From: Rhizobium sp. Q54
Lineage (GTDB): Bacteria > Pseudomonadota > Alphaproteobacteria > ATCC43930 > CGMCC-115725
Length of the DNA: 49,682 nt
NCBI GenBank assembly: GCA_945861155.1
Contig: CAMATN010000023.1
Location: 1-49,682, forward strand
Reading direction: 5' to 3'
Shown here one piece after another: positions 1 to 49,682 of the stretch. Below the pieces are notes generated by a model. That model worked only from the letters and a program-made list of their open reading frames with translations, searched no databases and was not told the origin of the DNA. Made by a program: the position numbers and the translations under genes. Each line of letters starts with the position of its first letter. Positions within the stretch are counted from its first letter, which is position 1.

Positions 1-397
1 CGCCGATGCCGCCGCCCTTCTGCCCGGCCGTCTTCCAGTTGGCGAAATCGCCGTTCGCGGCGACCTCGTAGGCGCCGAGCACGGTCACGTCGATGCGGCC
101 GCTGCGAATGAGGCCGAACGAATCGGCGTGGTTCACGATCGCCGCGCCCGGCCGCAGCGTGACATGCTGGCCGCCGGCGTTGACGAGGTGCAGATCCTCC
201 TTGCCGGCCCCGGTCAAGGGGCCATAGCCGATGACCCCGTTCTCGGCGTGGAAGATGATCTCGTTGTCGCCGAAATCGAAATTCGAGCACAGCGTCGGGA
301 TGCCGATGCCGAGATTGACGATCCACCCGTCCTCGAACTCCATCGCCAGCCGGTCGCACATCTGCTGGCGTGTCAGACCCTTGGCGTCGTCGCTCAT
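1..397 (-). CDS. CoA-transferase subunit B (3-oxoacid/3-oxoadipate type), 3' end outside window
   Basis: Beta subunit of a family I CoA-transferase, which moves CoA between a 3-oxoacid and a donor such as succinyl-CoA in the cytoplasm. The 132 visible residues carry the family signature: VNLGIGIPTL near residues 28-36 and the AENGVIGYGP segment, whose Glu52 corresponds to the catalytic glutamate that forms the enzyme-CoA thioester. The start at 397 is preceded by a GGGAG ribosome binding site. The C-terminal third lies beyond base 1. Its alpha partner is the gene at 811-1596, but a small unrelated membrane-protein gene sits between them, which is unusual because the two subunits are normally adjacent. 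The exact substrate cannot be told from sequence. Confidence 0.9.
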   Translation of the reverse strand, partial: MSDDAKGLTRQQMCDRLAMEFEDGWIVNLGIGIPTLCSNFDFGDNEIIFHAENGVIGYGPLTGAGKEDLHLVNAGGQHVTLRPGAAIVNHADSFGLIRSGRIDVTVLGAYEVAANGDFANWKTAGQKGGGIG

Positions 398-501
398 CGC
401 GCGCTCCCTATTCCAGGCGGGGTGATGTCCGCGCCCGCTATTTCACCCGATCATCCCCGGGCTTCTCGAATTTTCGACAAGCCGATGAGGCGATAACGCC
501 G

Positions 502-768
502 TCAGTCGCCGGTGCCCGGTGTCGGGTCGGGCTGCGGACCTATTTGCGTACCGGCGACAAGCGGATGAAAAGTTTCCTCAGTCAGCGCCCACACCATCGT
601 GCCCGCCCAGCCGATCCCAGTCCAGCCAAGCAAAAAATTGACGATTCCGATCGCTAGCCGGTGCTCGTGACGGCGGTAGAAAGCGACGTACGTAGGGACG
701 AACATGACAGCAGAGTAGACAACGATCACTAGCAACGCGCACAACGCTTCCAATACCTTTCCAGTCAT
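502..768 (-). CDS. Superinfection-immunity-like small membrane protein
   Basis: An 88-residue protein with two predicted membrane helices (about residues 6-30 and 36-62) and the signature RRHEHRLAIGIVNFLLGWTG, followed by GWAGTMVWAL. This matches the Imm_superinfect family (phage T4 Imm and many chromosomal homologues), members of which block phage DNA entry at the inner membrane or have unknown bacterial roles. A GGGGAG ribosome binding site lies 6 bases before the start. The upstream stretch 769-810 and the gene are richer in A/T than the neighbours, including two TTATA-type words, so the gene may have its own promoter and may be a late arrival between the two CoA-transferase genes. The family call is firm; any antiphage role is inference. 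Confidence 0.8.
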   Translation of the reverse strand: MTGKVLEALCALLVIVVYSAVMFVPTYVAFYRRHEHRLAIGIVNFLLGWTGIGWAGTMVWALTEETFHPLVAGTQIGPQPDPTPGTGD

Positions 769-810
769 TTCGAACTCCCCGTCTATAACATTGCCACTGT
801 TTTATAACCC

Positions 811-1596
<786 letters not shown>

Positions 1597-1619
1597 CGTT
1601 CCTCCGATTTTCCCACCCT

Positions 1620-1685
1620 GCTGTCATACCGGCGAAGGCCGGTATCCATTTCCGTCATGGGTCCCGGCCTTCGCCGGGACGACAA
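1620..1685. repeat. Twin-hairpin REP-like element
   Basis: Two perfect 20-base hairpins lie 15 bases apart: 1626-1645 (ATACCGGC, loop GAAG, GCCGGTAT) and 1661-1680 (GTCCCGGC, loop CTTC, GCCGGGAC). The two are related to each other, as in paired REP elements of proteobacteria. The element sits between the cupin gene and the CoA-transferase A gene, both leftward, so it would be transcribed and could stabilise or terminate the upstream transcript. Confidence 0.8.
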
Positions 1686-1691
1686 CATTAA

Positions 1692-2093
1692 TTACCGCAA
1701 TGGCTGTCCTTCAGCGGCGCCGGTCAGGAAGATGTTGGGCTTGAGAAAGACCGACAGCACCAGCGCGCCATGCGGCGACTTGGCGATGTGGCGGTTGCCT
1801 TTCGGGCGCCAGACGTAATTGCCGGCGGTGACCTCGCCCTCGTCGTCAACCAAGCTGCCTTCGAGAACAAAAGTCTGCTCGACCTCGACATGCTCGTGCA
1901 AGGCGAGTTCGGCCCCGGCCTGCCAGCGGAAGAGCGCTGTCAGGAGCCCGGTCTCCTTGTCTTCAAGCAGCACCTTCATCTCGATGCCGGCACAGGGAGT
2001 CGGCTTCCACGGCAGGCTGCCGACATCGACATAGCGCGACGCCAACGGCCCGAGCATGTCTTCGTTGTTGAGGAACGGTGTCGTCGCGGTCAT
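1692..2093 (-). CDS. Cupin-domain protein (ChrR/acetylacetone-dioxygenase-like)
   Basis: A 133-residue single-domain cupin. The metal-binding motif is visible as LALHEHVEVEQTFVLEGSL (His, His and Glu of cupin motif 1) and GNYVWRPKGNRHI (motif 2 with its His). The pattern resembles ChrR-type and acetylacetone-cleaving cupins, which hold Fe or Zn. GGGAGGA precedes the start. It lies upstream of and in the same direction as the CoA-transferase genes, which would suit a ring- or diketone-cleaving step feeding acyl-CoA metabolism, but the substrate is not readable from sequence. Confidence 0.75.
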   Translation of the reverse strand: MTATTPFLNNEDMLGPLASRYVDVGSLPWKPTPCAGIEMKVLLEDKETGLLTALFRWQAGAELALHEHVEVEQTFVLEGSLVDDEGEVTAGNYVWRPKGNRHIAKSPHGALVLSVFLKPNIFLTGAAEGQPLR

Positions 2094-2114
2094 TCCTATT
2101 TCCTCCCGATCGTT

Positions 2115-2280
2115 TAATTCACCACGGAGACACGGAGGTCACGGAGAAAGCGACTGTCATTGCGAGGAGCGCAGCGACGAAGCAATCTGGATCCATTGCG
2201 CTCTTCCGCGCGAGATTGCTTCGCTTCGCTCGCAATGACACTGTTTGCTTGAGACTTTCTCCGTGTCTCCGTGGTTACCT
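2115..2280. repeat. Nested palindromic repeat (one inverted repeat inside another)
   Basis: The outer arms are 2121-2150 (beginning ACCACGGAGACACGGAG) and 2254-2275, its reverse complement. The inner arms are 2155-2188 (beginning TGTCATTGCGAGGAGCGCAG) and 2213-2240, the reverse complement of a closely similar sequence. About 25 bases separate the inner arms. The left outer arm has an extra GTCACGGAG word that the right arm lacks. Both repeat types are known as dispersed intergenic elements in proteobacteria; here one appears to have inserted in the other. No coding capacity. Confidence 0.85.
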
Positions 2281-2286
2281 ACTCGC

Positions 2287-3336
2287 TCACATCAAAAAGA
2301 CGCCCTTGCCGGTGGTCTGGGTGTCGAACAATTTGTAGGCTTCGTCGGCCTGATCGAGCTGCCAGCGATCGGTGAACAAATGCTCGACGTCGATCTTGCG
2401 GTCGACGACGAATTGGGCGCATTCGGCTTGGCCAATCGCCGAGAAGGTCCACGACGCGACGATCGTCAGCTGTTTGCGCAGCATGTCGGGGCTGACGTCG
2501 ATCGTCACCTGGTTGCGCTCGCCGACAAAGCAGGTCGTGCCCCACACCTTCGTCGCGCGCACCGCGGCGATGCGGCCCTCGGGCTGGCTCGAGGTGTCGA
2601 GGGTGAACTCGGCGCCGTAGCCGTGCGTCAGATCCTTGATCGCGCCGACGGGGTCGTTCGAGCGCGGGTTGACCGTCTCGGCGGCGCCGAATTCCTTGGC
2701 GCGCTCCAGGCGCTCGGGGCTGATGTCGAGCGCGATGACCCGCGCCCCCATCGCGCTCGCCAGCTGGGTCGCCGACAGCCCGACCGGACCCTGGCCGAAG
2801 ATCGCGATCGTGTCGTTGCCGGACAGCCGGATGCGGCGCAGCGCGCCGTAGGCCGTGCCGGTGCCGCAGGAGACCGCCGCGCCGGTGACGAACGACAATT
2901 CGTCGGGCAGCGGCACCAAGGTGAAGGCCGGCACCTTCAGATACTTGGCATGGCCGCCATGCGCGTTGTTGCCGTAGACCAATACCGGCTCTTCCTGGCA
3001 CAGCTGCGACCAGCCCGAGCGGCAGTGGTTGCACGCCGTGCAGCCCTTGTAATGGTGCACCATGACGCGCTGGCCGATCCTGGCCTGCGCGGCGCTGACC
3101 CCCGGCCCGATCGCGGCGACGATGCCGCAGGGCTCGTGCCCGCCGATCACCGGCTCGGAGCTGACCGCGAGCCCGCCGCTCGACCCGCCGCTTTTGGGGC
3201 GCCGGTACTGGTGCAGGTCGCTGCCGCACATGCCGGACGCCTTCATCTCGACGACGACCTCGCCCTCGCCCGGAACGGGGTCGGGAAATTGCATCAGCTC
3301 GAGCTTGCGCTCGCCGGTAAACACAACCCCGCGCAT
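2287..3336 (-). CDS. Zinc-dependent alcohol dehydrogenase (MDR family)
   Basis: A 349-residue medium-chain dehydrogenase/reductase that probably oxidises an alcohol or polyol with NAD(P). Catalytic zinc ligands are visible as Cys37 in GMCGSDLH and His67-Glu68 in GGHEPCG. A structural-zinc lobe of four cysteines follows (CTACNHCRSGWSQLC), and the nucleotide fold shows GQGPVGLSATQLA. The start at 3336 was chosen because GAGGAGGAAA lies just upstream and the protein begins at MRGVVFTGERKLEL, the usual beginning of the fold; the longer reading frame runs through a repeat element. It resembles the threonine/sorbitol dehydrogenase branch, but substrate is uncertain. Confidence 0.9.
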   Translation of the reverse strand: MRGVVFTGERKLELMQFPDPVPGEGEVVVEMKASGMCGSDLHQYRRPKSGGSSGGLAVSSEPVIGGHEPCGIVAAIGPGVSAAQARIGQRVMVHHYKGCTACNHCRSGWSQLCQEEPVLVYGNNAHGGHAKYLKVPAFTLVPLPDELSFVTGAAVSCGTGTAYGALRRIRLSGNDTIAIFGQGPVGLSATQLASAMGARVIALDISPERLERAKEFGAAETVNPRSNDPVGAIKDLTHGYGAEFTLDTSSQPEGRIAAVRATKVWGTTCFVGERNQVTIDVSPDMLRKQLTIVASWTFSAIGQAECAQFVVDRKIDVEHLFTDRWQLDQADEAYKLFDTQTTGKGVFLM

Positions 3337-3349
3337 CGGCTTTCCTCCT

Positions 3350-3435
3350 CGGCTGACATCGCACTCGCGGCGCCCCCACCCTAACCCTCCCCCGCTTGCG
3401 GGGGAGGGAAGGGAGGGGGCGGCTGACATCGCACT
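3350..3435. repeat. G/C-rich hairpin element flanked by 16-base direct repeats
   Basis: The core hairpin 3385-3408 (CCCTCCCCCGC, loop TT, GCGGGGGAGGG) has C-rich and G-rich flanks. The same 16 bases CGGCTGACATCGCACT occur at 3350-3365 and at 3420-3435, directly bracketing the element. The same hairpin family recurs at 34207-34243 and twice at 43619-43715. The direct repeats look like a duplicated insertion site. Confidence 0.85.
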
Positions 3436-3508
3436 TCCGATGATGCTAGCATGGGAGGCCATGGGGCGATCCGTCAATTGCGGCAATAATCAGCGGCGGG
3501 GGATTAGA

Positions 3509-4459
3509 ATGAGGCGCCGTATCGGACTGGCCGTGCTTGTTGCCGCGGCGTGCGCGGCCGCGCTGTTGCCGATGCGCGCGAGCCATGCCTGGGGACCGGA
3601 CGGGCATCGCGTAATCGCGCTGGTGGCCGACCGCGTTCTGCAGCAAAGCGATCCCGGTGCGCGCGCCAAGGTGCAGGCGGTGCTGGCGACCGACAAGAGC
3701 AAATTGACCAAGACCGACATCGCCAGCCAAGCCACCTGGGCCGACGTACTGCGCGACAAGAGCCCCGAGGCGCGTTTCGGCACGACCGTGTGGCATGCGA
3801 CCCGCTTCAAGCCCGACAATCCCGACATCGCCGCCGCCTGCTTCGGCCGCAAGCCGCTGCCGCCCGGCTACCCGGCGAGCCGCGGCCCGCAGGACAACTG
3901 TAGCGTCGACAAGATCCAGCAATTTGTGGCGGAGCTGAAAAACCCTGAAACGACCTCCTTCCAGCGGCTCGCCGCGCTGCAATTCGTGCTGAACCTGGTC
4001 GGCGACCTGAACGACCCGCTCTACGCGATCGATCACGGCGACCAGGGCGGCGAGTGCGTCGCGCTGCAGATCGGCTCGAAACCGCCGGTGCGCCTCTCGA
4101 CCTATTGGGAAGAGATTCTGGTCCGCCAAATCGTCGGGTCCGATGCGGCGGGTGGCGCGGCCCGTCTGGCGGCGGCGACTCCCCCGGCGGAGGCGCGGAA
4201 TTGGGCCGAGGGCAACCCGGAAGCGTGGGCCCGCGAGACCTATCAGGTGGCCAAGACCGTGACCTACGGGTTTGCCTCGGAAAAGCCGGCTGGCAAACAC
4301 GATTTCCCGGCGCGCAAGGGGCAAGAGGCGGCGTGCGCCTCGGTCCCGCTCTATCGGGTCAGCCTCGATTACGAGACGAAGGCGCTCGCCGCGGTCAAGA
4401 CGCAACTCGCCAAGGCCGGCATTCGCCTCGCCGTGGTGCTGCGCGACGGCTTCAAATAG
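3509..4459 (+). CDS. S1/P1-type nuclease homologue with incomplete zinc ligand set
   Basis: A 316-residue exported protein of the S1/P1 zinc nuclease family, whose active members cleave single-stranded nucleic acid and 3'-nucleotides. The signal peptide ends at ASHA-27, so the mature chain begins WGPDGH, giving the N-terminal Trp28 and His33 ligands. Asp79 (TWAD) and His96 (VWH) are also present, as is Asp166. However the positions of three ligand histidines hold Asn162 (NLVGD), Tyr172 (DPLY) and Ser197 (RLSTYWEE), and the last aspartate is Glu201. By comparison with P1 nuclease the Zn2 site is lost and Zn1 weakened. The start has a GGGGGA site upstream. It is probably altered in activity or a binding protein. 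Twenty-one bases separate it from the next gene. Confidence 0.8.
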   Translation: MRRRIGLAVLVAAACAAALLPMRASHAWGPDGHRVIALVADRVLQQSDPGARAKVQAVLATDKSKLTKTDIASQATWADVLRDKSPEARFGTTVWHATRFKPDNPDIAAACFGRKPLPPGYPASRGPQDNCSVDKIQQFVAELKNPETTSFQRLAALQFVLNLVGDLNDPLYAIDHGDQGGECVALQIGSKPPVRLSTYWEEILVRQIVGSDAAGGAARLAAATPPAEARNWAEGNPEAWARETYQVAKTVTYGFASEKPAGKHDFPARKGQEAACASVPLYRVSLDYETKALAAVKTQLAKAGIRLAVVLRDGFK

Positions 4460-4480
4460 AAACGAGGGACCGCAACCTGG

Positions 4481-5071
4481 ATGCGCGTTCTCGTCCTCTA
4501 TGCACACCCGCTTGCCGACAGCTTTGCCGCCGCGCTGCACCAGGCTGTCGTCGCATCGCTGCGCCGGGGCGGGCACGAGGTGGATGATTGCGACCTTTAC
4601 GCGGAAGGCTTCGACCCGGTGCTGAATGCCGCCGAGCGGCGCGCCTACAACACGCCCAGCCCCGAGCTTGGCGGCGTCGCCGATCATGTCGCGCGGCTGC
4701 GCGCGGCGGACGCCTTGGTGCTGTGCTACCCGACTTGGTGGTACGGCATGCCGGCGATCCTCAAGGGCTATTTCGACCGGGTCTGGGCGCAGGGCGTCGC
4801 CTTCCACCTGCCCGAGGGCGGCGGCGCGATCCGCCCCGGCCTCACCAACATCAAAAAACTCTGGGTGGTGACGAGCTACGGCGCGCCGTGGTGGTTTATC
4901 AAGCTGGTGCTGCGCGATCCGGTCCGCGCGGTGCTCCTCGGCGGCCTCGCCCGGCTGTGCGGTCGCGGCACCCGGACCCGGTTCCTCGCGCTCTACAACA
5001 TCGACGCCGCCACCCGCGCGCGTTGCACCGCCTTCCTCGCCCGCGTGGAGCGCAGCTTTTCGCGCTTTTAG
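4481..5071 (+). CDS. NAD(P)H-quinone oxidoreductase, flavodoxin-2 family
   Basis: A 196-residue flavodoxin-fold protein of the KefF/MdaB/NQO type, which reduces quinones with NAD(P)H on FMN or FAD. The fold begins MRVLVLYAHPLADSFAAAL, the typical first beta strand and phosphate-binding segment, and continues with the strongly conserved CYPTWWYGMPAILKGYFDRVW at about residues 83-103, where the flavin isoalloxazine binds. It follows the nuclease gene after 21 bases and is likely co-transcribed with it. A GAGGGA stands upstream of the start. Confidence 0.85.
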   Translation: MRVLVLYAHPLADSFAAALHQAVVASLRRGGHEVDDCDLYAEGFDPVLNAAERRAYNTPSPELGGVADHVARLRAADALVLCYPTWWYGMPAILKGYFDRVWAQGVAFHLPEGGGAIRPGLTNIKKLWVVTSYGAPWWFIKLVLRDPVRAVLLGGLARLCGRGTRTRFLALYNIDAATRARCTAFLARVERSFSRF

Positions 5072-5087
5072 CGACCCCAACTCTTCC

Positions 5088-5109
5088 GCGGGCCGGCAAA
5101 CCCGCTTTT
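5088..5109 (+). terminator. Possible rho-independent terminator
   Basis: A GCGGG stem (5088-5092), an 8-base loop and CCCGC (5101-5105) are followed by TTTT, just past the end of the oxidoreductase gene and inside the 93-base gap between two convergent genes. The stem is only 5 pairs, so this is a weak call. Confidence 0.4.
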
Positions 5110-5164
5110 CAAGTCCGCCATGCCGGCCGCGCCAGATTATGGATGGAGGACTGCGACCTCCCGG

Positions 5165-6613
5165 CTACGTGAACAGGGCAAAGCCGATATCGATGTCCCT
5201 GATCTTTCGCTTCGAGCGGTGGAACACGCCGATTCCCTCTCGCCCGCCGCCGTCATTGGTGTTTCCCTCGATCGTTACCAGTGTGCCCCCGACGACATCG
5301 GCCACAAAGCCCGCATGGCCGGTCGTACCGCCGGTATCGATATAGAAGACCATCCCCGGCACAACCTTTGAGGGCTCCTGACGGGCTTCGGCCGCGGTTA
5401 CGGTCTCGACGCCGGGCATGCTTCTTGCGCGTTGCCACGATCGCTTCACGCCAGCGGTCTTCGGAGCCGGATTGGGAACGTTCAGGGTGGCGGCGGCCTT
5501 TCCGAAACACCAGAAGATGAATGCCATGCACCACGGCTCGCCACGCAGTCCGGATGCGACGGAATCGAGGTATTGATCAACCTGCGGACCACGATTTGAA
5601 CCCAACGGCCGCTCGCGCACTCCTACTTCGTCAGCGGCGACCTTGAGTACTTCCGCAGTCAGAGTCCCGTCCACCGGTTCCGCGTGCCGCGCCGGCCCAG
5701 CCGCAGTGCCGAACAGCGCTTCCCAGGTCTTCTGACCGACAATGCCGTCGATCTCCAACGGATTGCCGCTTTCGTCGACAGACCGGGCCTGGAACAGTCT
5801 CACCGCCGTCTCGGTCTGTTCGCCGAAATCGCCGTCGACGCCGCCCGGATCGATCCCAAGCTCGCGCAGCCGAGTCTGCACGTTCTCTACCGCCGGGCCG
5901 AGCGAATTCCGTTGCAGCGAGCGCCCCGGAAAGGGCGGCGGCGCGATGCTCGGGCGGCCCCCTGTGTTGTCGTCGGGGAACGGGGTGACCGCTACGTCGA
6001 TGCCGTCCGCTTCCGCGGGCGGCGCGTCCAAGTTCACCTTATTGGTCTCGATCATGCGCTTGAGCACCGCCATGCCTCCGCATTGCTTGCTCACGGCAAC
6101 ATCCGACCATACCCCGTCGCGAACATACCGTCCGGACGTATAGATCGTAGTAAAGCTCCACAAATAGGAGCTTTTTACATGCGGATGAAAGAGCCGGTAT
6201 CCGAACCCGTTATAACTCTCCAACACATAGGCGATGCCGGCCACGGACCAGTCCGACCACTGGTGCAGGTTTTTCAGCTTCAACGCATCGATCGCGCTTT
6301 CAAACCATTCAAAGCGCCTGTTGCCGGGAGGGCGCCCCGCCGGGACGTGCGTAGTCGGTCCCGACAGCGGGTCGCCATTGTGGAGGTGAGCATCGAAATT
6401 GAAGCTCGCCTCCAGACTGTGAATGATCCCGACGACAAAGGAGGGGACTCCGGTCGCTTGTTGGACTTTCGCGTATCTTTCATGGTTTGCCGGATTCAAT
6501 ATCCGACGTGCCACCGCATTCACCTCGAAATCATGCTCAGGCCGTATCTCGGCCAGCGAAAAGAGCCTGTTGTATTCGTTTTTGAGTTCCTCGGTGAATT
6601 CGATACGTGCCAT
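5165..6613 (-). CDS. Modular peptidoglycan hydrolase: lysozyme-family domain, PG-binding domain, CHAP amidase
   Basis: 482 residues without signal peptide. Residues 1-185 match the COG5526-type lysozyme family (VGIIHSLEASFNFDAHLHNG with a likely catalytic Glu68, then VPAGRPPGNRRFEWFESAIDAL). Residues 236-302 form a peptidoglycan-binding domain type 1 (NVQTRLRELG, DGDFGEQTETAVRLFQ, GIVGQKTWEALFG). Residues about 320-480 form a CHAP amidase/endopeptidase with Cys362 (EPWCMAF), His433 (GHAGFV) and Glu449/Asn451 (IEGNTND). Two catalytic domains around a wall-binding module recall phage endolysins, yet no holin, spanin or phage gene is nearby. GGGAGGAT precedes the start. Export, if any, must use a non-Sec route or lysis. 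It may act as a competition or remodelling enzyme. Confidence 0.85.
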   Translation of the reverse strand: MARIEFTEELKNEYNRLFSLAEIRPEHDFEVNAVARRILNPANHERYAKVQQATGVPSFVVGIIHSLEASFNFDAHLHNGDPLSGPTTHVPAGRPPGNRRFEWFESAIDALKLKNLHQWSDWSVAGIAYVLESYNGFGYRLFHPHVKSSYLWSFTTIYTSGRYVRDGVWSDVAVSKQCGGMAVLKRMIETNKVNLDAPPAEADGIDVAVTPFPDDNTGGRPSIAPPPFPGRSLQRNSLGPAVENVQTRLRELGIDPGGVDGDFGEQTETAVRLFQARSVDESGNPLEIDGIVGQKTWEALFGTAAGPARHAEPVDGTLTAEVLKVAADEVGVRERPLGSNRGPQVDQYLDSVASGLRGEPWCMAFIFWCFGKAAATLNVPNPAPKTAGVKRSWQRARSMPGVETVTAAEARQEPSKVVPGMVFYIDTGGTTGHAGFVADVVGGTLVTIEGNTNDGGGREGIGVFHRSKRKIRDIDIGFALFT

Positions 6614-6661
6614 TTCATCCTCCCTATCGTTTTTATGGCGCCACGACGGAGAGTTCCGCCC

Positions 6662-7132
6662 TTACCCGTGTTTATGGATCGGGTCGATCCAGAGCACCTC
6701 TTCGGGCTTTTCAACGGGCTCGATGTCGAGGTTGACGACGACCGCTTCGTTGTCGCTGCGCACCAGCACGCATTCCAGGGTCTCGTCGGTCGAGGCGTTG
6801 ATCTCCTGGTGCGGCACATAGGGCGGGATGAAGATGAAATCGCCGGGATTGGCCTCGGCGACATATTCGAGTTGCTCGCCCCAGCGCATCCGCGCCCGGC
6901 CCCGGATCACGTAAATCACGCTTTCGAGCGCGCCGTGGTGGTGCGCGCCGGTCTTGGCGTTGGCGTGGATGTGGACCGTGCCGGCCCAGATCTTCTGCGC
7001 CCCGACCCGGGCGAAATTAATCGCCGCGGCGCGATTCATGCCGGGGGTCTGCGGCGTGTTGGTGTCGAGCTGGTCGCCCGGGATGACCTTGACCCCGTTC
7101 GTCTTCCAATCGATTTTGTGCTCGTGGCTCAT
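6662..7132 (-). CDS. Cupin-domain protein
   Basis: 156 residues, one cupin barrel. Motif 1 is clear: TGAHHHGALESVIYVIRGRARM (two to three His and Glu), and motif 2 is PGDFIFIPPYVPHQEIN with its His. The family is widespread in catabolic operons and is annotated only as cupin or RmlC-like. A GGGGAGGGC site stands before the ATG. The stop-to-start distance to the lysozyme gene downstream is 48 bases. Function unknown; the metal is presumably Fe, Mn or Zn. Confidence 0.8.
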   Translation of the reverse strand: MSHEHKIDWKTNGVKVIPGDQLDTNTPQTPGMNRAAAINFARVGAQKIWAGTVHIHANAKTGAHHHGALESVIYVIRGRARMRWGEQLEYVAEANPGDFIFIPPYVPHQEINASTDETLECVLVRSDNEAVVVNLDIEPVEKPEEVLWIDPIHKHG

Positions 7133-7160
7133 ATCGCCCTCCCCGAAATGACCGTGCCGA

Positions 7161-7904
7161 TTACGAGATCGTCACGCCGCTATCGACCGGCAAGACCTGC
7201 CCGGTGACCATGCGCGACTCGTCGGATGCCAGATATAGCGCGCAATTGGCGATGTCGCCGGGCTCGATCAGGCCGAGCAGGTGCGAATCGGCGAGCTTCT
7301 GCAGATTGGCGTTGCCGGCGACCAGCGCCTTGACCCGGTCGGTCATCGTCGCCGAGGGAGCGATCGCGTTGACCCGCACCTGCGGCGCATAGGCGACCGC
7401 CAGCGAGCGGGTGATCGCGGCGATTCCACCCTTGGCCGCGGTATAGCAGTCGCGCCCGGCCACCCCCATCAGCGCGACGTTCGAGCTCATGTTGATGACC
7501 GAGCCGCCGCCCGACTTGATGATCGCCGGGATGCCGAAACGGCAGCCCAGAAACGTGCCGTAGAGATCGAGCTTGATCGCCCGCCAGAATTCGTCGAGCG
7601 GCGCTTCGACCGCGGTGTCGTCGGCTGCGGTCGAGCCGCCGGCGTTGTTGTGCAGCACATGCAGCGCGCCGAACTTGTCGATTGTGGCGCGGATCGCCCG
7701 TTCGAAACTGTCGGGATCGGTCACGTCGGTCGGGATCGCGATCGCGCCGTTGCCGGCGAGATGCGCGGTTTCCTCGCCGCTGGCGGAGTTGATCTCGGCG
7801 ATCGCCACCCGGGCGCCCTCGCGTGCAAAGAGGATCGCGGCGGCCCGCCCGATCCCGGTCCCCGCCCCGGTGATCAGCGCGATTTTGCCGGCGAGTCTCG
7901 GCAT
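7161..7904 (-). CDS. Short-chain dehydrogenase/reductase (SDR)
   Basis: A 247-residue classical SDR, an NAD(P)-dependent oxidoreductase of alcohols or 3-hydroxyacyl substrates. The cofactor motif TGAGTGIG lies at residues 12-19, NNAG at 86-89, and the catalytic set is Ser140 or Ser141, Tyr154 and Lys158 (YTAAK). The start at 7904 was chosen for the GGAAGGAT upstream and because the Rossmann fold begins directly after it. The ATG stands one base beyond the stop of a short upstream frame (7906-8049), so translation may be coupled. The next gene downstream is a cupin at 28 bases. Confidence 0.9.
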   Translation of the reverse strand: MPRLAGKIALITGAGTGIGRAAAILFAREGARVAIAEINSASGEETAHLAGNGAIAIPTDVTDPDSFERAIRATIDKFGALHVLHNNAGGSTAADDTAVEAPLDEFWRAIKLDLYGTFLGCRFGIPAIIKSGGGSVINMSSNVALMGVAGRDCYTAAKGGIAAITRSLAVAYAPQVRVNAIAPSATMTDRVKALVAGNANLQKLADSHLLGLIEPGDIANCALYLASDESRMVTGQVLPVDSGVTIS

Positions 7905-7905
7905 G

Positions 7906-8049
7906 TCAGATCCTTCCGAAGAGGGTCTTACCGTCGAGTAAACAGTCGCGCGCGACGCCGTTCTGCTGGCGCGGGTTGTCCCGGGCGCGCAGCGCATCGA
8001 GCCGGCGGGCGAAAACCTCGGCTTTTATGACCGGCGGCGCGTTGAACAC
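7906..8049 (-). CDS. Short frame of 47 codons, possible remnant of an SMP-30/gluconolactonase-like gene
   Basis: A GTG-started frame ends with TGA one base before the SDR start. The peptide begins VFNAPPVIKAEVFARRLDAL, which resembles the N-terminal leader of bacterial SMP-30/gluconolactonase proteins, and ends DCLLDGKTLFGRI, which could correspond to a segment slightly further on in that family. If so, nearly all of the enzyme has been deleted and the ends joined in frame. GAGGGAG lies upstream of the GTG. It may be no more than a translated leader for the SDR. Low certainty. Confidence 0.4.
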   Translation of the reverse strand: MFNAPPVIKAEVFARRLDALRARDNPRQQNGVARDCLLDGKTLFGRI

Positions 8050-8126
8050 AGGCGGGGCTCCCTCGATAATGCTATGATTGGGTGGGAGCTTAATCCTGCT
8101 TCATGTCAGCGAACAGGGAGACGAGT

Positions 8127-8753
8127 ATGACAAGGATGGCGATCGCCGCAGGGATCATCGCGCTGCTCGCGGTGCCGGCGCTGGCGCAGACCCCGGCGCA
8201 GACCCCGGCCCCCGAGGGCACCCCGACCCGGATCCGCGCGACCGTCGAGAAGCTCGACGGCCAGAATCTGATGGTCAAGTCGCGCGACGGGCAGAACATG
8301 ACCATCGTGCTCGCGCCCAACACGACCGTCGTCACGCTGGTCAAGAAGAGCGTCGCCGACATCAAGGCCGGGGACTATGTCGCCTCGACCGGGGTCAAGG
8401 GCCCCGACGGCAAGATCCACGCGGTCGAGGTGCGCATCTTTCCCGAGGCGATGCGCGGCGGCAACGAGGGCCAGCGCCCGTGGGATTTGATGCCCGACAG
8501 TCTGATGACCAACGCCACCGTCGGCAAGATCGAGCAGGCGCCGAAGGGGCCGGTGCTGCACGTCACCTACAAGGGCGGCCAATCGGAATACACCGTCGGC
8601 CCCGAGGTACCGGTGCTGTCGATGGGAACGGGCGATATGAGCCTCCTAAAACCCGGCGCCGCGGTATTCATCGGCGCTCTCAAAAAGCCCGACGGCACCT
8701 TGACGGCGTCCCGCGTGACGGCCGAGAAGGACGGGATCAAGCCGCCGATGTGA
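8127..8753 (+). CDS. Periplasmic protein of the DUF5666-like type
   Basis: 208 residues with a clear Sec signal peptide (MTRMAIAAGIIALLAVPALA-Q). After a Pro/Thr/Gln linker the mature chain is made of small beta domains of the pattern RIRATVEKLDGQNLMVKSRDGQ and IKAGDYVASTGVKGPDGK, as in DUF5666-type OB-like proteins; a second half repeats this logic (ATVGKIEQAPKGPVLHVTYKGG, then LLKPGAAVFIGALKKPDG). The start at 8127 is preferred over one 24 bases upstream because GGGAGACGAGT stands before it. It precedes the msrQ-like gene by 46 bases and is probably in the same operon. Function unknown; a metal- or redox-related periplasmic role is a guess from the neighbour. Confidence 0.75.
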   Translation: MTRMAIAAGIIALLAVPALAQTPAQTPAPEGTPTRIRATVEKLDGQNLMVKSRDGQNMTIVLAPNTTVVTLVKKSVADIKAGDYVASTGVKGPDGKIHAVEVRIFPEAMRGGNEGQRPWDLMPDSLMTNATVGKIEQAPKGPVLHVTYKGGQSEYTVGPEVPVLSMGTGDMSLLKPGAAVFIGALKKPDGTLTASRVTAEKDGIKPPM

Positions 8754-8799
8754 TGTTGCGGCGTTCGGAGCGTGGCGGCGCGCTGTTCGGAGCGAATTA

Positions 8800-9663
8800 T
8801 TGTTCCCGTGGAAAGACTACGCCGGCCGCACCTCGCCGCTGAAGCTCGTGGTCTTTATCGCGCTGTTCGCTCCGGCGCTGTGGGTGGCGCTGGCGTTTTC
8901 GATGGGCTGGCTCGGGGCGCGCCCGCTCAACGAAGCGATCCACCAGCTCGGGCTGTGGACGATCCGGCTGATCTTCATCGCGCTGGCGATCACCCCGCTG
9001 CGCCACATCCTGCAATGGATGCGGCTCGTCCTGGTGCGCCGGATGGTCGGGGTCGCCGCCTTCGCCTACGGCATCGCCCATCTCAGCCTCTATGCCGGCG
9101 ACCAGGCCTTCGACATCGCCAAGATCGCCACCGAGATCGCGGTGCGGATCTACCTGACGATCGGCTTTGTCGCGCTGCTCGGATTGGCCGCGCTCGCCGC
9201 GACATCGACCGACGGCATGGTCCGCCGGCTCGGCCGGCGCTGGCAGCAATTGCACCGGCTGGTGTACGCGATCGCGCTGCTCGCGGTCGTTCATTACTGC
9301 ATGCAGTCGAAGCTCGATCTGTGGGAGCCGATGATCATGGCCGGGATCTACGGCTGGCTGATGGGGTATCGGCTGCTGTCGCGCTTTCTCCCGCGCACAA
9401 TTATCGTGCGCAGGCGCTTGCCCGTGGCCTGGATCGGCGGGCTCGGCGTCGCGGCGGCGGTTTTGACGGCGCTCGGCGAGGCGGCGTATTTTTGGATCGC
9501 CTTTGGCGCCGATCCGATGCGCGTCATCACTGCCAATTGGTCGCTAATGCTCGGGCTGCGGCCGGGGGTCGTCGTCCTGGGGCTTGGCGTGGCGGTCACC
9601 GCGGCGGGCGGGCTGCGCGGGGTCGTGGCGCTGCCGCCGCGGCGCCGGCCGCGCCCGGCTTGA
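8800..9663 (+). CDS. msrQ: MsrQ/YedZ-like haem-binding membrane subunit
   Basis: A 287-residue membrane protein of the ferric-reductase-like family. MsrQ anchors the periplasmic methionine sulfoxide reductase MsrP and passes electrons from the quinone pool or flavin reductase through b haems. The start is TTG and the chain opens with PWKDYAGRTSPLKL, typical for the family. Six or more hydrophobic helices follow, with the histidines expected for haem in AYGIAHLSLY and QLHRLVYAIALLAVVHY. A C-terminal part (about residues 205-287) adds further helices, as in longer alphaproteobacterial members. No msrP gene is in the window, which is unusual because msrP and msrQ normally form one operon. Confidence 0.75.
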   Translation: MFPWKDYAGRTSPLKLVVFIALFAPALWVALAFSMGWLGARPLNEAIHQLGLWTIRLIFIALAITPLRHILQWMRLVLVRRMVGVAAFAYGIAHLSLYAGDQAFDIAKIATEIAVRIYLTIGFVALLGLAALAATSTDGMVRRLGRRWQQLHRLVYAIALLAVVHYCMQSKLDLWEPMIMAGIYGWLMGYRLLSRFLPRTIIVRRRLPVAWIGGLGVAAAVLTALGEAAYFWIAFGADPMRVITANWSLMLGLRPGVVVLGLGVAVTAAGGLRGVVALPPRRRPRPA

Positions 9664-9704
9664 CTGGCTGGCCTGAGCCTCAAAGAGGTATGCGGGAGGC
9701 GGCA

Positions 9705-9905
9705 ATGGACGATCGGGGCGCCTTGTTGCGCGAGTTGATGGCGGTGTTCGACGAGTTGCCGGCGGCGCTGCGCGACGCGATCAACTATGCGCCCGAGCCG
9801 CTGGACCCGAACGGGCTCGCGACGCTGTGCCGGCGGCATGGCGCCGGCAATGTCCTGGCGATGATCGAGATGAAGCTCAGCCGCGGCCCGAACCGGCAGG
9901 TCTGA
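9705..9905 (+). CDS. Small hypothetical protein, 66 residues
   Basis: Begins MDDRGALLRELMAVFDELP and continues with a leucine- and alanine-rich, helical composition and no membrane segment. GGGAGG lies 7 bases before the start, and the gene follows msrQ by 41 bases in the same direction. Codon composition matches the neighbours. Not recognised as a known family. Confidence 0.6.
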   Translation: MDDRGALLRELMAVFDELPAALRDAINYAPEPLDPNGLATLCRRHGAGNVLAMIEMKLSRGPNRQV

Positions 9906-9935
9906 GCCGCCTGTTTGGTGTGTCCGGCCGGCCGG

Positions 9936-10496
9936 CTATCCTGCAAATCCGGCGATCGGCGCCGCGGCGGCGCGGCGGTGCATCGCCCGGGTCTGGCCGA
10001 TCTGCCGGGTCAAATCGCGTGCCAGCCGCAACGCGCCGGCGGCCGCGGCGGTGGCGTGACGCGTGTGCAGACAGGCGATCTCGGCCGCGGCGATGCCGAG
10101 TTCGGCGGCATGGCTGTGGCGCGGCAGGGGTTCGCGCTCGGTCCCACGCAGCACCAACTCGAACACGCAGCCGAGCAGCTGGCGCGGGTCGTACGACCGT
10201 TTGATCACGGTGTCGCAATCATCCTCGCCTAATGACATTTCGGCCGGGCCGGCGATAATCAACGCCTTTATCGCGGATTGCCGGCGCCGTGCGTCGCGCA
10301 ACAGCCCGCCGGCGTCGCCCGGCGCCAGCGCGACGACCAAGGCGGCGAAAACCTCGCGCTTCATCGCGGCGATCGCGCCGCCAGGCTCGGCTGAGGTGAC
10401 CGTTACAAACCCTGCCTCGCGCAGCAGATCGGCGATCAGTCGGCGCTCGCCCCCGTCGCCCGCTACCACCAGGATGCTCGGTCCCTTGCCCGCCAT
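9936..10496 (-). CDS. Degenerate response-regulator receiver protein (pseudo-receiver)
   Basis: 186 residues. Residues 7-118 follow the CheY-like fold (SILVVAGDGGERRLIADLLREAGF, then VFAALVVALAPGDAGGLLRDAR, and VIKRSYDP with the conserved lysine). The acidic pair at the first strand is replaced by Ala12-Gly13, and the phosphoacceptor position is Ala56, so it cannot be phosphorylated in the normal way. The tail (about 119-186) is alanine- and arginine-rich and helical, without a DNA-binding domain. It may act as a phosphorylation-independent interaction module. The start at 10496 is the one at which the fold begins. Confidence 0.65.
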   Translation of the reverse strand: MAGKGPSILVVAGDGGERRLIADLLREAGFVTVTSAEPGGAIAAMKREVFAALVVALAPGDAGGLLRDARRRQSAIKALIIAGPAEMSLGEDDCDTVIKRSYDPRQLLGCVFELVLRGTEREPLPRHSHAAELGIAAAEIACLHTRHATAAAAGALRLARDLTRQIGQTRAMHRRAAAAPIAGFAG

Positions 10497-10649
10497 CGTG
10501 CCCTCGCCTTCATCTCGGGCCTTCCAAGCCGGCCCTGGATCAGGGTTTAACCGGCGAAGGTTAAAGCATTGCTTACGGCGCCCCAGCCGCGATGAAGGCG
10601 CGACCCATCGCGCTTTCATCGCGGCCCAAACCGGGGCATTCTGCGCCTC

Positions 10650-10741
10650 GGAAGAGTACCGCTCCCGGTGGGGCGCGCGGGCTTCAAACCCGTTGGAGGG
10701 CGCGCAGGCGTCTTCGGTAGGTTCGACTCCTGCCTCTTCCG
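10650..10741 (+). tRNA. selC: tRNA-Sec (selenocysteine), anticodon TCA
   Basis: 92 bases, without encoded CCA. The acceptor GGAAGAG pairs with CTCTTCC, the D arm is a long 6-pair stem (CGCTCC / GGGGCG around the loop CGGT), and the anticodon loop CTTCAAA holds TCA between GCGGG and CCCGT. The variable arm is long (GAGGGCG / CGTCTTC), and the T arm reads GTAGG, TTCGACT, CCTGC. The order and the loops match bacterial selC closely. It decodes UGA as selenocysteine when SelA, SelB and SelD are present; none of these is in the window. A TTTTT follows two bases after the end. Confidence 0.92.
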
Positions 10742-10813
10742 GTTTTTCGCCGTTCCAGACAGTCACCCGTAGACTAGGGTGCACGGCGAGGGGTGTCCGC
10801 AGGCCCGGGCGGA

Positions 10814-11854
10814 TCACGATTTCCGCGCCGGCGCGCCGCGCGCGACGAGTTGCGCCAGCCCGTCGCCGGCATCGCTCGCGACACTGAAGGCGACATCGCC
10901 CCATGGCCCGTCGAGCAGCCCGCGCGGGACGTCGTTTTCCTGGCCGACGCTGCCGATTTCAACACCGTCCGCGCGGCGGACGCGCCACACGATCTTGACG
11001 TGCTGCTTGTCGGGCTTGACCGGGGTGATCGTGATTTCGGCCTCGACCCGCAAATCGGCCTTTTTCCCGTCGGTAACGATAGCCAAATCCTGCCGCCGCA
11101 ACACGCTCGTCACCGCCGCCGCCAGCGATGTCGCGCCGTCGCCCGGCGCTCCGCTGACCTTGCCGACCATGACCCGAACGCGGTTGTCGCCCGGCGGCGC
11201 TCCCGGTGGTGCTCCTGGGGGCGGCGGCGCCACGGGCTTCGCGCTCGGCGTCGGCGCGGGCATCGCACTCGCGAGCGCGGTGGGTTTGGCGGACGCCTCG
11301 TCGAGAAGCAGCGGCGCCAATTCGTCCGCGGCCGCCGTAGCCAGCCGGCCAATCACCGCGTCGCTGGCGCTTTGCCAATCGCCGGTTTTCGCCTCGACCC
11401 GCGCGCGGCGCTCGCCGAGGATGCGTCCCCGGGAATCGTAAAGCCGCCATAGCGCGGTGACAGTGGATTTGCCATCGCGCGGGCGGGATTCGCCGACGCG
11501 GCCGTACAGCAGATAGCTGCCGCGGCTCGTCGTCTTTTCGCTGGCCGGGATATCGCGCCTCAGCAGAGCGCTCGCCATCGCCGCACCGAGCTTGCTCGCA
11601 ACGATCGCGGGCTTGCCTTCAAGGGGGGCGATCGACACGCCGGCGCTGTCGCGGATGTTCAACAGCGCGACCGGCGGACGATCCTCGGCAAAGGGATGCG
11701 GCAAGGGCTGGCAGGCTGCGATCAGCGCGGCGACCGCGAGCGGCGCCAGCCGAACCGCCCCCAGCCGGCCCGTCCCCAGCCGACCCGTCCCCAGCCGACC
11801 CGTCCCCAGCGGGCGGGTCCCCGACCGGCCAGCCAATTGGCGGTTTTCGGTCAC
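10814..11854 (-). CDS. Putative lipoprotein with tandem-repeat N-region
   Basis: 346 residues, not matched to a known family. The N-terminus begins VTENRQLAGRSG, followed by five five-residue repeats of the LGTGR type, then LAPLAVAALIAAC-Q, a lipobox with the cysteine to be lipidated. The body has two similar alpha/beta parts around a Pro/Ala linker (about residues 205-240): ALLNIRDSAGVSIAPLEG onward and NRVRVMVGKVSGAPGDGATSL onward, each resembling the other in layout. The GTG start overlaps the stop of a 23-codon frame by four bases (GTGA) and no ribosome binding site is apparent, so coupled translation is likely. pgeF, a methyltransferase and lgt lie upstream in the same direction; lgt itself lipidates such proteins. 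Confidence 0.7.
   Translation of the reverse strand: MTENRQLAGRSGTRPLGTGRLGTGRLGTGRLGAVRLAPLAVAALIAACQPLPHPFAEDRPPVALLNIRDSAGVSIAPLEGKPAIVASKLGAAMASALLRRDIPASEKTTSRGSYLLYGRVGESRPRDGKSTVTALWRLYDSRGRILGERRARVEAKTGDWQSASDAVIGRLATAAADELAPLLLDEASAKPTALASAMPAPTPSAKPVAPPPPGAPPGAPPGDNRVRVMVGKVSGAPGDGATSLAAAVTSVLRRQDLAIVTDGKKADLRVEAEITITPVKPDKQHVKIVWRVRRADGVEIGSVGQENDVPRGLLDGPWGDVAFSVASDAGDGLAQLVARGAPARKS
11746..11820. repeat. 15-base tandem repeat, five units
   Basis: Five consecutive 15-base units of the form CCAGCCGACCCGTCC; the two central ones are identical and the outer ones are diverged. They are read on the minus strand as GTGRL-type pentapeptides in the positively charged N-region of the lipoprotein signal peptide. 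Unit number could vary without breaking the frame. Confidence 0.9.
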
Positions 11855-11922
11855 AGCAACAGCGCGCAGGTCGCCAACATGCCGAGCAGGCAAAACGCGG
11901 CGAACAACACCAGGTAGGGCAT
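11851..11922 (-). CDS. Possible 23-residue membrane micropeptide
   Basis: The frame MPYLVLFAAFCLLG plus MLATCALLL forms one hydrophobic helix. Its stop overlaps the GTG start of the lipoprotein gene (GTGA), the usual layout of translational coupling. It starts 26 bases after the end of pgeF. No strong ribosome binding site is seen, so it could also be only a leader for the lipoprotein. Confidence 0.45.
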   Translation of the reverse strand: MPYLVLFAAFCLLGMLATCALLL

Positions 11923-11948
11923 GGCGGGCAGAGCTATGACGGACAGAG

Positions 11949-12740
11949 CTAGGGCGCCAGCGCGATCGCGGCAAGGCCGCGGCCGTAATCGCCTTCGCCC
12001 CTAAGACAGGCCCGCCTATAGCTGAAGAACAGCGCCTCTTCGGCGGCGGTGTCGTGCGGCGCCCGCTCGACCGCGGCGAGGCCCTGGCGTTGCAGCCTTT
12101 GGGCGATGTAGCCCGGCAGGTCGAACAGGAAATGGCCCGGCCGCGCCGCCGGCCGAAAAAACCCTGAACTGGCGCGATCGGTGGCGGCGAAATTCGCGGC
12201 GAATTCCGGCCCGACCTCGTAGGAGGGCTGCGCGATGCACGGCCCGATCCCGGCACGGATGCGCTCGGGCCGCGCGCCGAGCGCCGCCATCGCCGCGACG
12301 GTCGCCTCCATGACCCCGGCGAGCGCGCCCCGCCAACCGCTATGCGCCGCCCCGATAATCCGCGCCACCGGGTCGGCGAACAGCACCGGCGCGCAATCGG
12401 CCGCGAGGATTCCGAGCGCGATGCCCGGCACGGCGGTGACCATGCCGTCGGCGCGCGGGTTCGCCTCGCGCCGCCAAGGCTGCTCGACGGTGACGATTTC
12501 GGCGCCGTGAACCTGGTGACAGCTGACCAGCTTTTCCGGGCCGAGGTCGAACCGGGCCGCCGCGATTCCGCGGTTCTCCTCGACATTGCGCGGGTCGTCG
12601 CGCGAGCCAAAGCCGCAATTGAGCGAGGCGAACAGCCCAAAGCTGACCCCGCCCTCGCGGGTGAAAAAACCATGCCGGATGCCGGGATCAGCCCCGGGAT
12701 CGGCCATTTCAAAATCGGCGAGCGCGTTGAGGGTGATCAT
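11949..12740 (-). CDS. pgeF: Peptidoglycan editing factor PgeF / YfiH-LACC1 family purine phosphorylase
   Basis: 263 residues of the multicopper-oxidase-like laccase-domain family. Conserved zinc and catalytic residues are visible in CHQVHGAEI, ILAADCAPVLFADP (Cys) and AAHSGWRGALAGV (His). Family members act as purine nucleoside phosphorylases/adenosine deaminases, and in E. coli remove L-Ser-containing mistakes from peptidoglycan precursors. The gene lies 10 bases downstream of the methyltransferase and 26 bases before the micropeptide frame, in a run of leftward genes headed by lgt, an arrangement common in alphaproteobacteria. Confidence 0.92.
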   Translation of the reverse strand: MITLNALADFEMADPGADPGIRHGFFTREGGVSFGLFASLNCGFGSRDDPRNVEENRGIAAARFDLGPEKLVSCHQVHGAEIVTVEQPWRREANPRADGMVTAVPGIALGILAADCAPVLFADPVARIIGAAHSGWRGALAGVMEATVAAMAALGARPERIRAGIGPCIAQPSYEVGPEFAANFAATDRASSGFFRPAARPGHFLFDLPGYIAQRLQRQGLAAVERAPHDTAAEEALFFSYRRACLRGEGDYGRGLAAIALAP

Positions 12741-12750
12741 GTCCTGGCCG

Positions 12751-13830
12751 TCAGTCGAAGCCGGCGGGCGCCGGGAGCCCTGGCGAAGTCAACGCCAGCA
12801 CCTTGAACAAATTGCCCATTTGCGCCGGATCGATCAAGCGCCGGAGACCGCTTTCCAGCGCGGCGCGCTCCGCCGGGGTCGCGCGAGCCGACAACGCCGC
12901 AAGGCGCGCCGCGGCGCCGAGCGCCCCGAGAAATTTCCCCTGCGGCGCCGGGCCATGCGCGATCGCGCCGGCGGCGCAGGAAGCTGCGGCGAATGCGGCG
13001 AAATCGACATGGGCGCTGAGATCGGCTTGGCCCGGATCGTCGAGCACCGCCACCGTTTCGTGGCGCCGCACCGCGGCGAGGGTCGGGCCGGGCGCGCTTG
13101 GGAAATAGCCGTAATCGATCAGCAGCGCCATGCCGGGCTGCCGCGCCAGCCGCTCGCCGAGCGCCACGGCAATTGCCGCCGCCGCGGGGCAGATCTCGGC
13201 CACCGTGCCGGGCGGCCTGTCGCGCAGCGCGGGCGCCACCAACAGGGTCAGGGCGGGGCTTTCCGGACCGTCGGCAAAAACGAGGCGCTCGGCGGCGTCG
13301 AGCGTCACGACCCGCTCGGCCCACTCCAAGCGGCCGCGAACCAGCTGGCGAACCGGCAGCGCGTCGAGAAACTCGTTGCCGACGAGCAGCAGCGGCCCGT
13401 CCGGCAATTCGTCGACGCTGGTGACAAAACACGGCCCGGCGCTGGCCAGATGGTGCGATTGCGCGGCGCGCAGCACCGGGCTCGCCTCGACGAGATATAT
13501 CGCCGCGGCGCCGCGAAAACCGGGCGCCGCCGCCGCGGCCCGCAGCAAATCGCCCATCATGGTGCCGCGACCCGGGCCGAGCTCGGCGACGACGACCGAA
13601 TCGGGCCGGCCGATGCGCTGCCAGAAATCGGCGAGGCACAGCCCGATCAGCTCGCCGAAGATCTGGCTGATCTCGGGCGCGGTGACGAAATCGCCGGCGC
13701 GCCCGAGCGGGTCGCGCCGCGCGTAATAGCCGTCTTCCGGATCGTGCAGCGCCATCGCCATAAACGCCGCGACCGAGAGCGGCCCCTCGCGGCGGATGCG
13801 CCGGGCGATCTTGAGCGCGAGATCGGCCAT
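12751..13830 (-). CDS. SAM-dependent methyltransferase, NDUFAF7/MidA family
   Basis: 359 residues. Begins with the family N-terminus (ADLALKIARRIRREGPLSVAAFM), then the DPEDGYYARRDPLGRAGDF and TAPEISQIFGELIG motifs, and the SAM-binding VVAELGPGRGTMMGDLLR at about residues 80-97. The eukaryotic homologue NDUFAF7 dimethylates an arginine in respiratory complex I; bacterial members are presumed protein arginine methyltransferases. It is placed between lgt (16 bases) and pgeF (10 bases), the standard alphaproteobacterial order. Confidence 0.9.
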   Translation of the reverse strand: MADLALKIARRIRREGPLSVAAFMAMALHDPEDGYYARRDPLGRAGDFVTAPEISQIFGELIGLCLADFWQRIGRPDSVVVAELGPGRGTMMGDLLRAAAAAPGFRGAAAIYLVEASPVLRAAQSHHLASAGPCFVTSVDELPDGPLLLVGNEFLDALPVRQLVRGRLEWAERVVTLDAAERLVFADGPESPALTLLVAPALRDRPPGTVAEICPAAAAIAVALGERLARQPGMALLIDYGYFPSAPGPTLAAVRRHETVAVLDDPGQADLSAHVDFAAFAAASCAAGAIAHGPAPQGKFLGALGAAARLAALSARATPAERAALESGLRRLIDPAQMGNLFKVLALTSPGLPAPAGFD

Positions 13831-13846
13831 GCCGGCCTGCAGCGAT

Positions 13847-14662
13847 CTACGGCGAGACCGAAGCCGCTGCCGGCCGTCGCCACGCCCAGACGATCAGCAC
13901 GGTCCCGGCGATCAACAGCGGGATCGACAGCAGCTGGCCCATCGTCGTGCCGAGGAAAAAATAGCCGAACTGGATGTCGGGTTCGCGGAACAGTTCGCCC
14001 GACATGCGGGCGACCGCATAACCGGCGAGAAAGAGGCCCGTCACCACCCCGGGAGACCGCCTGAGGCCACATCGTTCGGCCACTAACAGCAGCACAAACA
14101 ACAGGATGCCCTCGCAGAACGCCTGGTAGAGCTGGCTCGGGTGCCGCGGCAGGAGTCCGCCGCCGGGGAACACCATCGCCCACGACACATCGCTGACCCG
14201 GCCGATCAGCTCGCCATTGATGAAATTCGCGATCCGCCCGAACAACAGCCCGATCGGGACCGCCGCGCAGATGATGTCAGAAAAGGCGAAGATCGGGATC
14301 GTGCGGAGCCAGGTGAACAGGGCGATCGCGATCGTGACGCCGAGCGCGCCGCCGTGGAACGACATCCCGCCATGCCACACATAGAGCGCTTCGAGCGGGT
14401 GCTCGAGGTAGTAGCCCGGCCTGTAAAACAGGACATACCCGATGCGCCCGCCGAGCACGATCCCGAGCGTCGCCCACACCAGGAAATCGTCGATATCGGC
14501 GCGCCGGACGAGACCGGGCGGGCGGCCCGCCAGCATCAGGCAATAGCGCCAGCCGAGCAGCAGCCCGACGATATAGGCCAGGGCATACCAGCGGATCGCA
14601 AACGGCCCGATCGCGATCGCCACCGGGTCCACCGCGGGAAACGGGATCGCGAAGAACGGCAT
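13847..14662 (-). CDS. lgt: Prolipoprotein diacylglyceryl transferase
   Basis: 271 residues, seven membrane helices. Transfers the diacylglyceryl group from phosphatidylglycerol to the lipobox cysteine in the inner membrane. The family signature GRIANFINGELIGR is present (Lgt signature with the usual Gly replaced by Ala), as are HGGMSFHGGALG and the N-terminal IRWYALAYIVGLLLGWRY. The start at 14662 was chosen because MPFFAIPFPAVDPVAIAIGP is the usual N-terminus; the upstream extension reads through a repeat. It heads the leftward group lgt, methyltransferase, pgeF and lipoprotein. Confidence 0.95.
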   Translation of the reverse strand: MPFFAIPFPAVDPVAIAIGPFAIRWYALAYIVGLLLGWRYCLMLAGRPPGLVRRADIDDFLVWATLGIVLGGRIGYVLFYRPGYYLEHPLEALYVWHGGMSFHGGALGVTIAIALFTWLRTIPIFAFSDIICAAVPIGLLFGRIANFINGELIGRVSDVSWAMVFPGGGLLPRHPSQLYQAFCEGILLFVLLLVAERCGLRRSPGVVTGLFLAGYAVARMSGELFREPDIQFGYFFLGTTMGQLLSIPLLIAGTVLIVWAWRRPAAASVSP

Positions 14663-15005
14663 CGGCTTTGGGTATCCGCCAGGCCATGGGTGCAAGCGGA
14701 TACCGCTCGCCGCGGCCCTTATAGGAGGCGGCGGCGGTCGCGCCAAGCCCGGGTGTTCAGCCCAAAGTAAATCGCATTTGACCCAAAGCGGGCCTTTCTC
14801 AATCGTCATTCCCGCGAAAGCGGACATCCAGGGCAAGCGATTGATCTCGCCGCTCCTGGATTCCCGCTTTCGCGACACGGCTGTCCGTTCGGTTAACTTC
14901 GGAAGCGCGGTTGAGAGAAGGGTTTACAGCCAAATCGTCTTAGAAAAATCCCCTTGGCCGGGACGAGCCCGGCCACGGAGTAGTGGCTGATGTCTCTCCC
15001 GGCCC
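14663..15005. repeat. 343-base intergenic region with two palindromic repeats
   Basis: The region between lgt and the amidohydrolase gene has no gene. It holds an imperfect inverted repeat with arms 14804-14832 (GTCATTCCCGCGAAAGCGG core) and 14855-14880, of the kind dispersed in alphaproteobacterial genomes, and a separate 21-base palindrome at 14954-14974 (TGGCCGGG / CCCGGCCA). The lgt promoter presumably lies in 14663-14800, but no convincing -35/-10 pair was seen. Confidence 0.7.
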
Positions 15006-16154
15006 TCACGCCTGCTTGAACAGGCGGCTGGCGTTGCCCGCCATCAGTTTTATCCGGGCCTCGGGCTTGATGTCCCATTTGAGGAAATTGGCGACCGTGT
15101 CGGGGAACTGGCATTCTGAATGCGGGTAGTCCGAGGCGTACATCAAGACGCCGTCGCCCAGAAAACGGGTCACGGCATCGTACATGTCGGCGCCTTCATG
15201 CCGTTCGACGCTGCAGAAATAGCGCCCGCTCGACAGATATTCGCTCGGCTTCATCTTGAGTTCGGCGGTGCTGCCGACATAGGCGTATTGCTCGTCCATG
15301 CGCCGTCCCCAGAACGGCAGCCAGCCAAAGCCGCATTCGAGCGTGCCGACCCGCAGATCGGGGAATCGGTCCATGATGCCGCCGCCGATCACCGAGGCGA
15401 TAAAGCGCATCGCGCCCCACGGGTGCGAGGCGAGTCGGCCGAGGAAGATGTTGTCCCAACAATCCGCGTAGCCCGGGAAATAGGGCGGCGTCCAGGTGAA
15501 GCTGTGATGCACGATTGGCAGATCGTGCTCGGCGGCGGCGCGCCAGATCGGCTCGAGATCGGGGTGGTCGGCCGGCCGGTCGTTGCACACGAGCGGCATT
15601 ACCGCGACCGCCCAGCGCGACTTGCCCCATTCGCGAATCTCGTGCACCGCGGCGTCGACGTCGCGCGCCGAGGCGACGATCATGCTCTTGAGCCGGTCCG
15701 GGTACTGGCCGCAGAAATCCGACATATGGCGGTGGTAGGCGCGGATGATGCCAACTTCGAGGCTCGGGTCCTCGTGCCCGACGAGGCTCGTCCAGGCGGT
15801 CGGGATCAGGAAATGCCCGTCGGCGCCTTCGTCATCCATGTCGCGCACCCGACTCTCGGCCTGGTCGTCCTGAACCCCGACCCGCGGCATTTTCGACCCC
15901 ATCCAATGGGTGTCGCGCCCGCTATGCGTCTCGCGCGGCGCCGCCTCGCCGAGGATCCGGCGATAGGCGATCTGGCCGTAGCGATAGACATGGCGCCCGG
16001 GAGCGCCGCCCGGGTTATTGGGCCGGACCGGCACGCGGTACGCCGCGAGCTCCGCCAGCCGCGGGCGAAACCCAGGATCGACGTATTTGTCGAGAACCTC
16101 GGCCGACGGCTCGACATGGGTATCGGCATCGAATACGCGCAGTCCGTCTTTCAT
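15006..16154 (-). CDS. Amidohydrolase family 2 metalloenzyme
   Basis: 382 residues of the Amidohydro_2 (ACMSD/resorcylate decarboxylase) TIM-barrel family, hydrolases or decarboxylases of aromatic and other ring acids. The first-strand metal motif reads FDADTHVEPS, with further conserved parts in LPIVHHSFTW (metal His), GWLPFWGRRMDEQY and MYASDYPHSE (Asp that activates water). GGGGAGGAA precedes the start at 16154. It faces away from the ferredoxin gene, with 143 bases of probable shared promoter region between them. Confidence 0.85.
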   Translation of the reverse strand: MKDGLRVFDADTHVEPSAEVLDKYVDPGFRPRLAELAAYRVPVRPNNPGGAPGRHVYRYGQIAYRRILGEAAPRETHSGRDTHWMGSKMPRVGVQDDQAESRVRDMDDEGADGHFLIPTAWTSLVGHEDPSLEVGIIRAYHRHMSDFCGQYPDRLKSMIVASARDVDAAVHEIREWGKSRWAVAVMPLVCNDRPADHPDLEPIWRAAAEHDLPIVHHSFTWTPPYFPGYADCWDNIFLGRLASHPWGAMRFIASVIGGGIMDRFPDLRVGTLECGFGWLPFWGRRMDEQYAYVGSTAELKMKPSEYLSSGRYFCSVERHEGADMYDAVTRFLGDGVLMYASDYPHSECQFPDTVANFLKWDIKPEARIKLMAGNASRLFKQA

Positions 16155-16297
16155 AACGCTTCCTCCCCAACCGGCTGTTTCGTCTTCTATACACCCGTTG
16201 GCGCGGCGCGGAAACCGGCACTCGGAAAATGCTCGACCGTGGCGCGCAGATTGCGTAAGGCTGACCTTTCTCGGTTGATACAGGGACAGCAAGCACC

Positions 16298-16621
16298 ATG
16301 CCGCGAGTGACGTATATCGATACCGCCGGAAAGGAGACGACGCTCGACATCGACGTCGGCACCAGCGTCATGCAGGCCGCCGTCTTCAACGGGGTCGACG
16401 GCATCGTCGCCGAATGCGGCGGCTCGTGCATGTGCGCGACCTGCCACGTCTATGTGCGCGACGACCAGCTCGCAAAACTTCCGCCGGTCGGCGAAGACGA
16501 GGAGGCGATGCTCGAAGGCACCGCCAGCGAACGCCGCCCGAACAGCCGCCTGTCGTGCCAGCTTGTCGTGTCGGCGGAGATGGAGGGGCTCGTCGTCTAC
16601 CTGCCGGAGACGCAGACTTGA
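16298..16621 (+). CDS. [2Fe-2S] ferredoxin, adrenodoxin/putidaredoxin type
   Basis: 107 residues. Cluster ligands are Cys40, Cys46 and Cys49 (ECGGSCMCATCHV) and Cys87 (RLSCQ), with an extra Cys44 inside the loop. Such ferredoxins pass single electrons from an FAD reductase to a cytochrome P450 or Rieske oxygenase. The reductase is the next gene (16731), but no oxygenase is in the window. An AGGGACAG site lies upstream. Confidence 0.95.
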   Translation: MPRVTYIDTAGKETTLDIDVGTSVMQAAVFNGVDGIVAECGGSCMCATCHVYVRDDQLAKLPPVGEDEEAMLEGTASERRPNSRLSCQLVVSAEMEGLVVYLPETQT

Positions 16622-16635
16622 CCGAGTCCGGACCC

Positions 16636-16713
16636 GTAGGGCGGGTGGAGCGTAGCGCAACCCGCCCCCTCGGCGGCATGAACGGCGGGTTACGCTTCGC
16701 TCACCCGCCCTAC
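16636..16713. repeat. Long inverted repeat between ferredoxin and its reductase
   Basis: Arms 16636-16666 (beginning GTAGGGCGGGTGGAGCGTAG) and 16684-16713 are near-perfect reverse complements around a 17-base spacer. The GTAGGGCGGGT...ACCCGCC pattern is a dispersed element in many proteobacteria. It would form a stable stem in the mRNA between two co-oriented genes, and so may set their relative expression. Confidence 0.85.
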
Positions 16714-16730
16714 GAGAATCGGTGATCCGC

Positions 16731-17969
16731 ATGGCCTCCGACGGAGTGGTCATCGTTGGGGCGAGTCATGCCGGGTTTCAGGTGGCGGCCTCGCTGCGCC
16801 AGGCCGGCTTCGACGGCCGGGTCGTGCTGATCGGCGACGAGCCGGTGCTGCCCTATCAGCGCCCGCCGCTGTCGAAGGATTACCTCGACGGCAAGATCGG
16901 CGTCGATCTGCTGCTGATGCGGCCGGAGGCGTTCTACCGCGACCATCGCATCGATTACCTGCCGGGCGTCCGGGCGACCGGGATCGATCGGGCCGGCAAG
17001 AGCGTGCAGCTCGCCGGTGGCAAGCGCCTTGGCTACGGCCATCTCGTGCTCGCCACCGGCGCGCGCAACCGGGTGCCGCCATTGCCCGGCATCGAGCTTG
17101 ACGGGGTGTGCTATCTGCGGACGCTCGCCGAGACCGAGGCGTTGCGCCAGCGCCTGGCCGCGGCCGAGCATGTCGTCGTGATCGGCGCCGGGTTTATCGG
17201 TCTCGAATTCGCCGCGGTCGCGCGCGCCCACGGCAAGCACGTGTGCATCCTCGAACTGACCGACCGGGTCATGGGCCGGGTCGTCGCGGTGCCGACCTCG
17301 CTGTTCTTCGCCGAGGCGCATGCCCGCGCCGGGGTCGCGTTCCGCTTTGGCGCGCAGGCGGTGCGGATCGCCGGCAATAACGGCAGGGTCGAGCACGTCG
17401 AGCTGGCCGGCGGCGACAAGTTGCGCGCCGATCTCGTGCTGATCAGCATTGGCGTCGTGCCGAACGGCGAATTGGCGGCGGCGGCCGGGCTCGCGGTGGC
17501 CAACGGCATCGTCGTCGACGAGATGCTGTCGACCGCCGACCCGGCGATCTCGGCGATCGGCGATTGCGCCGCCTTCCCGTGCCGGCACGCCGATGGCAAC
17601 CCGACCCGCCTCGAAGCGGTGCAGAACGCCGCCGATCATGCCCGCTGCGTCGCCGACCGGCTGGTCGGCAAACCGCATCCCTACACCGCGCTGCCGTGGT
17701 TCTGGAGCGAGCAGGGGCCGCTCAGGCTGCAGATCGCCGGGCTGACCACGGGCCAGGACCAGAGCGTGCTGCGCGGCGACCCCGCGAGCGGCGCGTTCTC
17801 GGTGTTCTGCTATCGCGGCGGAGAGCTGCTCGGCATCGAATCGGTCAACCGGCCGGCGGACCACGCGCAGGCGCGCCGCCTGCTCGCCGCCGGGCGCCAG
17901 GTCACCCCCGACCAGGCCGCCGACGACAGCTTCGACCTGCGCGCCGCCGCAGCCGCGCGGGTGGGGTAA
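16731..17969 (+). CDS. FAD-dependent ferredoxin reductase (rubredoxin/putidaredoxin reductase type)
   Basis: 412 residues. Oxidises NAD(P)H and reduces the ferredoxin encoded just upstream. Two dinucleotide-binding motifs are present: VVIVGASHAGFQVA at the N-terminus for FAD and VVVIGAGFIGLEFA at about residues 143-156 for NAD(P). The PYQRPPLSK segment and the ISAIGDCAAFP motif also bind FAD. The C-terminal reductase domain has the WFWSEQG motif. The ATG at 16731 was preferred over a GTG nine bases upstream; neither has a strong ribosome binding site. Confidence 0.92.
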   Translation: MASDGVVIVGASHAGFQVAASLRQAGFDGRVVLIGDEPVLPYQRPPLSKDYLDGKIGVDLLLMRPEAFYRDHRIDYLPGVRATGIDRAGKSVQLAGGKRLGYGHLVLATGARNRVPPLPGIELDGVCYLRTLAETEALRQRLAAAEHVVVIGAGFIGLEFAAVARAHGKHVCILELTDRVMGRVVAVPTSLFFAEAHARAGVAFRFGAQAVRIAGNNGRVEHVELAGGDKLRADLVLISIGVVPNGELAAAAGLAVANGIVVDEMLSTADPAISAIGDCAAFPCRHADGNPTRLEAVQNAADHARCVADRLVGKPHPYTALPWFWSEQGPLRLQIAGLTTGQDQSVLRGDPASGAFSVFCYRGGELLGIESVNRPADHAQARRLLAAGRQVTPDQAADDSFDLRAAAAARVG

Positions 17970-18090
17970 CGCCCCGACAACTCAATTCAAGCTTCGGCCG
18001 GCAGGCGATTGTCGGGACAGCGGGCGCGTTTCCAGGGCCATCGGCGTTCTCTCCCAAGTAGGGGCGGGCGACAGCGGAGAGTGCGGCGCG

Positions 18091-18522
18091 ATGAAACACG
18101 ATTTCTACGACGACGCCTACCTGCGCGACATCCTGACGAGCGCCCGCACGATCGCGGTGGTCGGCGCCAGCCCGCGCCCGTCTCGGGCGAGCCACGGGGT
18201 CATGCGCTATCTGCAGCGCCAAGGCTATCGCGCGATCCCGGTCAATCCGTTCGCGGCCGGCGACACGATCCTCGGCGAGCGCTGCTATGCCTCGCTCGGC
18301 GAGATCCCGGAAACCGTCGACATGGTCGATATCTTCCGCCGGAGCGAAGCCGCCGGCGAAGCGGTCGACGAGGCGATCGCGATCGGCGCCAAGGCGGTGT
18401 GGATGCAGCTCGGGGTCGTCGATGAAGCGGCCGCGTCGCGCGCCGAGGCGCACGGCGTCAAAATCGTGATGGACCGCTGCCCGGCAATCGAGATTCCGCG
18501 GCTCGGCATGACGCGCGGCTGA
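18091..18522 (+). CDS. CoA-binding protein (YccU-like)
   Basis: 143 residues of the CoA_binding_2 family, Rossmann-fold proteins similar to the N-terminal domain of succinyl-CoA synthetase alpha and of ADP-forming acyl-CoA synthetases. Conserved segments are TIAVVGASPRPSRASHGVM and VNPFAAG near the N-terminus, and the C-terminal MDRCPAIEIPRL. The cellular role is not established for the family. GGAGAG is found upstream. Confidence 0.9.
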   Translation: MKHDFYDDAYLRDILTSARTIAVVGASPRPSRASHGVMRYLQRQGYRAIPVNPFAAGDTILGERCYASLGEIPETVDMVDIFRRSEAAGEAVDEAIAIGAKAVWMQLGVVDEAAASRAEAHGVKIVMDRCPAIEIPRLGMTRG

Positions 18523-18728
18523 CCATCCCGGTCTGCCCCGTGTCCACGCCATGTCCACGCCATGTCCGCCGACTGCTTGACGTCGCGACCGCGAACGCGT
18601 TATCCCTCCGCCGCGGCTGAGGGGCGTCCAGAGCGTGAGCCAACCCGGCCGGGCGCCCGGCGAATTCTTGGATTGTGTGCTCCGGCTTTGATGATCGCAC
18701 GTACAAGCCGCCGTTTTTGCGATAGATC
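18523..18728. other. Intergenic region before the polysaccharide locus
   Basis: 206 bases without a gene. It contains a short tandem of an 11-base word (CATGTCCACGC type) at 18540-18568. The A/T content rises from about 18660 towards the epimerase start, which would suit a promoter, but no clear consensus boxes can be named. Confidence 0.5.
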
Positions 18729-19739
18729 ATGACGGTTCTGGTTACGGGCGCTGCCGGGTTCATCGGCTTTTCGCTTGCCGCGCGCCTGCTGCGTGACGGG
18801 GCGAATGTTTTCGGCATCGACAATCTTTGCCCGTATTACGATGTGGCGCTGAAAGAGTCCCGGCTGGCGCTGCTGCGACGGTATCCGGGGTTCCGCTTTG
18901 CCCTGGTCGACATTGCCGAGCGCGGCGCCGTCGAGAGCCTGTTCGAGCGCGAGCGGTTCGACACGATCGTCCACCTGGCCGCCCAGGTCGGGGTGCGCTA
19001 TTCGCTCGAACAGCCGCTCAGCTATGTCGACAGCAACCTCGTCGGCTTTGCCCATGTTCTCGAAGGGGCGCGAGCCCAGCGCGTGCGGCATTTGCTGTTC
19101 GCCTCGTCGAGTTCGGTGTACGGAGCCAACCGCAAGCTGCCGTTTTCGGAAAGCGACAACGTCGACCACCCGATCACGCTCTATGCGGCGACCAAGAAGG
19201 CAAACGAGTTGACCGCGCACAGCTATGCCCATTTGTTCGGGCTGCCGTGTACCGGGCTCAGGTTTTTCACGGTCTATGGCCCCTGGGTGCGGCCTGACAT
19301 GGCGCTGTTCAAGTTTGCCCGGGCGATCGTCGCGGGGGAAGAGTTGCCCGTCTACAACGAGGGCCGGATGGTGCGCGACTTCACCTATATCGACGACGTT
19401 GTCGAAGCGGTCGTTCGGTTGATGGCGATCCCGCCGGCGGCAGGCCGCGACGACGCGGCGGCGGTGCCCGAGGCAACCGCCGCGCCGTATCGCATCTTCA
19501 ATATCGGCAATGGCCGAACGGTCGAGCTGATGCACTATATCCGCACTCTCGAACGCTGTCTCGGCCGCCCGGCGCGGCTCCAGCTGTTGCCGATGCAGCC
19601 CGGGGACATGGTCGCCACGCTCGCCGATGTGACCCGGCTTGAGCGCGCCATCGCCTACCGTCCGGCCACCGCCGTGGAGGACGGGGTCGGCCGGTTTGTC
19701 GAATGGTATCGGGCGTATTACCGAACGGCGCCGCCGTGA
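18729..19739 (+). CDS. NAD-dependent epimerase, UDP-glucuronate 4-epimerase-like
   Basis: 336 residues of the extended SDR family. Cofactor motif TGAAGFIG is at residues 6-13, the active-site YAATK at about 152-156, and family segments FGIDNLCPYYDVALKESRL, LAAQVGVRYSLEQP and FFTVYGPWVRPDMA match UDP-glucuronate 4-epimerases (LspL/Cap1J type), which supply UDP-galacturonate for surface polysaccharides. A loop rich in Ala and Asp at about 237-255 is longer than usual. It opens the glycan locus and would feed the glycosyltransferases that follow. Confidence 0.9.
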   Translation: MTVLVTGAAGFIGFSLAARLLRDGANVFGIDNLCPYYDVALKESRLALLRRYPGFRFALVDIAERGAVESLFERERFDTIVHLAAQVGVRYSLEQPLSYVDSNLVGFAHVLEGARAQRVRHLLFASSSSVYGANRKLPFSESDNVDHPITLYAATKKANELTAHSYAHLFGLPCTGLRFFTVYGPWVRPDMALFKFARAIVAGEELPVYNEGRMVRDFTYIDDVVEAVVRLMAIPPAAGRDDAAAVPEATAAPYRIFNIGNGRTVELMHYIRTLERCLGRPARLQLLPMQPGDMVATLADVTRLERAIAYRPATAVEDGVGRFVEWYRAYYRTAPP

Positions 19740-19823
19740 ACGATCTCGGGATTATATCGGTATTCGATCGCCTCCAGAGGTTTTTGGGGCGGTGGCGACG
19801 GTTGGTAGCGAGAGCCGGAAATT

Positions 19824-22800
19824 ATGAAATCACTGGAGCTTCTCTGCCAGGAGCACGAGGGGAAGATATGCGATAAATGGTCGCTGTACCTGACCGAGTA
19901 TGAGAATCTGTTCGACAAATACCGCGAACGGCCGGTCCGTCTGCTGGAAATAGGCGTTCAAAACGGCGGCTCGCTTGAGATCTGGCGCAAGTTTTTCCCC
20001 GACGCGGAACGGATCGTCGGATGCGACATCGACCGCAACTGCGCCAGTTTGCAGTTCGACGACCCGCGAATCGGCCTCGTTTTGGCCGATGCCAATACCG
20101 ATGCCGCCGAGCGGCAAATATCGGCGCAGTGCACCTCCTTCGATATCGTCATCGATGACGGCTCGCACCGGTCCGACGACATCGTCCGGAGCTTTTCACG
20201 CTATTTCCCTTATCTGGACGATGGCGGGGTTTACGTCGTCGAAGATTTGCATTGCAGCTACTGGAAGGAGTACCCCGGCAGCCCATTCCATGCTGGAGGC
20301 TTGTTCCACCCGAGCGCCGCCATCGGCTTCTTCAAGCTACTGGTGGATATCGTCAATCACGAGCATTGGGGTATCGACAAGACACGCATGGAATTGTTGC
20401 TGAACTTCCAGCAGCGCCACGGCGTGCATCTCGACGAGAATGCTCTCGGAACGATCCACTCCGTCAAATTCGTAAATTCGCTTTGTATTATAAAGAAAAA
20501 GGAAGCCCGGCAAAATATTCTGGGTGCAAGGGTCGTCAGCGGCATCGCCGAAATGGTCGCCCCGGGGATCGGCACGCTCGATGGAACGACCAGCCAGGCG
20601 CCGGACCAACGCAACAACGCGTGGAGCGTTCGCGGCGCGATCAACTACGAGGATTTGCTGCGTGCCGAAGTCGCCGAAACGATCCGGCTGGTGCGAAACG
20701 GCGATCGGAGGATCGCGGAACTGGAGGCGCGGGTCGCGCGCACCGCGGTAGCGATCGACGGCGCGGCAGCCGATGCGGCGGCCAAAGCCCTGCGCGCCCG
20801 GCTCGACATGGCTCATGCCGAACTGCGCGCGACCCATGCAAGGCTCGGTCAGATGCGGGTCGAACTGCGCGCTGCGGAAATTGCCGCCTCGGCCGCGACG
20901 CGGCAATCGACCGATCGCGACGCGGCCCATGTGCGGGAGCGCGCCGAATGGGAGGCGCAGCTTGCCGGCGCCGTGCGGGCGAAAGAGGAGGCCGAATGGG
21001 CGCGCGCGGGTTTCGAGCAGGAACTGACGATCAAGCGCGACGAACTGGCGGGCTTGCTGTCGTCGACGTTGTGGCAGAGCACATATCCGCTGCGGCTCCT
21101 CGGGGCGAGGCTGCCGAGCCCGGTGCGGCGGGATTTGCGCCGCGTCGCGCGGGTGATCTGGCGGGCAGCCCGATTGACCCGATTGAAACACCCGCCCGCG
21201 CCGCGCGTCGAGCGCCCGGTGGGCGAGGCGGCCGCGGTCACGCTTGAAGCGCCGACCACGGGCCCGGCGCAACAGCGGACCGCTTCCGATATTGTGATGG
21301 TCTCCGGTTTTCCGGGGACCCCGAGCGAAGCCTACCGAGTGCTCAATCCGCTCTCGGTGCTTCAGGAATTCTACCGGGTGCAGGCGATCACGGCCGGCGA
21401 GATCGGTTTTCACGCCGAGCTGTTGAAACAGGCCTCGATCATCGTGCTGTTCCGGGTTCCCTGGTCGCCGCAACTGGCCGATATCGTAAAAGCAGCCCGA
21501 GCCAACGGGTGCCTGATTGTTTACGATATCGACGACTACGTGTTCGAGCCGGCCATCGCCAAGCCGAGCATCATCGACGGCATGCGATTTCTCAGCCCAT
21601 CCGAAGTAAAAACCTATCATGTCGGAGTGCAGGCGTATCGCAAAGCATTGGAGCAGGCCGATTACTGTATCCTGACGACAGAATTTTTGGCAGCCCGGGT
21701 GCGGGAGTTGGGGAAGACCGCCTATGTCTTACCCAACGCGGTCGATCCCGGTATGTTGCGCCGCTACGACGAAGCGTTGAGGCGACGACAGCAGCGCGGC
21801 TCAAACAAAAAATTGCGTATCGGCTATGCCGCCGGCACGCTGACCCATCAGCGCGATTTTGCGGTGGTGCGCACTGTCCTCGCGAGCCTGCTGGCGGCGC
21901 GCGACGATCTGATCTTGACGATCGTCGGGCATATCGACATCGCCGAGTACCCGGATTTGGCGGCATTGTCGCATCGCATCGAGATCAGGCCGCCGGTTCC
22001 CCATAACGAGTTGCCCGAAGAGCTGGCGCGGTTCGACATCAACATCGCTCCGCTTGAAATCGGCAACCCGTTCTGCGAGGCCAAGAGCGAACTCAAGTTT
22101 TTCAACGCGGCGCTGGTTGAAGTCCCGACCGTGGCAAGTGCCACGGCGCCGTTTCGGGCGGTGATCCGACACGGCCAGAGCGGCTTTCTCGCGGAAACCG
22201 AGACGCAGTGGCGGGATGCGCTAAACACGCTTCTCGACGATTCGCAATTGCGGACGCGCGTCGGAAAATTGGCCCGCAGCGAGGCGATGCGGCAGTTCGG
22301 CCCGGGAACGATGCGCACCCAGGTCAAGCTGGTCTTCGACGAATTATGGCGCCATCGACGCCCGGTGACCCGATCGCGCGGGGCCGGGTACGACCAGTTC
22401 CTGTACGCGATCAATTACGCCGCGGCGCCGCTTCATCCGGCACAAGCTCGCCCGCCGGCCCGGCCCCGCATCGACCAGGGCGCCGCGCCGCTCAATCTTC
22501 ACTGGATCGTTCCGGCTTTTGCGGTCGGCTGGGGCGGCATGACAAACATTTTCCGGATCATCCAGCAACTCGAAAAATCCGGGCACCGGAATACATTATG
22601 GGTCCACAATCTGCCCCCGAGCCTACCGAACGGGCGCACGGTGTCGGAATATTATCGCGATTTGATCGTCAACCATTTTCCGCCGATCGAAGCCGAAATC
22701 TACCCGCTGCCTTCCGATCTCGATCAGATATCGGGCGACGCGGTGATCGCCACCGACCATTTCTCGGCCTATCCGGCGCGGGCCGTCGCGAAAGTCGCTC

Positions 22801-23576
22801 GCCGGTTCTACTTTCTGCAGGATAACGAACCGGCATTCAACCCGGCCGGGTATGCGGCGCTGTTCGCCGAAGCGACTTACCGCTTCGGGTTCGACGCGCT
22901 GAGCAATGGCGAGTGGCTGCACGCGCTGGCGCAGCGATATGGCATGTGGTCGATGAAGTGGGAACAAGCGGCTGATCCCGAATATTATTTCACACGCGAT
23001 ACGGAACAACGGCTGCCGTCGCATGTCGCGTTCTATGCGCGACAGGAAACGCCGAGGCGCGCGGTAGAACTGGGCTATCTTGCCTTTGAGTTGCTGGCCC
23101 GCGATGGCTTCGAATTCCATGTCGACTTGTTTGGAGGCGCGCATCCGCCGCCGGATTTGCCCTACCCGTTCACGCATCATGGCGTCCTGTCCGGCGGCCA
23201 ACTTGGAGATTTGTATCGGCGCGCATCGATCGGCATGGTGTTTTCCGCGACCAATTATTCGATCATCCCGCGGGAAATGATGGCTTGCGGCCTGCCGGTC
23301 CTCGAATTGAACTCGGAAAGCTCGCGCTGCGCGTTCCCCGACGGCGTCGCCGAGCTCGCCGATCCGACGCCGGAGAGCGTTGCCGCCCATTTGAAGAGCC
23401 TGCTTCTGGACGAGGCGCGCCGCGCGCAGCTGGCGCGGCAGGCGCTCGACTTCCTTGTCGATTTCAGCTGGGAAAAATCGGGCCGCGATATCGAGGAGGC
23501 GTTGCTGTTTCGGCTCGGCCGGATGAAGCCGGCGGCGCGCGCTCCAGAGCTCCTCGATTCGGCGGCGGGGCAGTAG
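19824..23576 (+). CDS. Four-part fusion: methyltransferase, coiled coil, GT4 glycosyltransferase, WsaF-like glycosyltransferase
   Basis: 1250 residues. Residues about 25-200 are a class I SAM methyltransferase of the CmcI/Methyltransf_24 type (LLEIGVQNGGSLEIW, DIVIDDGSHRSDDIVRSF, GGVYVVEDLHCSYW). Residues about 280-410 are a charged, heptad-rich coiled coil, ending in an amphipathic stretch (STLWQSTYPLRLLGARLPSP) as found before GT domains. Residues about 490-850 are a GT-B GT4 domain (LIVYDIDDYVFEP, GYAAGTLTHQRDFA, CEAKSELKFFNAAL). Residues about 888-1225 match the WsaF rhamnosyltransferase type (HWIVPAFAVGWGGMTNI, FYFLQDNEPAF, FSATNYSIIPREMMACG). No membrane helix. It could extend and methyl-cap a glycan on the cytoplasmic side. 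It follows the epimerase by 84 bases. Confidence 0.88.
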   Translation: MKSLELLCQEHEGKICDKWSLYLTEYENLFDKYRERPVRLLEIGVQNGGSLEIWRKFFPDAERIVGCDIDRNCASLQFDDPRIGLVLADANTDAAERQISAQCTSFDIVIDDGSHRSDDIVRSFSRYFPYLDDGGVYVVEDLHCSYWKEYPGSPFHAGGLFHPSAAIGFFKLLVDIVNHEHWGIDKTRMELLLNFQQRHGVHLDENALGTIHSVKFVNSLCIIKKKEARQNILGARVVSGIAEMVAPGIGTLDGTTSQAPDQRNNAWSVRGAINYEDLLRAEVAETIRLVRNGDRRIAELEARVARTAVAIDGAAADAAAKALRARLDMAHAELRATHARLGQMRVELRAAEIAASAATRQSTDRDAAHVRERAEWEAQLAGAVRAKEEAEWARAGFEQELTIKRDELAGLLSSTLWQSTYPLRLLGARLPSPVRRDLRRVARVIWRAARLTRLKHPPAPRVERPVGEAAAVTLEAPTTGPAQQRTASDIVMVSGFPGTPSEAYRVLNPLSVLQEFYRVQAITAGEIGFHAELLKQASIIVLFRVPWSPQLADIVKAARANGCLIVYDIDDYVFEPAIAKPSIIDGMRFLSPSEVKTYHVGVQAYRKALEQADYCILTTEFLAARVRELGKTAYVLPNAVDPGMLRRYDEALRRRQQRGSNKKLRIGYAAGTLTHQRDFAVVRTVLASLLAARDDLILTIVGHIDIAEYPDLAALSHRIEIRPPVPHNELPEELARFDINIAPLEIGNPFCEAKSELKFFNAALVEVPTVASATAPFRAVIRHGQSGFLAETETQWRDALNTLLDDSQLRTRVGKLARSEAMRQFGPGTMRTQVKLVFDELWRHRRPVTRSRGAGYDQFLYAINYAAAPLHPAQARPPARPRIDQGAAPLNLHWIVPAFAVGWGGMTNIFRIIQQLEKSGHRNTLWVHNLPPSLPNGRTVSEYYRDLIVNHFPPIEAEIYPLPSDLDQISGDAVIATDHFSAYPARAVAKVARRFYFLQDNEPAFNPAGYAALFAEATYRFGFDALSNGEWLHALAQRYGMWSMKWEQAADPEYYFTRDTEQRLPSHVAFYARQETPRRAVELGYLAFELLARDGFEFHVDLFGGAHPPPDLPYPFTHHGVLSGGQLGDLYRRASIGMVFSATNYSIIPREMMACGLPVLELNSESSRCAFPDGVAELADPTPESVAAHLKSLLLDEARRAQLARQALDFLVDFSWEKSGRDIEEALLFRLGRMKPAARAPELLDSAAGQ

Positions 23577-23589
23577 GGCGGGGCAGTAG

Positions 23590-24414
23590 ATGGACCAGAG
23601 CATCGAATTGGCGCCGGGAGCGAGCGTCGCGGTCGCGTGTCCTTGCTGCGGCGGACTGTCACTGGAAATTTTCGAGGACACCCTCGACACCGAGGGCAAT
23701 ATCGTCACGATCGAGATCTGCCTGGTTTGCAGCGCGCTCGTCAACCGGTCGAGCCTCGGGCGGTTTGTGGCGGCGCCCGAAAACCTGCGCGACGTCCAGA
23801 CCAGCTACCTGAACAATGCCTACCCGGTCGATCGCCATATTCACGCCGCGCTGGAGGAAGAGCTCGGAGCACATCGCGGGACGCTCGATTTTTTCCTGGC
23901 CGAGGCCCGGCCCGATCGCGACCCGGCCGAGCTTGTCTTTGCCGAGATCGGGATCGGCCGCGGGACATTCATCCGCTCCGCGGCGACGCTGTTTCGAAAA
24001 TGCTACGCCGTCGATCTCGACTACGATCTCTTCGAAGCGACCCGCGAGCATATGGCGGTCCCGCGCAACATCGTGCTGCTCAATTCGATCGAGCGCGTGC
24101 CCGAGCCGATAGATGTCGTCGTCGCGTGGCATTCGCTGGAGCACGTGCCGCGGCTTTTCGATCTGGTTTCCGCGGTTCGAAAGGCCCTAACCCCCGGCGG
24201 TTACCTGTTCTTTCAGGTCCCGCTCTATCGGCCTAACCATCTGGCCGAGAGCCATTACGTGTTCCTTAACCGCCGAGCCATCGCGGTTCTTGCCGAGATT
24301 CAGCGTTTCGACTTGATCGGAATGTGGACAGACCATTCTCGCGCCTGCCTGGCCGGGCTTTTGCGCAAACCCCCCGAAGCAACGACCCGGGCCGAGGCGC
24401 CGCCGAGCGATTAG
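23590..24414 (+). CDS. Class I SAM methyltransferase with N-terminal Cys4 motif
   Basis: 274 residues. A CPCCGG...CLVC pattern at residues 17-47 suggests a small zinc ribbon, as in sugar C-methyltransferases and related enzymes. The methyltransferase fold follows: LVFAEIGIGRGTFIRSA (SAM loop), CYAVDLDYDLFE, VVVAWHSLEHVPRL and GGYLFFQVPLYRP. It starts 13 bases after the fusion gene, over a duplicated 12-base word (GCGGGGCAGTAG at 23565-23576 and 23578-23589), so it is co-transcribed. It probably methylates a nucleotide sugar or the growing glycan. Its stop overlaps the stop of the opposite-strand gene. Confidence 0.82.
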   Translation: MDQSIELAPGASVAVACPCCGGLSLEIFEDTLDTEGNIVTIEICLVCSALVNRSSLGRFVAAPENLRDVQTSYLNNAYPVDRHIHAALEEELGAHRGTLDFFLAEARPDRDPAELVFAEIGIGRGTFIRSAATLFRKCYAVDLDYDLFEATREHMAVPRNIVLLNSIERVPEPIDVVVAWHSLEHVPRLFDLVSAVRKALTPGGYLFFQVPLYRPNHLAESHYVFLNRRAIAVLAEIQRFDLIGMWTDHSRACLAGLLRKPPEATTRAEAPPSD

Positions 24415-25157
24415 CCCGGTTCGGCGGCATACTCGCGCGATTGGGCCGGCTCGCGCTTGCGCTCGATCGGCGGATCGAGCTGCTGCTTTACCACCAGGGC
24501 TGTGCCGGTGTTGTTCAGCCACACCGGAAACTCGAAGAAAATCGGCCGGTATTCGGGATTTACGTCGCAGAAATCGGCGAGCGCCTGACGAACGCCGCCT
24601 TGCCCGGTCTGATCGAGATCGCCCGAAATCGCCCCGACATCGTGCAGCACCATCAGTCCGTTAGGGCACAGCAGATCGGCGCACAAGGCGATGTCGTGCG
24701 CGGCCGAGGCGTAGTCATGCGCGCCATCGATGAACATCAGCTCGAAGGGCGCCTCGGCTTTCAGTATCTGCTTGCACGGCTCGTCGTATGAAAAATGCGG
24801 AACGATCGTCACGTAATCGGCGACCCGGGCGGCGGCGACATGCTTTGCCGCGATCCGCTGATAGTGCGGGGCTGGTTCGAGCGTGATCAGCTTGCCATAG
24901 CCGTTTTGCTTCAGCGCATGGCCGATGATGACGGCCCCGGTGCCGATATGCGTCCCGACTTCGAGCACGCGGCGCGGACGCAAGCTGACCGCGAGGCTGA
25001 AGATCAGATTCTGGACACCCTTGTCGGAATGACCCGGGGCCTCCTTATCGGCGGCCATCCGTTTCAGCGTGCGGCCGACGCGCCAGCTGTTGAGCGAACC
25101 GTCGAATATGGAGCCAACGGTCCAACCGCGGGAATTTTCAGGCTGATAAAGATACAT
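24411..25157 (-). CDS. Class I SAM methyltransferase (Methyltransf_24 / O-methyltransferase-like)
   Basis: 248 residues. The SAM loop is VLEVGTHIGTGAVIIGHAL at about residues 65-83, followed by ELMFIDGAHDYASAAHDI, then CPNGLMVLHDVGA, the typical acidic and Asp motifs of this family. The region GQGGVRQALADFCDVNPEY resembles cephalosporin-hydroxylase-like and glycan O-methyltransferases. It is the last gene of a leftward run that begins with the ABC permease, 11 bases after the GT4 gene. Its stop codon overlaps that of the convergent gene at 24412-24414. Confidence 0.82.
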   Translation of the reverse strand: MYLYQPENSRGWTVGSIFDGSLNSWRVGRTLKRMAADKEAPGHSDKGVQNLIFSLAVSLRPRRVLEVGTHIGTGAVIIGHALKQNGYGKLITLEPAPHYQRIAAKHVAAARVADYVTIVPHFSYDEPCKQILKAEAPFELMFIDGAHDYASAAHDIALCADLLCPNGLMVLHDVGAISGDLDQTGQGGVRQALADFCDVNPEYRPIFFEFPVWLNNTGTALVVKQQLDPPIERKREPAQSREYAAEPG

Positions 25158-25168
25158 CGTTAATCGCC

Positions 25169-26575
25169 TCAAGCATGAGTGAGATGATCGGCGACCCCAG
25201 GCGGCGTCAAGATCTGCGGCGTCAAGATCTGCGGCGTCAAGATCTGCGGCGTCAAGATCGCCGGCGTCGGCGGCGGCGAGGCGCCGGGACGCGCCGCCAA
25301 GCCCATGGCCGCGACGGCGCGCGGGGTCACCGCTTCCGGCGCGTAACATTCCAGAGCGCGAGCCCGCGCCGCCTGCCCGATTGCCTTGCGCCGGGTGTCG
25401 CAGGCGATAAGCAACTCGAGCGCGGCGCGCCATTCGGCGTCATCGCGCACGATAAAGCCGTTCACCCCGTTTTCGATGGCGGCCGCGAACGGCTCGGTCG
25501 CCGAGGCTATCGTGGGTACGCCGAGCAGCGCCGCCTCGAAGAATTTGAGTTCGCTCTTGGCGTCGCAGAACGGGCTGCCGAGCTCCAGCGGCGCCAGATT
25601 TATGTCGATCCGTGCCAGACACCGCAACAAATCGGCCGGGGCAAGAAAGTCGACGCGCTCGACGCGGTCGCCGAGCCGGTCCCATTCGGCGCCGAGATCG
25701 AGATAGCCGACGAGGCGAAACCTGATTTGAGCATGGCGCTGCATGATCGCCAGCAGCGCCGGCTCGCACGCCGCGAAATCGCGCTGATGGGTCGGCGAAC
25801 CGCTGAGGTAACCGACGACGACGGGCGCCTCGCCGCGATCCCGTCCGAGCGGGAGTTCAGCGGCGATTTCGGCGGCCACGCGCAGCTGCTCGGCGTTTAG
25901 CGAATTGGGAATGATCGCGGCCAAGCATCCGAGGCGCTCAGCCGCGCGCGCCAGCGGCGCCGTGCTGACCGTGACGCAAGCGCAGGCGCGCATCAGCCGC
26001 GACCGGCGCGCCATCGCCGCGATGAAATGCCGACGCTCGTAGCCCCGCATGTGACGCACGGCGTCGATCGTGTCCGCCATCGCCGGATCGAAAACCAGAT
26101 CGTCGATGTCATAGACGAGGCGAATACCGCTGTCGCGCGCATAGGCGAGGACGTCTTCGATGCCCGTCAGCCTGTCGTATTCGGCGCGAAACAGGACCAG
26201 GACCGAGGCGCGCCACCGGTAACGCCGGATGTCGTCGAGCCGATCGAACGGCATGATTTGGACGGCGTACCCGGCCGCGCGCAGCCCCTCCGCCGGATTG
26301 AAGACGCGGTAGCGTTTCGGCTCGCCCGGCCAGAACCCGATCGCGTAGATCACGTCGAAGGCGGCGCCCGTGCCGGGTCTGACATATCCGGGAAGCATAC
26401 CGGCGGATCGCGGGGCATCGGACAAACGGACGCTCGCCAGGCGGCGCGCCGCGCGCGTCGCGATCCCGGCCCAGCCAAGCTCGCGCCGCCGTTCCCAGGC
26501 CAGGCGGGTCAGCCGGAACGCGGCCCGCATCCGCCGCAGCAAGGCCCGGCCCGGGCGCAGGGTGGCACTGATCAT
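25169..26575 (-). CDS. GT4-type glycosyltransferase with repeat C-terminus
   Basis: 468 residues. GT-B glycosyltransferase of group 1: VYDIDDLVFDPAMAD, GYLSGSPTHQRDFAA, DINLAPLELGSPFCDAKSEL and KFFEAALLGVPTIASATEPF. These motifs follow the same order, and partly the same words, as in the GT4 module of the 1250-residue protein, so the two are paralogues. The N-terminus (RLTRLAWERRRELGW) is basic and may touch the membrane. The C-terminus ends in four ILTPQ-type pentapeptides encoded by a 15-base tandem repeat. Its start overlaps the stop of the previous gene (ATGA). Confidence 0.85.
   Translation of the reverse strand: MISATLRPGRALLRRMRAAFRLTRLAWERRRELGWAGIATRAARRLASVRLSDAPRSAGMLPGYVRPGTGAAFDVIYAIGFWPGEPKRYRVFNPAEGLRAAGYAVQIMPFDRLDDIRRYRWRASVLVLFRAEYDRLTGIEDVLAYARDSGIRLVYDIDDLVFDPAMADTIDAVRHMRGYERRHFIAAMARRSRLMRACACVTVSTAPLARAAERLGCLAAIIPNSLNAEQLRVAAEIAAELPLGRDRGEAPVVVGYLSGSPTHQRDFAACEPALLAIMQRHAQIRFRLVGYLDLGAEWDRLGDRVERVDFLAPADLLRCLARIDINLAPLELGSPFCDAKSELKFFEAALLGVPTIASATEPFAAAIENGVNGFIVRDDAEWRAALELLIACDTRRKAIGQAARARALECYAPEAVTPRAVAAMGLAARPGASPPPTPAILTPQILTPQILTPQILTPPGVADHLTHA
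25201..25260. repeat. 15-base tandem repeat, four units
   Basis: Four units GCGGCGTCAAGATCT (the last ends in G), three of them identical. Read on the minus strand they give ILTPQ repeats at the C-terminus of the glycosyltransferase. The perfect identity implies recent expansion or continued slippage. Confidence 0.93.
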
Positions 26576-27633
26576 GCGAGCCGGCGCAGCAATCCGGCAA
26601 GCCGCGGGGCCAGCACCGCGACGCTGTAATGCGCCGTCGCGATCTGTCGTCCGATGGCGCCCATGCGCGCGGCGGCGGCGCGGTCGGCGATCAGGCTGGA
26701 TAGCGCCTCGGTCCATTGATCGAGCGTGGTCGCGGGAAGGCCAAGCTCGGCCTGCTGGAGCAATTCGCTGTTCATGCCAACCGGCGACACCACGCAGGGG
26801 CGTCCCGCGGCCATATATTGCAGCATCTTGAAGCTGCATTTGCCGCGTTCCCACGGGCCGTCGGCGAGCGGCATCAGACCAATGCCGATCGACGCCAGAA
26901 AATCGTCCTCGGATTCCTCGGCCCACCGGACATAGCGGAACGGCAGCCCGGACAGTTCCGGCGGTCGATCGCAGCAGACCGCGATCTCGATCTGGGGAAA
27001 CCGCTTGACGACCCGCTCGAGCGCCGGCGCGATGCCGGCCAGGTAATGCAAATTGCTGGCGCTGCCGATCCAGCCGATCGTCGGCCTGTCGGGAAGCGGC
27101 CGGACGCGATAGCGATCGGTGTCGACCGCGGTCGGCAGGATCTCGACCGCCGGGTTCCATTGTCGCCAGCTCTCGGCGAGCCAGCGATTGCCGACGACCA
27201 CGAGATCGGCCTGCGCCGCGAGCCGCCGCGCCGCGAGACCGCCGCGCCTGACATGCACCGCATCGTCGATATCGACAAGGCGCGGTCGCCGCGTCAGACC
27301 TTCGAGCGTCGGCAATGTCGATACCATTTCGCGCTGCAACAGGGTGATGTCGGCGCGCCTTCCCGCTGCTACCTGCGCCAGACGCTGCGCCAGCGTGCCG
27401 ACCAGCCAGGCCGGGCGCAGCACCCGCCGGCTCGGCGGAAAGGCGCCGAGCCGGGGCCAGGTTTCGCGCATCGCAATGCCGAACCCGGCCAGCGGCGCGA
27501 CGTATTGCCGGATGCGCAATCGCGCCGACGGCATCGCGGCGCCGCCGGTAAACGCGGCGACCAGCAACGGACGCGCTCCGGCCAACACCGTTACGCCGTT
27601 CACACCAGGGGCCGTCACGCCAGGGACCTTCAC
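26572..27633 (-). CDS. GT4-type glycosyltransferase
   Basis: 353 residues. Group 1 glycosyltransferase: LVDIDDAVHVR, TIGWIGSASNLHYLAGIAPAL, GIGLMPLADGPWERGKCSFK and LQYMAAGRPCVVSPVGMNSE, the acceptor- and nucleotide-sugar-binding pattern of GT4 enzymes acting on lipid-linked sugars. The start is uncertain: a GTG at 27633 with TGAGG upstream was chosen; an ATG at 27534 would omit the first beta strand. The first residues repeat VPG/TAPG words coded by a 15-base tandem repeat. The start lies 11 bases after the stop of the ABC ATPase gene, and its stop overlaps the next start. Confidence 0.85.
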   Translation of the reverse strand: MKVPGVTAPGVNGVTVLAGARPLLVAAFTGGAAMPSARLRIRQYVAPLAGFGIAMRETWPRLGAFPPSRRVLRPAWLVGTLAQRLAQVAAGRRADITLLQREMVSTLPTLEGLTRRPRLVDIDDAVHVRRGGLAARRLAAQADLVVVGNRWLAESWRQWNPAVEILPTAVDTDRYRVRPLPDRPTIGWIGSASNLHYLAGIAPALERVVKRFPQIEIAVCCDRPPELSGLPFRYVRWAEESEDDFLASIGIGLMPLADGPWERGKCSFKMLQYMAAGRPCVVSPVGMNSELLQQAELGLPATTLDQWTEALSSLIADRAAAARMGAIGRQIATAHYSVAVLAPRLAGLLRRLA

Positions 27634-27643
27634 GCCAGGGGCC
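27599..27643. repeat. 15-base tandem repeat, three units
   Basis: Three imperfect units of the form TTCACGCCAGGGGCC spanning the junction between the ABC ATPase stop and the glycosyltransferase start. On the minus strand each contains a GTG in the same frame, so each unit offers an alternative start codon. Confidence 0.85.
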
Positions 27644-28393
27644 TCAGCCTTGCCGGGCTTCGTAGCACGCCGCGACCTCGGCAATGTCGCCCGCACCGAC
27701 GATGCGCCCGTGCTCCAGCAGGATCGCCCGATTGCACCACTCGGCAAGCAATGGCAGCGAATGCGAGGCGAGCACCAGGATGCTGCTGACCGAAACGAAT
27801 TCCTCCATGCGCCGGCGCGCCTTGCTGAGAAAGCCCGCGTCGCCGGCGGCGAGCCACTCGTCCATCAACAGGATTTCCGGCTGCATCGAGGTTGCCACGG
27901 CAAAACAAAGCCGGATCATCATGCCCGACGAGTAGGTCCGCACCGGCATGTCGATATAATAGCCAAGCTCGGTGAATTCGGCGATCTCGTCGATCCGCGC
28001 GCGCATGTCCCGCGGGCGCACATCCATGTACATGCCGCGATTGATGATGTTCTCGCGCCCGGTTGCATCGGGGTTGAAGCCGACCGAGGCGGTCAGCAGG
28101 GCCGAGATCCGGCCATTGGCATGTACCTGCCCGTGGGTCGGCGCGTAAATGCCGGCCAGGACCTTCAAGAGGGTGCTCTTGCCGGCCCCGTTGGCCCCGA
28201 TGATCGCCAGCCGATCGCCATGCTCGATGTCGAGGTTGACCCCGGTCAGGGCCTGGACCGTGATGCGGTCGCGCGCGTCGCGAGCGAGATTGCCCTGCGT
28301 CGTCGTGTTGAACAGCAGCTTTTTGAGCGAGCGGCTGCTGCCCGAATAGATCGGGAATTCGACCGAGACGTCGCGCAGGCGGAGCGAAGGCAC
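27644..28393 (-). CDS. ABC transporter ATP-binding protein for polysaccharide export (Wzt/KpsT-like)
   Basis: 249 residues. Walker A is IIGANGAGKSTLL at about residues 66-78, the signature motif is YSSGMMIRL, and Walker B is ILLMDEWLAAGD. The N-terminal LRLRDVSVEFPIYSGSSRSLKK is typical for O-antigen and capsule exporters. The protein ends directly after the nucleotide-binding domain, so it has no C-terminal carbohydrate-binding domain of the E. coli O9a Wzt type. A GTG at 28393, 7 bases after the permease stop, was chosen; a TTG at 28456 would overlap the permease gene. Confidence 0.9.
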   Translation of the reverse strand: MPSLRLRDVSVEFPIYSGSSRSLKKLLFNTTTQGNLARDARDRITVQALTGVNLDIEHGDRLAIIGANGAGKSTLLKVLAGIYAPTHGQVHANGRISALLTASVGFNPDATGRENIINRGMYMDVRPRDMRARIDEIAEFTELGYYIDMPVRTYSSGMMIRLCFAVATSMQPEILLMDEWLAAGDAGFLSKARRRMEEFVSVSSILVLASHSLPLLAEWCNRAILLEHGRIVGAGDIAEVAACYEARQG

Positions 28394-28400
28394 CAACGGC

Positions 28401-29249
28401 TCAGATCCAGTAGGCGATGCGGGAACGGAAGCGGGCGAACAATGCAAAGCTGACAAGGCAGCCGATGCTCGTCGTCAGGAGGAGAATGGCCCACGAACTG
28501 TCGGCCGTCGGCACCCCGATCAGCGGGGCGCGCAGCACGTCGACGGCGGCGAAGAACGGGTTCGCGGTGGCGATGATCTGCCATTCCTTGAGCGCGCTGA
28601 GGGGCCAGATGATCGGGGTCAGGAAAAACAATGCCTGCAAGAGGCTCGCCATGATCGGCGGAACATCGCGGAACCGGGCGCTGACCATGCCGAGGAGGAT
28701 GCTGATCCAGACCCCGTTGATCGACAGAACCAGCAATGCCGGCACGACTTCCCATAAACGCCAACCGACCGGGATCGAAAAGATGACAATGCCGAACGGG
28801 ATGATCAGGAGGCTATGGGCGAGCACGACCAAGTTGCGGAACACACTGCGATAGGCGTGGATCGAGAACGGGATCCGCACCTGCTGGATCACCGCCGCCT
28901 CGCGCAGGAAGGTCTCACAGCCTTCGGTGATCATGCCGGCGATGAACTGCCAAACGATCAGGCCAACCGCCAGAAAGGGCAGGTAGGTGCCGATCTCCAT
29001 GCGAAACAGCTGGGAATAAACCACGCCCATTCCGGCGACCATGACCATCATACTGATGGTCATCCAAAACGGGCCGAGCACGGAGCCGCGGTAGCGCAGC
29101 TTCACGTCCTGCAAGGCGAGGGCCGGCCACATCCAAATCTTGGCGATGCCCTCGGCGAGGTCGCGCCAAGCCAGAGCGACCGCGCTCGGCGGGGCCGGCC
29201 ATTCCACCGCGGCCTTGGATTCGATTTTAGGACTCGCGAGAAAAACCAT
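28401..29249 (-). CDS. ABC-2 type permease for polysaccharide export (Wzm/KpsM-like)
   Basis: 282 residues with six hydrophobic helices. The family motif KLRYRGSVLGPFWMTIS occurs at about residues 50-66, before the first helix, and the N-terminal cytoplasmic part is amphipathic. It forms the membrane channel with the ATPase encoded next and moves an undecaprenyl- or lipid-linked glycan to the periplasm. It heads a leftward run of permease, ATPase, two glycosyltransferases and a methyltransferase, all separated by 11 bases or fewer or overlapping. Confidence 0.92.
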   Translation of the reverse strand: MVFLASPKIESKAAVEWPAPPSAVALAWRDLAEGIAKIWMWPALALQDVKLRYRGSVLGPFWMTISMMVMVAGMGVVYSQLFRMEIGTYLPFLAVGLIVWQFIAGMITEGCETFLREAAVIQQVRIPFSIHAYRSVFRNLVVLAHSLLIIPFGIVIFSIPVGWRLWEVVPALLVLSINGVWISILLGMVSARFRDVPPIMASLLQALFFLTPIIWPLSALKEWQIIATANPFFAAVDVLRAPLIGVPTADSSWAILLLTTSIGCLVSFALFARFRSRIAYWI

Positions 29250-29478
29250 GCCATTTCGGTTGGGTTTGGGGTGACATTAGGATCGCGTTCGGCTGCTCGC
29301 CGTGATCATCAACGGCCGCGAACCATGGCGCGAGGATGGCCAACACCAGGGCTCGCTTATATCGTTCGTCGCCGGCGGCCAGCAGGGTGCAGGGGCGCCG
29401 TATAGCATCGCGGCTCGGAGGATGTCCAGTTGCGCCCACCCCGGCCCGAACGCCCGATCACAACCCGCCACACGCCCG
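29250..29478. other. Divergent intergenic region
   Basis: 229 bases between the permease gene and the rightward glycosyltransferase gene. It should hold both promoters. No repeat or RNA was recognised. An ATG at 29422 with GGAGG directly before it (no spacing) is in frame with the glycosyltransferase but gives an unlikely N-terminus. Confidence 0.5.
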
Positions 29479-30597
29479 ATGATCACCCTGATGCACCTTA
29501 TCACCGGTCTGGAGACCGGCGGAGCCGAGCGGATGGTGCTGAATCTTGCCGCGCGGGCCGACCGCAGCCGTTTTCGCCCGGTCGTGGTCAGCCTGACCGG
29601 GACCGGCGCGATGGGCCCGCTGATCGAAGCCGCCGGCGTTCCGGTGCGCGCGCTGGGGATGCGCCGGGGCGTCCCCGATCCGCGCGGCATCATCAGGCTT
29701 GCCTTGATTTTGCGCGAATTCCGCCCGGCGGTGCTGCAAACCTGGCTCTACCATGCCGACTTGCTGGGTCTGATCATGCGGCGTCTCGGCCTGGTCCCGC
29801 ATCTGCTGTGGGGCTTGCAGTGCTCGGAATCGATCGACACCTCGATCGTCCGTGCGGTGCTCGCCCGCTGCTCGGGCATTCCCGACGCCGTCGTCACGGT
29901 GTCCGAGGTCGGGCGGCTTGTGCATGAGGCCGCCGGCTACCGGCCGCGCCGCTGGGTGCATATCCCCAATGCGGTGGACACATCCGTGCTGCGCCCCGAT
30001 GCCGAGGCGCGAATGCGCGGGCGCGCCTCGCTCGGCATCGCCGAGGACGCGGTCGCGGTGCTGCTGCCGGCGCGCTATCACCCGATGAAGGACCACGCCA
30101 ATTTTCTGGCCGCCGCCGCGCTCGCGGCCGAGGCCTGTCCCAATGCCCGATTCGTCCTGGCCGGCCCCGGCACCGAACCCGGCAATCCGGTCCTCGACCG
30201 GGCGATCGCGGAGCTGGGGCTCGGCGGGCGCGTCCTCAGGCTGGGCGAGCGGCGCGATCTCGAACGCCTCTACCCGGCCTTCGACCTGGTCACGCTGTCC
30301 TCGGCGTTCGGCGAGGGCTTGCCGCTGGTGTTGGCCGAGGCAATGGCCAGCGGCATCGCGTGCGTCGCGACCGACAGCGGCGATTCGGCCGCGATAATCG
30401 GCGATACCGGGCGGGTCGTGCCGCCGCGCGACCCCGTGGCGCTCGCCGCCGCGTGGGTCGACATGCTGGCGCTTTCACCCGAGAGCCGTCACGCGCTGGG
30501 CGCCCGCGCCCGCGCCCGCATCCAGCAAGATTACGATCTCGCCGGCATCGTCGCGCGCTACGAGTGCCTCTACGAAGACATCGCCGACAAAAAATGA
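29479..30597 (+). CDS. GT4-type glycosyltransferase
   Basis: 372 residues. N-terminal nucleotide fold begins LMHLITGLETGGAERMVLNLA, the donor-side motif is PARYHPMKDHANFLAAA, and FGEGLPLVLAEAMASGIACVA contains the conserved E-x7-E element (Glu of GEG to Glu of AEA) that binds the sugar nucleotide. The start at 29479 fits the family; there is no strong ribosome binding site. It reads away from the ABC permease gene and ends 28 bases before the convergent MFS gene. Confidence 0.9.
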   Translation: MITLMHLITGLETGGAERMVLNLAARADRSRFRPVVVSLTGTGAMGPLIEAAGVPVRALGMRRGVPDPRGIIRLALILREFRPAVLQTWLYHADLLGLIMRRLGLVPHLLWGLQCSESIDTSIVRAVLARCSGIPDAVVTVSEVGRLVHEAAGYRPRRWVHIPNAVDTSVLRPDAEARMRGRASLGIAEDAVAVLLPARYHPMKDHANFLAAAALAAEACPNARFVLAGPGTEPGNPVLDRAIAELGLGGRVLRLGERRDLERLYPAFDLVTLSSAFGEGLPLVLAEAMASGIACVATDSGDSAAIIGDTGRVVPPRDPVALAAAWVDMLALSPESRHALGARARARIQQDYDLAGIVARYECLYEDIADKK

Positions 30598-30625
30598 GGA
30601 TTGGTAGGCTGCGAATGCGGCTGGG

Positions 30626-32203
30626 CTACCGCAGCCGCGGCGCGGCGCGCATCAGCCAGACGAGCGGCATTCCGGCCGCGGCGGTCAGCGCCAGCAGATA
30701 GAACGCGTTGATGTAACCGATCATCGCGGCTTGAAGCTGGATCTCGCCGGCGAGCCGCATCAGCCCGCTGACGCTGTCGATGTCCCACGCGGCCGGCAGC
30801 CCCGGAAACGACAGCGTCTTGTTGTAGGGCGTGATGAACTCGCTGAGGCGGGAATAGTTGGTCGCCGTCGAGCGCACCAGCAGCACCACGGTCACCGAGA
30901 TATAGAGGCTCGCGCCGAAATTGCGCACCAGCGTAAAGACCCCGGAGCCCTCGGTGATCTGGTGGGCGGGCAGGGTCGCGAAGGCCAACACAGTCATCGG
31001 CGTGTAGGCCAGCCCAAAGCCGAAGCCTTGCAGCGCGTTGGTCCAGAACACATCGAAGCTGCCAAGATTGATGTCGAGCTGCGCCATCGCCCAGCCGGCG
31101 ATGGCCTGCGCCGTCAGCCCGGTCGCGACCGCGAGGCGCGGATAGCGCCGCGAGAACGGCACAACGACCAGAAAGGCGATCCAGTTGCCGGTGCCGCGCG
31201 CCGCCAGTAAGAGGCCGATCGTGCTGTCCGGGTAGCCGCGCAAATCATGCAGCAGCCCCGGGAACAGCACGAGGCTGGTAAAGCTCAGCATCCCCATGAA
31301 AAACGCGATGACCAGCCCGATCGAAAAGTTGCGGTCGAGCAGCAGCCGCGGATCGAGGAACGGGCGGGAGGCCGTCAGGCTGTGCGCCGCGAAGATCCAA
31401 AACGCGATCGCCGCCACCGCCGCCTCAAGGCAGATTTCCGGCGATTCGAACCAGTCGAGGCGCTGCCCGCGGTCGATCATCAGCTGAACCGCGGTGATCG
31501 CCACCGACAGCGCGAGAAACCCGGTCCAGTCGAGTTGGGTTCGGGTGCGGTCCTTGTATTCCGCCAGCACGAACCAGATGCAGACCATCGCGACGATGCC
31601 GGGCGGCACGATCATGAAGAACGCGTAGCGCCAATTATAGGCCTCGGTCATCATGCTGCCGATGATCGGGCCGAAGACGGGCCCCATCACGCTGCCGGCG
31701 CCCCAGATGACCATGACGGCGGTGTGCAGCTGGCGCGGGAAGGTGGCGAGCACGATGCCCTGGCCCATCGGCATGATCGTCGCGCCGAACAGGCCCTGGC
31801 CGACGCGGTAGAGGATCAGCGTTTCGAGACTGTCGGCGATCCCGCACAGGAACGACGAGACGGTAAACCCGAGGACCGAGTAGAACATCAGGTTGCGCCA
31901 GCCGAGCCGGCTCGCCAGCCAGCCGGTCATCGGCGTCGCGACGGCGGTCGCGACCAGGTTCAGCGTGATGACCCAGGCGATCTCGTCCTGGGTCGCCGAC
32001 AGGGCGCCCCGGATCTGCGGCAAGACGACATTGGCCAAGGTGATCGTCATGCCGAACAGCAAGGTCGAGAGCTGTACGGTCAACAGGATCATCCATTGCC
32101 GCGCGCTGATGCTGAACAGGCTGAGCGCGGGCGCCGGTGAGGGCGGCTCGGGCTCTGCTCTCGTTACCGGCGATGATGGGGAGCGGGCGTCAGCGAGCGA
32201 CAA
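30626..32203 (-). CDS. MFS multidrug exporter, DHA2 (EmrB/QacA) family
   Basis: 525 residues, about 14 membrane helices. Motifs: NVVLPQIRGALSATQDEIAW after helix 1, MTGWLASRLGWRNLMFYS (motif A), and GPVFGPIIGSMMTEAYNWRY (motif C, antiporter type). A proton-driven exporter of drugs or organic acids in the inner membrane. TTG is the start. No EmrA-like adaptor is in the window. The 202 bases upstream to the ThDP enzyme gene hold nothing recognisable. Confidence 0.9.
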   Translation of the reverse strand: MSLADARSPSSPVTRAEPEPPSPAPALSLFSISARQWMILLTVQLSTLLFGMTITLANVVLPQIRGALSATQDEIAWVITLNLVATAVATPMTGWLASRLGWRNLMFYSVLGFTVSSFLCGIADSLETLILYRVGQGLFGATIMPMGQGIVLATFPRQLHTAVMVIWGAGSVMGPVFGPIIGSMMTEAYNWRYAFFMIVPPGIVAMVCIWFVLAEYKDRTRTQLDWTGFLALSVAITAVQLMIDRGQRLDWFESPEICLEAAVAAIAFWIFAAHSLTASRPFLDPRLLLDRNFSIGLVIAFFMGMLSFTSLVLFPGLLHDLRGYPDSTIGLLLAARGTGNWIAFLVVVPFSRRYPRLAVATGLTAQAIAGWAMAQLDINLGSFDVFWTNALQGFGFGLAYTPMTVLAFATLPAHQITEGSGVFTLVRNFGASLYISVTVVLLVRSTATNYSRLSEFITPYNKTLSFPGLPAAWDIDSVSGLMRLAGEIQLQAAMIGYINAFYLLALTAAAGMPLVWLMRAAPRLR

Positions 32204-32405
32204 TTTAATGCTACCGTCTCGAACAGCGGGCGAGGCTCCCGGCGCGGCGTCGGCCAGTGGCTGACGGCGCCATCCACCCTGGCTGCCGCATTTTTAGGCT
32301 GCTGCCCGATCCTAAGCCAGCGTCGGGGCCGACCCGAAACCAACATCTGCATTGCATCAACGAGCGGGACCGGGACTTGCAAGGCTGTCCGCGCTTTTCC
32401 CGGCA

Positions 32406-34154
32406 TCAGGCCACGCGATCGCCTTGCTTGATCTCAACCGTGCGGTTGTCGACCGCGGGGAGCATTTGAGCGGGGTCGCGGGTGACGACGACGTCGATGA
32501 CTGTCGGGCGGTCGCGCTCTTCCATGCCCTGCCGAAGTGCCGGAGATAACGCCTCGGGGTCCTCGACGCGAATGCCGCTGCAGCCCATCGTGCGGGCGAT
32601 CGCCGCGTAATCCATCTCGTTGAGGTCGGCCGACTGATAGCGACCGCCCATCATCGCGTGCTGCAGCGCCTTGACGTAGCCGGAGGCGGCGTTGTTGACG
32701 ACGATCATCGTCAGACCGCACCCGGTGCGGCGCGCGGTCTCGAGTTCGCCGAGCGTCATGTTGAACCCGCCATCGCCGCTGATCGCGACGACCGGCCGGT
32801 CGGGCGCCGCGAGGGCGGCACCCATGCCGCCGGGCAGCCCGTAGCCGATCGAAGCGAAGCCGCGATCCGGAATGAAATGCCGTCCCGGACTCTTGGTGTC
32901 GTAGAGCAATCCGGTCCAATGCCCGGCGAACCCGCCATCGGCGACGAGGATCGCATCCGCCGGCAGGGTCTGGTTCAGCTCGCGGCAGAGGCGCGCCATA
33001 TGCACCGGCCGGTCGCGCGAATTGAGACGCGGCGCGGCATCCTCTTCCCAGGCCCGCATGCGCGGCGCGATTTCGGCGACATAGTCGGCCCGCGCCGCGC
33101 GGGCGGCGGCGCCGCCATCGGACAGCGCCTCGGCAAGGTCTTCAAGCCCGGCTCGCGCGTCGCCCCACAGCGCGATCTCGGCGGGGATGCAGCGGCCGAT
33201 CTCCTCGGCGACGATGTCGAGATGGATGACCGGAATGTGGGAAGGCGGCAGCACAAAGCGCTTGGTCGCGATCTCGCCGAGCTTGCAGCCGACGACGATC
33301 AGGCAATCCGACGCCTCGATCAAATCGTTGGCGATGCGCGAATAGCGCCCGAACAGGCCGACCGACAGCTTGTGCGCGCAGGCGATGCCCCCCTTGCCGC
33401 TCATCGTGTGCGCGACCGGGATCGATTGCGCTTCGGCAAAGCCCGTCAGCACGCTCCAGGCTTCCGACAGGTGAATTCCGCCGCCGGTCAGCAATAGCGG
33501 CCGTTTTGCTTTGGCGATCATCGCCGCCGCGCGCTCGATATCGGCGCGGTCCGGGCGGATACGCCGTGCCGGGGCCTTTAGCGTCGCTTCATCGACGACG
33601 AAATCCTCGGGGGTGAAATCGTGGACGCCGTGGGCCACGTCCTCGGGCACGTCGAGCAGCACCGGCCCCGGCCGCCCCGAGGTCGCCACCGCGAACGCGC
33701 GCCGCACCAGCTCGGGGATGCGGCTTGTCATCTCGACGCGGATAAGCTCCTTGACCGCGGGCTTGAGGATTTCGACCTGGCGGCATTCCTGGGTCATGTT
33801 CTTCCAGGAATGCGCGCGGTTGGTGTCGCCGGCGATCGCGACGATCGGGATGCCGCCATTCAGCGACTCGACGAGCCCGGTGACGAGGTTGGTCGCGCCG
33901 GGGCCAAGCGTGCCGTCGCAAATGCCCGGGCGATTGGTGACCCGTGCATAGGCGTCCGCGGCGAACGCGCCACAGCGCTCATCGTTGATCAAATGGTGGT
34001 TCAGGCCGACAAGGCCGATCGCGTCGTAGAACGGCAGCAGCTGGAACCCGCCCATGCCGAACATCGGCCCGGCGCCCGACAAACGCAGCATCTCCGCGAG
34101 GGCGCGCCCGCCGGTCATCGTGCCGGACGGGCGATTTTGCAGCGTGAGCGTCAT
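32406..34154 (-). CDS. ThDP-dependent enzyme, acetolactate-synthase-like
   Basis: 582 residues with the three domains of the IlvB family. The catalytic Glu59 lies in NDERCGAFAADAYAR, the middle domain has the RPLLLTGGGIHLSEAW pattern, and the ThDP/Mg motif GDGGFNMTLGELETARRTG...NN is in the last domain. The N-terminal GAGPMFGMGGFQLLPFYDAIG is unusual for acetolactate synthase and closer to uncharacterised 2-oxoacid decarboxylase-like members. No small regulatory subunit follows. AAGGAG precedes the start at 34154. The upstream genes encode an unknown two-domain protein and E1 subunits, also ThDP enzymes. Confidence 0.85.
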   Translation of the reverse strand: MTLTLQNRPSGTMTGGRALAEMLRLSGAGPMFGMGGFQLLPFYDAIGLVGLNHHLINDERCGAFAADAYARVTNRPGICDGTLGPGATNLVTGLVESLNGGIPIVAIAGDTNRAHSWKNMTQECRQVEILKPAVKELIRVEMTSRIPELVRRAFAVATSGRPGPVLLDVPEDVAHGVHDFTPEDFVVDEATLKAPARRIRPDRADIERAAAMIAKAKRPLLLTGGGIHLSEAWSVLTGFAEAQSIPVAHTMSGKGGIACAHKLSVGLFGRYSRIANDLIEASDCLIVVGCKLGEIATKRFVLPPSHIPVIHLDIVAEEIGRCIPAEIALWGDARAGLEDLAEALSDGGAAARAARADYVAEIAPRMRAWEEDAAPRLNSRDRPVHMARLCRELNQTLPADAILVADGGFAGHWTGLLYDTKSPGRHFIPDRGFASIGYGLPGGMGAALAAPDRPVVAISGDGGFNMTLGELETARRTGCGLTMIVVNNAASGYVKALQHAMMGGRYQSADLNEMDYAAIARTMGCSGIRVEDPEALSPALRQGMEERDRPTVIDVVVTRDPAQMLPAVDNRTVEIKQGDRVA

Positions 34155-34206
34155 GTCATCTCCTTTGTGGCAGCCGGCCCCCAGAGCGCACCGACGCACG
34201 CCGATT

Positions 34207-34243
34207 CCTCCCCCGCAAGCGGGGGAGGGTTAGGGTGGGGGTC
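34207..34243. repeat. G/C-rich hairpin element (same family as 3385-3408)
   Basis: The hairpin 34207-34228 (CCTCCCCCGC, loop AA, GCGGGGGAGG) is followed by GTTAGGGTGGGGG. Orientation is opposite to the copy at 3385. It lies between two leftward genes. Confidence 0.85.
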
Positions 34244-34268
34244 ACCAGCCGCACGGCCTTCTCTGGCG

Positions 34269-35072
34269 TCAGGCGAGGGCGCGCCGCAGCCCGGCGACGA
34301 ATTCGCGCGCGCTGATGCCCTCGCGCAGGCCGAGCGCGGCGGCGCGCGCGTTGACCCGGCTGATGATTCCGTCCTCGTAAGTCGAGCGCGCGTCGCCGAT
34401 GCGAGCGCTTGCCGCCGCGACTGTCGCGGCCGCGATGCCGCGTGCGTCGAGCGCCGGCAAGCGCGAGATTCCGGCGTCGTCAATTCCGATCCCGGCGTCG
34501 TTGTAGAGGGCGCCGAGCACGTCGTATTTGAGCGCGGTCTCCGGCCTGCCGCCGAGGAGCCCCCCATGCGAGCCGGTGACGACGATCGAATCCTTGTGCT
34601 CGGGCAAGACCAGCGACGCGGAGTCGAGAGCCCAGACTTGCGGCGCGTCGGAGATCAGCAGGAACGCCGCCTCGAGCGCTTCCGGCGGCGCGCGACGGGT
34701 CGGCCGCGCCTGTTGCAGCCTGGCGGCGGCGTCGCGGCACGATTGGCCGGGGCCGACCCCAAGCGATGCCGCCGGCCCGTTCGCATGGGTGACGACGCCC
34801 CGCGCCATCATGTCGGCGCCATCGCCGATCCGCGCCGTATCATGACCGACGGTCGCGGCGGCGATGCCGAATTCTTCCAGGTAATCGAGGCCGCCAATCC
34901 CGGCGCGGTCGCGGCCGATCCCGGCGTCGTTGAAAATCGCCGCGGCGGCATGGAGCGTCGCCGCGAGATAGGCGGCATAGACGCCGCCGTGCGACGCGTT
35001 GACGACGACCGCGCCGGCGGCTTCAGGCCCGATGCGGGTAATGCTGTCGGCGATGACGATCGAGGCGGGCAT
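34269..35072 (-). CDS. Uncharacterised protein with two tandem copies of one domain
   Basis: 267 residues, not assigned to a named family. Two halves align: residues about 14-110 (VVVNASHGGVYAAYLAATL, IFNDAGIGRDRAGIGGLDYL, GIAAATVGHDTARIGDG, GVVTHAN) and residues about 165-260 (IVVTGSHGGLLGGRPETAL, LYNDAGIGIDDAGISRLPAL, GIAAATVAAASARIGDARST, GIISRVN). Each has an SHGG, an NDAGIG, and a TARIGD/SARIGD motif, so the fold likely has a pseudo-twofold active site with conserved His and Asp. It lies 13 bases after E1 beta and precedes the ThDP enzyme. Function unknown. Confidence 0.8.
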   Translation of the reverse strand: MPASIVIADSITRIGPEAAGAVVVNASHGGVYAAYLAATLHAAAAIFNDAGIGRDRAGIGGLDYLEEFGIAAATVGHDTARIGDGADMMARGVVTHANGPAASLGVGPGQSCRDAAARLQQARPTRRAPPEALEAAFLLISDAPQVWALDSASLVLPEHKDSIVVTGSHGGLLGGRPETALKYDVLGALYNDAGIGIDDAGISRLPALDARGIAAATVAAASARIGDARSTYEDGIISRVNARAAALGLREGISAREFVAGLRRALA

Positions 35073-35085
35073 TGACCGCCACCCC

Positions 35086-36060
35086 TCACGCCGCCTCGGA
35101 TCTCCGGCCCCGAAGCACCTCGCGGATCCCGGCGGTGATCCTGCCGCGATCCGGGAAGACGTGGTTTTCGAGGACCGGGCTGTAGGGAATCGGCACCTGC
35201 AGGGCACAAACCCGCTTCACCGGCGCCTTCAGGGCTGCGAATGTAGCGGCGTCCTCCGTGACAAGGGCGGCGACCTCCGCCGAGAAGCCGGCCGTTGGCC
35301 CGGCCTCGTCGGCGATGACGAGCCGGCCCGTTTTCTGCACCGAATTGCGGATCGTCTCGGTATCCAGCGGCACCAGAGTGCGCGGATCGACGATTTCGAC
35401 CGAAACTCCCTCCTTGGCGAGTTCTTCGGCCGCGGCCAGCGCCTCGTGGACCAGCCAGGCGAGCGCGACGACCGTCACGTCATCGCCCTCTCGCTTGATG
35501 TCCGCCACGCCGAACGGGATCGTGTAGTCGTCCTCCGGCACCGGTCCCTTGCGCGCCATCAACCGGCTCGACTCGAACGAGATGACCGGGTTGTTGTCGC
35601 GGATCGCCGTCTTCAAGAGGCCCTTCATGTCGTGGGGCGTCGACGGCAGAAACATCTTCAAACCGGCCACATTCATGAACATCGAATAGGGCGACTGCGA
35701 GTGCTGCGCCGCGACGAGGCCCCCGCCCCCGACGGCGGCCCGATAGAGGATCGGGAAATTCACCTGGCCGCCGAACATGTAATGGATCTTGGCGGCCTGG
35801 TTGACGATCTGGTCCATCGCGACGAAGCAGAACGTCACCTGCCGCCAGTCGACGATCGGGCGGAAGCCGCAGCCGGCCGCGCCGATCGCCATCCCGGTCA
35901 GCGCCGCTTCGGTGATCGGCGTCGCCCTGATCCGCTGCGGCCCGAACTCCTTGAGCAGCGGCGGCAGCGCGTCGGTTGACATGTAGAAGATCTTGGGGTC
36001 GCGCCGCATCTCCTCGGCGATGGCTTCGAGGGCGGCCTCGTTGTACGTCAGCTCTCGCAT
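35086..36060 (-). CDS. 2-oxoacid/acetoin dehydrogenase E1 component, beta subunit
   Basis: 324 residues, the beta half of a heterotetrameric ThDP E1. Conserved features include the N-terminal LTYNEAALEAIAEEMRRDP, then GMAIGAAGCGFRPIVDWRQ and FLPSTPHDMKGLLKTAIRDN, as in PdhB/AcoB. The C-terminal transketolase domain reads LVPLDTETIRNSVQKTGRLV. It lies 15 bases downstream of the alpha gene. E2 and E3 genes are absent here. Confidence 0.92.
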   Translation of the reverse strand: MRELTYNEAALEAIAEEMRRDPKIFYMSTDALPPLLKEFGPQRIRATPITEAALTGMAIGAAGCGFRPIVDWRQVTFCFVAMDQIVNQAAKIHYMFGGQVNFPILYRAAVGGGGLVAAQHSQSPYSMFMNVAGLKMFLPSTPHDMKGLLKTAIRDNNPVISFESSRLMARKGPVPEDDYTIPFGVADIKREGDDVTVVALAWLVHEALAAAEELAKEGVSVEIVDPRTLVPLDTETIRNSVQKTGRLVIADEAGPTAGFSAEVAALVTEDAATFAALKAPVKRVCALQVPIPYSPVLENHVFPDRGRITAGIREVLRGRRSEAA

Positions 36061-36075
36061 CGTCCGATCCTCGAC

Positions 36076-37059
36076 TCAGGCTGAAAAGACGTCGTCGGTC
36101 GCGTGCTCGGGCAACGGGAACGGGCTCGCCTCGGCGAAGGCGATCGCGGCTTCGAGCGCGGCCATGATGTCGCCCTCGATGCTCTGCAGCCCGGCATCGT
36201 CGAGTTCGCCCTGTTCCCGGAGTCGCCGCTCGAGCAGCGCGATCGGGTCCTTTCGCATCCATGCGTCGACCTCTGCCTTGTCGCGAGGGTCGGCTTGCCC
36301 TTTGCGCTCGGTGTGGGCGCGCTGGCGGTAGGTCTTGCACTCGATCAGCGTGGGGCCGCCGCCTGAGCGCGCCCGATCCACCGCGGCGTTCGCCGCCTGA
36401 TAGACCGCGAAGACATCGTTGCCGTCGACCACGATTCCCGGAATGCCATAGCCGGCCGCGCGGCCCGCCACATCGGGCAAGGCGTGGGTCTGGGCGGCCG
36501 ATGTCTGGGCCGCATGCAAATTATTCTCGCAGACGTAGAGCATCGGCAGCTTCCACGTCGCCGCGATATTGAGGCATTCGTGGAACGGCCCCGCGTTCGA
36601 TGCGCCGTCCCCGAAGAAGGAAACCGCGACGCCGCCCTTGCCTTCCATCTGCGCCGCCAGCCCCGCGCCGGTGATGATCGAGATGCCGCCCGCGACGATG
36701 CCGTTGGCCCCGAGCATCCCGATCCCGAAATCGGCGATGTGCATCGAGCCGCCCTTGCCCTTGCAGTAGCCCGTTTGCCGACCGTAGAGCTCGGCCATCA
36801 TGCGGTTGAGGTCGGCGCCCTTGGCGATGCAGTGGCCGTGGCCGCGATGCGTCGAGATGATCCGGTCGCCGCGACCGAGCGCGGTGCAGACGCCGACAGC
36901 GGTCGCTTCCTCGCCGATATAGCAGTGCACGACGCCGTATATCTTGCCGGCATTGTAATCCGCCGAAGCGCGTTCCTCGAAGCGGCGGATCGTCAGCATT
37001 TGGCGCAGCATCTCACGCTGCTTATCAGGCGCCAGGTTCGGCGAGAGGCTCGTTGGCAT
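36076..37059 (-). CDS. 2-oxoacid/acetoin dehydrogenase E1 component, alpha subunit
   Basis: 327 residues. Decarboxylates a 2-oxoacid, or cleaves acetoin, with ThDP. Visible features: TIRRFEERASADYNAGKI, STHRGHGHCIAKG, GRQTGYCKGKGGSMHIAD and the ThDP/Mg motif GDGASNAGPFHECLNIAA...ENN. The sequence is closest in style to acetoin dehydrogenase AcoA and pyruvate dehydrogenase PdhA. The ATG at 37059 with GGGA upstream gives the usual length; in-frame ATGs at 37095 and 37122 are alternatives. Confidence 0.92.
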   Translation of the reverse strand: MPTSLSPNLAPDKQREMLRQMLTIRRFEERASADYNAGKIYGVVHCYIGEEATAVGVCTALGRGDRIISTHRGHGHCIAKGADLNRMMAELYGRQTGYCKGKGGSMHIADFGIGMLGANGIVAGGISIITGAGLAAQMEGKGGVAVSFFGDGASNAGPFHECLNIAATWKLPMLYVCENNLHAAQTSAAQTHALPDVAGRAAGYGIPGIVVDGNDVFAVYQAANAAVDRARSGGGPTLIECKTYRQRAHTERKGQADPRDKAEVDAWMRKDPIALLERRLREQGELDDAGLQSIEGDIMAALEAAIAFAEASPFPLPEHATDDVFSA

Positions 37060-37197
37060 GGGCGTGATCCCGTCTGGCCGGTCAGGGCTTTTCATGATGG
37101 GCGAGCGCGCGCAGGCTGGCAACCGGAACGCCGGTCCTCGCCGCGGGATATTTGAATGGGGACGGAAGATGCTTCCGCGCGCAATGCGCAGGAGGCG

Positions 37198-38352
37198 CTA
37201 CAGCGTCGCCGAATTCCCCAGGATGACCGTGCTCTGCGACGACAAGACCCCGCCATTGCCGTGCGCGATCGCGGTCTGGGCGCCGGCGACCTGGCGCGCG
37301 CCGCATTCGCCGCGCAATTGCCGCACCGCCTCGATCAACAGGAACAACCCATACATGCCGGGGTGGCAATAGGAGAGGCCGCCGCCATTGGTGTTGACCG
37401 GCAATTCGCCGCCCGGCGCGATCCGCCCGCCTTCGACAAAACTTCCACCCTCGCCTTTCGCGCAAAAGCCGAGGTCTTCGAGGCACAGAATCGGGTTGAT
37501 CGTGAACGCGTCGTAGAGCTCGACGACGTCGATGTCGGCGGGTTTGAGCCCTGCCATCGCATAGGCTTGCCGCCCCGATTCGAGCGCGCCGGTCACGGTC
37601 AGGTCGGGCATGCTCGAAATATTGGCATGGGTGATCGCCGCGCCGCATCCAAGCACATAGACCGGGGGCTTTTTCAGCGATTTGGCGCGTTCCGGCGTGG
37701 TCAGCACGATTGCGCCGCCGCCATCGGTCACGAGACAAATATCGCGCACCGTGAACGGATAGCTGACCATGCGGGCGCCGAGCACCTCGGGGATCGTCAG
37801 CGGCTTCTTTTCCCAGGCCGCCGGGTTGAGGAGCGCCCATTGCCGCGCCGCGACCGCGACCTCGGCCAATTGCTCGCGGGTCGTCCCGAATTCGTGCATG
37901 TGGCGCGAGGCCGCCAGCGCATAGGCGGTCGAGGGCAGAAACGGCCGGTACGGCGTCTCGTACGGATTGATCTCGCGCACCGAGGCCTGCTGCCGCCCGA
38001 CGCTGCGCTGGGTGCTGCCATAGGCGATCACCGCGACCTCGCACAGGCCGAGCTGAAGCGCCGCCAGCGCATGCGAGACGTGGAACATAAAGGACGAGCC
38101 GCCGAGGATCGTGGTGTCGACAAAGCGGGGCGAAATCCCGAGATATTCGCTGAGGTTGAGGCCGGAGGTGCGGCTCTGCGTCGTCGCGCACAGGAGGCCG
38201 TCGATGTCGCGCAGCTTGAGCCCGGCATCCTCGACCGCGCGCGAGATGCCCTGCGCCATCAAATCGATCACGTTGAACCCGTCGCCGACCAGGCCGAGAT
38301 CGCTTTCGGCTGCCCCGACGATCGCCGCCCCGCCGCGTTGGAGGCCGGTCAT
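37198..38352 (-). CDS. Thiolase-fold protein (lipid-transfer/SCPx-like)
   Basis: 384 residues with the thiolase fold. The region where thiolases carry the nucleophilic Cys reads TILGGSSFMFHVSHALAALQ, without cysteine; VNTNGGGLSYCHPGMYGLFL keeps the His motif, and the C-terminus has AIAHGNGGVLSSQSTVI, where the second Cys is replaced. Such proteins pair with a DUF35/OB-fold protein and act as retro-aldolases or acyl-CoA binding proteins in steroid and fatty acid breakdown. Its start overlaps the stop of that partner by four bases (ATGA). Confidence 0.87.
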   Translation of the reverse strand: MTGLQRGGAAIVGAAESDLGLVGDGFNVIDLMAQGISRAVEDAGLKLRDIDGLLCATTQSRTSGLNLSEYLGISPRFVDTTILGGSSFMFHVSHALAALQLGLCEVAVIAYGSTQRSVGRQQASVREINPYETPYRPFLPSTAYALAASRHMHEFGTTREQLAEVAVAARQWALLNPAAWEKKPLTIPEVLGARMVSYPFTVRDICLVTDGGGAIVLTTPERAKSLKKPPVYVLGCGAAITHANISSMPDLTVTGALESGRQAYAMAGLKPADIDVVELYDAFTINPILCLEDLGFCAKGEGGSFVEGGRIAPGGELPVNTNGGGLSYCHPGMYGLFLLIEAVRQLRGECGARQVAGAQTAIAHGNGGVLSSQSTVILGNSATL

Positions 38353-38735
38353 GGCGCGCCCTCCGCCGGAATAAAGACCGGGTAGGCCGGTTCCTCGCCA
38401 TCGGGCTTGTGGACCCGGAAGCGCACCCGCATGCCGATCGTGACCGCCATCGAGTCGATATCCTCGACCCGGCTCATCAGCCGGAACCCCTCGTCGCAAT
38501 CTACGAGCGCGACGTTATAGGGTTCGCCCCGCTGAAACGGGTGGGTGACGGTCGTCGCGTGCACCGTGCCGAGCCCCGAGGCGACCCGCCATTCGAGCGC
38601 CGTACTGCCCGAATAGGGGCAAACGAGACGCGGATAAAACACCGCCCGCCCGGCCTCGGGGCTCCACTGATAGGCCAATTCGCCTTTGTCGAGATGGGCC
38701 TGGTAGATCGCCAGCGGCGATTGCGTTTCGGTCAT
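38349..38735 (-). CDS. OB-fold acyl-CoA binding protein (DUF35 family), thiolase partner
   Basis: 128 residues. The C-terminal OB fold reads LGTVHATTVTHPFQRGEPYNVALVDCDEGFRLMS. The N-terminal rubredoxin-like zinc ribbon normal for the family has decayed: at YPRLVCPYSGSTAL only one Cys is left. GGGAGAGGAGG lies before the start at 38735. Translationally coupled with the thiolase-fold gene, with which it should form a complex. Confidence 0.9.
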   Translation of the reverse strand: MTETQSPLAIYQAHLDKGELAYQWSPEAGRAVFYPRLVCPYSGSTALEWRVASGLGTVHATTVTHPFQRGEPYNVALVDCDEGFRLMSRVEDIDSMAVTIGMRVRFRVHKPDGEEPAYPVFIPAEGAP

Positions 38736-38754
38736 AACGACCTCCTCTCCCGCT

Positions 38755-39114
38755 TCAGCCAATTGCGCTTTTGGGCGGCATTTCGTCCAACCATTGTAGC
38801 GCGAGTTTGGGTTCGCCGGGCGTGTTCGCGTCGTGTGAGGATCGCATCCGTACCAAGCGGTCGTGCAGTGCGAATGCCTCTACATACCCGAGGCTGTGAC
38901 GCAGGTCGTCTATCTGTGTACCCCGTTCGAGCAATTCGGCTACGGCAGGGTCTTGCAGCCGGGCATGCAACCGAGCACCGAGCTGATCGATAGCCGCGTC
39001 ATTATGGCCGAACAGGCCCCATTGTCCCTTTGCACATCGCTGCAAAGCCGACAGCAGCAGCTCCGAGTAAAGCACTTCGAGCGCTTCGAGTCTGCGTTCG
39101 GCAGCGGGGCTCAT
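38755..39114 (-). CDS. Conserved hypothetical protein, 119 residues
   Basis: Soluble, helical. It contains LLERGTQIDDLRHSLGYVEA, then FALHDRLVRMR and ANTPGEPKLALQWLDEM, which looks like a small family of proteobacterial hypothetical proteins. Not assigned to a function. It begins 6 bases after the stop of the upstream hypothetical gene and the ribosome binding site (AGGGCGGA) overlaps that stop codon, so the two are probably translated together. Confidence 0.7.
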   Translation of the reverse strand: MSPAAERRLEALEVLYSELLLSALQRCAKGQWGLFGHNDAAIDQLGARLHARLQDPAVAELLERGTQIDDLRHSLGYVEAFALHDRLVRMRSSHDANTPGEPKLALQWLDEMPPKSAIG

Positions 39115-39120
39115 TCCGCC

Positions 39121-39390
39121 CTACTGCTGCCCAGGGTTCCGACAGATAAAGCTGGTCGCGGCGGGCACGATCGCTGCCGGCAGCACCCCGTCGTCGACAG
39201 CAAGCCCGACGTGAACATAGCGCTCGGTGTTCTCCAGCAGCTGAACTTCGACCTGAAATGCTTTGGATTCATATTCGACCTCGTATGTTTGCGGCTGGCG
39301 CAGCGCCGCGAGCAGTTCCTCGCACGATTTGCCTGACCACCGGCTCGTTTCGGCGTCGAGAACGCGACGCCATTGCTGGCGTCGAGACAC
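39121..39390 (-). CDS. Hypothetical protein, 89 residues
   Basis: The frame runs from a GTG that shares one base with the TAG stop of the CoA-transferase B gene (TAGTG). The peptide includes WSGKSCEELLAALRQPQTYE, then VEYESKAFQVEVQLLENTERYVHVGLAVDD, which reads as a beta-strand-rich protein of unknown family with two cysteines. It is followed at 6 bases by another hypothetical gene. Good coding bias and tight packing support it as real. Confidence 0.7.
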   Translation of the reverse strand: MSRRQQWRRVLDAETSRWSGKSCEELLAALRQPQTYEVEYESKAFQVEVQLLENTERYVHVGLAVDDGVLPAAIVPAATSFICRNPGQQ

Positions 39391-40046
39391 TACGGCAGCG
39401 CCAGCGGCGCGTCGGTGCGTTCCTGAAGCGCCTCGATGGTCAGGCCCGGCACCATGTCGATAACGGCGAAACCGGCCGGGGTCACGTCGATGACCGCCAG
39501 CTCGGTATAGACCCGCGTCACGCAGCCCTTCGCGGTCAGCGGGTAGGTGCAGCGGCGTAGGAGGCGCGCGTCGCCCGAGCGGGTGTTGTGCTCCATGACG
39601 ACCCAGATCCGCTTGGCGCCGGCGGCGAGGTCCATCGCTCCGCCGATCGCCGGGGCGTTGTCGTCGTCCGAGCGCGCCCAATTGGCGAGGTCGCCGTTCT
39701 CGGCCACCTGAAACGCGCCGAGCACGCACAGATCGAGATGGCCGCCGCGGACCAGCGCAAAGCTGTCGGAATGGCTCATATAGCTGGCGCCGGGACGCAA
39801 GGTCACATACTGGCTGCTGGCGTTGATCAGCCAGCGGTTGACCTTGTCGGGCGCCGGGGCCGGGCCCATGCCGAGGATGCCGTTCTCGGAATGGAAAATG
39901 ACCTCGCGCTCGGGCGGCACGAAATTGCCGACCAGCGTCGGAATGCCGATGCCGAGATTGACCGACCACCCTTCCGGGATGTCCCGCGCGAGGCGCGCGG
40001 CCAGCGCATCGCGATCGAGCGGCTGCCAAGTCACGGTTTCCACCAT
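39390..40046 (-). CDS. CoA-transferase subunit B, second copy
   Basis: 218 residues, complete. VNLGIGIPTLVGNFVP at residues 29-44 and FHSENGILGMGP, with Glu54 as the catalytic glutamate. NGDLANWARSDDDNAPAIGGAMDLAAGAKR and VTPAGFAVIDM fit 3-oxoacid/3-oxoadipate CoA-transferase beta chains. Its partner A gene is at 40195-40881 upstream, with a repeat element between. Confidence 0.92.
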   Translation of the reverse strand: MVETVTWQPLDRDALAARLARDIPEGWSVNLGIGIPTLVGNFVPPEREVIFHSENGILGMGPAPAPDKVNRWLINASSQYVTLRPGASYMSHSDSFALVRGGHLDLCVLGAFQVAENGDLANWARSDDDNAPAIGGAMDLAAGAKRIWVVMEHNTRSGDARLLRRCTYPLTAKGCVTRVYTELAVIDVTPAGFAVIDMVPGLTIEALQERTDAPLALP

Positions 40047-40074
40047 TTCAGTCTCCTAAATCAATACCACCGCT

Positions 40075-40157
40075 CGTCATGACCGGGCTCGTCCCGGTCA
40101 TCCACGCCTTTGCCGCGGCGGCCTCGTGGATGGCCGGGTCAAGCCCGGCCATGACGG
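40075..40157. repeat. Paired hairpins in a larger inverted repeat
   Basis: Arms 40075-40106 (CGTCATGACCGGGCTCGTCC start) and 40125-40157 are inverted copies, and each arm is itself a hairpin (40081-40099 GACCGGG/CCCGGTC; 40132-40150 GGCCGGG/CCCGGCC). It lies between the CoA-transferase A and B genes, so both subunit genes here, too, are separated by a structured element. Confidence 0.85.
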
Positions 40158-40194
40158 TTGTGGAAAATTTCGGAAGCAGGGACACGATCGTCAT

Positions 40195-40881
40195 TCAATT
40201 CTTGAGGGGCGGGTCCCCGGCCGCGACATGCACCAGCCGGTCGACATAGATGCCGGGGGTCGCGATCTCCTCGGGCGGCAACTCGCCGAGCTCGGCCATG
40301 TGCTGGGTCTGCACGATCGTCAGCGTGGCCGCCGCGGCCATCACCGGGTTGAAGTTGCGCCCGGCGTCGCGATAGACGAGGTTGCCCCAGCGATCGGCGC
40401 GCCAGGCCTCGACCAGCGCAACGTCGCCCGGCAGCGCGTGTTCGAGGATGTATTCGCGGCCGTTGAAAACGCGCGATTCCTTGCCCTCGGCCAGCTTGGT
40501 GCCGGCGGCGGTGGCCGTGTAGAAGGCGGGGATGCCAGCGGCGGCGGCGCGCATCCGCTCGGCCATCGTGCCTTGCGGCAATATTTCGAGTTCGATCCCG
40601 CCGCGGGCGAAAACCTCCTCGAAGATGACCGAGCCGCGGCTGCGGGCAAAGCTGCACACGATCTTGCGCACCCGTCCCTCGCCAATCAGCCGCGCCACGC
40701 CCTCGCGGCCGCGCCCGGCGGTGTTGTGGACGACGGTCAGGTCGCGCGCGCCCTGCTCAATCAGGCCGTCGATCAGAGCCCTGGGCTCGCCGACCTGGGC
40801 AAAGCCGGCGATCAGCACGGTCGCGCCGTCCTTGATGCCGGCCAAGGCCTCGGCCACCGAGCGGACTGATTTGTCGATCAT
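40195..40881 (-). CDS. CoA-transferase subunit A, second copy
   Basis: 228 residues. The glycine-rich segment is IKDGATVLIAGFAQVGEP at about residues 16-33; also QGTMAERMRAAAAGIPAFYT and VYRDAGRNFNPVMAAAA. Pairs with the B gene downstream. Substrate not determinable. The start at 40881 has a weak GGCGGAA site. Confidence 0.92.
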   Translation of the reverse strand: MIDKSVRSVAEALAGIKDGATVLIAGFAQVGEPRALIDGLIEQGARDLTVVHNTAGRGREGVARLIGEGRVRKIVCSFARSRGSVIFEEVFARGGIELEILPQGTMAERMRAAAAGIPAFYTATAAGTKLAEGKESRVFNGREYILEHALPGDVALVEAWRADRWGNLVYRDAGRNFNPVMAAAATLTIVQTQHMAELGELPPEEIATPGIYVDRLVHVAAGDPPLKN

Positions 40882-40960
40882 GCGCGTTCCGCCATTCCGA
40901 TGTTGCTCGGGTTGATTAAACCGGAAGCGCGCGGCGAGGGGAACACCCGAAGGGGAGCGG

Positions 40961-41275
40961 TCAGCCCTTGTGTTTCTGCGCCTCGACAAAGCCGCGCAAC
41001 ACGGCATTGATGCGAGTCTGATAACCGCGGCCTTGCAGCTTGAACCAGGCGATGATGTCCCTGTCGAGCCGCAAGGTCACCGGCGCCTTACCCGGCGGGA
41101 AGACGACCCGGGCATTCGCCCACTCCTCCTCGGTCCAAAACGACTGGTCCGGGTCGTCGGCCACCGCGCGTTCGATGTCCTCGTCGGTCAGCGCATTCAC
41201 GCGCGCCCAGTCAGTTCGACTTTTCATCTTCCTGGCCTGCTTCATCGATACCCGTGTAATACGCTCTTCGTTCAT
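40961..41275 (-). CDS. brnA: BrnA-family antitoxin
   Basis: 104 residues. The C-terminal ribbon-helix-helix is clear: APVTLRLDRDIIAWFKLQGR, GYQTRINAVLRGFVEA. BrnA binds DNA as a dimer and neutralises BrnT, a RelE-like ribonuclease, and represses the brnTA operon. The N-terminal half is acidic (DEDIERAVADDPDQSFWTEEEW), where it contacts the toxin. The start overlaps the stop of the toxin frame by four bases (ATGA). Confidence 0.92.
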   Translation of the reverse strand: MNEERITRVSMKQARKMKSRTDWARVNALTDEDIERAVADDPDQSFWTEEEWANARVVFPPGKAPVTLRLDRDIIAWFKLQGRGYQTRINAVLRGFVEAQKHKG

Positions 41276-41514
41276 TTCGTCTTGCCCTCCTGGCGCTGAT
41301 TAATGCGGCGGCGATCATTACGCCATGTAGAGACGACATGCAGTACCTGACCGTCGATTTCACCGAATGCCCGAAATCGCTGCTCGCCATAATCGCGCCG
41401 GCGATCCTCCGTCTCCATGAACCGGCTGCCGAAGATCCCGATCGCATCGACAAAGTCGATGTCATGCTTGAGGATATTAGCCGGGCACTTGGCCTCGTCC
41501 CATTCGAAATCCAT
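41272..41514 (-). CDS. brnT: BrnT-family toxin, probably frameshifted near its C-terminus
   Basis: 80 residues. The N-terminal part is a normal BrnT ribonuclease: MDFEWDEAKCPANILKHDID, then METEDRRRDYGEQRFRAFGE and STWRNDRRRI. After Ile71 the frame reads NQRQEGKTK and stops. The next frame, from base 41300 down, continues as ISARRARRNERRAYY, the usual BrnT end, for 29 codons to 41211. One extra A near 41301 therefore seems to have cut off the C-terminus. A restored protein would be about 100 residues and overlap brnA by 65 bases. It may be inactive, or need frameshifting. Confidence 0.85.
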   Translation of the reverse strand: MDFEWDEAKCPANILKHDIDFVDAIGIFGSRFMETEDRRRDYGEQRFRAFGEIDGQVLHVVSTWRNDRRRINQRQEGKTK

Positions 41515-41558
41515 CGCTCATATTAACAGATGTATGTACGCCTGAGGAGATATTCCAG

Positions 41559-42596
41559 ATGCCCTCGATGATCCTCGTTGGCGATGTGAACCTGATGAAT
41601 GTCGCGGATGCCGGGGTGCCGTTCGCGCGCGTCGGCGATGAGTTGCGCGCCGCCGATCTCGTCTTCGCCAATCTCGAATGCTGCCTCTACCGGCCGCCAG
41701 CCGGCCACGCGGTCGAGCATGAGGGCTTTTTCGCCGATCCCGCGACCGCCGGCGAGGCGTTGCGGATCGCCGGGATCGCCGCGGTCGGGCTCGCCAACAA
41801 CGTCAATTACGGCAGCGCCGCGATCGAAGGCTCGATCGCCTGCCTCGATCGGCTCGGCATCGCCCATACCGGCGCCGGCGCCGACCTCGCTAGCGCCCGC
41901 GCGCCGGCGATCGTCGAGCGTGGCGGGTTGCGCATCGGCTTTGTCCAGCGCAGTTCGGTCTACTGGCCGACCGATCACGAGGCGACCGAGCGGGGGGTCG
42001 GCATCGCTGTCATTCGCGGCCATACCGCCTACCAGGTGCCGGCGCACAAGACCCGCCCCGAGGTGCCGCCGATGAACCGGCCCGGCATTCCGCCGATCGT
42101 CGTGACCTGGGCCGACCGCCGCTATCTCGGCGAGTTCGCGGCCGACGTCGCCGCGCTACGGCAACAGGCCGACATCGTCGTCGCCTCCTGCCATTGGGGG
42201 CTGGGGGAGGACGTGCTCGACTACATGAGCGAGATCGCCCACGCCGCGATCGATGCCGGCGCCGACATCGTGATCGGGCACGGGCCGCATTACTCGCTGC
42301 CGGTATCACTCTATCGCGGCAAGCCGATCTTCTACGGGCTCGGCAGCTTCTCGTTCCATACCGGGCATGGCGGACGCCAACACGGCGACTGGATCGGCAT
42401 GATGGCGAAGGTCGAGGTGGACGCCGGCGGCGTCGCGGCGGCGTGCGTCCGCTTTGTGCGCCACAACACGGCGAATGAGACCGTGGCATGCGCGCTCGCC
42501 GACGAGACCCCGACATTCGATCGGCTCGCCGCGAAGAGCTTGCTGCTCGACGCACGCCTCGCGTCCGAAGGCGACTGGGTGCGAATCACGCTATAA
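41559..42596 (+). CDS. CapA-family protein (poly-gamma-glutamate capsule synthesis-like metallophosphatase)
   Basis: 345 residues of the PGA_cap family, which has a calcineurin-like metallophosphatase fold. Motifs: MILVGDVNLM, LVFANLECCL, AVGLANNVNYG, VVASCHWGLGED and DIVIGHGPHYSLPVSLY, matching metal ligand positions Asp, Asn, His. Usually involved in capsule or amide-bond chemistry; substrates vary. The GAGGAG upstream supports the start. It has no signal peptide or membrane helix, unlike membrane-anchored CapA. Confidence 0.85.
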   Translation: MPSMILVGDVNLMNVADAGVPFARVGDELRAADLVFANLECCLYRPPAGHAVEHEGFFADPATAGEALRIAGIAAVGLANNVNYGSAAIEGSIACLDRLGIAHTGAGADLASARAPAIVERGGLRIGFVQRSSVYWPTDHEATERGVGIAVIRGHTAYQVPAHKTRPEVPPMNRPGIPPIVVTWADRRYLGEFAADVAALRQQADIVVASCHWGLGEDVLDYMSEIAHAAIDAGADIVIGHGPHYSLPVSLYRGKPIFYGLGSFSFHTGHGGRQHGDWIGMMAKVEVDAGGVAAACVRFVRHNTANETVACALADETPTFDRLAAKSLLLDARLASEGDWVRITL

Positions 42597-42627
42597 CTTC
42601 GTCGTTGCAGCAGCGAGGGTAAAGCGC

Positions 42628-43605
42628 ATGAGAGCGGTGGTGTGTGAAGCGTTTGGCGGGCCGGAGGTGCTGGCGTTGCGCGAGGTGCCCGATCCGGCGC
42701 CGCCCGGTGCGGGCGAGGTGCAGGTGCGCATCCAGGCGCGCGGCGTCCAGTATGTCGACGTGCTGATGCTCGCCGGGAAATACCAGTTCCGGCCGGAGCC
42801 GCCTTTTGTCCCCGGCAATGAGGGCGCCGGCGAAATCGTCGCGCTCGGCGAGGGCGTCACCCGCTTCAAGCTCGGCGACAAGATCATGAGCCGACACCGG
42901 CTCGGCGCGTTCGCGCAGCTGGGCAACGCCCGGGCCGAGGATTGCGACCCGGTCCCCGCCGGCATGAGCATCGAGGAGGCGGCGGTGTTCCGCGGCGCCC
43001 ACCATACCGCCTACCACGCGCTGTTGCAGCGCGGGCGGATGAAGGAAGGCGACTGGGTGCTGATCAATGGCGCCGCCGGCGGCATCGGCATCGCCGCGAT
43101 CCAGGTTGCGAAACTGTTCGGGGCGACCGTGATCGCAACCGCCAGCACCGACGAAAAGCGCGCCGCCTGCCTGGAGGAAGGCGCCGATTACGCGATCGAC
43201 TACCGCGCGGGGCTGCGCGACAAGGTCAAGGAATTGACCGGCGCGCGCGACGGCGTCGACATCGTCTACGACCCGATCGGCGCCGAGGTATTCGACGAAT
43301 CGCTGCGCTGCCTGCGCTGGGGCGGGCGCATCCTGGTGCTCGGGTTTCTCGGTGGCGGGCCGTCGACGCCGCGCACCAACTACCTGCTGATCAAGGGCCT
43401 CGAAGTGATCGGGGTGCGCCTCGGCGGCGTCACCGAGAACCAGCCCGAGATCGGCCGCGAGAACATGCGAGTGCTGGTCGAACTGGCCGGGCAGGGCAAG
43501 CTGCGCCCGCGCATCTCGCACCGCTTCGCGCTGGAGCGCGCCGGCGAGGCGATCCAGGCCGTCATCGACCGCAAGGTCATCGGCAAGGCGGTGCTGGTGG
43601 GGTGA
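42628..43605 (+). CDS. NADPH:quinone oxidoreductase-like, zinc-independent MDR protein
   Basis: 325 residues. QOR-type MDR: begins MRAVVCEAFGGPEVL, with VPGNEGAGEIVALGEGV for the N-terminal fold and NGAAGGIGIAAIQVAK for NADPH binding. Zinc-ligand cysteines are missing. Reduces quinones or enoyl compounds. It follows the CapA-like gene by 31 bases; GAGGG before the start. Confidence 0.9.
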   Translation: MRAVVCEAFGGPEVLALREVPDPAPPGAGEVQVRIQARGVQYVDVLMLAGKYQFRPEPPFVPGNEGAGEIVALGEGVTRFKLGDKIMSRHRLGAFAQLGNARAEDCDPVPAGMSIEEAAVFRGAHHTAYHALLQRGRMKEGDWVLINGAAGGIGIAAIQVAKLFGATVIATASTDEKRAACLEEGADYAIDYRAGLRDKVKELTGARDGVDIVYDPIGAEVFDESLRCLRWGGRILVLGFLGGGPSTPRTNYLLIKGLEVIGVRLGGVTENQPEIGRENMRVLVELAGQGKLRPRISHRFALERAGEAIQAVIDRKVIGKAVLVG

Positions 43606-43618
43606 GCCGCCCGGAAGA

Positions 43619-43715
43619 CCCCCACCCTACCCTCCCCCGCTTGCGGGGGAGGGGGCTTAGCGAGGCGTGGCGGGCCTCCCTCCCCCGCAAGCGGGGGAGG
43701 GAGGGGTGGGGGCTT
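43619..43715. repeat. Compound element: two G/C-rich hairpins in inverted arrangement
   Basis: Two copies of the CCCTCCCCCGC/GCGGGGGAGGG hairpin (43630-43653 and 43675-43704) lie head to head, flanked by CCCCCACCC on one side and GGGTGGGGGCTTTT on the other. The whole is a large inverted repeat between two convergent genes and could terminate both transcripts. Confidence 0.85.
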
Positions 43716-43722
43716 TTCAAAC

Positions 43723-44178
43723 TCAGTCGTACGTGACCCCGATCGTCTCGGCGACGAGGACCGGGCGCGCGCCGCCTTCGACCTCCATCGTGCCTTCCGA
43801 AGTGATGCGGACGCCGCCCTCGACCGCTTCCACCGATTTGAACTTGAGGCGCAGCCGGATGCGCGAGCCGGCCGGCACCATGCCGGTAAAGCGCACCCGG
43901 TTGGCGCCGTAATTGAGGCCGCGCGAGCGGTTCTTGACCCGGTACATGGTCGATGCCAGGCGCGGCACCAGGGACAGGGTCAGCCAGCCATGCGCGATCG
44001 TCTTGCCGCCCGGCATCTCGCGCTTGGCGCGCTCGACATCGACGTGGATCCATTGGTGGTCGCCGGTCGCGTCGGCAAATTTGTCGATCTGCTCCTGGGT
44101 CACGGTATGCCAGTCGCTGACCCCGATTTCCTTGCCCTCGTAGGCCTTCAAATCCGATGGGCGTTCGACTTCCAGCAT
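43723..44178 (-). CDS. MaoC-family dehydratase
   Basis: 151 residues, hot-dog fold. Catalytic Asp40 and His45 in FADATGDHQWIHVD, the R-hydratase motif 2 typical of MaoC; also GGKTIAHGWLTLSLVP. Hydrates (R)-specific enoyl-CoA. TGAGGAG stands before the start at 44178. It is convergent with the quinone oxidoreductase gene. Confidence 0.92.
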   Translation of the reverse strand: MLEVERPSDLKAYEGKEIGVSDWHTVTQEQIDKFADATGDHQWIHVDVERAKREMPGGKTIAHGWLTLSLVPRLASTMYRVKNRSRGLNYGANRVRFTGMVPAGSRIRLRLKFKSVEAVEGGVRITSEGTMEVEGGARPVLVAETIGVTYD

Positions 44179-44254
44179 CGCGTGCTCCTCAGCGGAAACT
44201 TTCCAGGCTGACCGAGATTGCGTCGTCGCTCCGCTTCTCGCAATGGAAAATCCC

Positions 44255-45853
44255 TCACCGGTCGAGCCAGACATCCTCCATCCGCCAGCCGTTATAGGGG
44301 CTGTTGGCCATCACCGTCAGCCCCTTGACGGCGGGATGCCAGCACGTCCCGGCCCGGTTGTAGTAGATCACCGGCCGGACCGCGTTGTCGGCGAGGATGC
44401 GCTCGATCCGCCAGACAATCTCCTTGCGCGCCGCCGGATCGGCCAGCATCGACTGTTCCTTGATCAACCGGTCCATCTCCGGGTCGCAAAACCCGGGGTA
44501 GTTGCGCTGCGTACCGCAAATATAATTTTCGATGTATTGCGGATCGGGGTCGTCGACCGCGCTGCCCGATAGCGCAAGGGCGATCGTGAAGTCGAAGCGC
44601 CGCAGTTTCGCGCCCCAATTGGCCGTTTCGATCGGCTCGAGCTCGGCCTCGATCCAGATCTGCTTGAGCTGGTCGAGGAGGATCGCGGCCGGGTCGCGGT
44701 AGCTCGGCAGATTGCGCGCCGAGAGCATAACCTTGAGGGGCTTGTCGGGTCCGTAGCCGAGCGTTTTCATGATCTCGCGCGCAACGGCCCGGTTCTTTGC
44801 CAGATCGGCGCCGTAACCGGGCAGCGTCCGCAACTGCTCGGTCGCCATGCCCCACGCGCCTTCGGGCGGCGGCAGCATGACGCCGCCCATATCGCCCTGT
44901 CCTTCGCTGATGATCGTGATGAAGGCCTGGCGGTCGAGGGCCAGCGCCAGCGCCCGGCGCACTTCGACCTTGTCGAACGGCGGCGCCCGGTGATTGGGCA
45001 GCAGCGTCGTCCGGACATTGACCGGCCGCATCTCGCACACCGCCTTCGGCGCCTGGCTCCTGATGTCCTTCAGCAACGGCACTGTGATGTCATAGGGAAA
45101 GGTCATGTCGAATTGCCCGGCGACAAAGCCGAGGATCGAGGTCGAGCGATTGGGGATGATCGTCCACTCGACGCCGTCGAGGTAGGGCCGCCCTTTGCGC
45201 CAGTAATCGGGGTTGCGGGCGACCTTGATGCCTTGGTTGGGCTTGTACTCGACAAACTTGAACGGGCCGGTGCCGATCGGGAACAGGCGCATGTCCTTGG
45301 TTGAGACATGGCAGGGATAGACCGGCGAATACCCCGAGGCGAGCAGTGCGATAAAGGCCGGCTGGCGCTGTTTCAGCCGGAAAATCGCCTCGTCGTCGCC
45401 ATTCGTCGTAACCTCGGCGAGGTTTTCGTACCAGGCCGCGCGGAAATTGGTGCGCAGGCGGTCCTTCCCCCGTCCGGCCAGCATGTCCCAGGTGCATTTG
45501 ACGTCGGCCGCCGTGAACGGCTTGCCGTCGTGCCATTTGACGCCCTGGCGCAGCTTGAGGGTCAGCGATGTGCCATCCTCGTCCCAGGCCCATTCCGTCG
45601 CCAGCTCCGGCTGGATCGTCGCGAGGCTGTTCTGCGGCACATGCTGGTCGTAAAGAACGAGGTTGTTGAAGACCCCCATCATCGGCGCGATGACCGAATA
45701 AGTCCCCTCCTCGTGGATCGACATGCTGGCCGGGCTGTCGCGGTGGGTCACCTTGAGAACGCCGCCCGTCTTCTGCGCCAGCGCCTCCGGATGCAGGGCC
45801 ATCGAAACCATCAGGCCGCCGATCAACGCGCATGCTTGCCAAGCCCGCTTCAT
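44255..45853 (-). CDS. ABC transporter substrate-binding protein, family 5 (peptide/opine type)
   Basis: 532 residues. Signal peptide MKRAWQACALIGGLMVSMAL then an Ala-Gln cleavage site (ALAQ). SBP_bac_5 features: GLMPxx-type core replaced by KLRQGVKWHDGKPFTAADV, and NHRAPPFDKVEVRRALALAL, and C-terminal MDRLIKEQSM. Binds a peptide or related solute in the periplasm for import. No permease or ATPase genes are adjacent in the window. GGGAGG before the start. Confidence 0.92.
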   Translation of the reverse strand: MKRAWQACALIGGLMVSMALHPEALAQKTGGVLKVTHRDSPASMSIHEEGTYSVIAPMMGVFNNLVLYDQHVPQNSLATIQPELATEWAWDEDGTSLTLKLRQGVKWHDGKPFTAADVKCTWDMLAGRGKDRLRTNFRAAWYENLAEVTTNGDDEAIFRLKQRQPAFIALLASGYSPVYPCHVSTKDMRLFPIGTGPFKFVEYKPNQGIKVARNPDYWRKGRPYLDGVEWTIIPNRSTSILGFVAGQFDMTFPYDITVPLLKDIRSQAPKAVCEMRPVNVRTTLLPNHRAPPFDKVEVRRALALALDRQAFITIISEGQGDMGGVMLPPPEGAWGMATEQLRTLPGYGADLAKNRAVAREIMKTLGYGPDKPLKVMLSARNLPSYRDPAAILLDQLKQIWIEAELEPIETANWGAKLRRFDFTIALALSGSAVDDPDPQYIENYICGTQRNYPGFCDPEMDRLIKEQSMLADPAARKEIVWRIERILADNAVRPVIYYNRAGTCWHPAVKGLTVMANSPYNGWRMEDVWLDR

Positions 45854-45989
45854 AGCGCAACCTCCCGGTCGAATGCCGGGCAGTTTGCCCGTCTCGGCGT
45901 CGCTGGCGATATTAGCGCGTAGGGCGCCCGACGCGACAGCCGCTTGTCGGGATCGAATCGTCTGATTGCCGAGGGCGGCTCCGCTAGGA

Positions 45990-46015
45990 GGAACGTCCGT
46001 CGTTGTCCGGTGTTA
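45990..46015 (+). promoter_or_regulatory. Candidate EcfG-type general stress promoter
   Basis: GGAAC (45990-45994), 16 bases, then TGTT (46011-46014). Alphaproteobacterial EcfG promoters follow GGAAC-N16/17-CGTT. It lies 35 bases before a 24-codon membrane peptide gene, inside the 195-base gap after the solute-binding protein gene. One mismatch in the -10 element; not tested. Confidence 0.45.
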
Positions 46016-46048
46016 GGCGCGCAGGAGTTGCTAACGCGGGAGGCGAAA

Positions 46049-46123
46049 TTGAACGGCTTAATCTACCTGATCGGCATAATCGTGGTGGTTCTGTTCATCC
46101 TGTCATTCCTTGGGCTGCGCTGA
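46049..46123 (+). CDS. 24-residue membrane peptide
   Basis: TTG-started frame NGLIYLIGIIVVVLFILSFLGLR after the initiator, a single transmembrane helix. GGGAGG lies 7 bases before the start. Peptides of the form LIYLIG...ILSFLGLR are common, usually unannotated, in alphaproteobacteria. It is followed after 23 bases by a multi-helix membrane protein gene. Confidence 0.7.
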   Translation: MNGLIYLIGIIVVVLFILSFLGLR

Positions 46124-46146
46124 CCTTCAGCGGAAAGGATACGGCC

Positions 46147-46980
46147 TTGGAAACCTCGGATCGCCTGACGCCCGTACCGGTCGAAATCCGGACGGATTTC
46201 GTACACTGGACCCCCGTGATCGCCGGCGCGCTGGTCGCCTCTGCACTCTCCCTTGTTCTGATCACCTTCGGCTCGACCATTGGCCTCTCGGTCGTTTCGA
46301 CCGCGCCGACGTGGCGGGAAGCCTCGGCGACGCTCGCCGTGCTGTCCGGGCTGTTTCTCCTCTTGGCCGCGGTCCTCAGCTTCGGCTTCGGCGGCTACGT
46401 CGCCGGCCGCCTGCGGAGAAGCTGGTCCGAAACCGTCCATAACGAGTTCGTCGAGTTTCGGGACGGAGCCCATGGGCTCGTGTCATGGGCGGTGGCCGTC
46501 GTGCTCAGCGGCGTGGTTGGAGCGATGATCGCCGGCGCCGTCGCGGCAAAGGCGGTTCCGTCGGCCACGCCGGTGGCGAGCACTGGCGACGCGCTGATCG
46601 CGTACGATCTCGACCGCCTGTTTCGGGCCGACCGGCGCGGCCCCGGCGATCTGGCCTATAGCCGCGCCGAGGCCAGCCGCATCCTCCTGGCGGCGACGAG
46701 CCGAACGGGCATGAAACCTGACGACCGCGGATATCTGGCGCGCGTCGTCGCGACTCAAACCGGCGTGGCGCAGCCCGAGGCCGAGCGTCGCGTGGACGAG
46801 GCGGTCGTCGCGGCGACCCTGGCGGTCAAAAAAGCGCGCCAAAACGGGGTAATCCTTGGTTTCTCGATAGCCGTGTCGCTGCTGCTCGGGGCGGCCGCCG
46901 CGTGGTACGCGTCGTGCCTCGGCGGGCAACACCGCGATCAGGCCGCGCTCCCGATAAAGTGGAGTTGGTCGCGAGCGTAG
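46147..46980 (+). CDS. Hypothetical membrane protein, four helices
   Basis: 277 residues. A TTG with AAAGGA upstream is taken as start (LETSDRLTPVPVEIRTDFVHW). Hydrophobic helices: about 24-50, 58-88, 110-135 and 235-257. The soluble part between the third and fourth helix (about 140-230) is polar and includes SRTGMKPDDRGYLARVVATQTG and AEAERRVDEAV-like helical text. Similar proteins occur next to small stress-related membrane peptides in alphaproteobacteria. Function unknown. Confidence 0.75.
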   Translation: METSDRLTPVPVEIRTDFVHWTPVIAGALVASALSLVLITFGSTIGLSVVSTAPTWREASATLAVLSGLFLLLAAVLSFGFGGYVAGRLRRSWSETVHNEFVEFRDGAHGLVSWAVAVVLSGVVGAMIAGAVAAKAVPSATPVASTGDALIAYDLDRLFRADRRGPGDLAYSRAEASRILLAATSRTGMKPDDRGYLARVVATQTGVAQPEAERRVDEAVVAATLAVKKARQNGVILGFSIAVSLLLGAAAAWYASCLGGQHRDQAALPIKWSWSRA

Positions 46981-46998
46981 TCTGTCGCATCGACCGGA

Positions 46999-47014
46999 CC
47001 GGACTCGCGTCCGG
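46999..47014. terminator. Perfect hairpin between convergent genes
   Basis: CCGGAC, tetraloop TCGC, GTCCGG, with further pairing possible outside. It lies in the 62-base gap between the membrane-protein gene and the surface-protein gene. No T tract follows, so terminator function is uncertain. Confidence 0.35.
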
Positions 47015-47042
47015 CCCGGCGGCTTGACCAAGGTTGCCGTAA

Positions 47043-49682
47043 CTAGCCGAACGGGGCGAATGGGAGCAATGCGGCATCGGCGACCGGCATCGGCGTTCCG
47101 GCGGAGATCAGCGGGACCGCATCGCCGCCGGAATCCTCTAACGCCGGGAGAAGCCCGGTGTCGCCGGCCGGCAGGATCGGGCTGGAGATGTCGGAAAAGC
47201 TAAAACCCAGCGTCGACGGCGCGGCCGAGATCGGGGTTTGTGTCGCGCCGGTATTGTCTGGCGGGACGATACCCCAGCTCGGATCGGCAAATCCCGCATC
47301 GCCGATGCCGATCACCGACGCGCCGTTCATCTCCCAGACGGAGACGCCGCCGCCCTCGTGCCGCCACAGAATGTCCGACCGGCGGTCGCCGTTGAAATCC
47401 GCGACGCCGCCGATGCGCCAGCTCGGATCGGCAAAGCCGACCTCGCCATTCTCGATGATCGACGCGCCGTCCATCTGCCAGAGATAGACGCTGCCGCTGT
47501 CGTGCTGCCACAGAATGTCCGATCGGCCGTCGCCGCCGAAATCGCCGGCGCCGCGAATATGCCAGCCGGGATCGGCAAACCCGGCCTCGCCGGTGGCGAT
47601 CGGCGTCAATCCGTTCATCTCCCAGATGTGGACGCTGCCGCTGTCGTGCCGCCACAGGATGTCCGACAGGCCGTCGCCGTTGAAATCGCCGGCGCCGCCA
47701 ATCTGCCAGCTCGGATCGGCAAATCCCGCCCCGCCGCTGCCGATCACGGTGGCGCCGTTCATCTCCCAGATCGCGACGCTGCCGCTGTCGTGGCGCCACA
47801 GGATGTCCGACAGGCCGTCGCCGTTGAAATCGCCGGTGGTGCGAATCTGCCAGCTCGGATCGGCAAACCCGGCCGCGCCGATGGCGATCGGGGTGAGGCC
47901 GTTCATCTGCCAGATCGCGACGCCGTCGGTGTCATGCCGCCACAGGATGTCCGCCATCGTGTCGCCGTTGAAATCGCCGGTGCCGCTGATGCGCCAACTC
48001 GAATCGGCCGATCCCGCGATGCCGCTGGCGCTTGCGGCGGCACCGTTCATCTCCCAGATCGCGACGAGCCCGCCGGCGTCCCGCCACAGCACGTCGGATG
48101 TCCCGCTGGCGTCGAAGTCCCGCGGGGCCAGCTGTCGGATCGTCATGCTGACCAGCGTACCGCCGGCCAAATCGGACGACAGCTCGAAGCCCACGCCGGC
48201 ATAGCTGCGATCGGGATCGAGAGCGACCGTGTAAGTGGCGAAATTTTCAGTGATCTGCAGCAGGTTCCCCGGCAGAAGGCTCGCGGTGCCGTTCGGATCG
48301 AAGCCGGTTGCGGCGAGAACCAGCCCATCGTCGACGGTGAGGCCGGAGACCGTCGCGGTAAAGCCTCCCGGATTGTCGATCTTGACGAGCCATGCCGCGT
48401 TAGCGTCGAGCACGACCGAGCCGAACCCGGTGATGCTGCCGTTGAGGCCGGTCAGCGTGCCGGTGCTGCCGTTGCCGGCGGCGAGGTCCAAGGTTCCGTT
48501 GCCGCCGTAAATGCCGCCCTTGAAATAGCCGCCGGGATCGATGACCAAGCGGTTGCCGCTCGGGCCGACAAAGGTCACGGCGGTGCCGCTCTCGCCGATG
48601 ATCGTTCCGGCGTTGGTCAGCGTGCTCCCCGCCGCCAGCACAACCCCGATACCGTTGACGCCACCGCCGACGATGGTCCCGAAATTGGTCACGGTCAGCG
48701 CCGTGTTGCTGTTGGAAATCCCGTTGCCGCCGACGGCCTTGATCAGCGCGCCGGTCCGGTTGGTGATTTGGCCGCCGTCCAGCAGGATCGCGCCGCCGCC
48801 GTCAGTCTGAGCCGAGATGATCGTGCCGAAATTGTCGACCACCGTCGTCGAGCCGACGCCGCTGTTGACCGTGAACGCGTTGCCGGCGACCACGCCCGGC
48901 TGGGTGCTCTCGATCCGGCCGTAATTGACGATCGTCAGGACGCCCGGCGCCGTGCTTGGTCCGGGGAAGAAACCGATGCCGGTGTGATAGGCGCTGATCA
49001 ACCCGAGCGAGGTGCCGGCCTGGCCGTTGACGATCGTCCCGCCGCCGAGGCCGACCAGCACGGCATTGCCGCTGGTTCCCGACGCGGTGACGATGCCGAT
49101 GTTCGCCAGCGTGCCGACGCCGCCCGCGCCGCCCAGGTCGATAGCCTGAGATCCGAGCGCGCCGGTTTGCGAGATGATCCCCGAATTGCTGACGATCCCG
49201 GCGCCGATCGCGATGCCTTGACGGGCGCCGGTTATCAGCCCGCTATTGCTGATGGCGCCCGCCGCGATATTGACGCCGGTTCCGCTTGTTCCGGTGGTCC
49301 CGATCGTGCCGGTATTCACCACCGTGGCAAGACCGGAGAACGATACGATTCCAGCCTGGTCGTTGCCGCCGCTGAACGCCTCGATCAGGCCGCTGTTGAC
49401 CACCACACCGCCGGCCCCGAGCTGGATCCCGTTGGCCGCGGCTCCACCGGTATTAACGGAAATGATAGACCCCGAGTTGACGATCGTGCCGGCGACGCCG
49501 CCGATCGCGATGGCATTGCCGAACAGGTATGACGAGACCGACTTGACCGTTCCGTAATTGACAATGACGGCCGAATTTCCGCTCGCGCCGTTGATCTGGA
49601 TCCCGATGGCGCTGCCGCCGATATAGCCCGGGCTTGAGCCGGCGGTCCCGTTGGTGATCAAGCCGCCCGATTCCAGGCTCAC
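47043..49682 (-). CDS. Large surface protein: beta-solenoid passenger plus FG-GAP-like repeats, 5' end outside window
   Basis: At least 879 residues. Residues about 1-440 (of the visible part) consist of short strands such as VVNSGLIEAF, VVNTGTIGTTG, ISNSGLITGA, as in autotransporter or filamentous passenger domains. A linker domain (about 440-520) follows. Residues 522-809 are six 48-residue repeats of the form DFNGDGLSDILWRHDSGS.. IWEMNG... GFADPSWQI, FG-GAP/VCBS-like calcium-binding propeller blades. The last 70 residues have no autotransporter barrel, so the chain is likely secreted by another system or is a type I-secreted adhesin. The signal peptide, if any, lies beyond the window. Confidence 0.85.
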   Translation of the reverse strand: MSLESGGLITNGTAGSSPGYIGGSAIGIQINGASGNSAVIVNYGTVKSVSSYLFGNAIAIGGVAGTIVNSGSIISVNTGGAAANGIQLGAGGVVVNSGLIEAFSGGNDQAGIVSFSGLATVVNTGTIGTTGTSGTGVNIAAGAISNSGLITGARQGIAIGAGIVSNSGIISQTGALGSQAIDLGGAGGVGTLANIGIVTASGTSGNAVLVGLGGGTIVNGQAGTSLGLISAYHTGIGFFPGPSTAPGVLTIVNYGRIESTQPGVVAGNAFTVNSGVGSTTVVDNFGTIISAQTDGGGAILLDGGQITNRTGALIKAVGGNGISNSNTALTVTNFGTIVGGGVNGIGVVLAAGSTLTNAGTIIGESGTAVTFVGPSGNRLVIDPGGYFKGGIYGGNGTLDLAAGNGSTGTLTGLNGSITGFGSVVLDANAAWLVKIDNPGGFTATVSGLTVDDGLVLAATGFDPNGTASLLPGNLLQITENFATYTVALDPDRSYAGVGFELSSDLAGGTLVSMTIRQLAPRDFDASGTSDVLWRDAGGLVAIWEMNGAAASASGIAGSADSSWRISGTGDFNGDTMADILWRHDTDGVAIWQMNGLTPIAIGAAGFADPSWQIRTTGDFNGDGLSDILWRHDSGSVAIWEMNGATVIGSGGAGFADPSWQIGGAGDFNGDGLSDILWRHDSGSVHIWEMNGLTPIATGEAGFADPGWHIRGAGDFGGDGRSDILWQHDSGSVYLWQMDGASIIENGEVGFADPSWRIGGVADFNGDRRSDILWRHEGGGVSVWEMNGASVIGIGDAGFADPSWGIVPPDNTGATQTPISAAPSTLGFSFSDISSPILPAGDTGLLPALEDSGGDAVPLISAGTPMPVADAALLPFAPFG
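47256..48119. repeat. 144-base in-frame tandem repeat, six units
   Basis: Six units of exactly 144 bases each encode the FG-GAP-like blades. The third and fourth units are nearly identical in the core CGCCACAGGATGTCCGACAG, the outer ones are diverged. Recombination between units could change blade number. Confidence 0.9.

Follow-up and report, generated by a model that had tools for sequence, protein, structure and literature searches.

What does a protein do that is encoded between the genes for an E1 alpha/beta pair and an acetolactate-synthase-like enzyme and that resembles nothing characterised? The question arises in Rhizobium sp. Q54, in the stretch of DNA analysed here (the window; 49,682 nucleotides). 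The protein, which we call DUP, has 267 amino acids; its family goes under the label 'hypothetical protein' in annotated plasmid records. The original prediction, made from the sequence alone, saw in it two copies of one domain and proposed a new enzyme or a cofactor-handling protein next to ThDP enzymes. DUP and its partner genes are arranged as follows.

32406–34154, minus strand: acetolactate-synthase-like (ALS-like) ThDP enzyme, 582 amino acids; Pfam TPP_enzyme N, M and C
34269–35072, minus strand: DUP coding sequence, 267 amino acids; ATG at 35072, stop codon ending at 34269
35086–36060, minus strand: E1 beta subunit; Pfam Transket_pyr/Transketolase_C; NCBIfam PRK09212 at 327 bits (cut-off 321)
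36076–37059, minus strand: E1 alpha subunit, start codon uncertain; Pfam E1_dh at 6.4e-86

E1 alpha is encoded upstream of E1 beta, 13 bases separate E1 beta from DUP and 114 bases separate DUP from the ALS-like gene. All of the best 25 NCBIfam matches listed for the ALS-like partner fall below their cut-offs (the top two reach 384.6 bits, cut-off 673, and 379.2 bits, cut-off 538), and among these matches it reaches no equivalog or subfamily cut-off as an acetolactate synthase. Its GDG...NN motif and the glutamate of NDER are kept across 49 rows. The gap between DUP and the ALS-like gene contains a G/C-rich inverted stretch (cccccgcaagcgggggaggg..., window 34200–34270) that resembles an intergenic repeat element. 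Upstream of E1 alpha, the minus strand carries thiolase-like, OB-fold-like, 119-amino-acid and CoA-transferase A/B-like genes (37198–41007), which are hardly common to the clusters of relatives.

Two copies of one domain and their conserved residues

Relatives of DUP were gathered from one scan of a genome collection (71 loci) and from genome searches; 67 rows were aligned. They show that the open reading frame is real and back its start codon, as their alignments begin at residues 1–6. The protein divides into two copies, each with the same trio of motifs at matched spacing (S27HGG, N48DAGIG and A80RIGD in the first; S168HGG, N191DAGIG and A223RIGD in the second), just as originally described.

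34695–35072, minus strand: copy 1, residues 1–126; from hhalign against copy 2 and AlphaFold
34983–34994, minus strand: SHGG of copy 1 (S27–G30); H28 in 67/74 relatives
34920–34931, minus strand: NDAG of copy 1 (N48–G51); D49 in 66/74 relatives
34821–34835, minus strand: ARIGD of copy 1 (A80–D84); from sequence and alignment
34272–34673, minus strand: copy 2, residues 134–267, with invariant His169 and Asp192; from hhalign and conservation; folded alone at pLDDT 96.2
34560–34571, minus strand: SHGG of copy 2 (S168–G171); H169 in 74/74
34491–34502, minus strand: NDAG of copy 2 (N191–G194); D192 in 74/74
34392–34406, minus strand: ARIGD of copy 2 (A223–D227); I225 and G226 in 74/74

Profiles of the two halves, compared with hhalign as had been suggested, align over 121 columns with a probability of 100 and an E value of 2.5e-42, and cross-half BLASTP matches within single relatives reach down to ~1e-19. 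At the sequence level, the internal repeat is thus far beyond chance. A failure of the halves to align, which had been named as evidence against the idea, did not occur; the repeat unit spans about 121–134 residues rather than the ~95 first estimated. Relatives with one domain of ~130–145 residues occur in two Pseudomonadota genomes that belong to one family (L076/L088 and L077/L089), as expected if a one-domain ancestor underwent duplication. Elsewhere, two DUP copies each have one in-frame stop inside the matched stretch (TGA in G704:C4:66629-67408, TAG in G567:C131:11545-12324), and one DUP-like locus (G648:C31:36180-36941) has two stretches that both best match the second half (35–38% identity).

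Conservation was read from 74 DUP sequences, among them relatives from haloarchaea, Rhizobium, Rhodococcus and Aminobacter. Invariant positions are S27, G58, G92 and N98 in the first half and H169, D192, I225, G226 and G235 in the second; N241 is present in 73 sequences, the remaining row being truncated. The claim of an invariant His and Asp therefore stands for the second half and fails for the first: 7 rows have Tyr, Phe or Asn at position 28, and 8 have Asn or Ala at position 49. The first-half His is gone in Aminobacter, Arthrobacter and Rhodococcus relatives. Because H169 and D192 are invariant and their first-half counterparts are not, the essential site probably lies in the second half. 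Four Aminobacter relatives (L066, L070, L071 and L084) combine a degenerate first half with a signal-like N terminus (MNRRTFLGSS...), and are probably exported, to judge from that N terminus.

A fold related to DUF1805

AlphaFold2 returned confident models of whole DUP, run on the 67-row alignment (pLDDT 97.0, pTM 0.93), and of the second half alone (pLDDT 96.2, pTM 0.90). The modelled pattern is Rossmann-like, with strand 22–28 followed by SHGG, strand 44–48 by NDAG and strand 71–75 by ARIGD, and the second half repeats this order of strands and motifs. Because the motifs come after three strands of this fold in each half, we predict that His169 and Asp192, with the second-half ARIGD and the N241 region, may form the essential site.

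VIA-align gave the same best match for both models: TA1206 (1qw2), at Z 7.6 over 75 residues on the first half when whole DUP was used, and, with only the second half modelled, at Z 8.3 and 2.9 Å across 87 of 102 residues, the runner-up scoring 4.5. Foldseek's own scores for the models are weak (E values of 0.42 and 0.55), and neither the whole nor the second-half model gave a Foldseek match at E ≤ 0.001. TA1206 is the only DUF1805 structure found in this analysis; we place it in DUF1805 because a DUF1805-like probe sequence composed for this purpose matches both Pfam DUF1805 (8.4e-27) and 1qw2 (2.5e-6). Other Rossmann-like VIA-align matches at Z 3–6, including SteA and CtBP, were set aside as instances of a common arrangement.

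At the sequence level, DUP scores 22.1 bits against Pfam DUF1805 (PF08827), below the curated cut-off of 29.5, and a direct hhalign comparison with TA1206 covers 23 residues only. DUF1805 profile matches of some kind occur in 60 of the 67 relatives (best, 1.3e-8), and two divergent ones exceed the cut-off (Arthrobacter L068 with 37.9 bits and Aminobacter L084 with 31.7). Given a fold match but a sub-cut-off Pfam score and so short an alignment with TA1206, we class DUP, from its modelled fold, as a distant tandem relative of DUF1805, without counting it as a member under Pfam's rule. DUF1805 proteins (TA1206/1qw2 and YunC) share the fold that is the best VIA-align match of each half, but consist of a single domain of ~100 residues, whereas DUP has two in tandem, each of about 121–134 residues compared with 102 in 1qw2. 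No PF08827 match turned up in 200 Pseudomonadota genomes; the local relatives are therefore not classical DUF1805 proteins. The papers searched gave no function for DUF1805 or YunC.

Sequence searches of the PDB with the DUP protein found nothing and, as first supposed, no characterised family was matched. Relatives do match the Y-family polymerase IMS profile of Pfam locally at RGVVTHANGPAASLGVGPG (E values down to 8.4e-7), over 24–47 residues only in most rows, and we take this to be a shared motif (G-x-[IV]-S-x-x-N-x-x-A-x-x-x-G-[VI]-x-x-G-M) rather than kinship. DUP itself scores 13.6 bits against this profile (cut-off 23.2), over positions 31–61 of 148. Y-family DNA polymerases found by profile search of the PDB (E ~0.03, one local motif) were likewise set aside as a local resemblance.

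Coupling with the ALS-like enzyme and E1

The ALS-like subfamily is rare, occurring in 2 of 398 Pseudomonadota genomes and in 36 of 385 alphaproteobacterial genomes. Leaving out the window's own genome, DUP is present in 33 of the 35 alphaproteobacterial genomes that have the ALS-like enzyme, and in 1 of 45 that lack it (G408); the two exceptions with the enzyme and without DUP are 87% and 90% complete. The association has a Fisher p of 6e-19, a statistic that ignores shared ancestry. The suspected link to ThDP enzymes is thus borne out. On a tree of the 74 DUP sequences, the ALS context requires 10 changes compared with 22 when shuffled (none of 500 shuffles was as low), with bootstrap support unsettled; the context is strongly clustered but spreads beyond one clade, and recurs in an actinobacterial and a SAR324 contig. 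Because DUP is found almost wherever the ALS-like enzyme is found in alphaproteobacteria, the two very likely share an undescribed pathway for small-acid breakdown.

Within the 33 genomes, the two genes lie less than 200 bases apart in 11, within 10 kb in 15 and unlinked in 7, the unlinked pairs being on separate contigs (five, for which an assembly break is possible) or 0.4–1.1 Mb apart. E1 alpha/beta is the usual third partner. Among the unlinked cases, two loci have DUP and E1 alpha/beta without the ALS-like gene (L192 and L197) and another has the ALS-like gene and E1 without DUP (L199); the three modules separate and recombine. E2/E3 genes were found in only one DUP cluster (L034), as a separate operon. 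At one locus (L194 in G434), DUP and E1 genes stand beside a split, two-gene transketolase-like pair.

The partnership is not universal. Whether E1 or IlvB-like genes are always neighbours had been named as a check; neither is present at 13 of the 42 loci flanked by 6 kb or more on each side. Relatives in such settings, for example in the OiaK/OiaX-like clusters described below, argue against the proposal that DUP handles the ThDP cofactor. They also bear on the first of the two main rivals to an enzymatic role, that DUP is a non-catalytic subunit, activator or scaffold needed by the ALS-like enzyme, by E1 alpha/beta or by both. Acetohydroxyacid synthase, which is served by regulatory subunits, provides the model. 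Such a partner is favoured by near-obligate co-occurrence with the ALS-like enzyme, by direct adjacency to its gene (less than 200 bp away in 11 of the 33 genomes) and by the tandem DUF1805-fold architecture, the literature searched describing no activity for this fold. Full-length relatives with no ThDP gene near and the presence of DUP in G408 speak against it, and the invariant His, Asp and Asn look catalytic, with His and Asp right after strands in the model. We consider a purely non-catalytic role doubtful.

Substrate clues and proposed reaction

In haloarchaeal plasmids and one Rhizobiales genome, DUP adjoins OiaK-like, OiaX-like and PGDH_C dehydrogenase genes. The first two have as their best NCBIfam matches OiaK (3-oxo-isoapionate kinase; 441 and 536 bits) and OiaX (3-oxo-isoapionate-4-phosphate decarboxylase; 516 and 454 bits). 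Because all these scores lie under the equivalog cut-off of 700, the clusters may use a substrate other than 3-oxo-isoapionate. RuBisCO-like proteins acting on 3-oxo-isoapionate-4-phosphate have been reported (PMC6302742). The literature searchable gave no role for a DUP-like protein in D-apionate/3-oxo-isoapionate catabolism, and the window's own cluster differs from these in having no OiaK/OiaX-like genes.

A second clue comes from transport. Sixteen DUP loci encode 4p8b-subfamily TRAP binding proteins, whose ligand we take to be (S)-2-acetolactate. According to PMC5812351, 2-acetolactate is among the TRAP binding-protein ligands assigned by Vetting et al. 2015. In beta- and gammaproteobacteria the same transport system occurs by itself, so the clue is a weak one, and we set it aside as a marker of the pathway.

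By its chemistry, 3-oxo-isoapionate is a hydroxylated analogue of 2-acetolactate, and the two have a 2-hydroxy-2-alkyl-3-oxo-acid skeleton in common; we propose branched 2-hydroxy-3-oxo acids as the substrate class on account of this skeleton. Our preferred reading, to which we give a probability of roughly 0.3, is that DUP is a catabolic enzyme for such acids, paired with a pathway of the ALS-like enzyme and E1. Tandem duplication of a DUF1805-fold domain would have produced a soluble two-domain enzyme, with the predicted site in the second half and with the first half as a pseudo-symmetric partner that may have been left to degenerate in some lineages. The substrate would be of the 2-acetolactate or 3-oxo-isoapionate type, the reaction an acid–base rearrangement (ketol-acid isomerisation) or a decarboxylation, and the product would feed the ThDP enzymes, placing DUP in one pathway with the rare ALS-like enzyme and the E1 alpha/beta pair. 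A tie to acetoin or 2-oxoacid use, as first suggested, is possible.

A narrower version, in which DUP is a non-orthologous acetolactate decarboxylase that converts imported or excreted acetolactate to acetoin, which E1 alpha/beta then cleaves, appears quite unlikely. The adjoining E1 pair and the 4p8b-type TRAP proteins at 16 loci would suit it, as would the absence of AlsD (PF03306) from six genomes that hold DUP, the window's own included; we judged this absence too weak alone, and acetolactate is a presumed ligand of 4p8b. Such a decarboxylase would leave the ALS-like enzyme without a clear role, and would not explain the OiaX-like clusters, which have a decarboxylase-like gene of their own. 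The substrate of AlsD would fall within the class proposed for DUP, but the Pfam hits of DUP at E ≤ 1 include no acetolactate decarboxylase (PF03306).

The other main rival makes DUP a general-purpose tautomerase, lactonase or other hydrolase that serves many catabolic clusters for small acids, its tie to the ALS-like enzyme being one of several uses. The neighbours of DUP elsewhere are indeed very varied (SDR, VOC, FAH, RraA, CoA-transferase, hydantoinase and GMC oxidoreductase genes), and the exported-looking Aminobacter forms would also suit a general helper. The GMC oxidoreductase, hydantoinase and thiolase/acyl-CoA contexts, which have no obvious acids of the proposed class, count against an acetolactate-type substrate. 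The coupling of DUP with one ThDP subfamily is, however, much tighter than a general helper needs, and we hold this reading, too, to be on the doubtful side. In Thalassobaculum and its kin (L046, L050, L052, L053 and L193), DUP is found beside queuosine-like genes (tgt, queA, queG and queF), and at some of these loci beside hydantoinase A/B genes as well.

Should DUP be a catabolic enzyme as we propose, it could be the first member of the DUF1805 fold to be recognised as an enzyme and could, for instance as an acetolactate-type ketol isomerase, define an undescribed way of breaking down branched 2-hydroxy-3-oxo acids together with its uncharacterised ThDP partner and an E1 lacking E2; we regard this fuller claim as unlikely. 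An unannotated two-domain family, which has more distant relatives among actinobacteria and haloarchaea, is now linked with a specific group of partner genes. A domain of unknown function thereby becomes a pathway member that can be tested, and the link suggests a use of ThDP chemistry in catabolism that has yet to be described.
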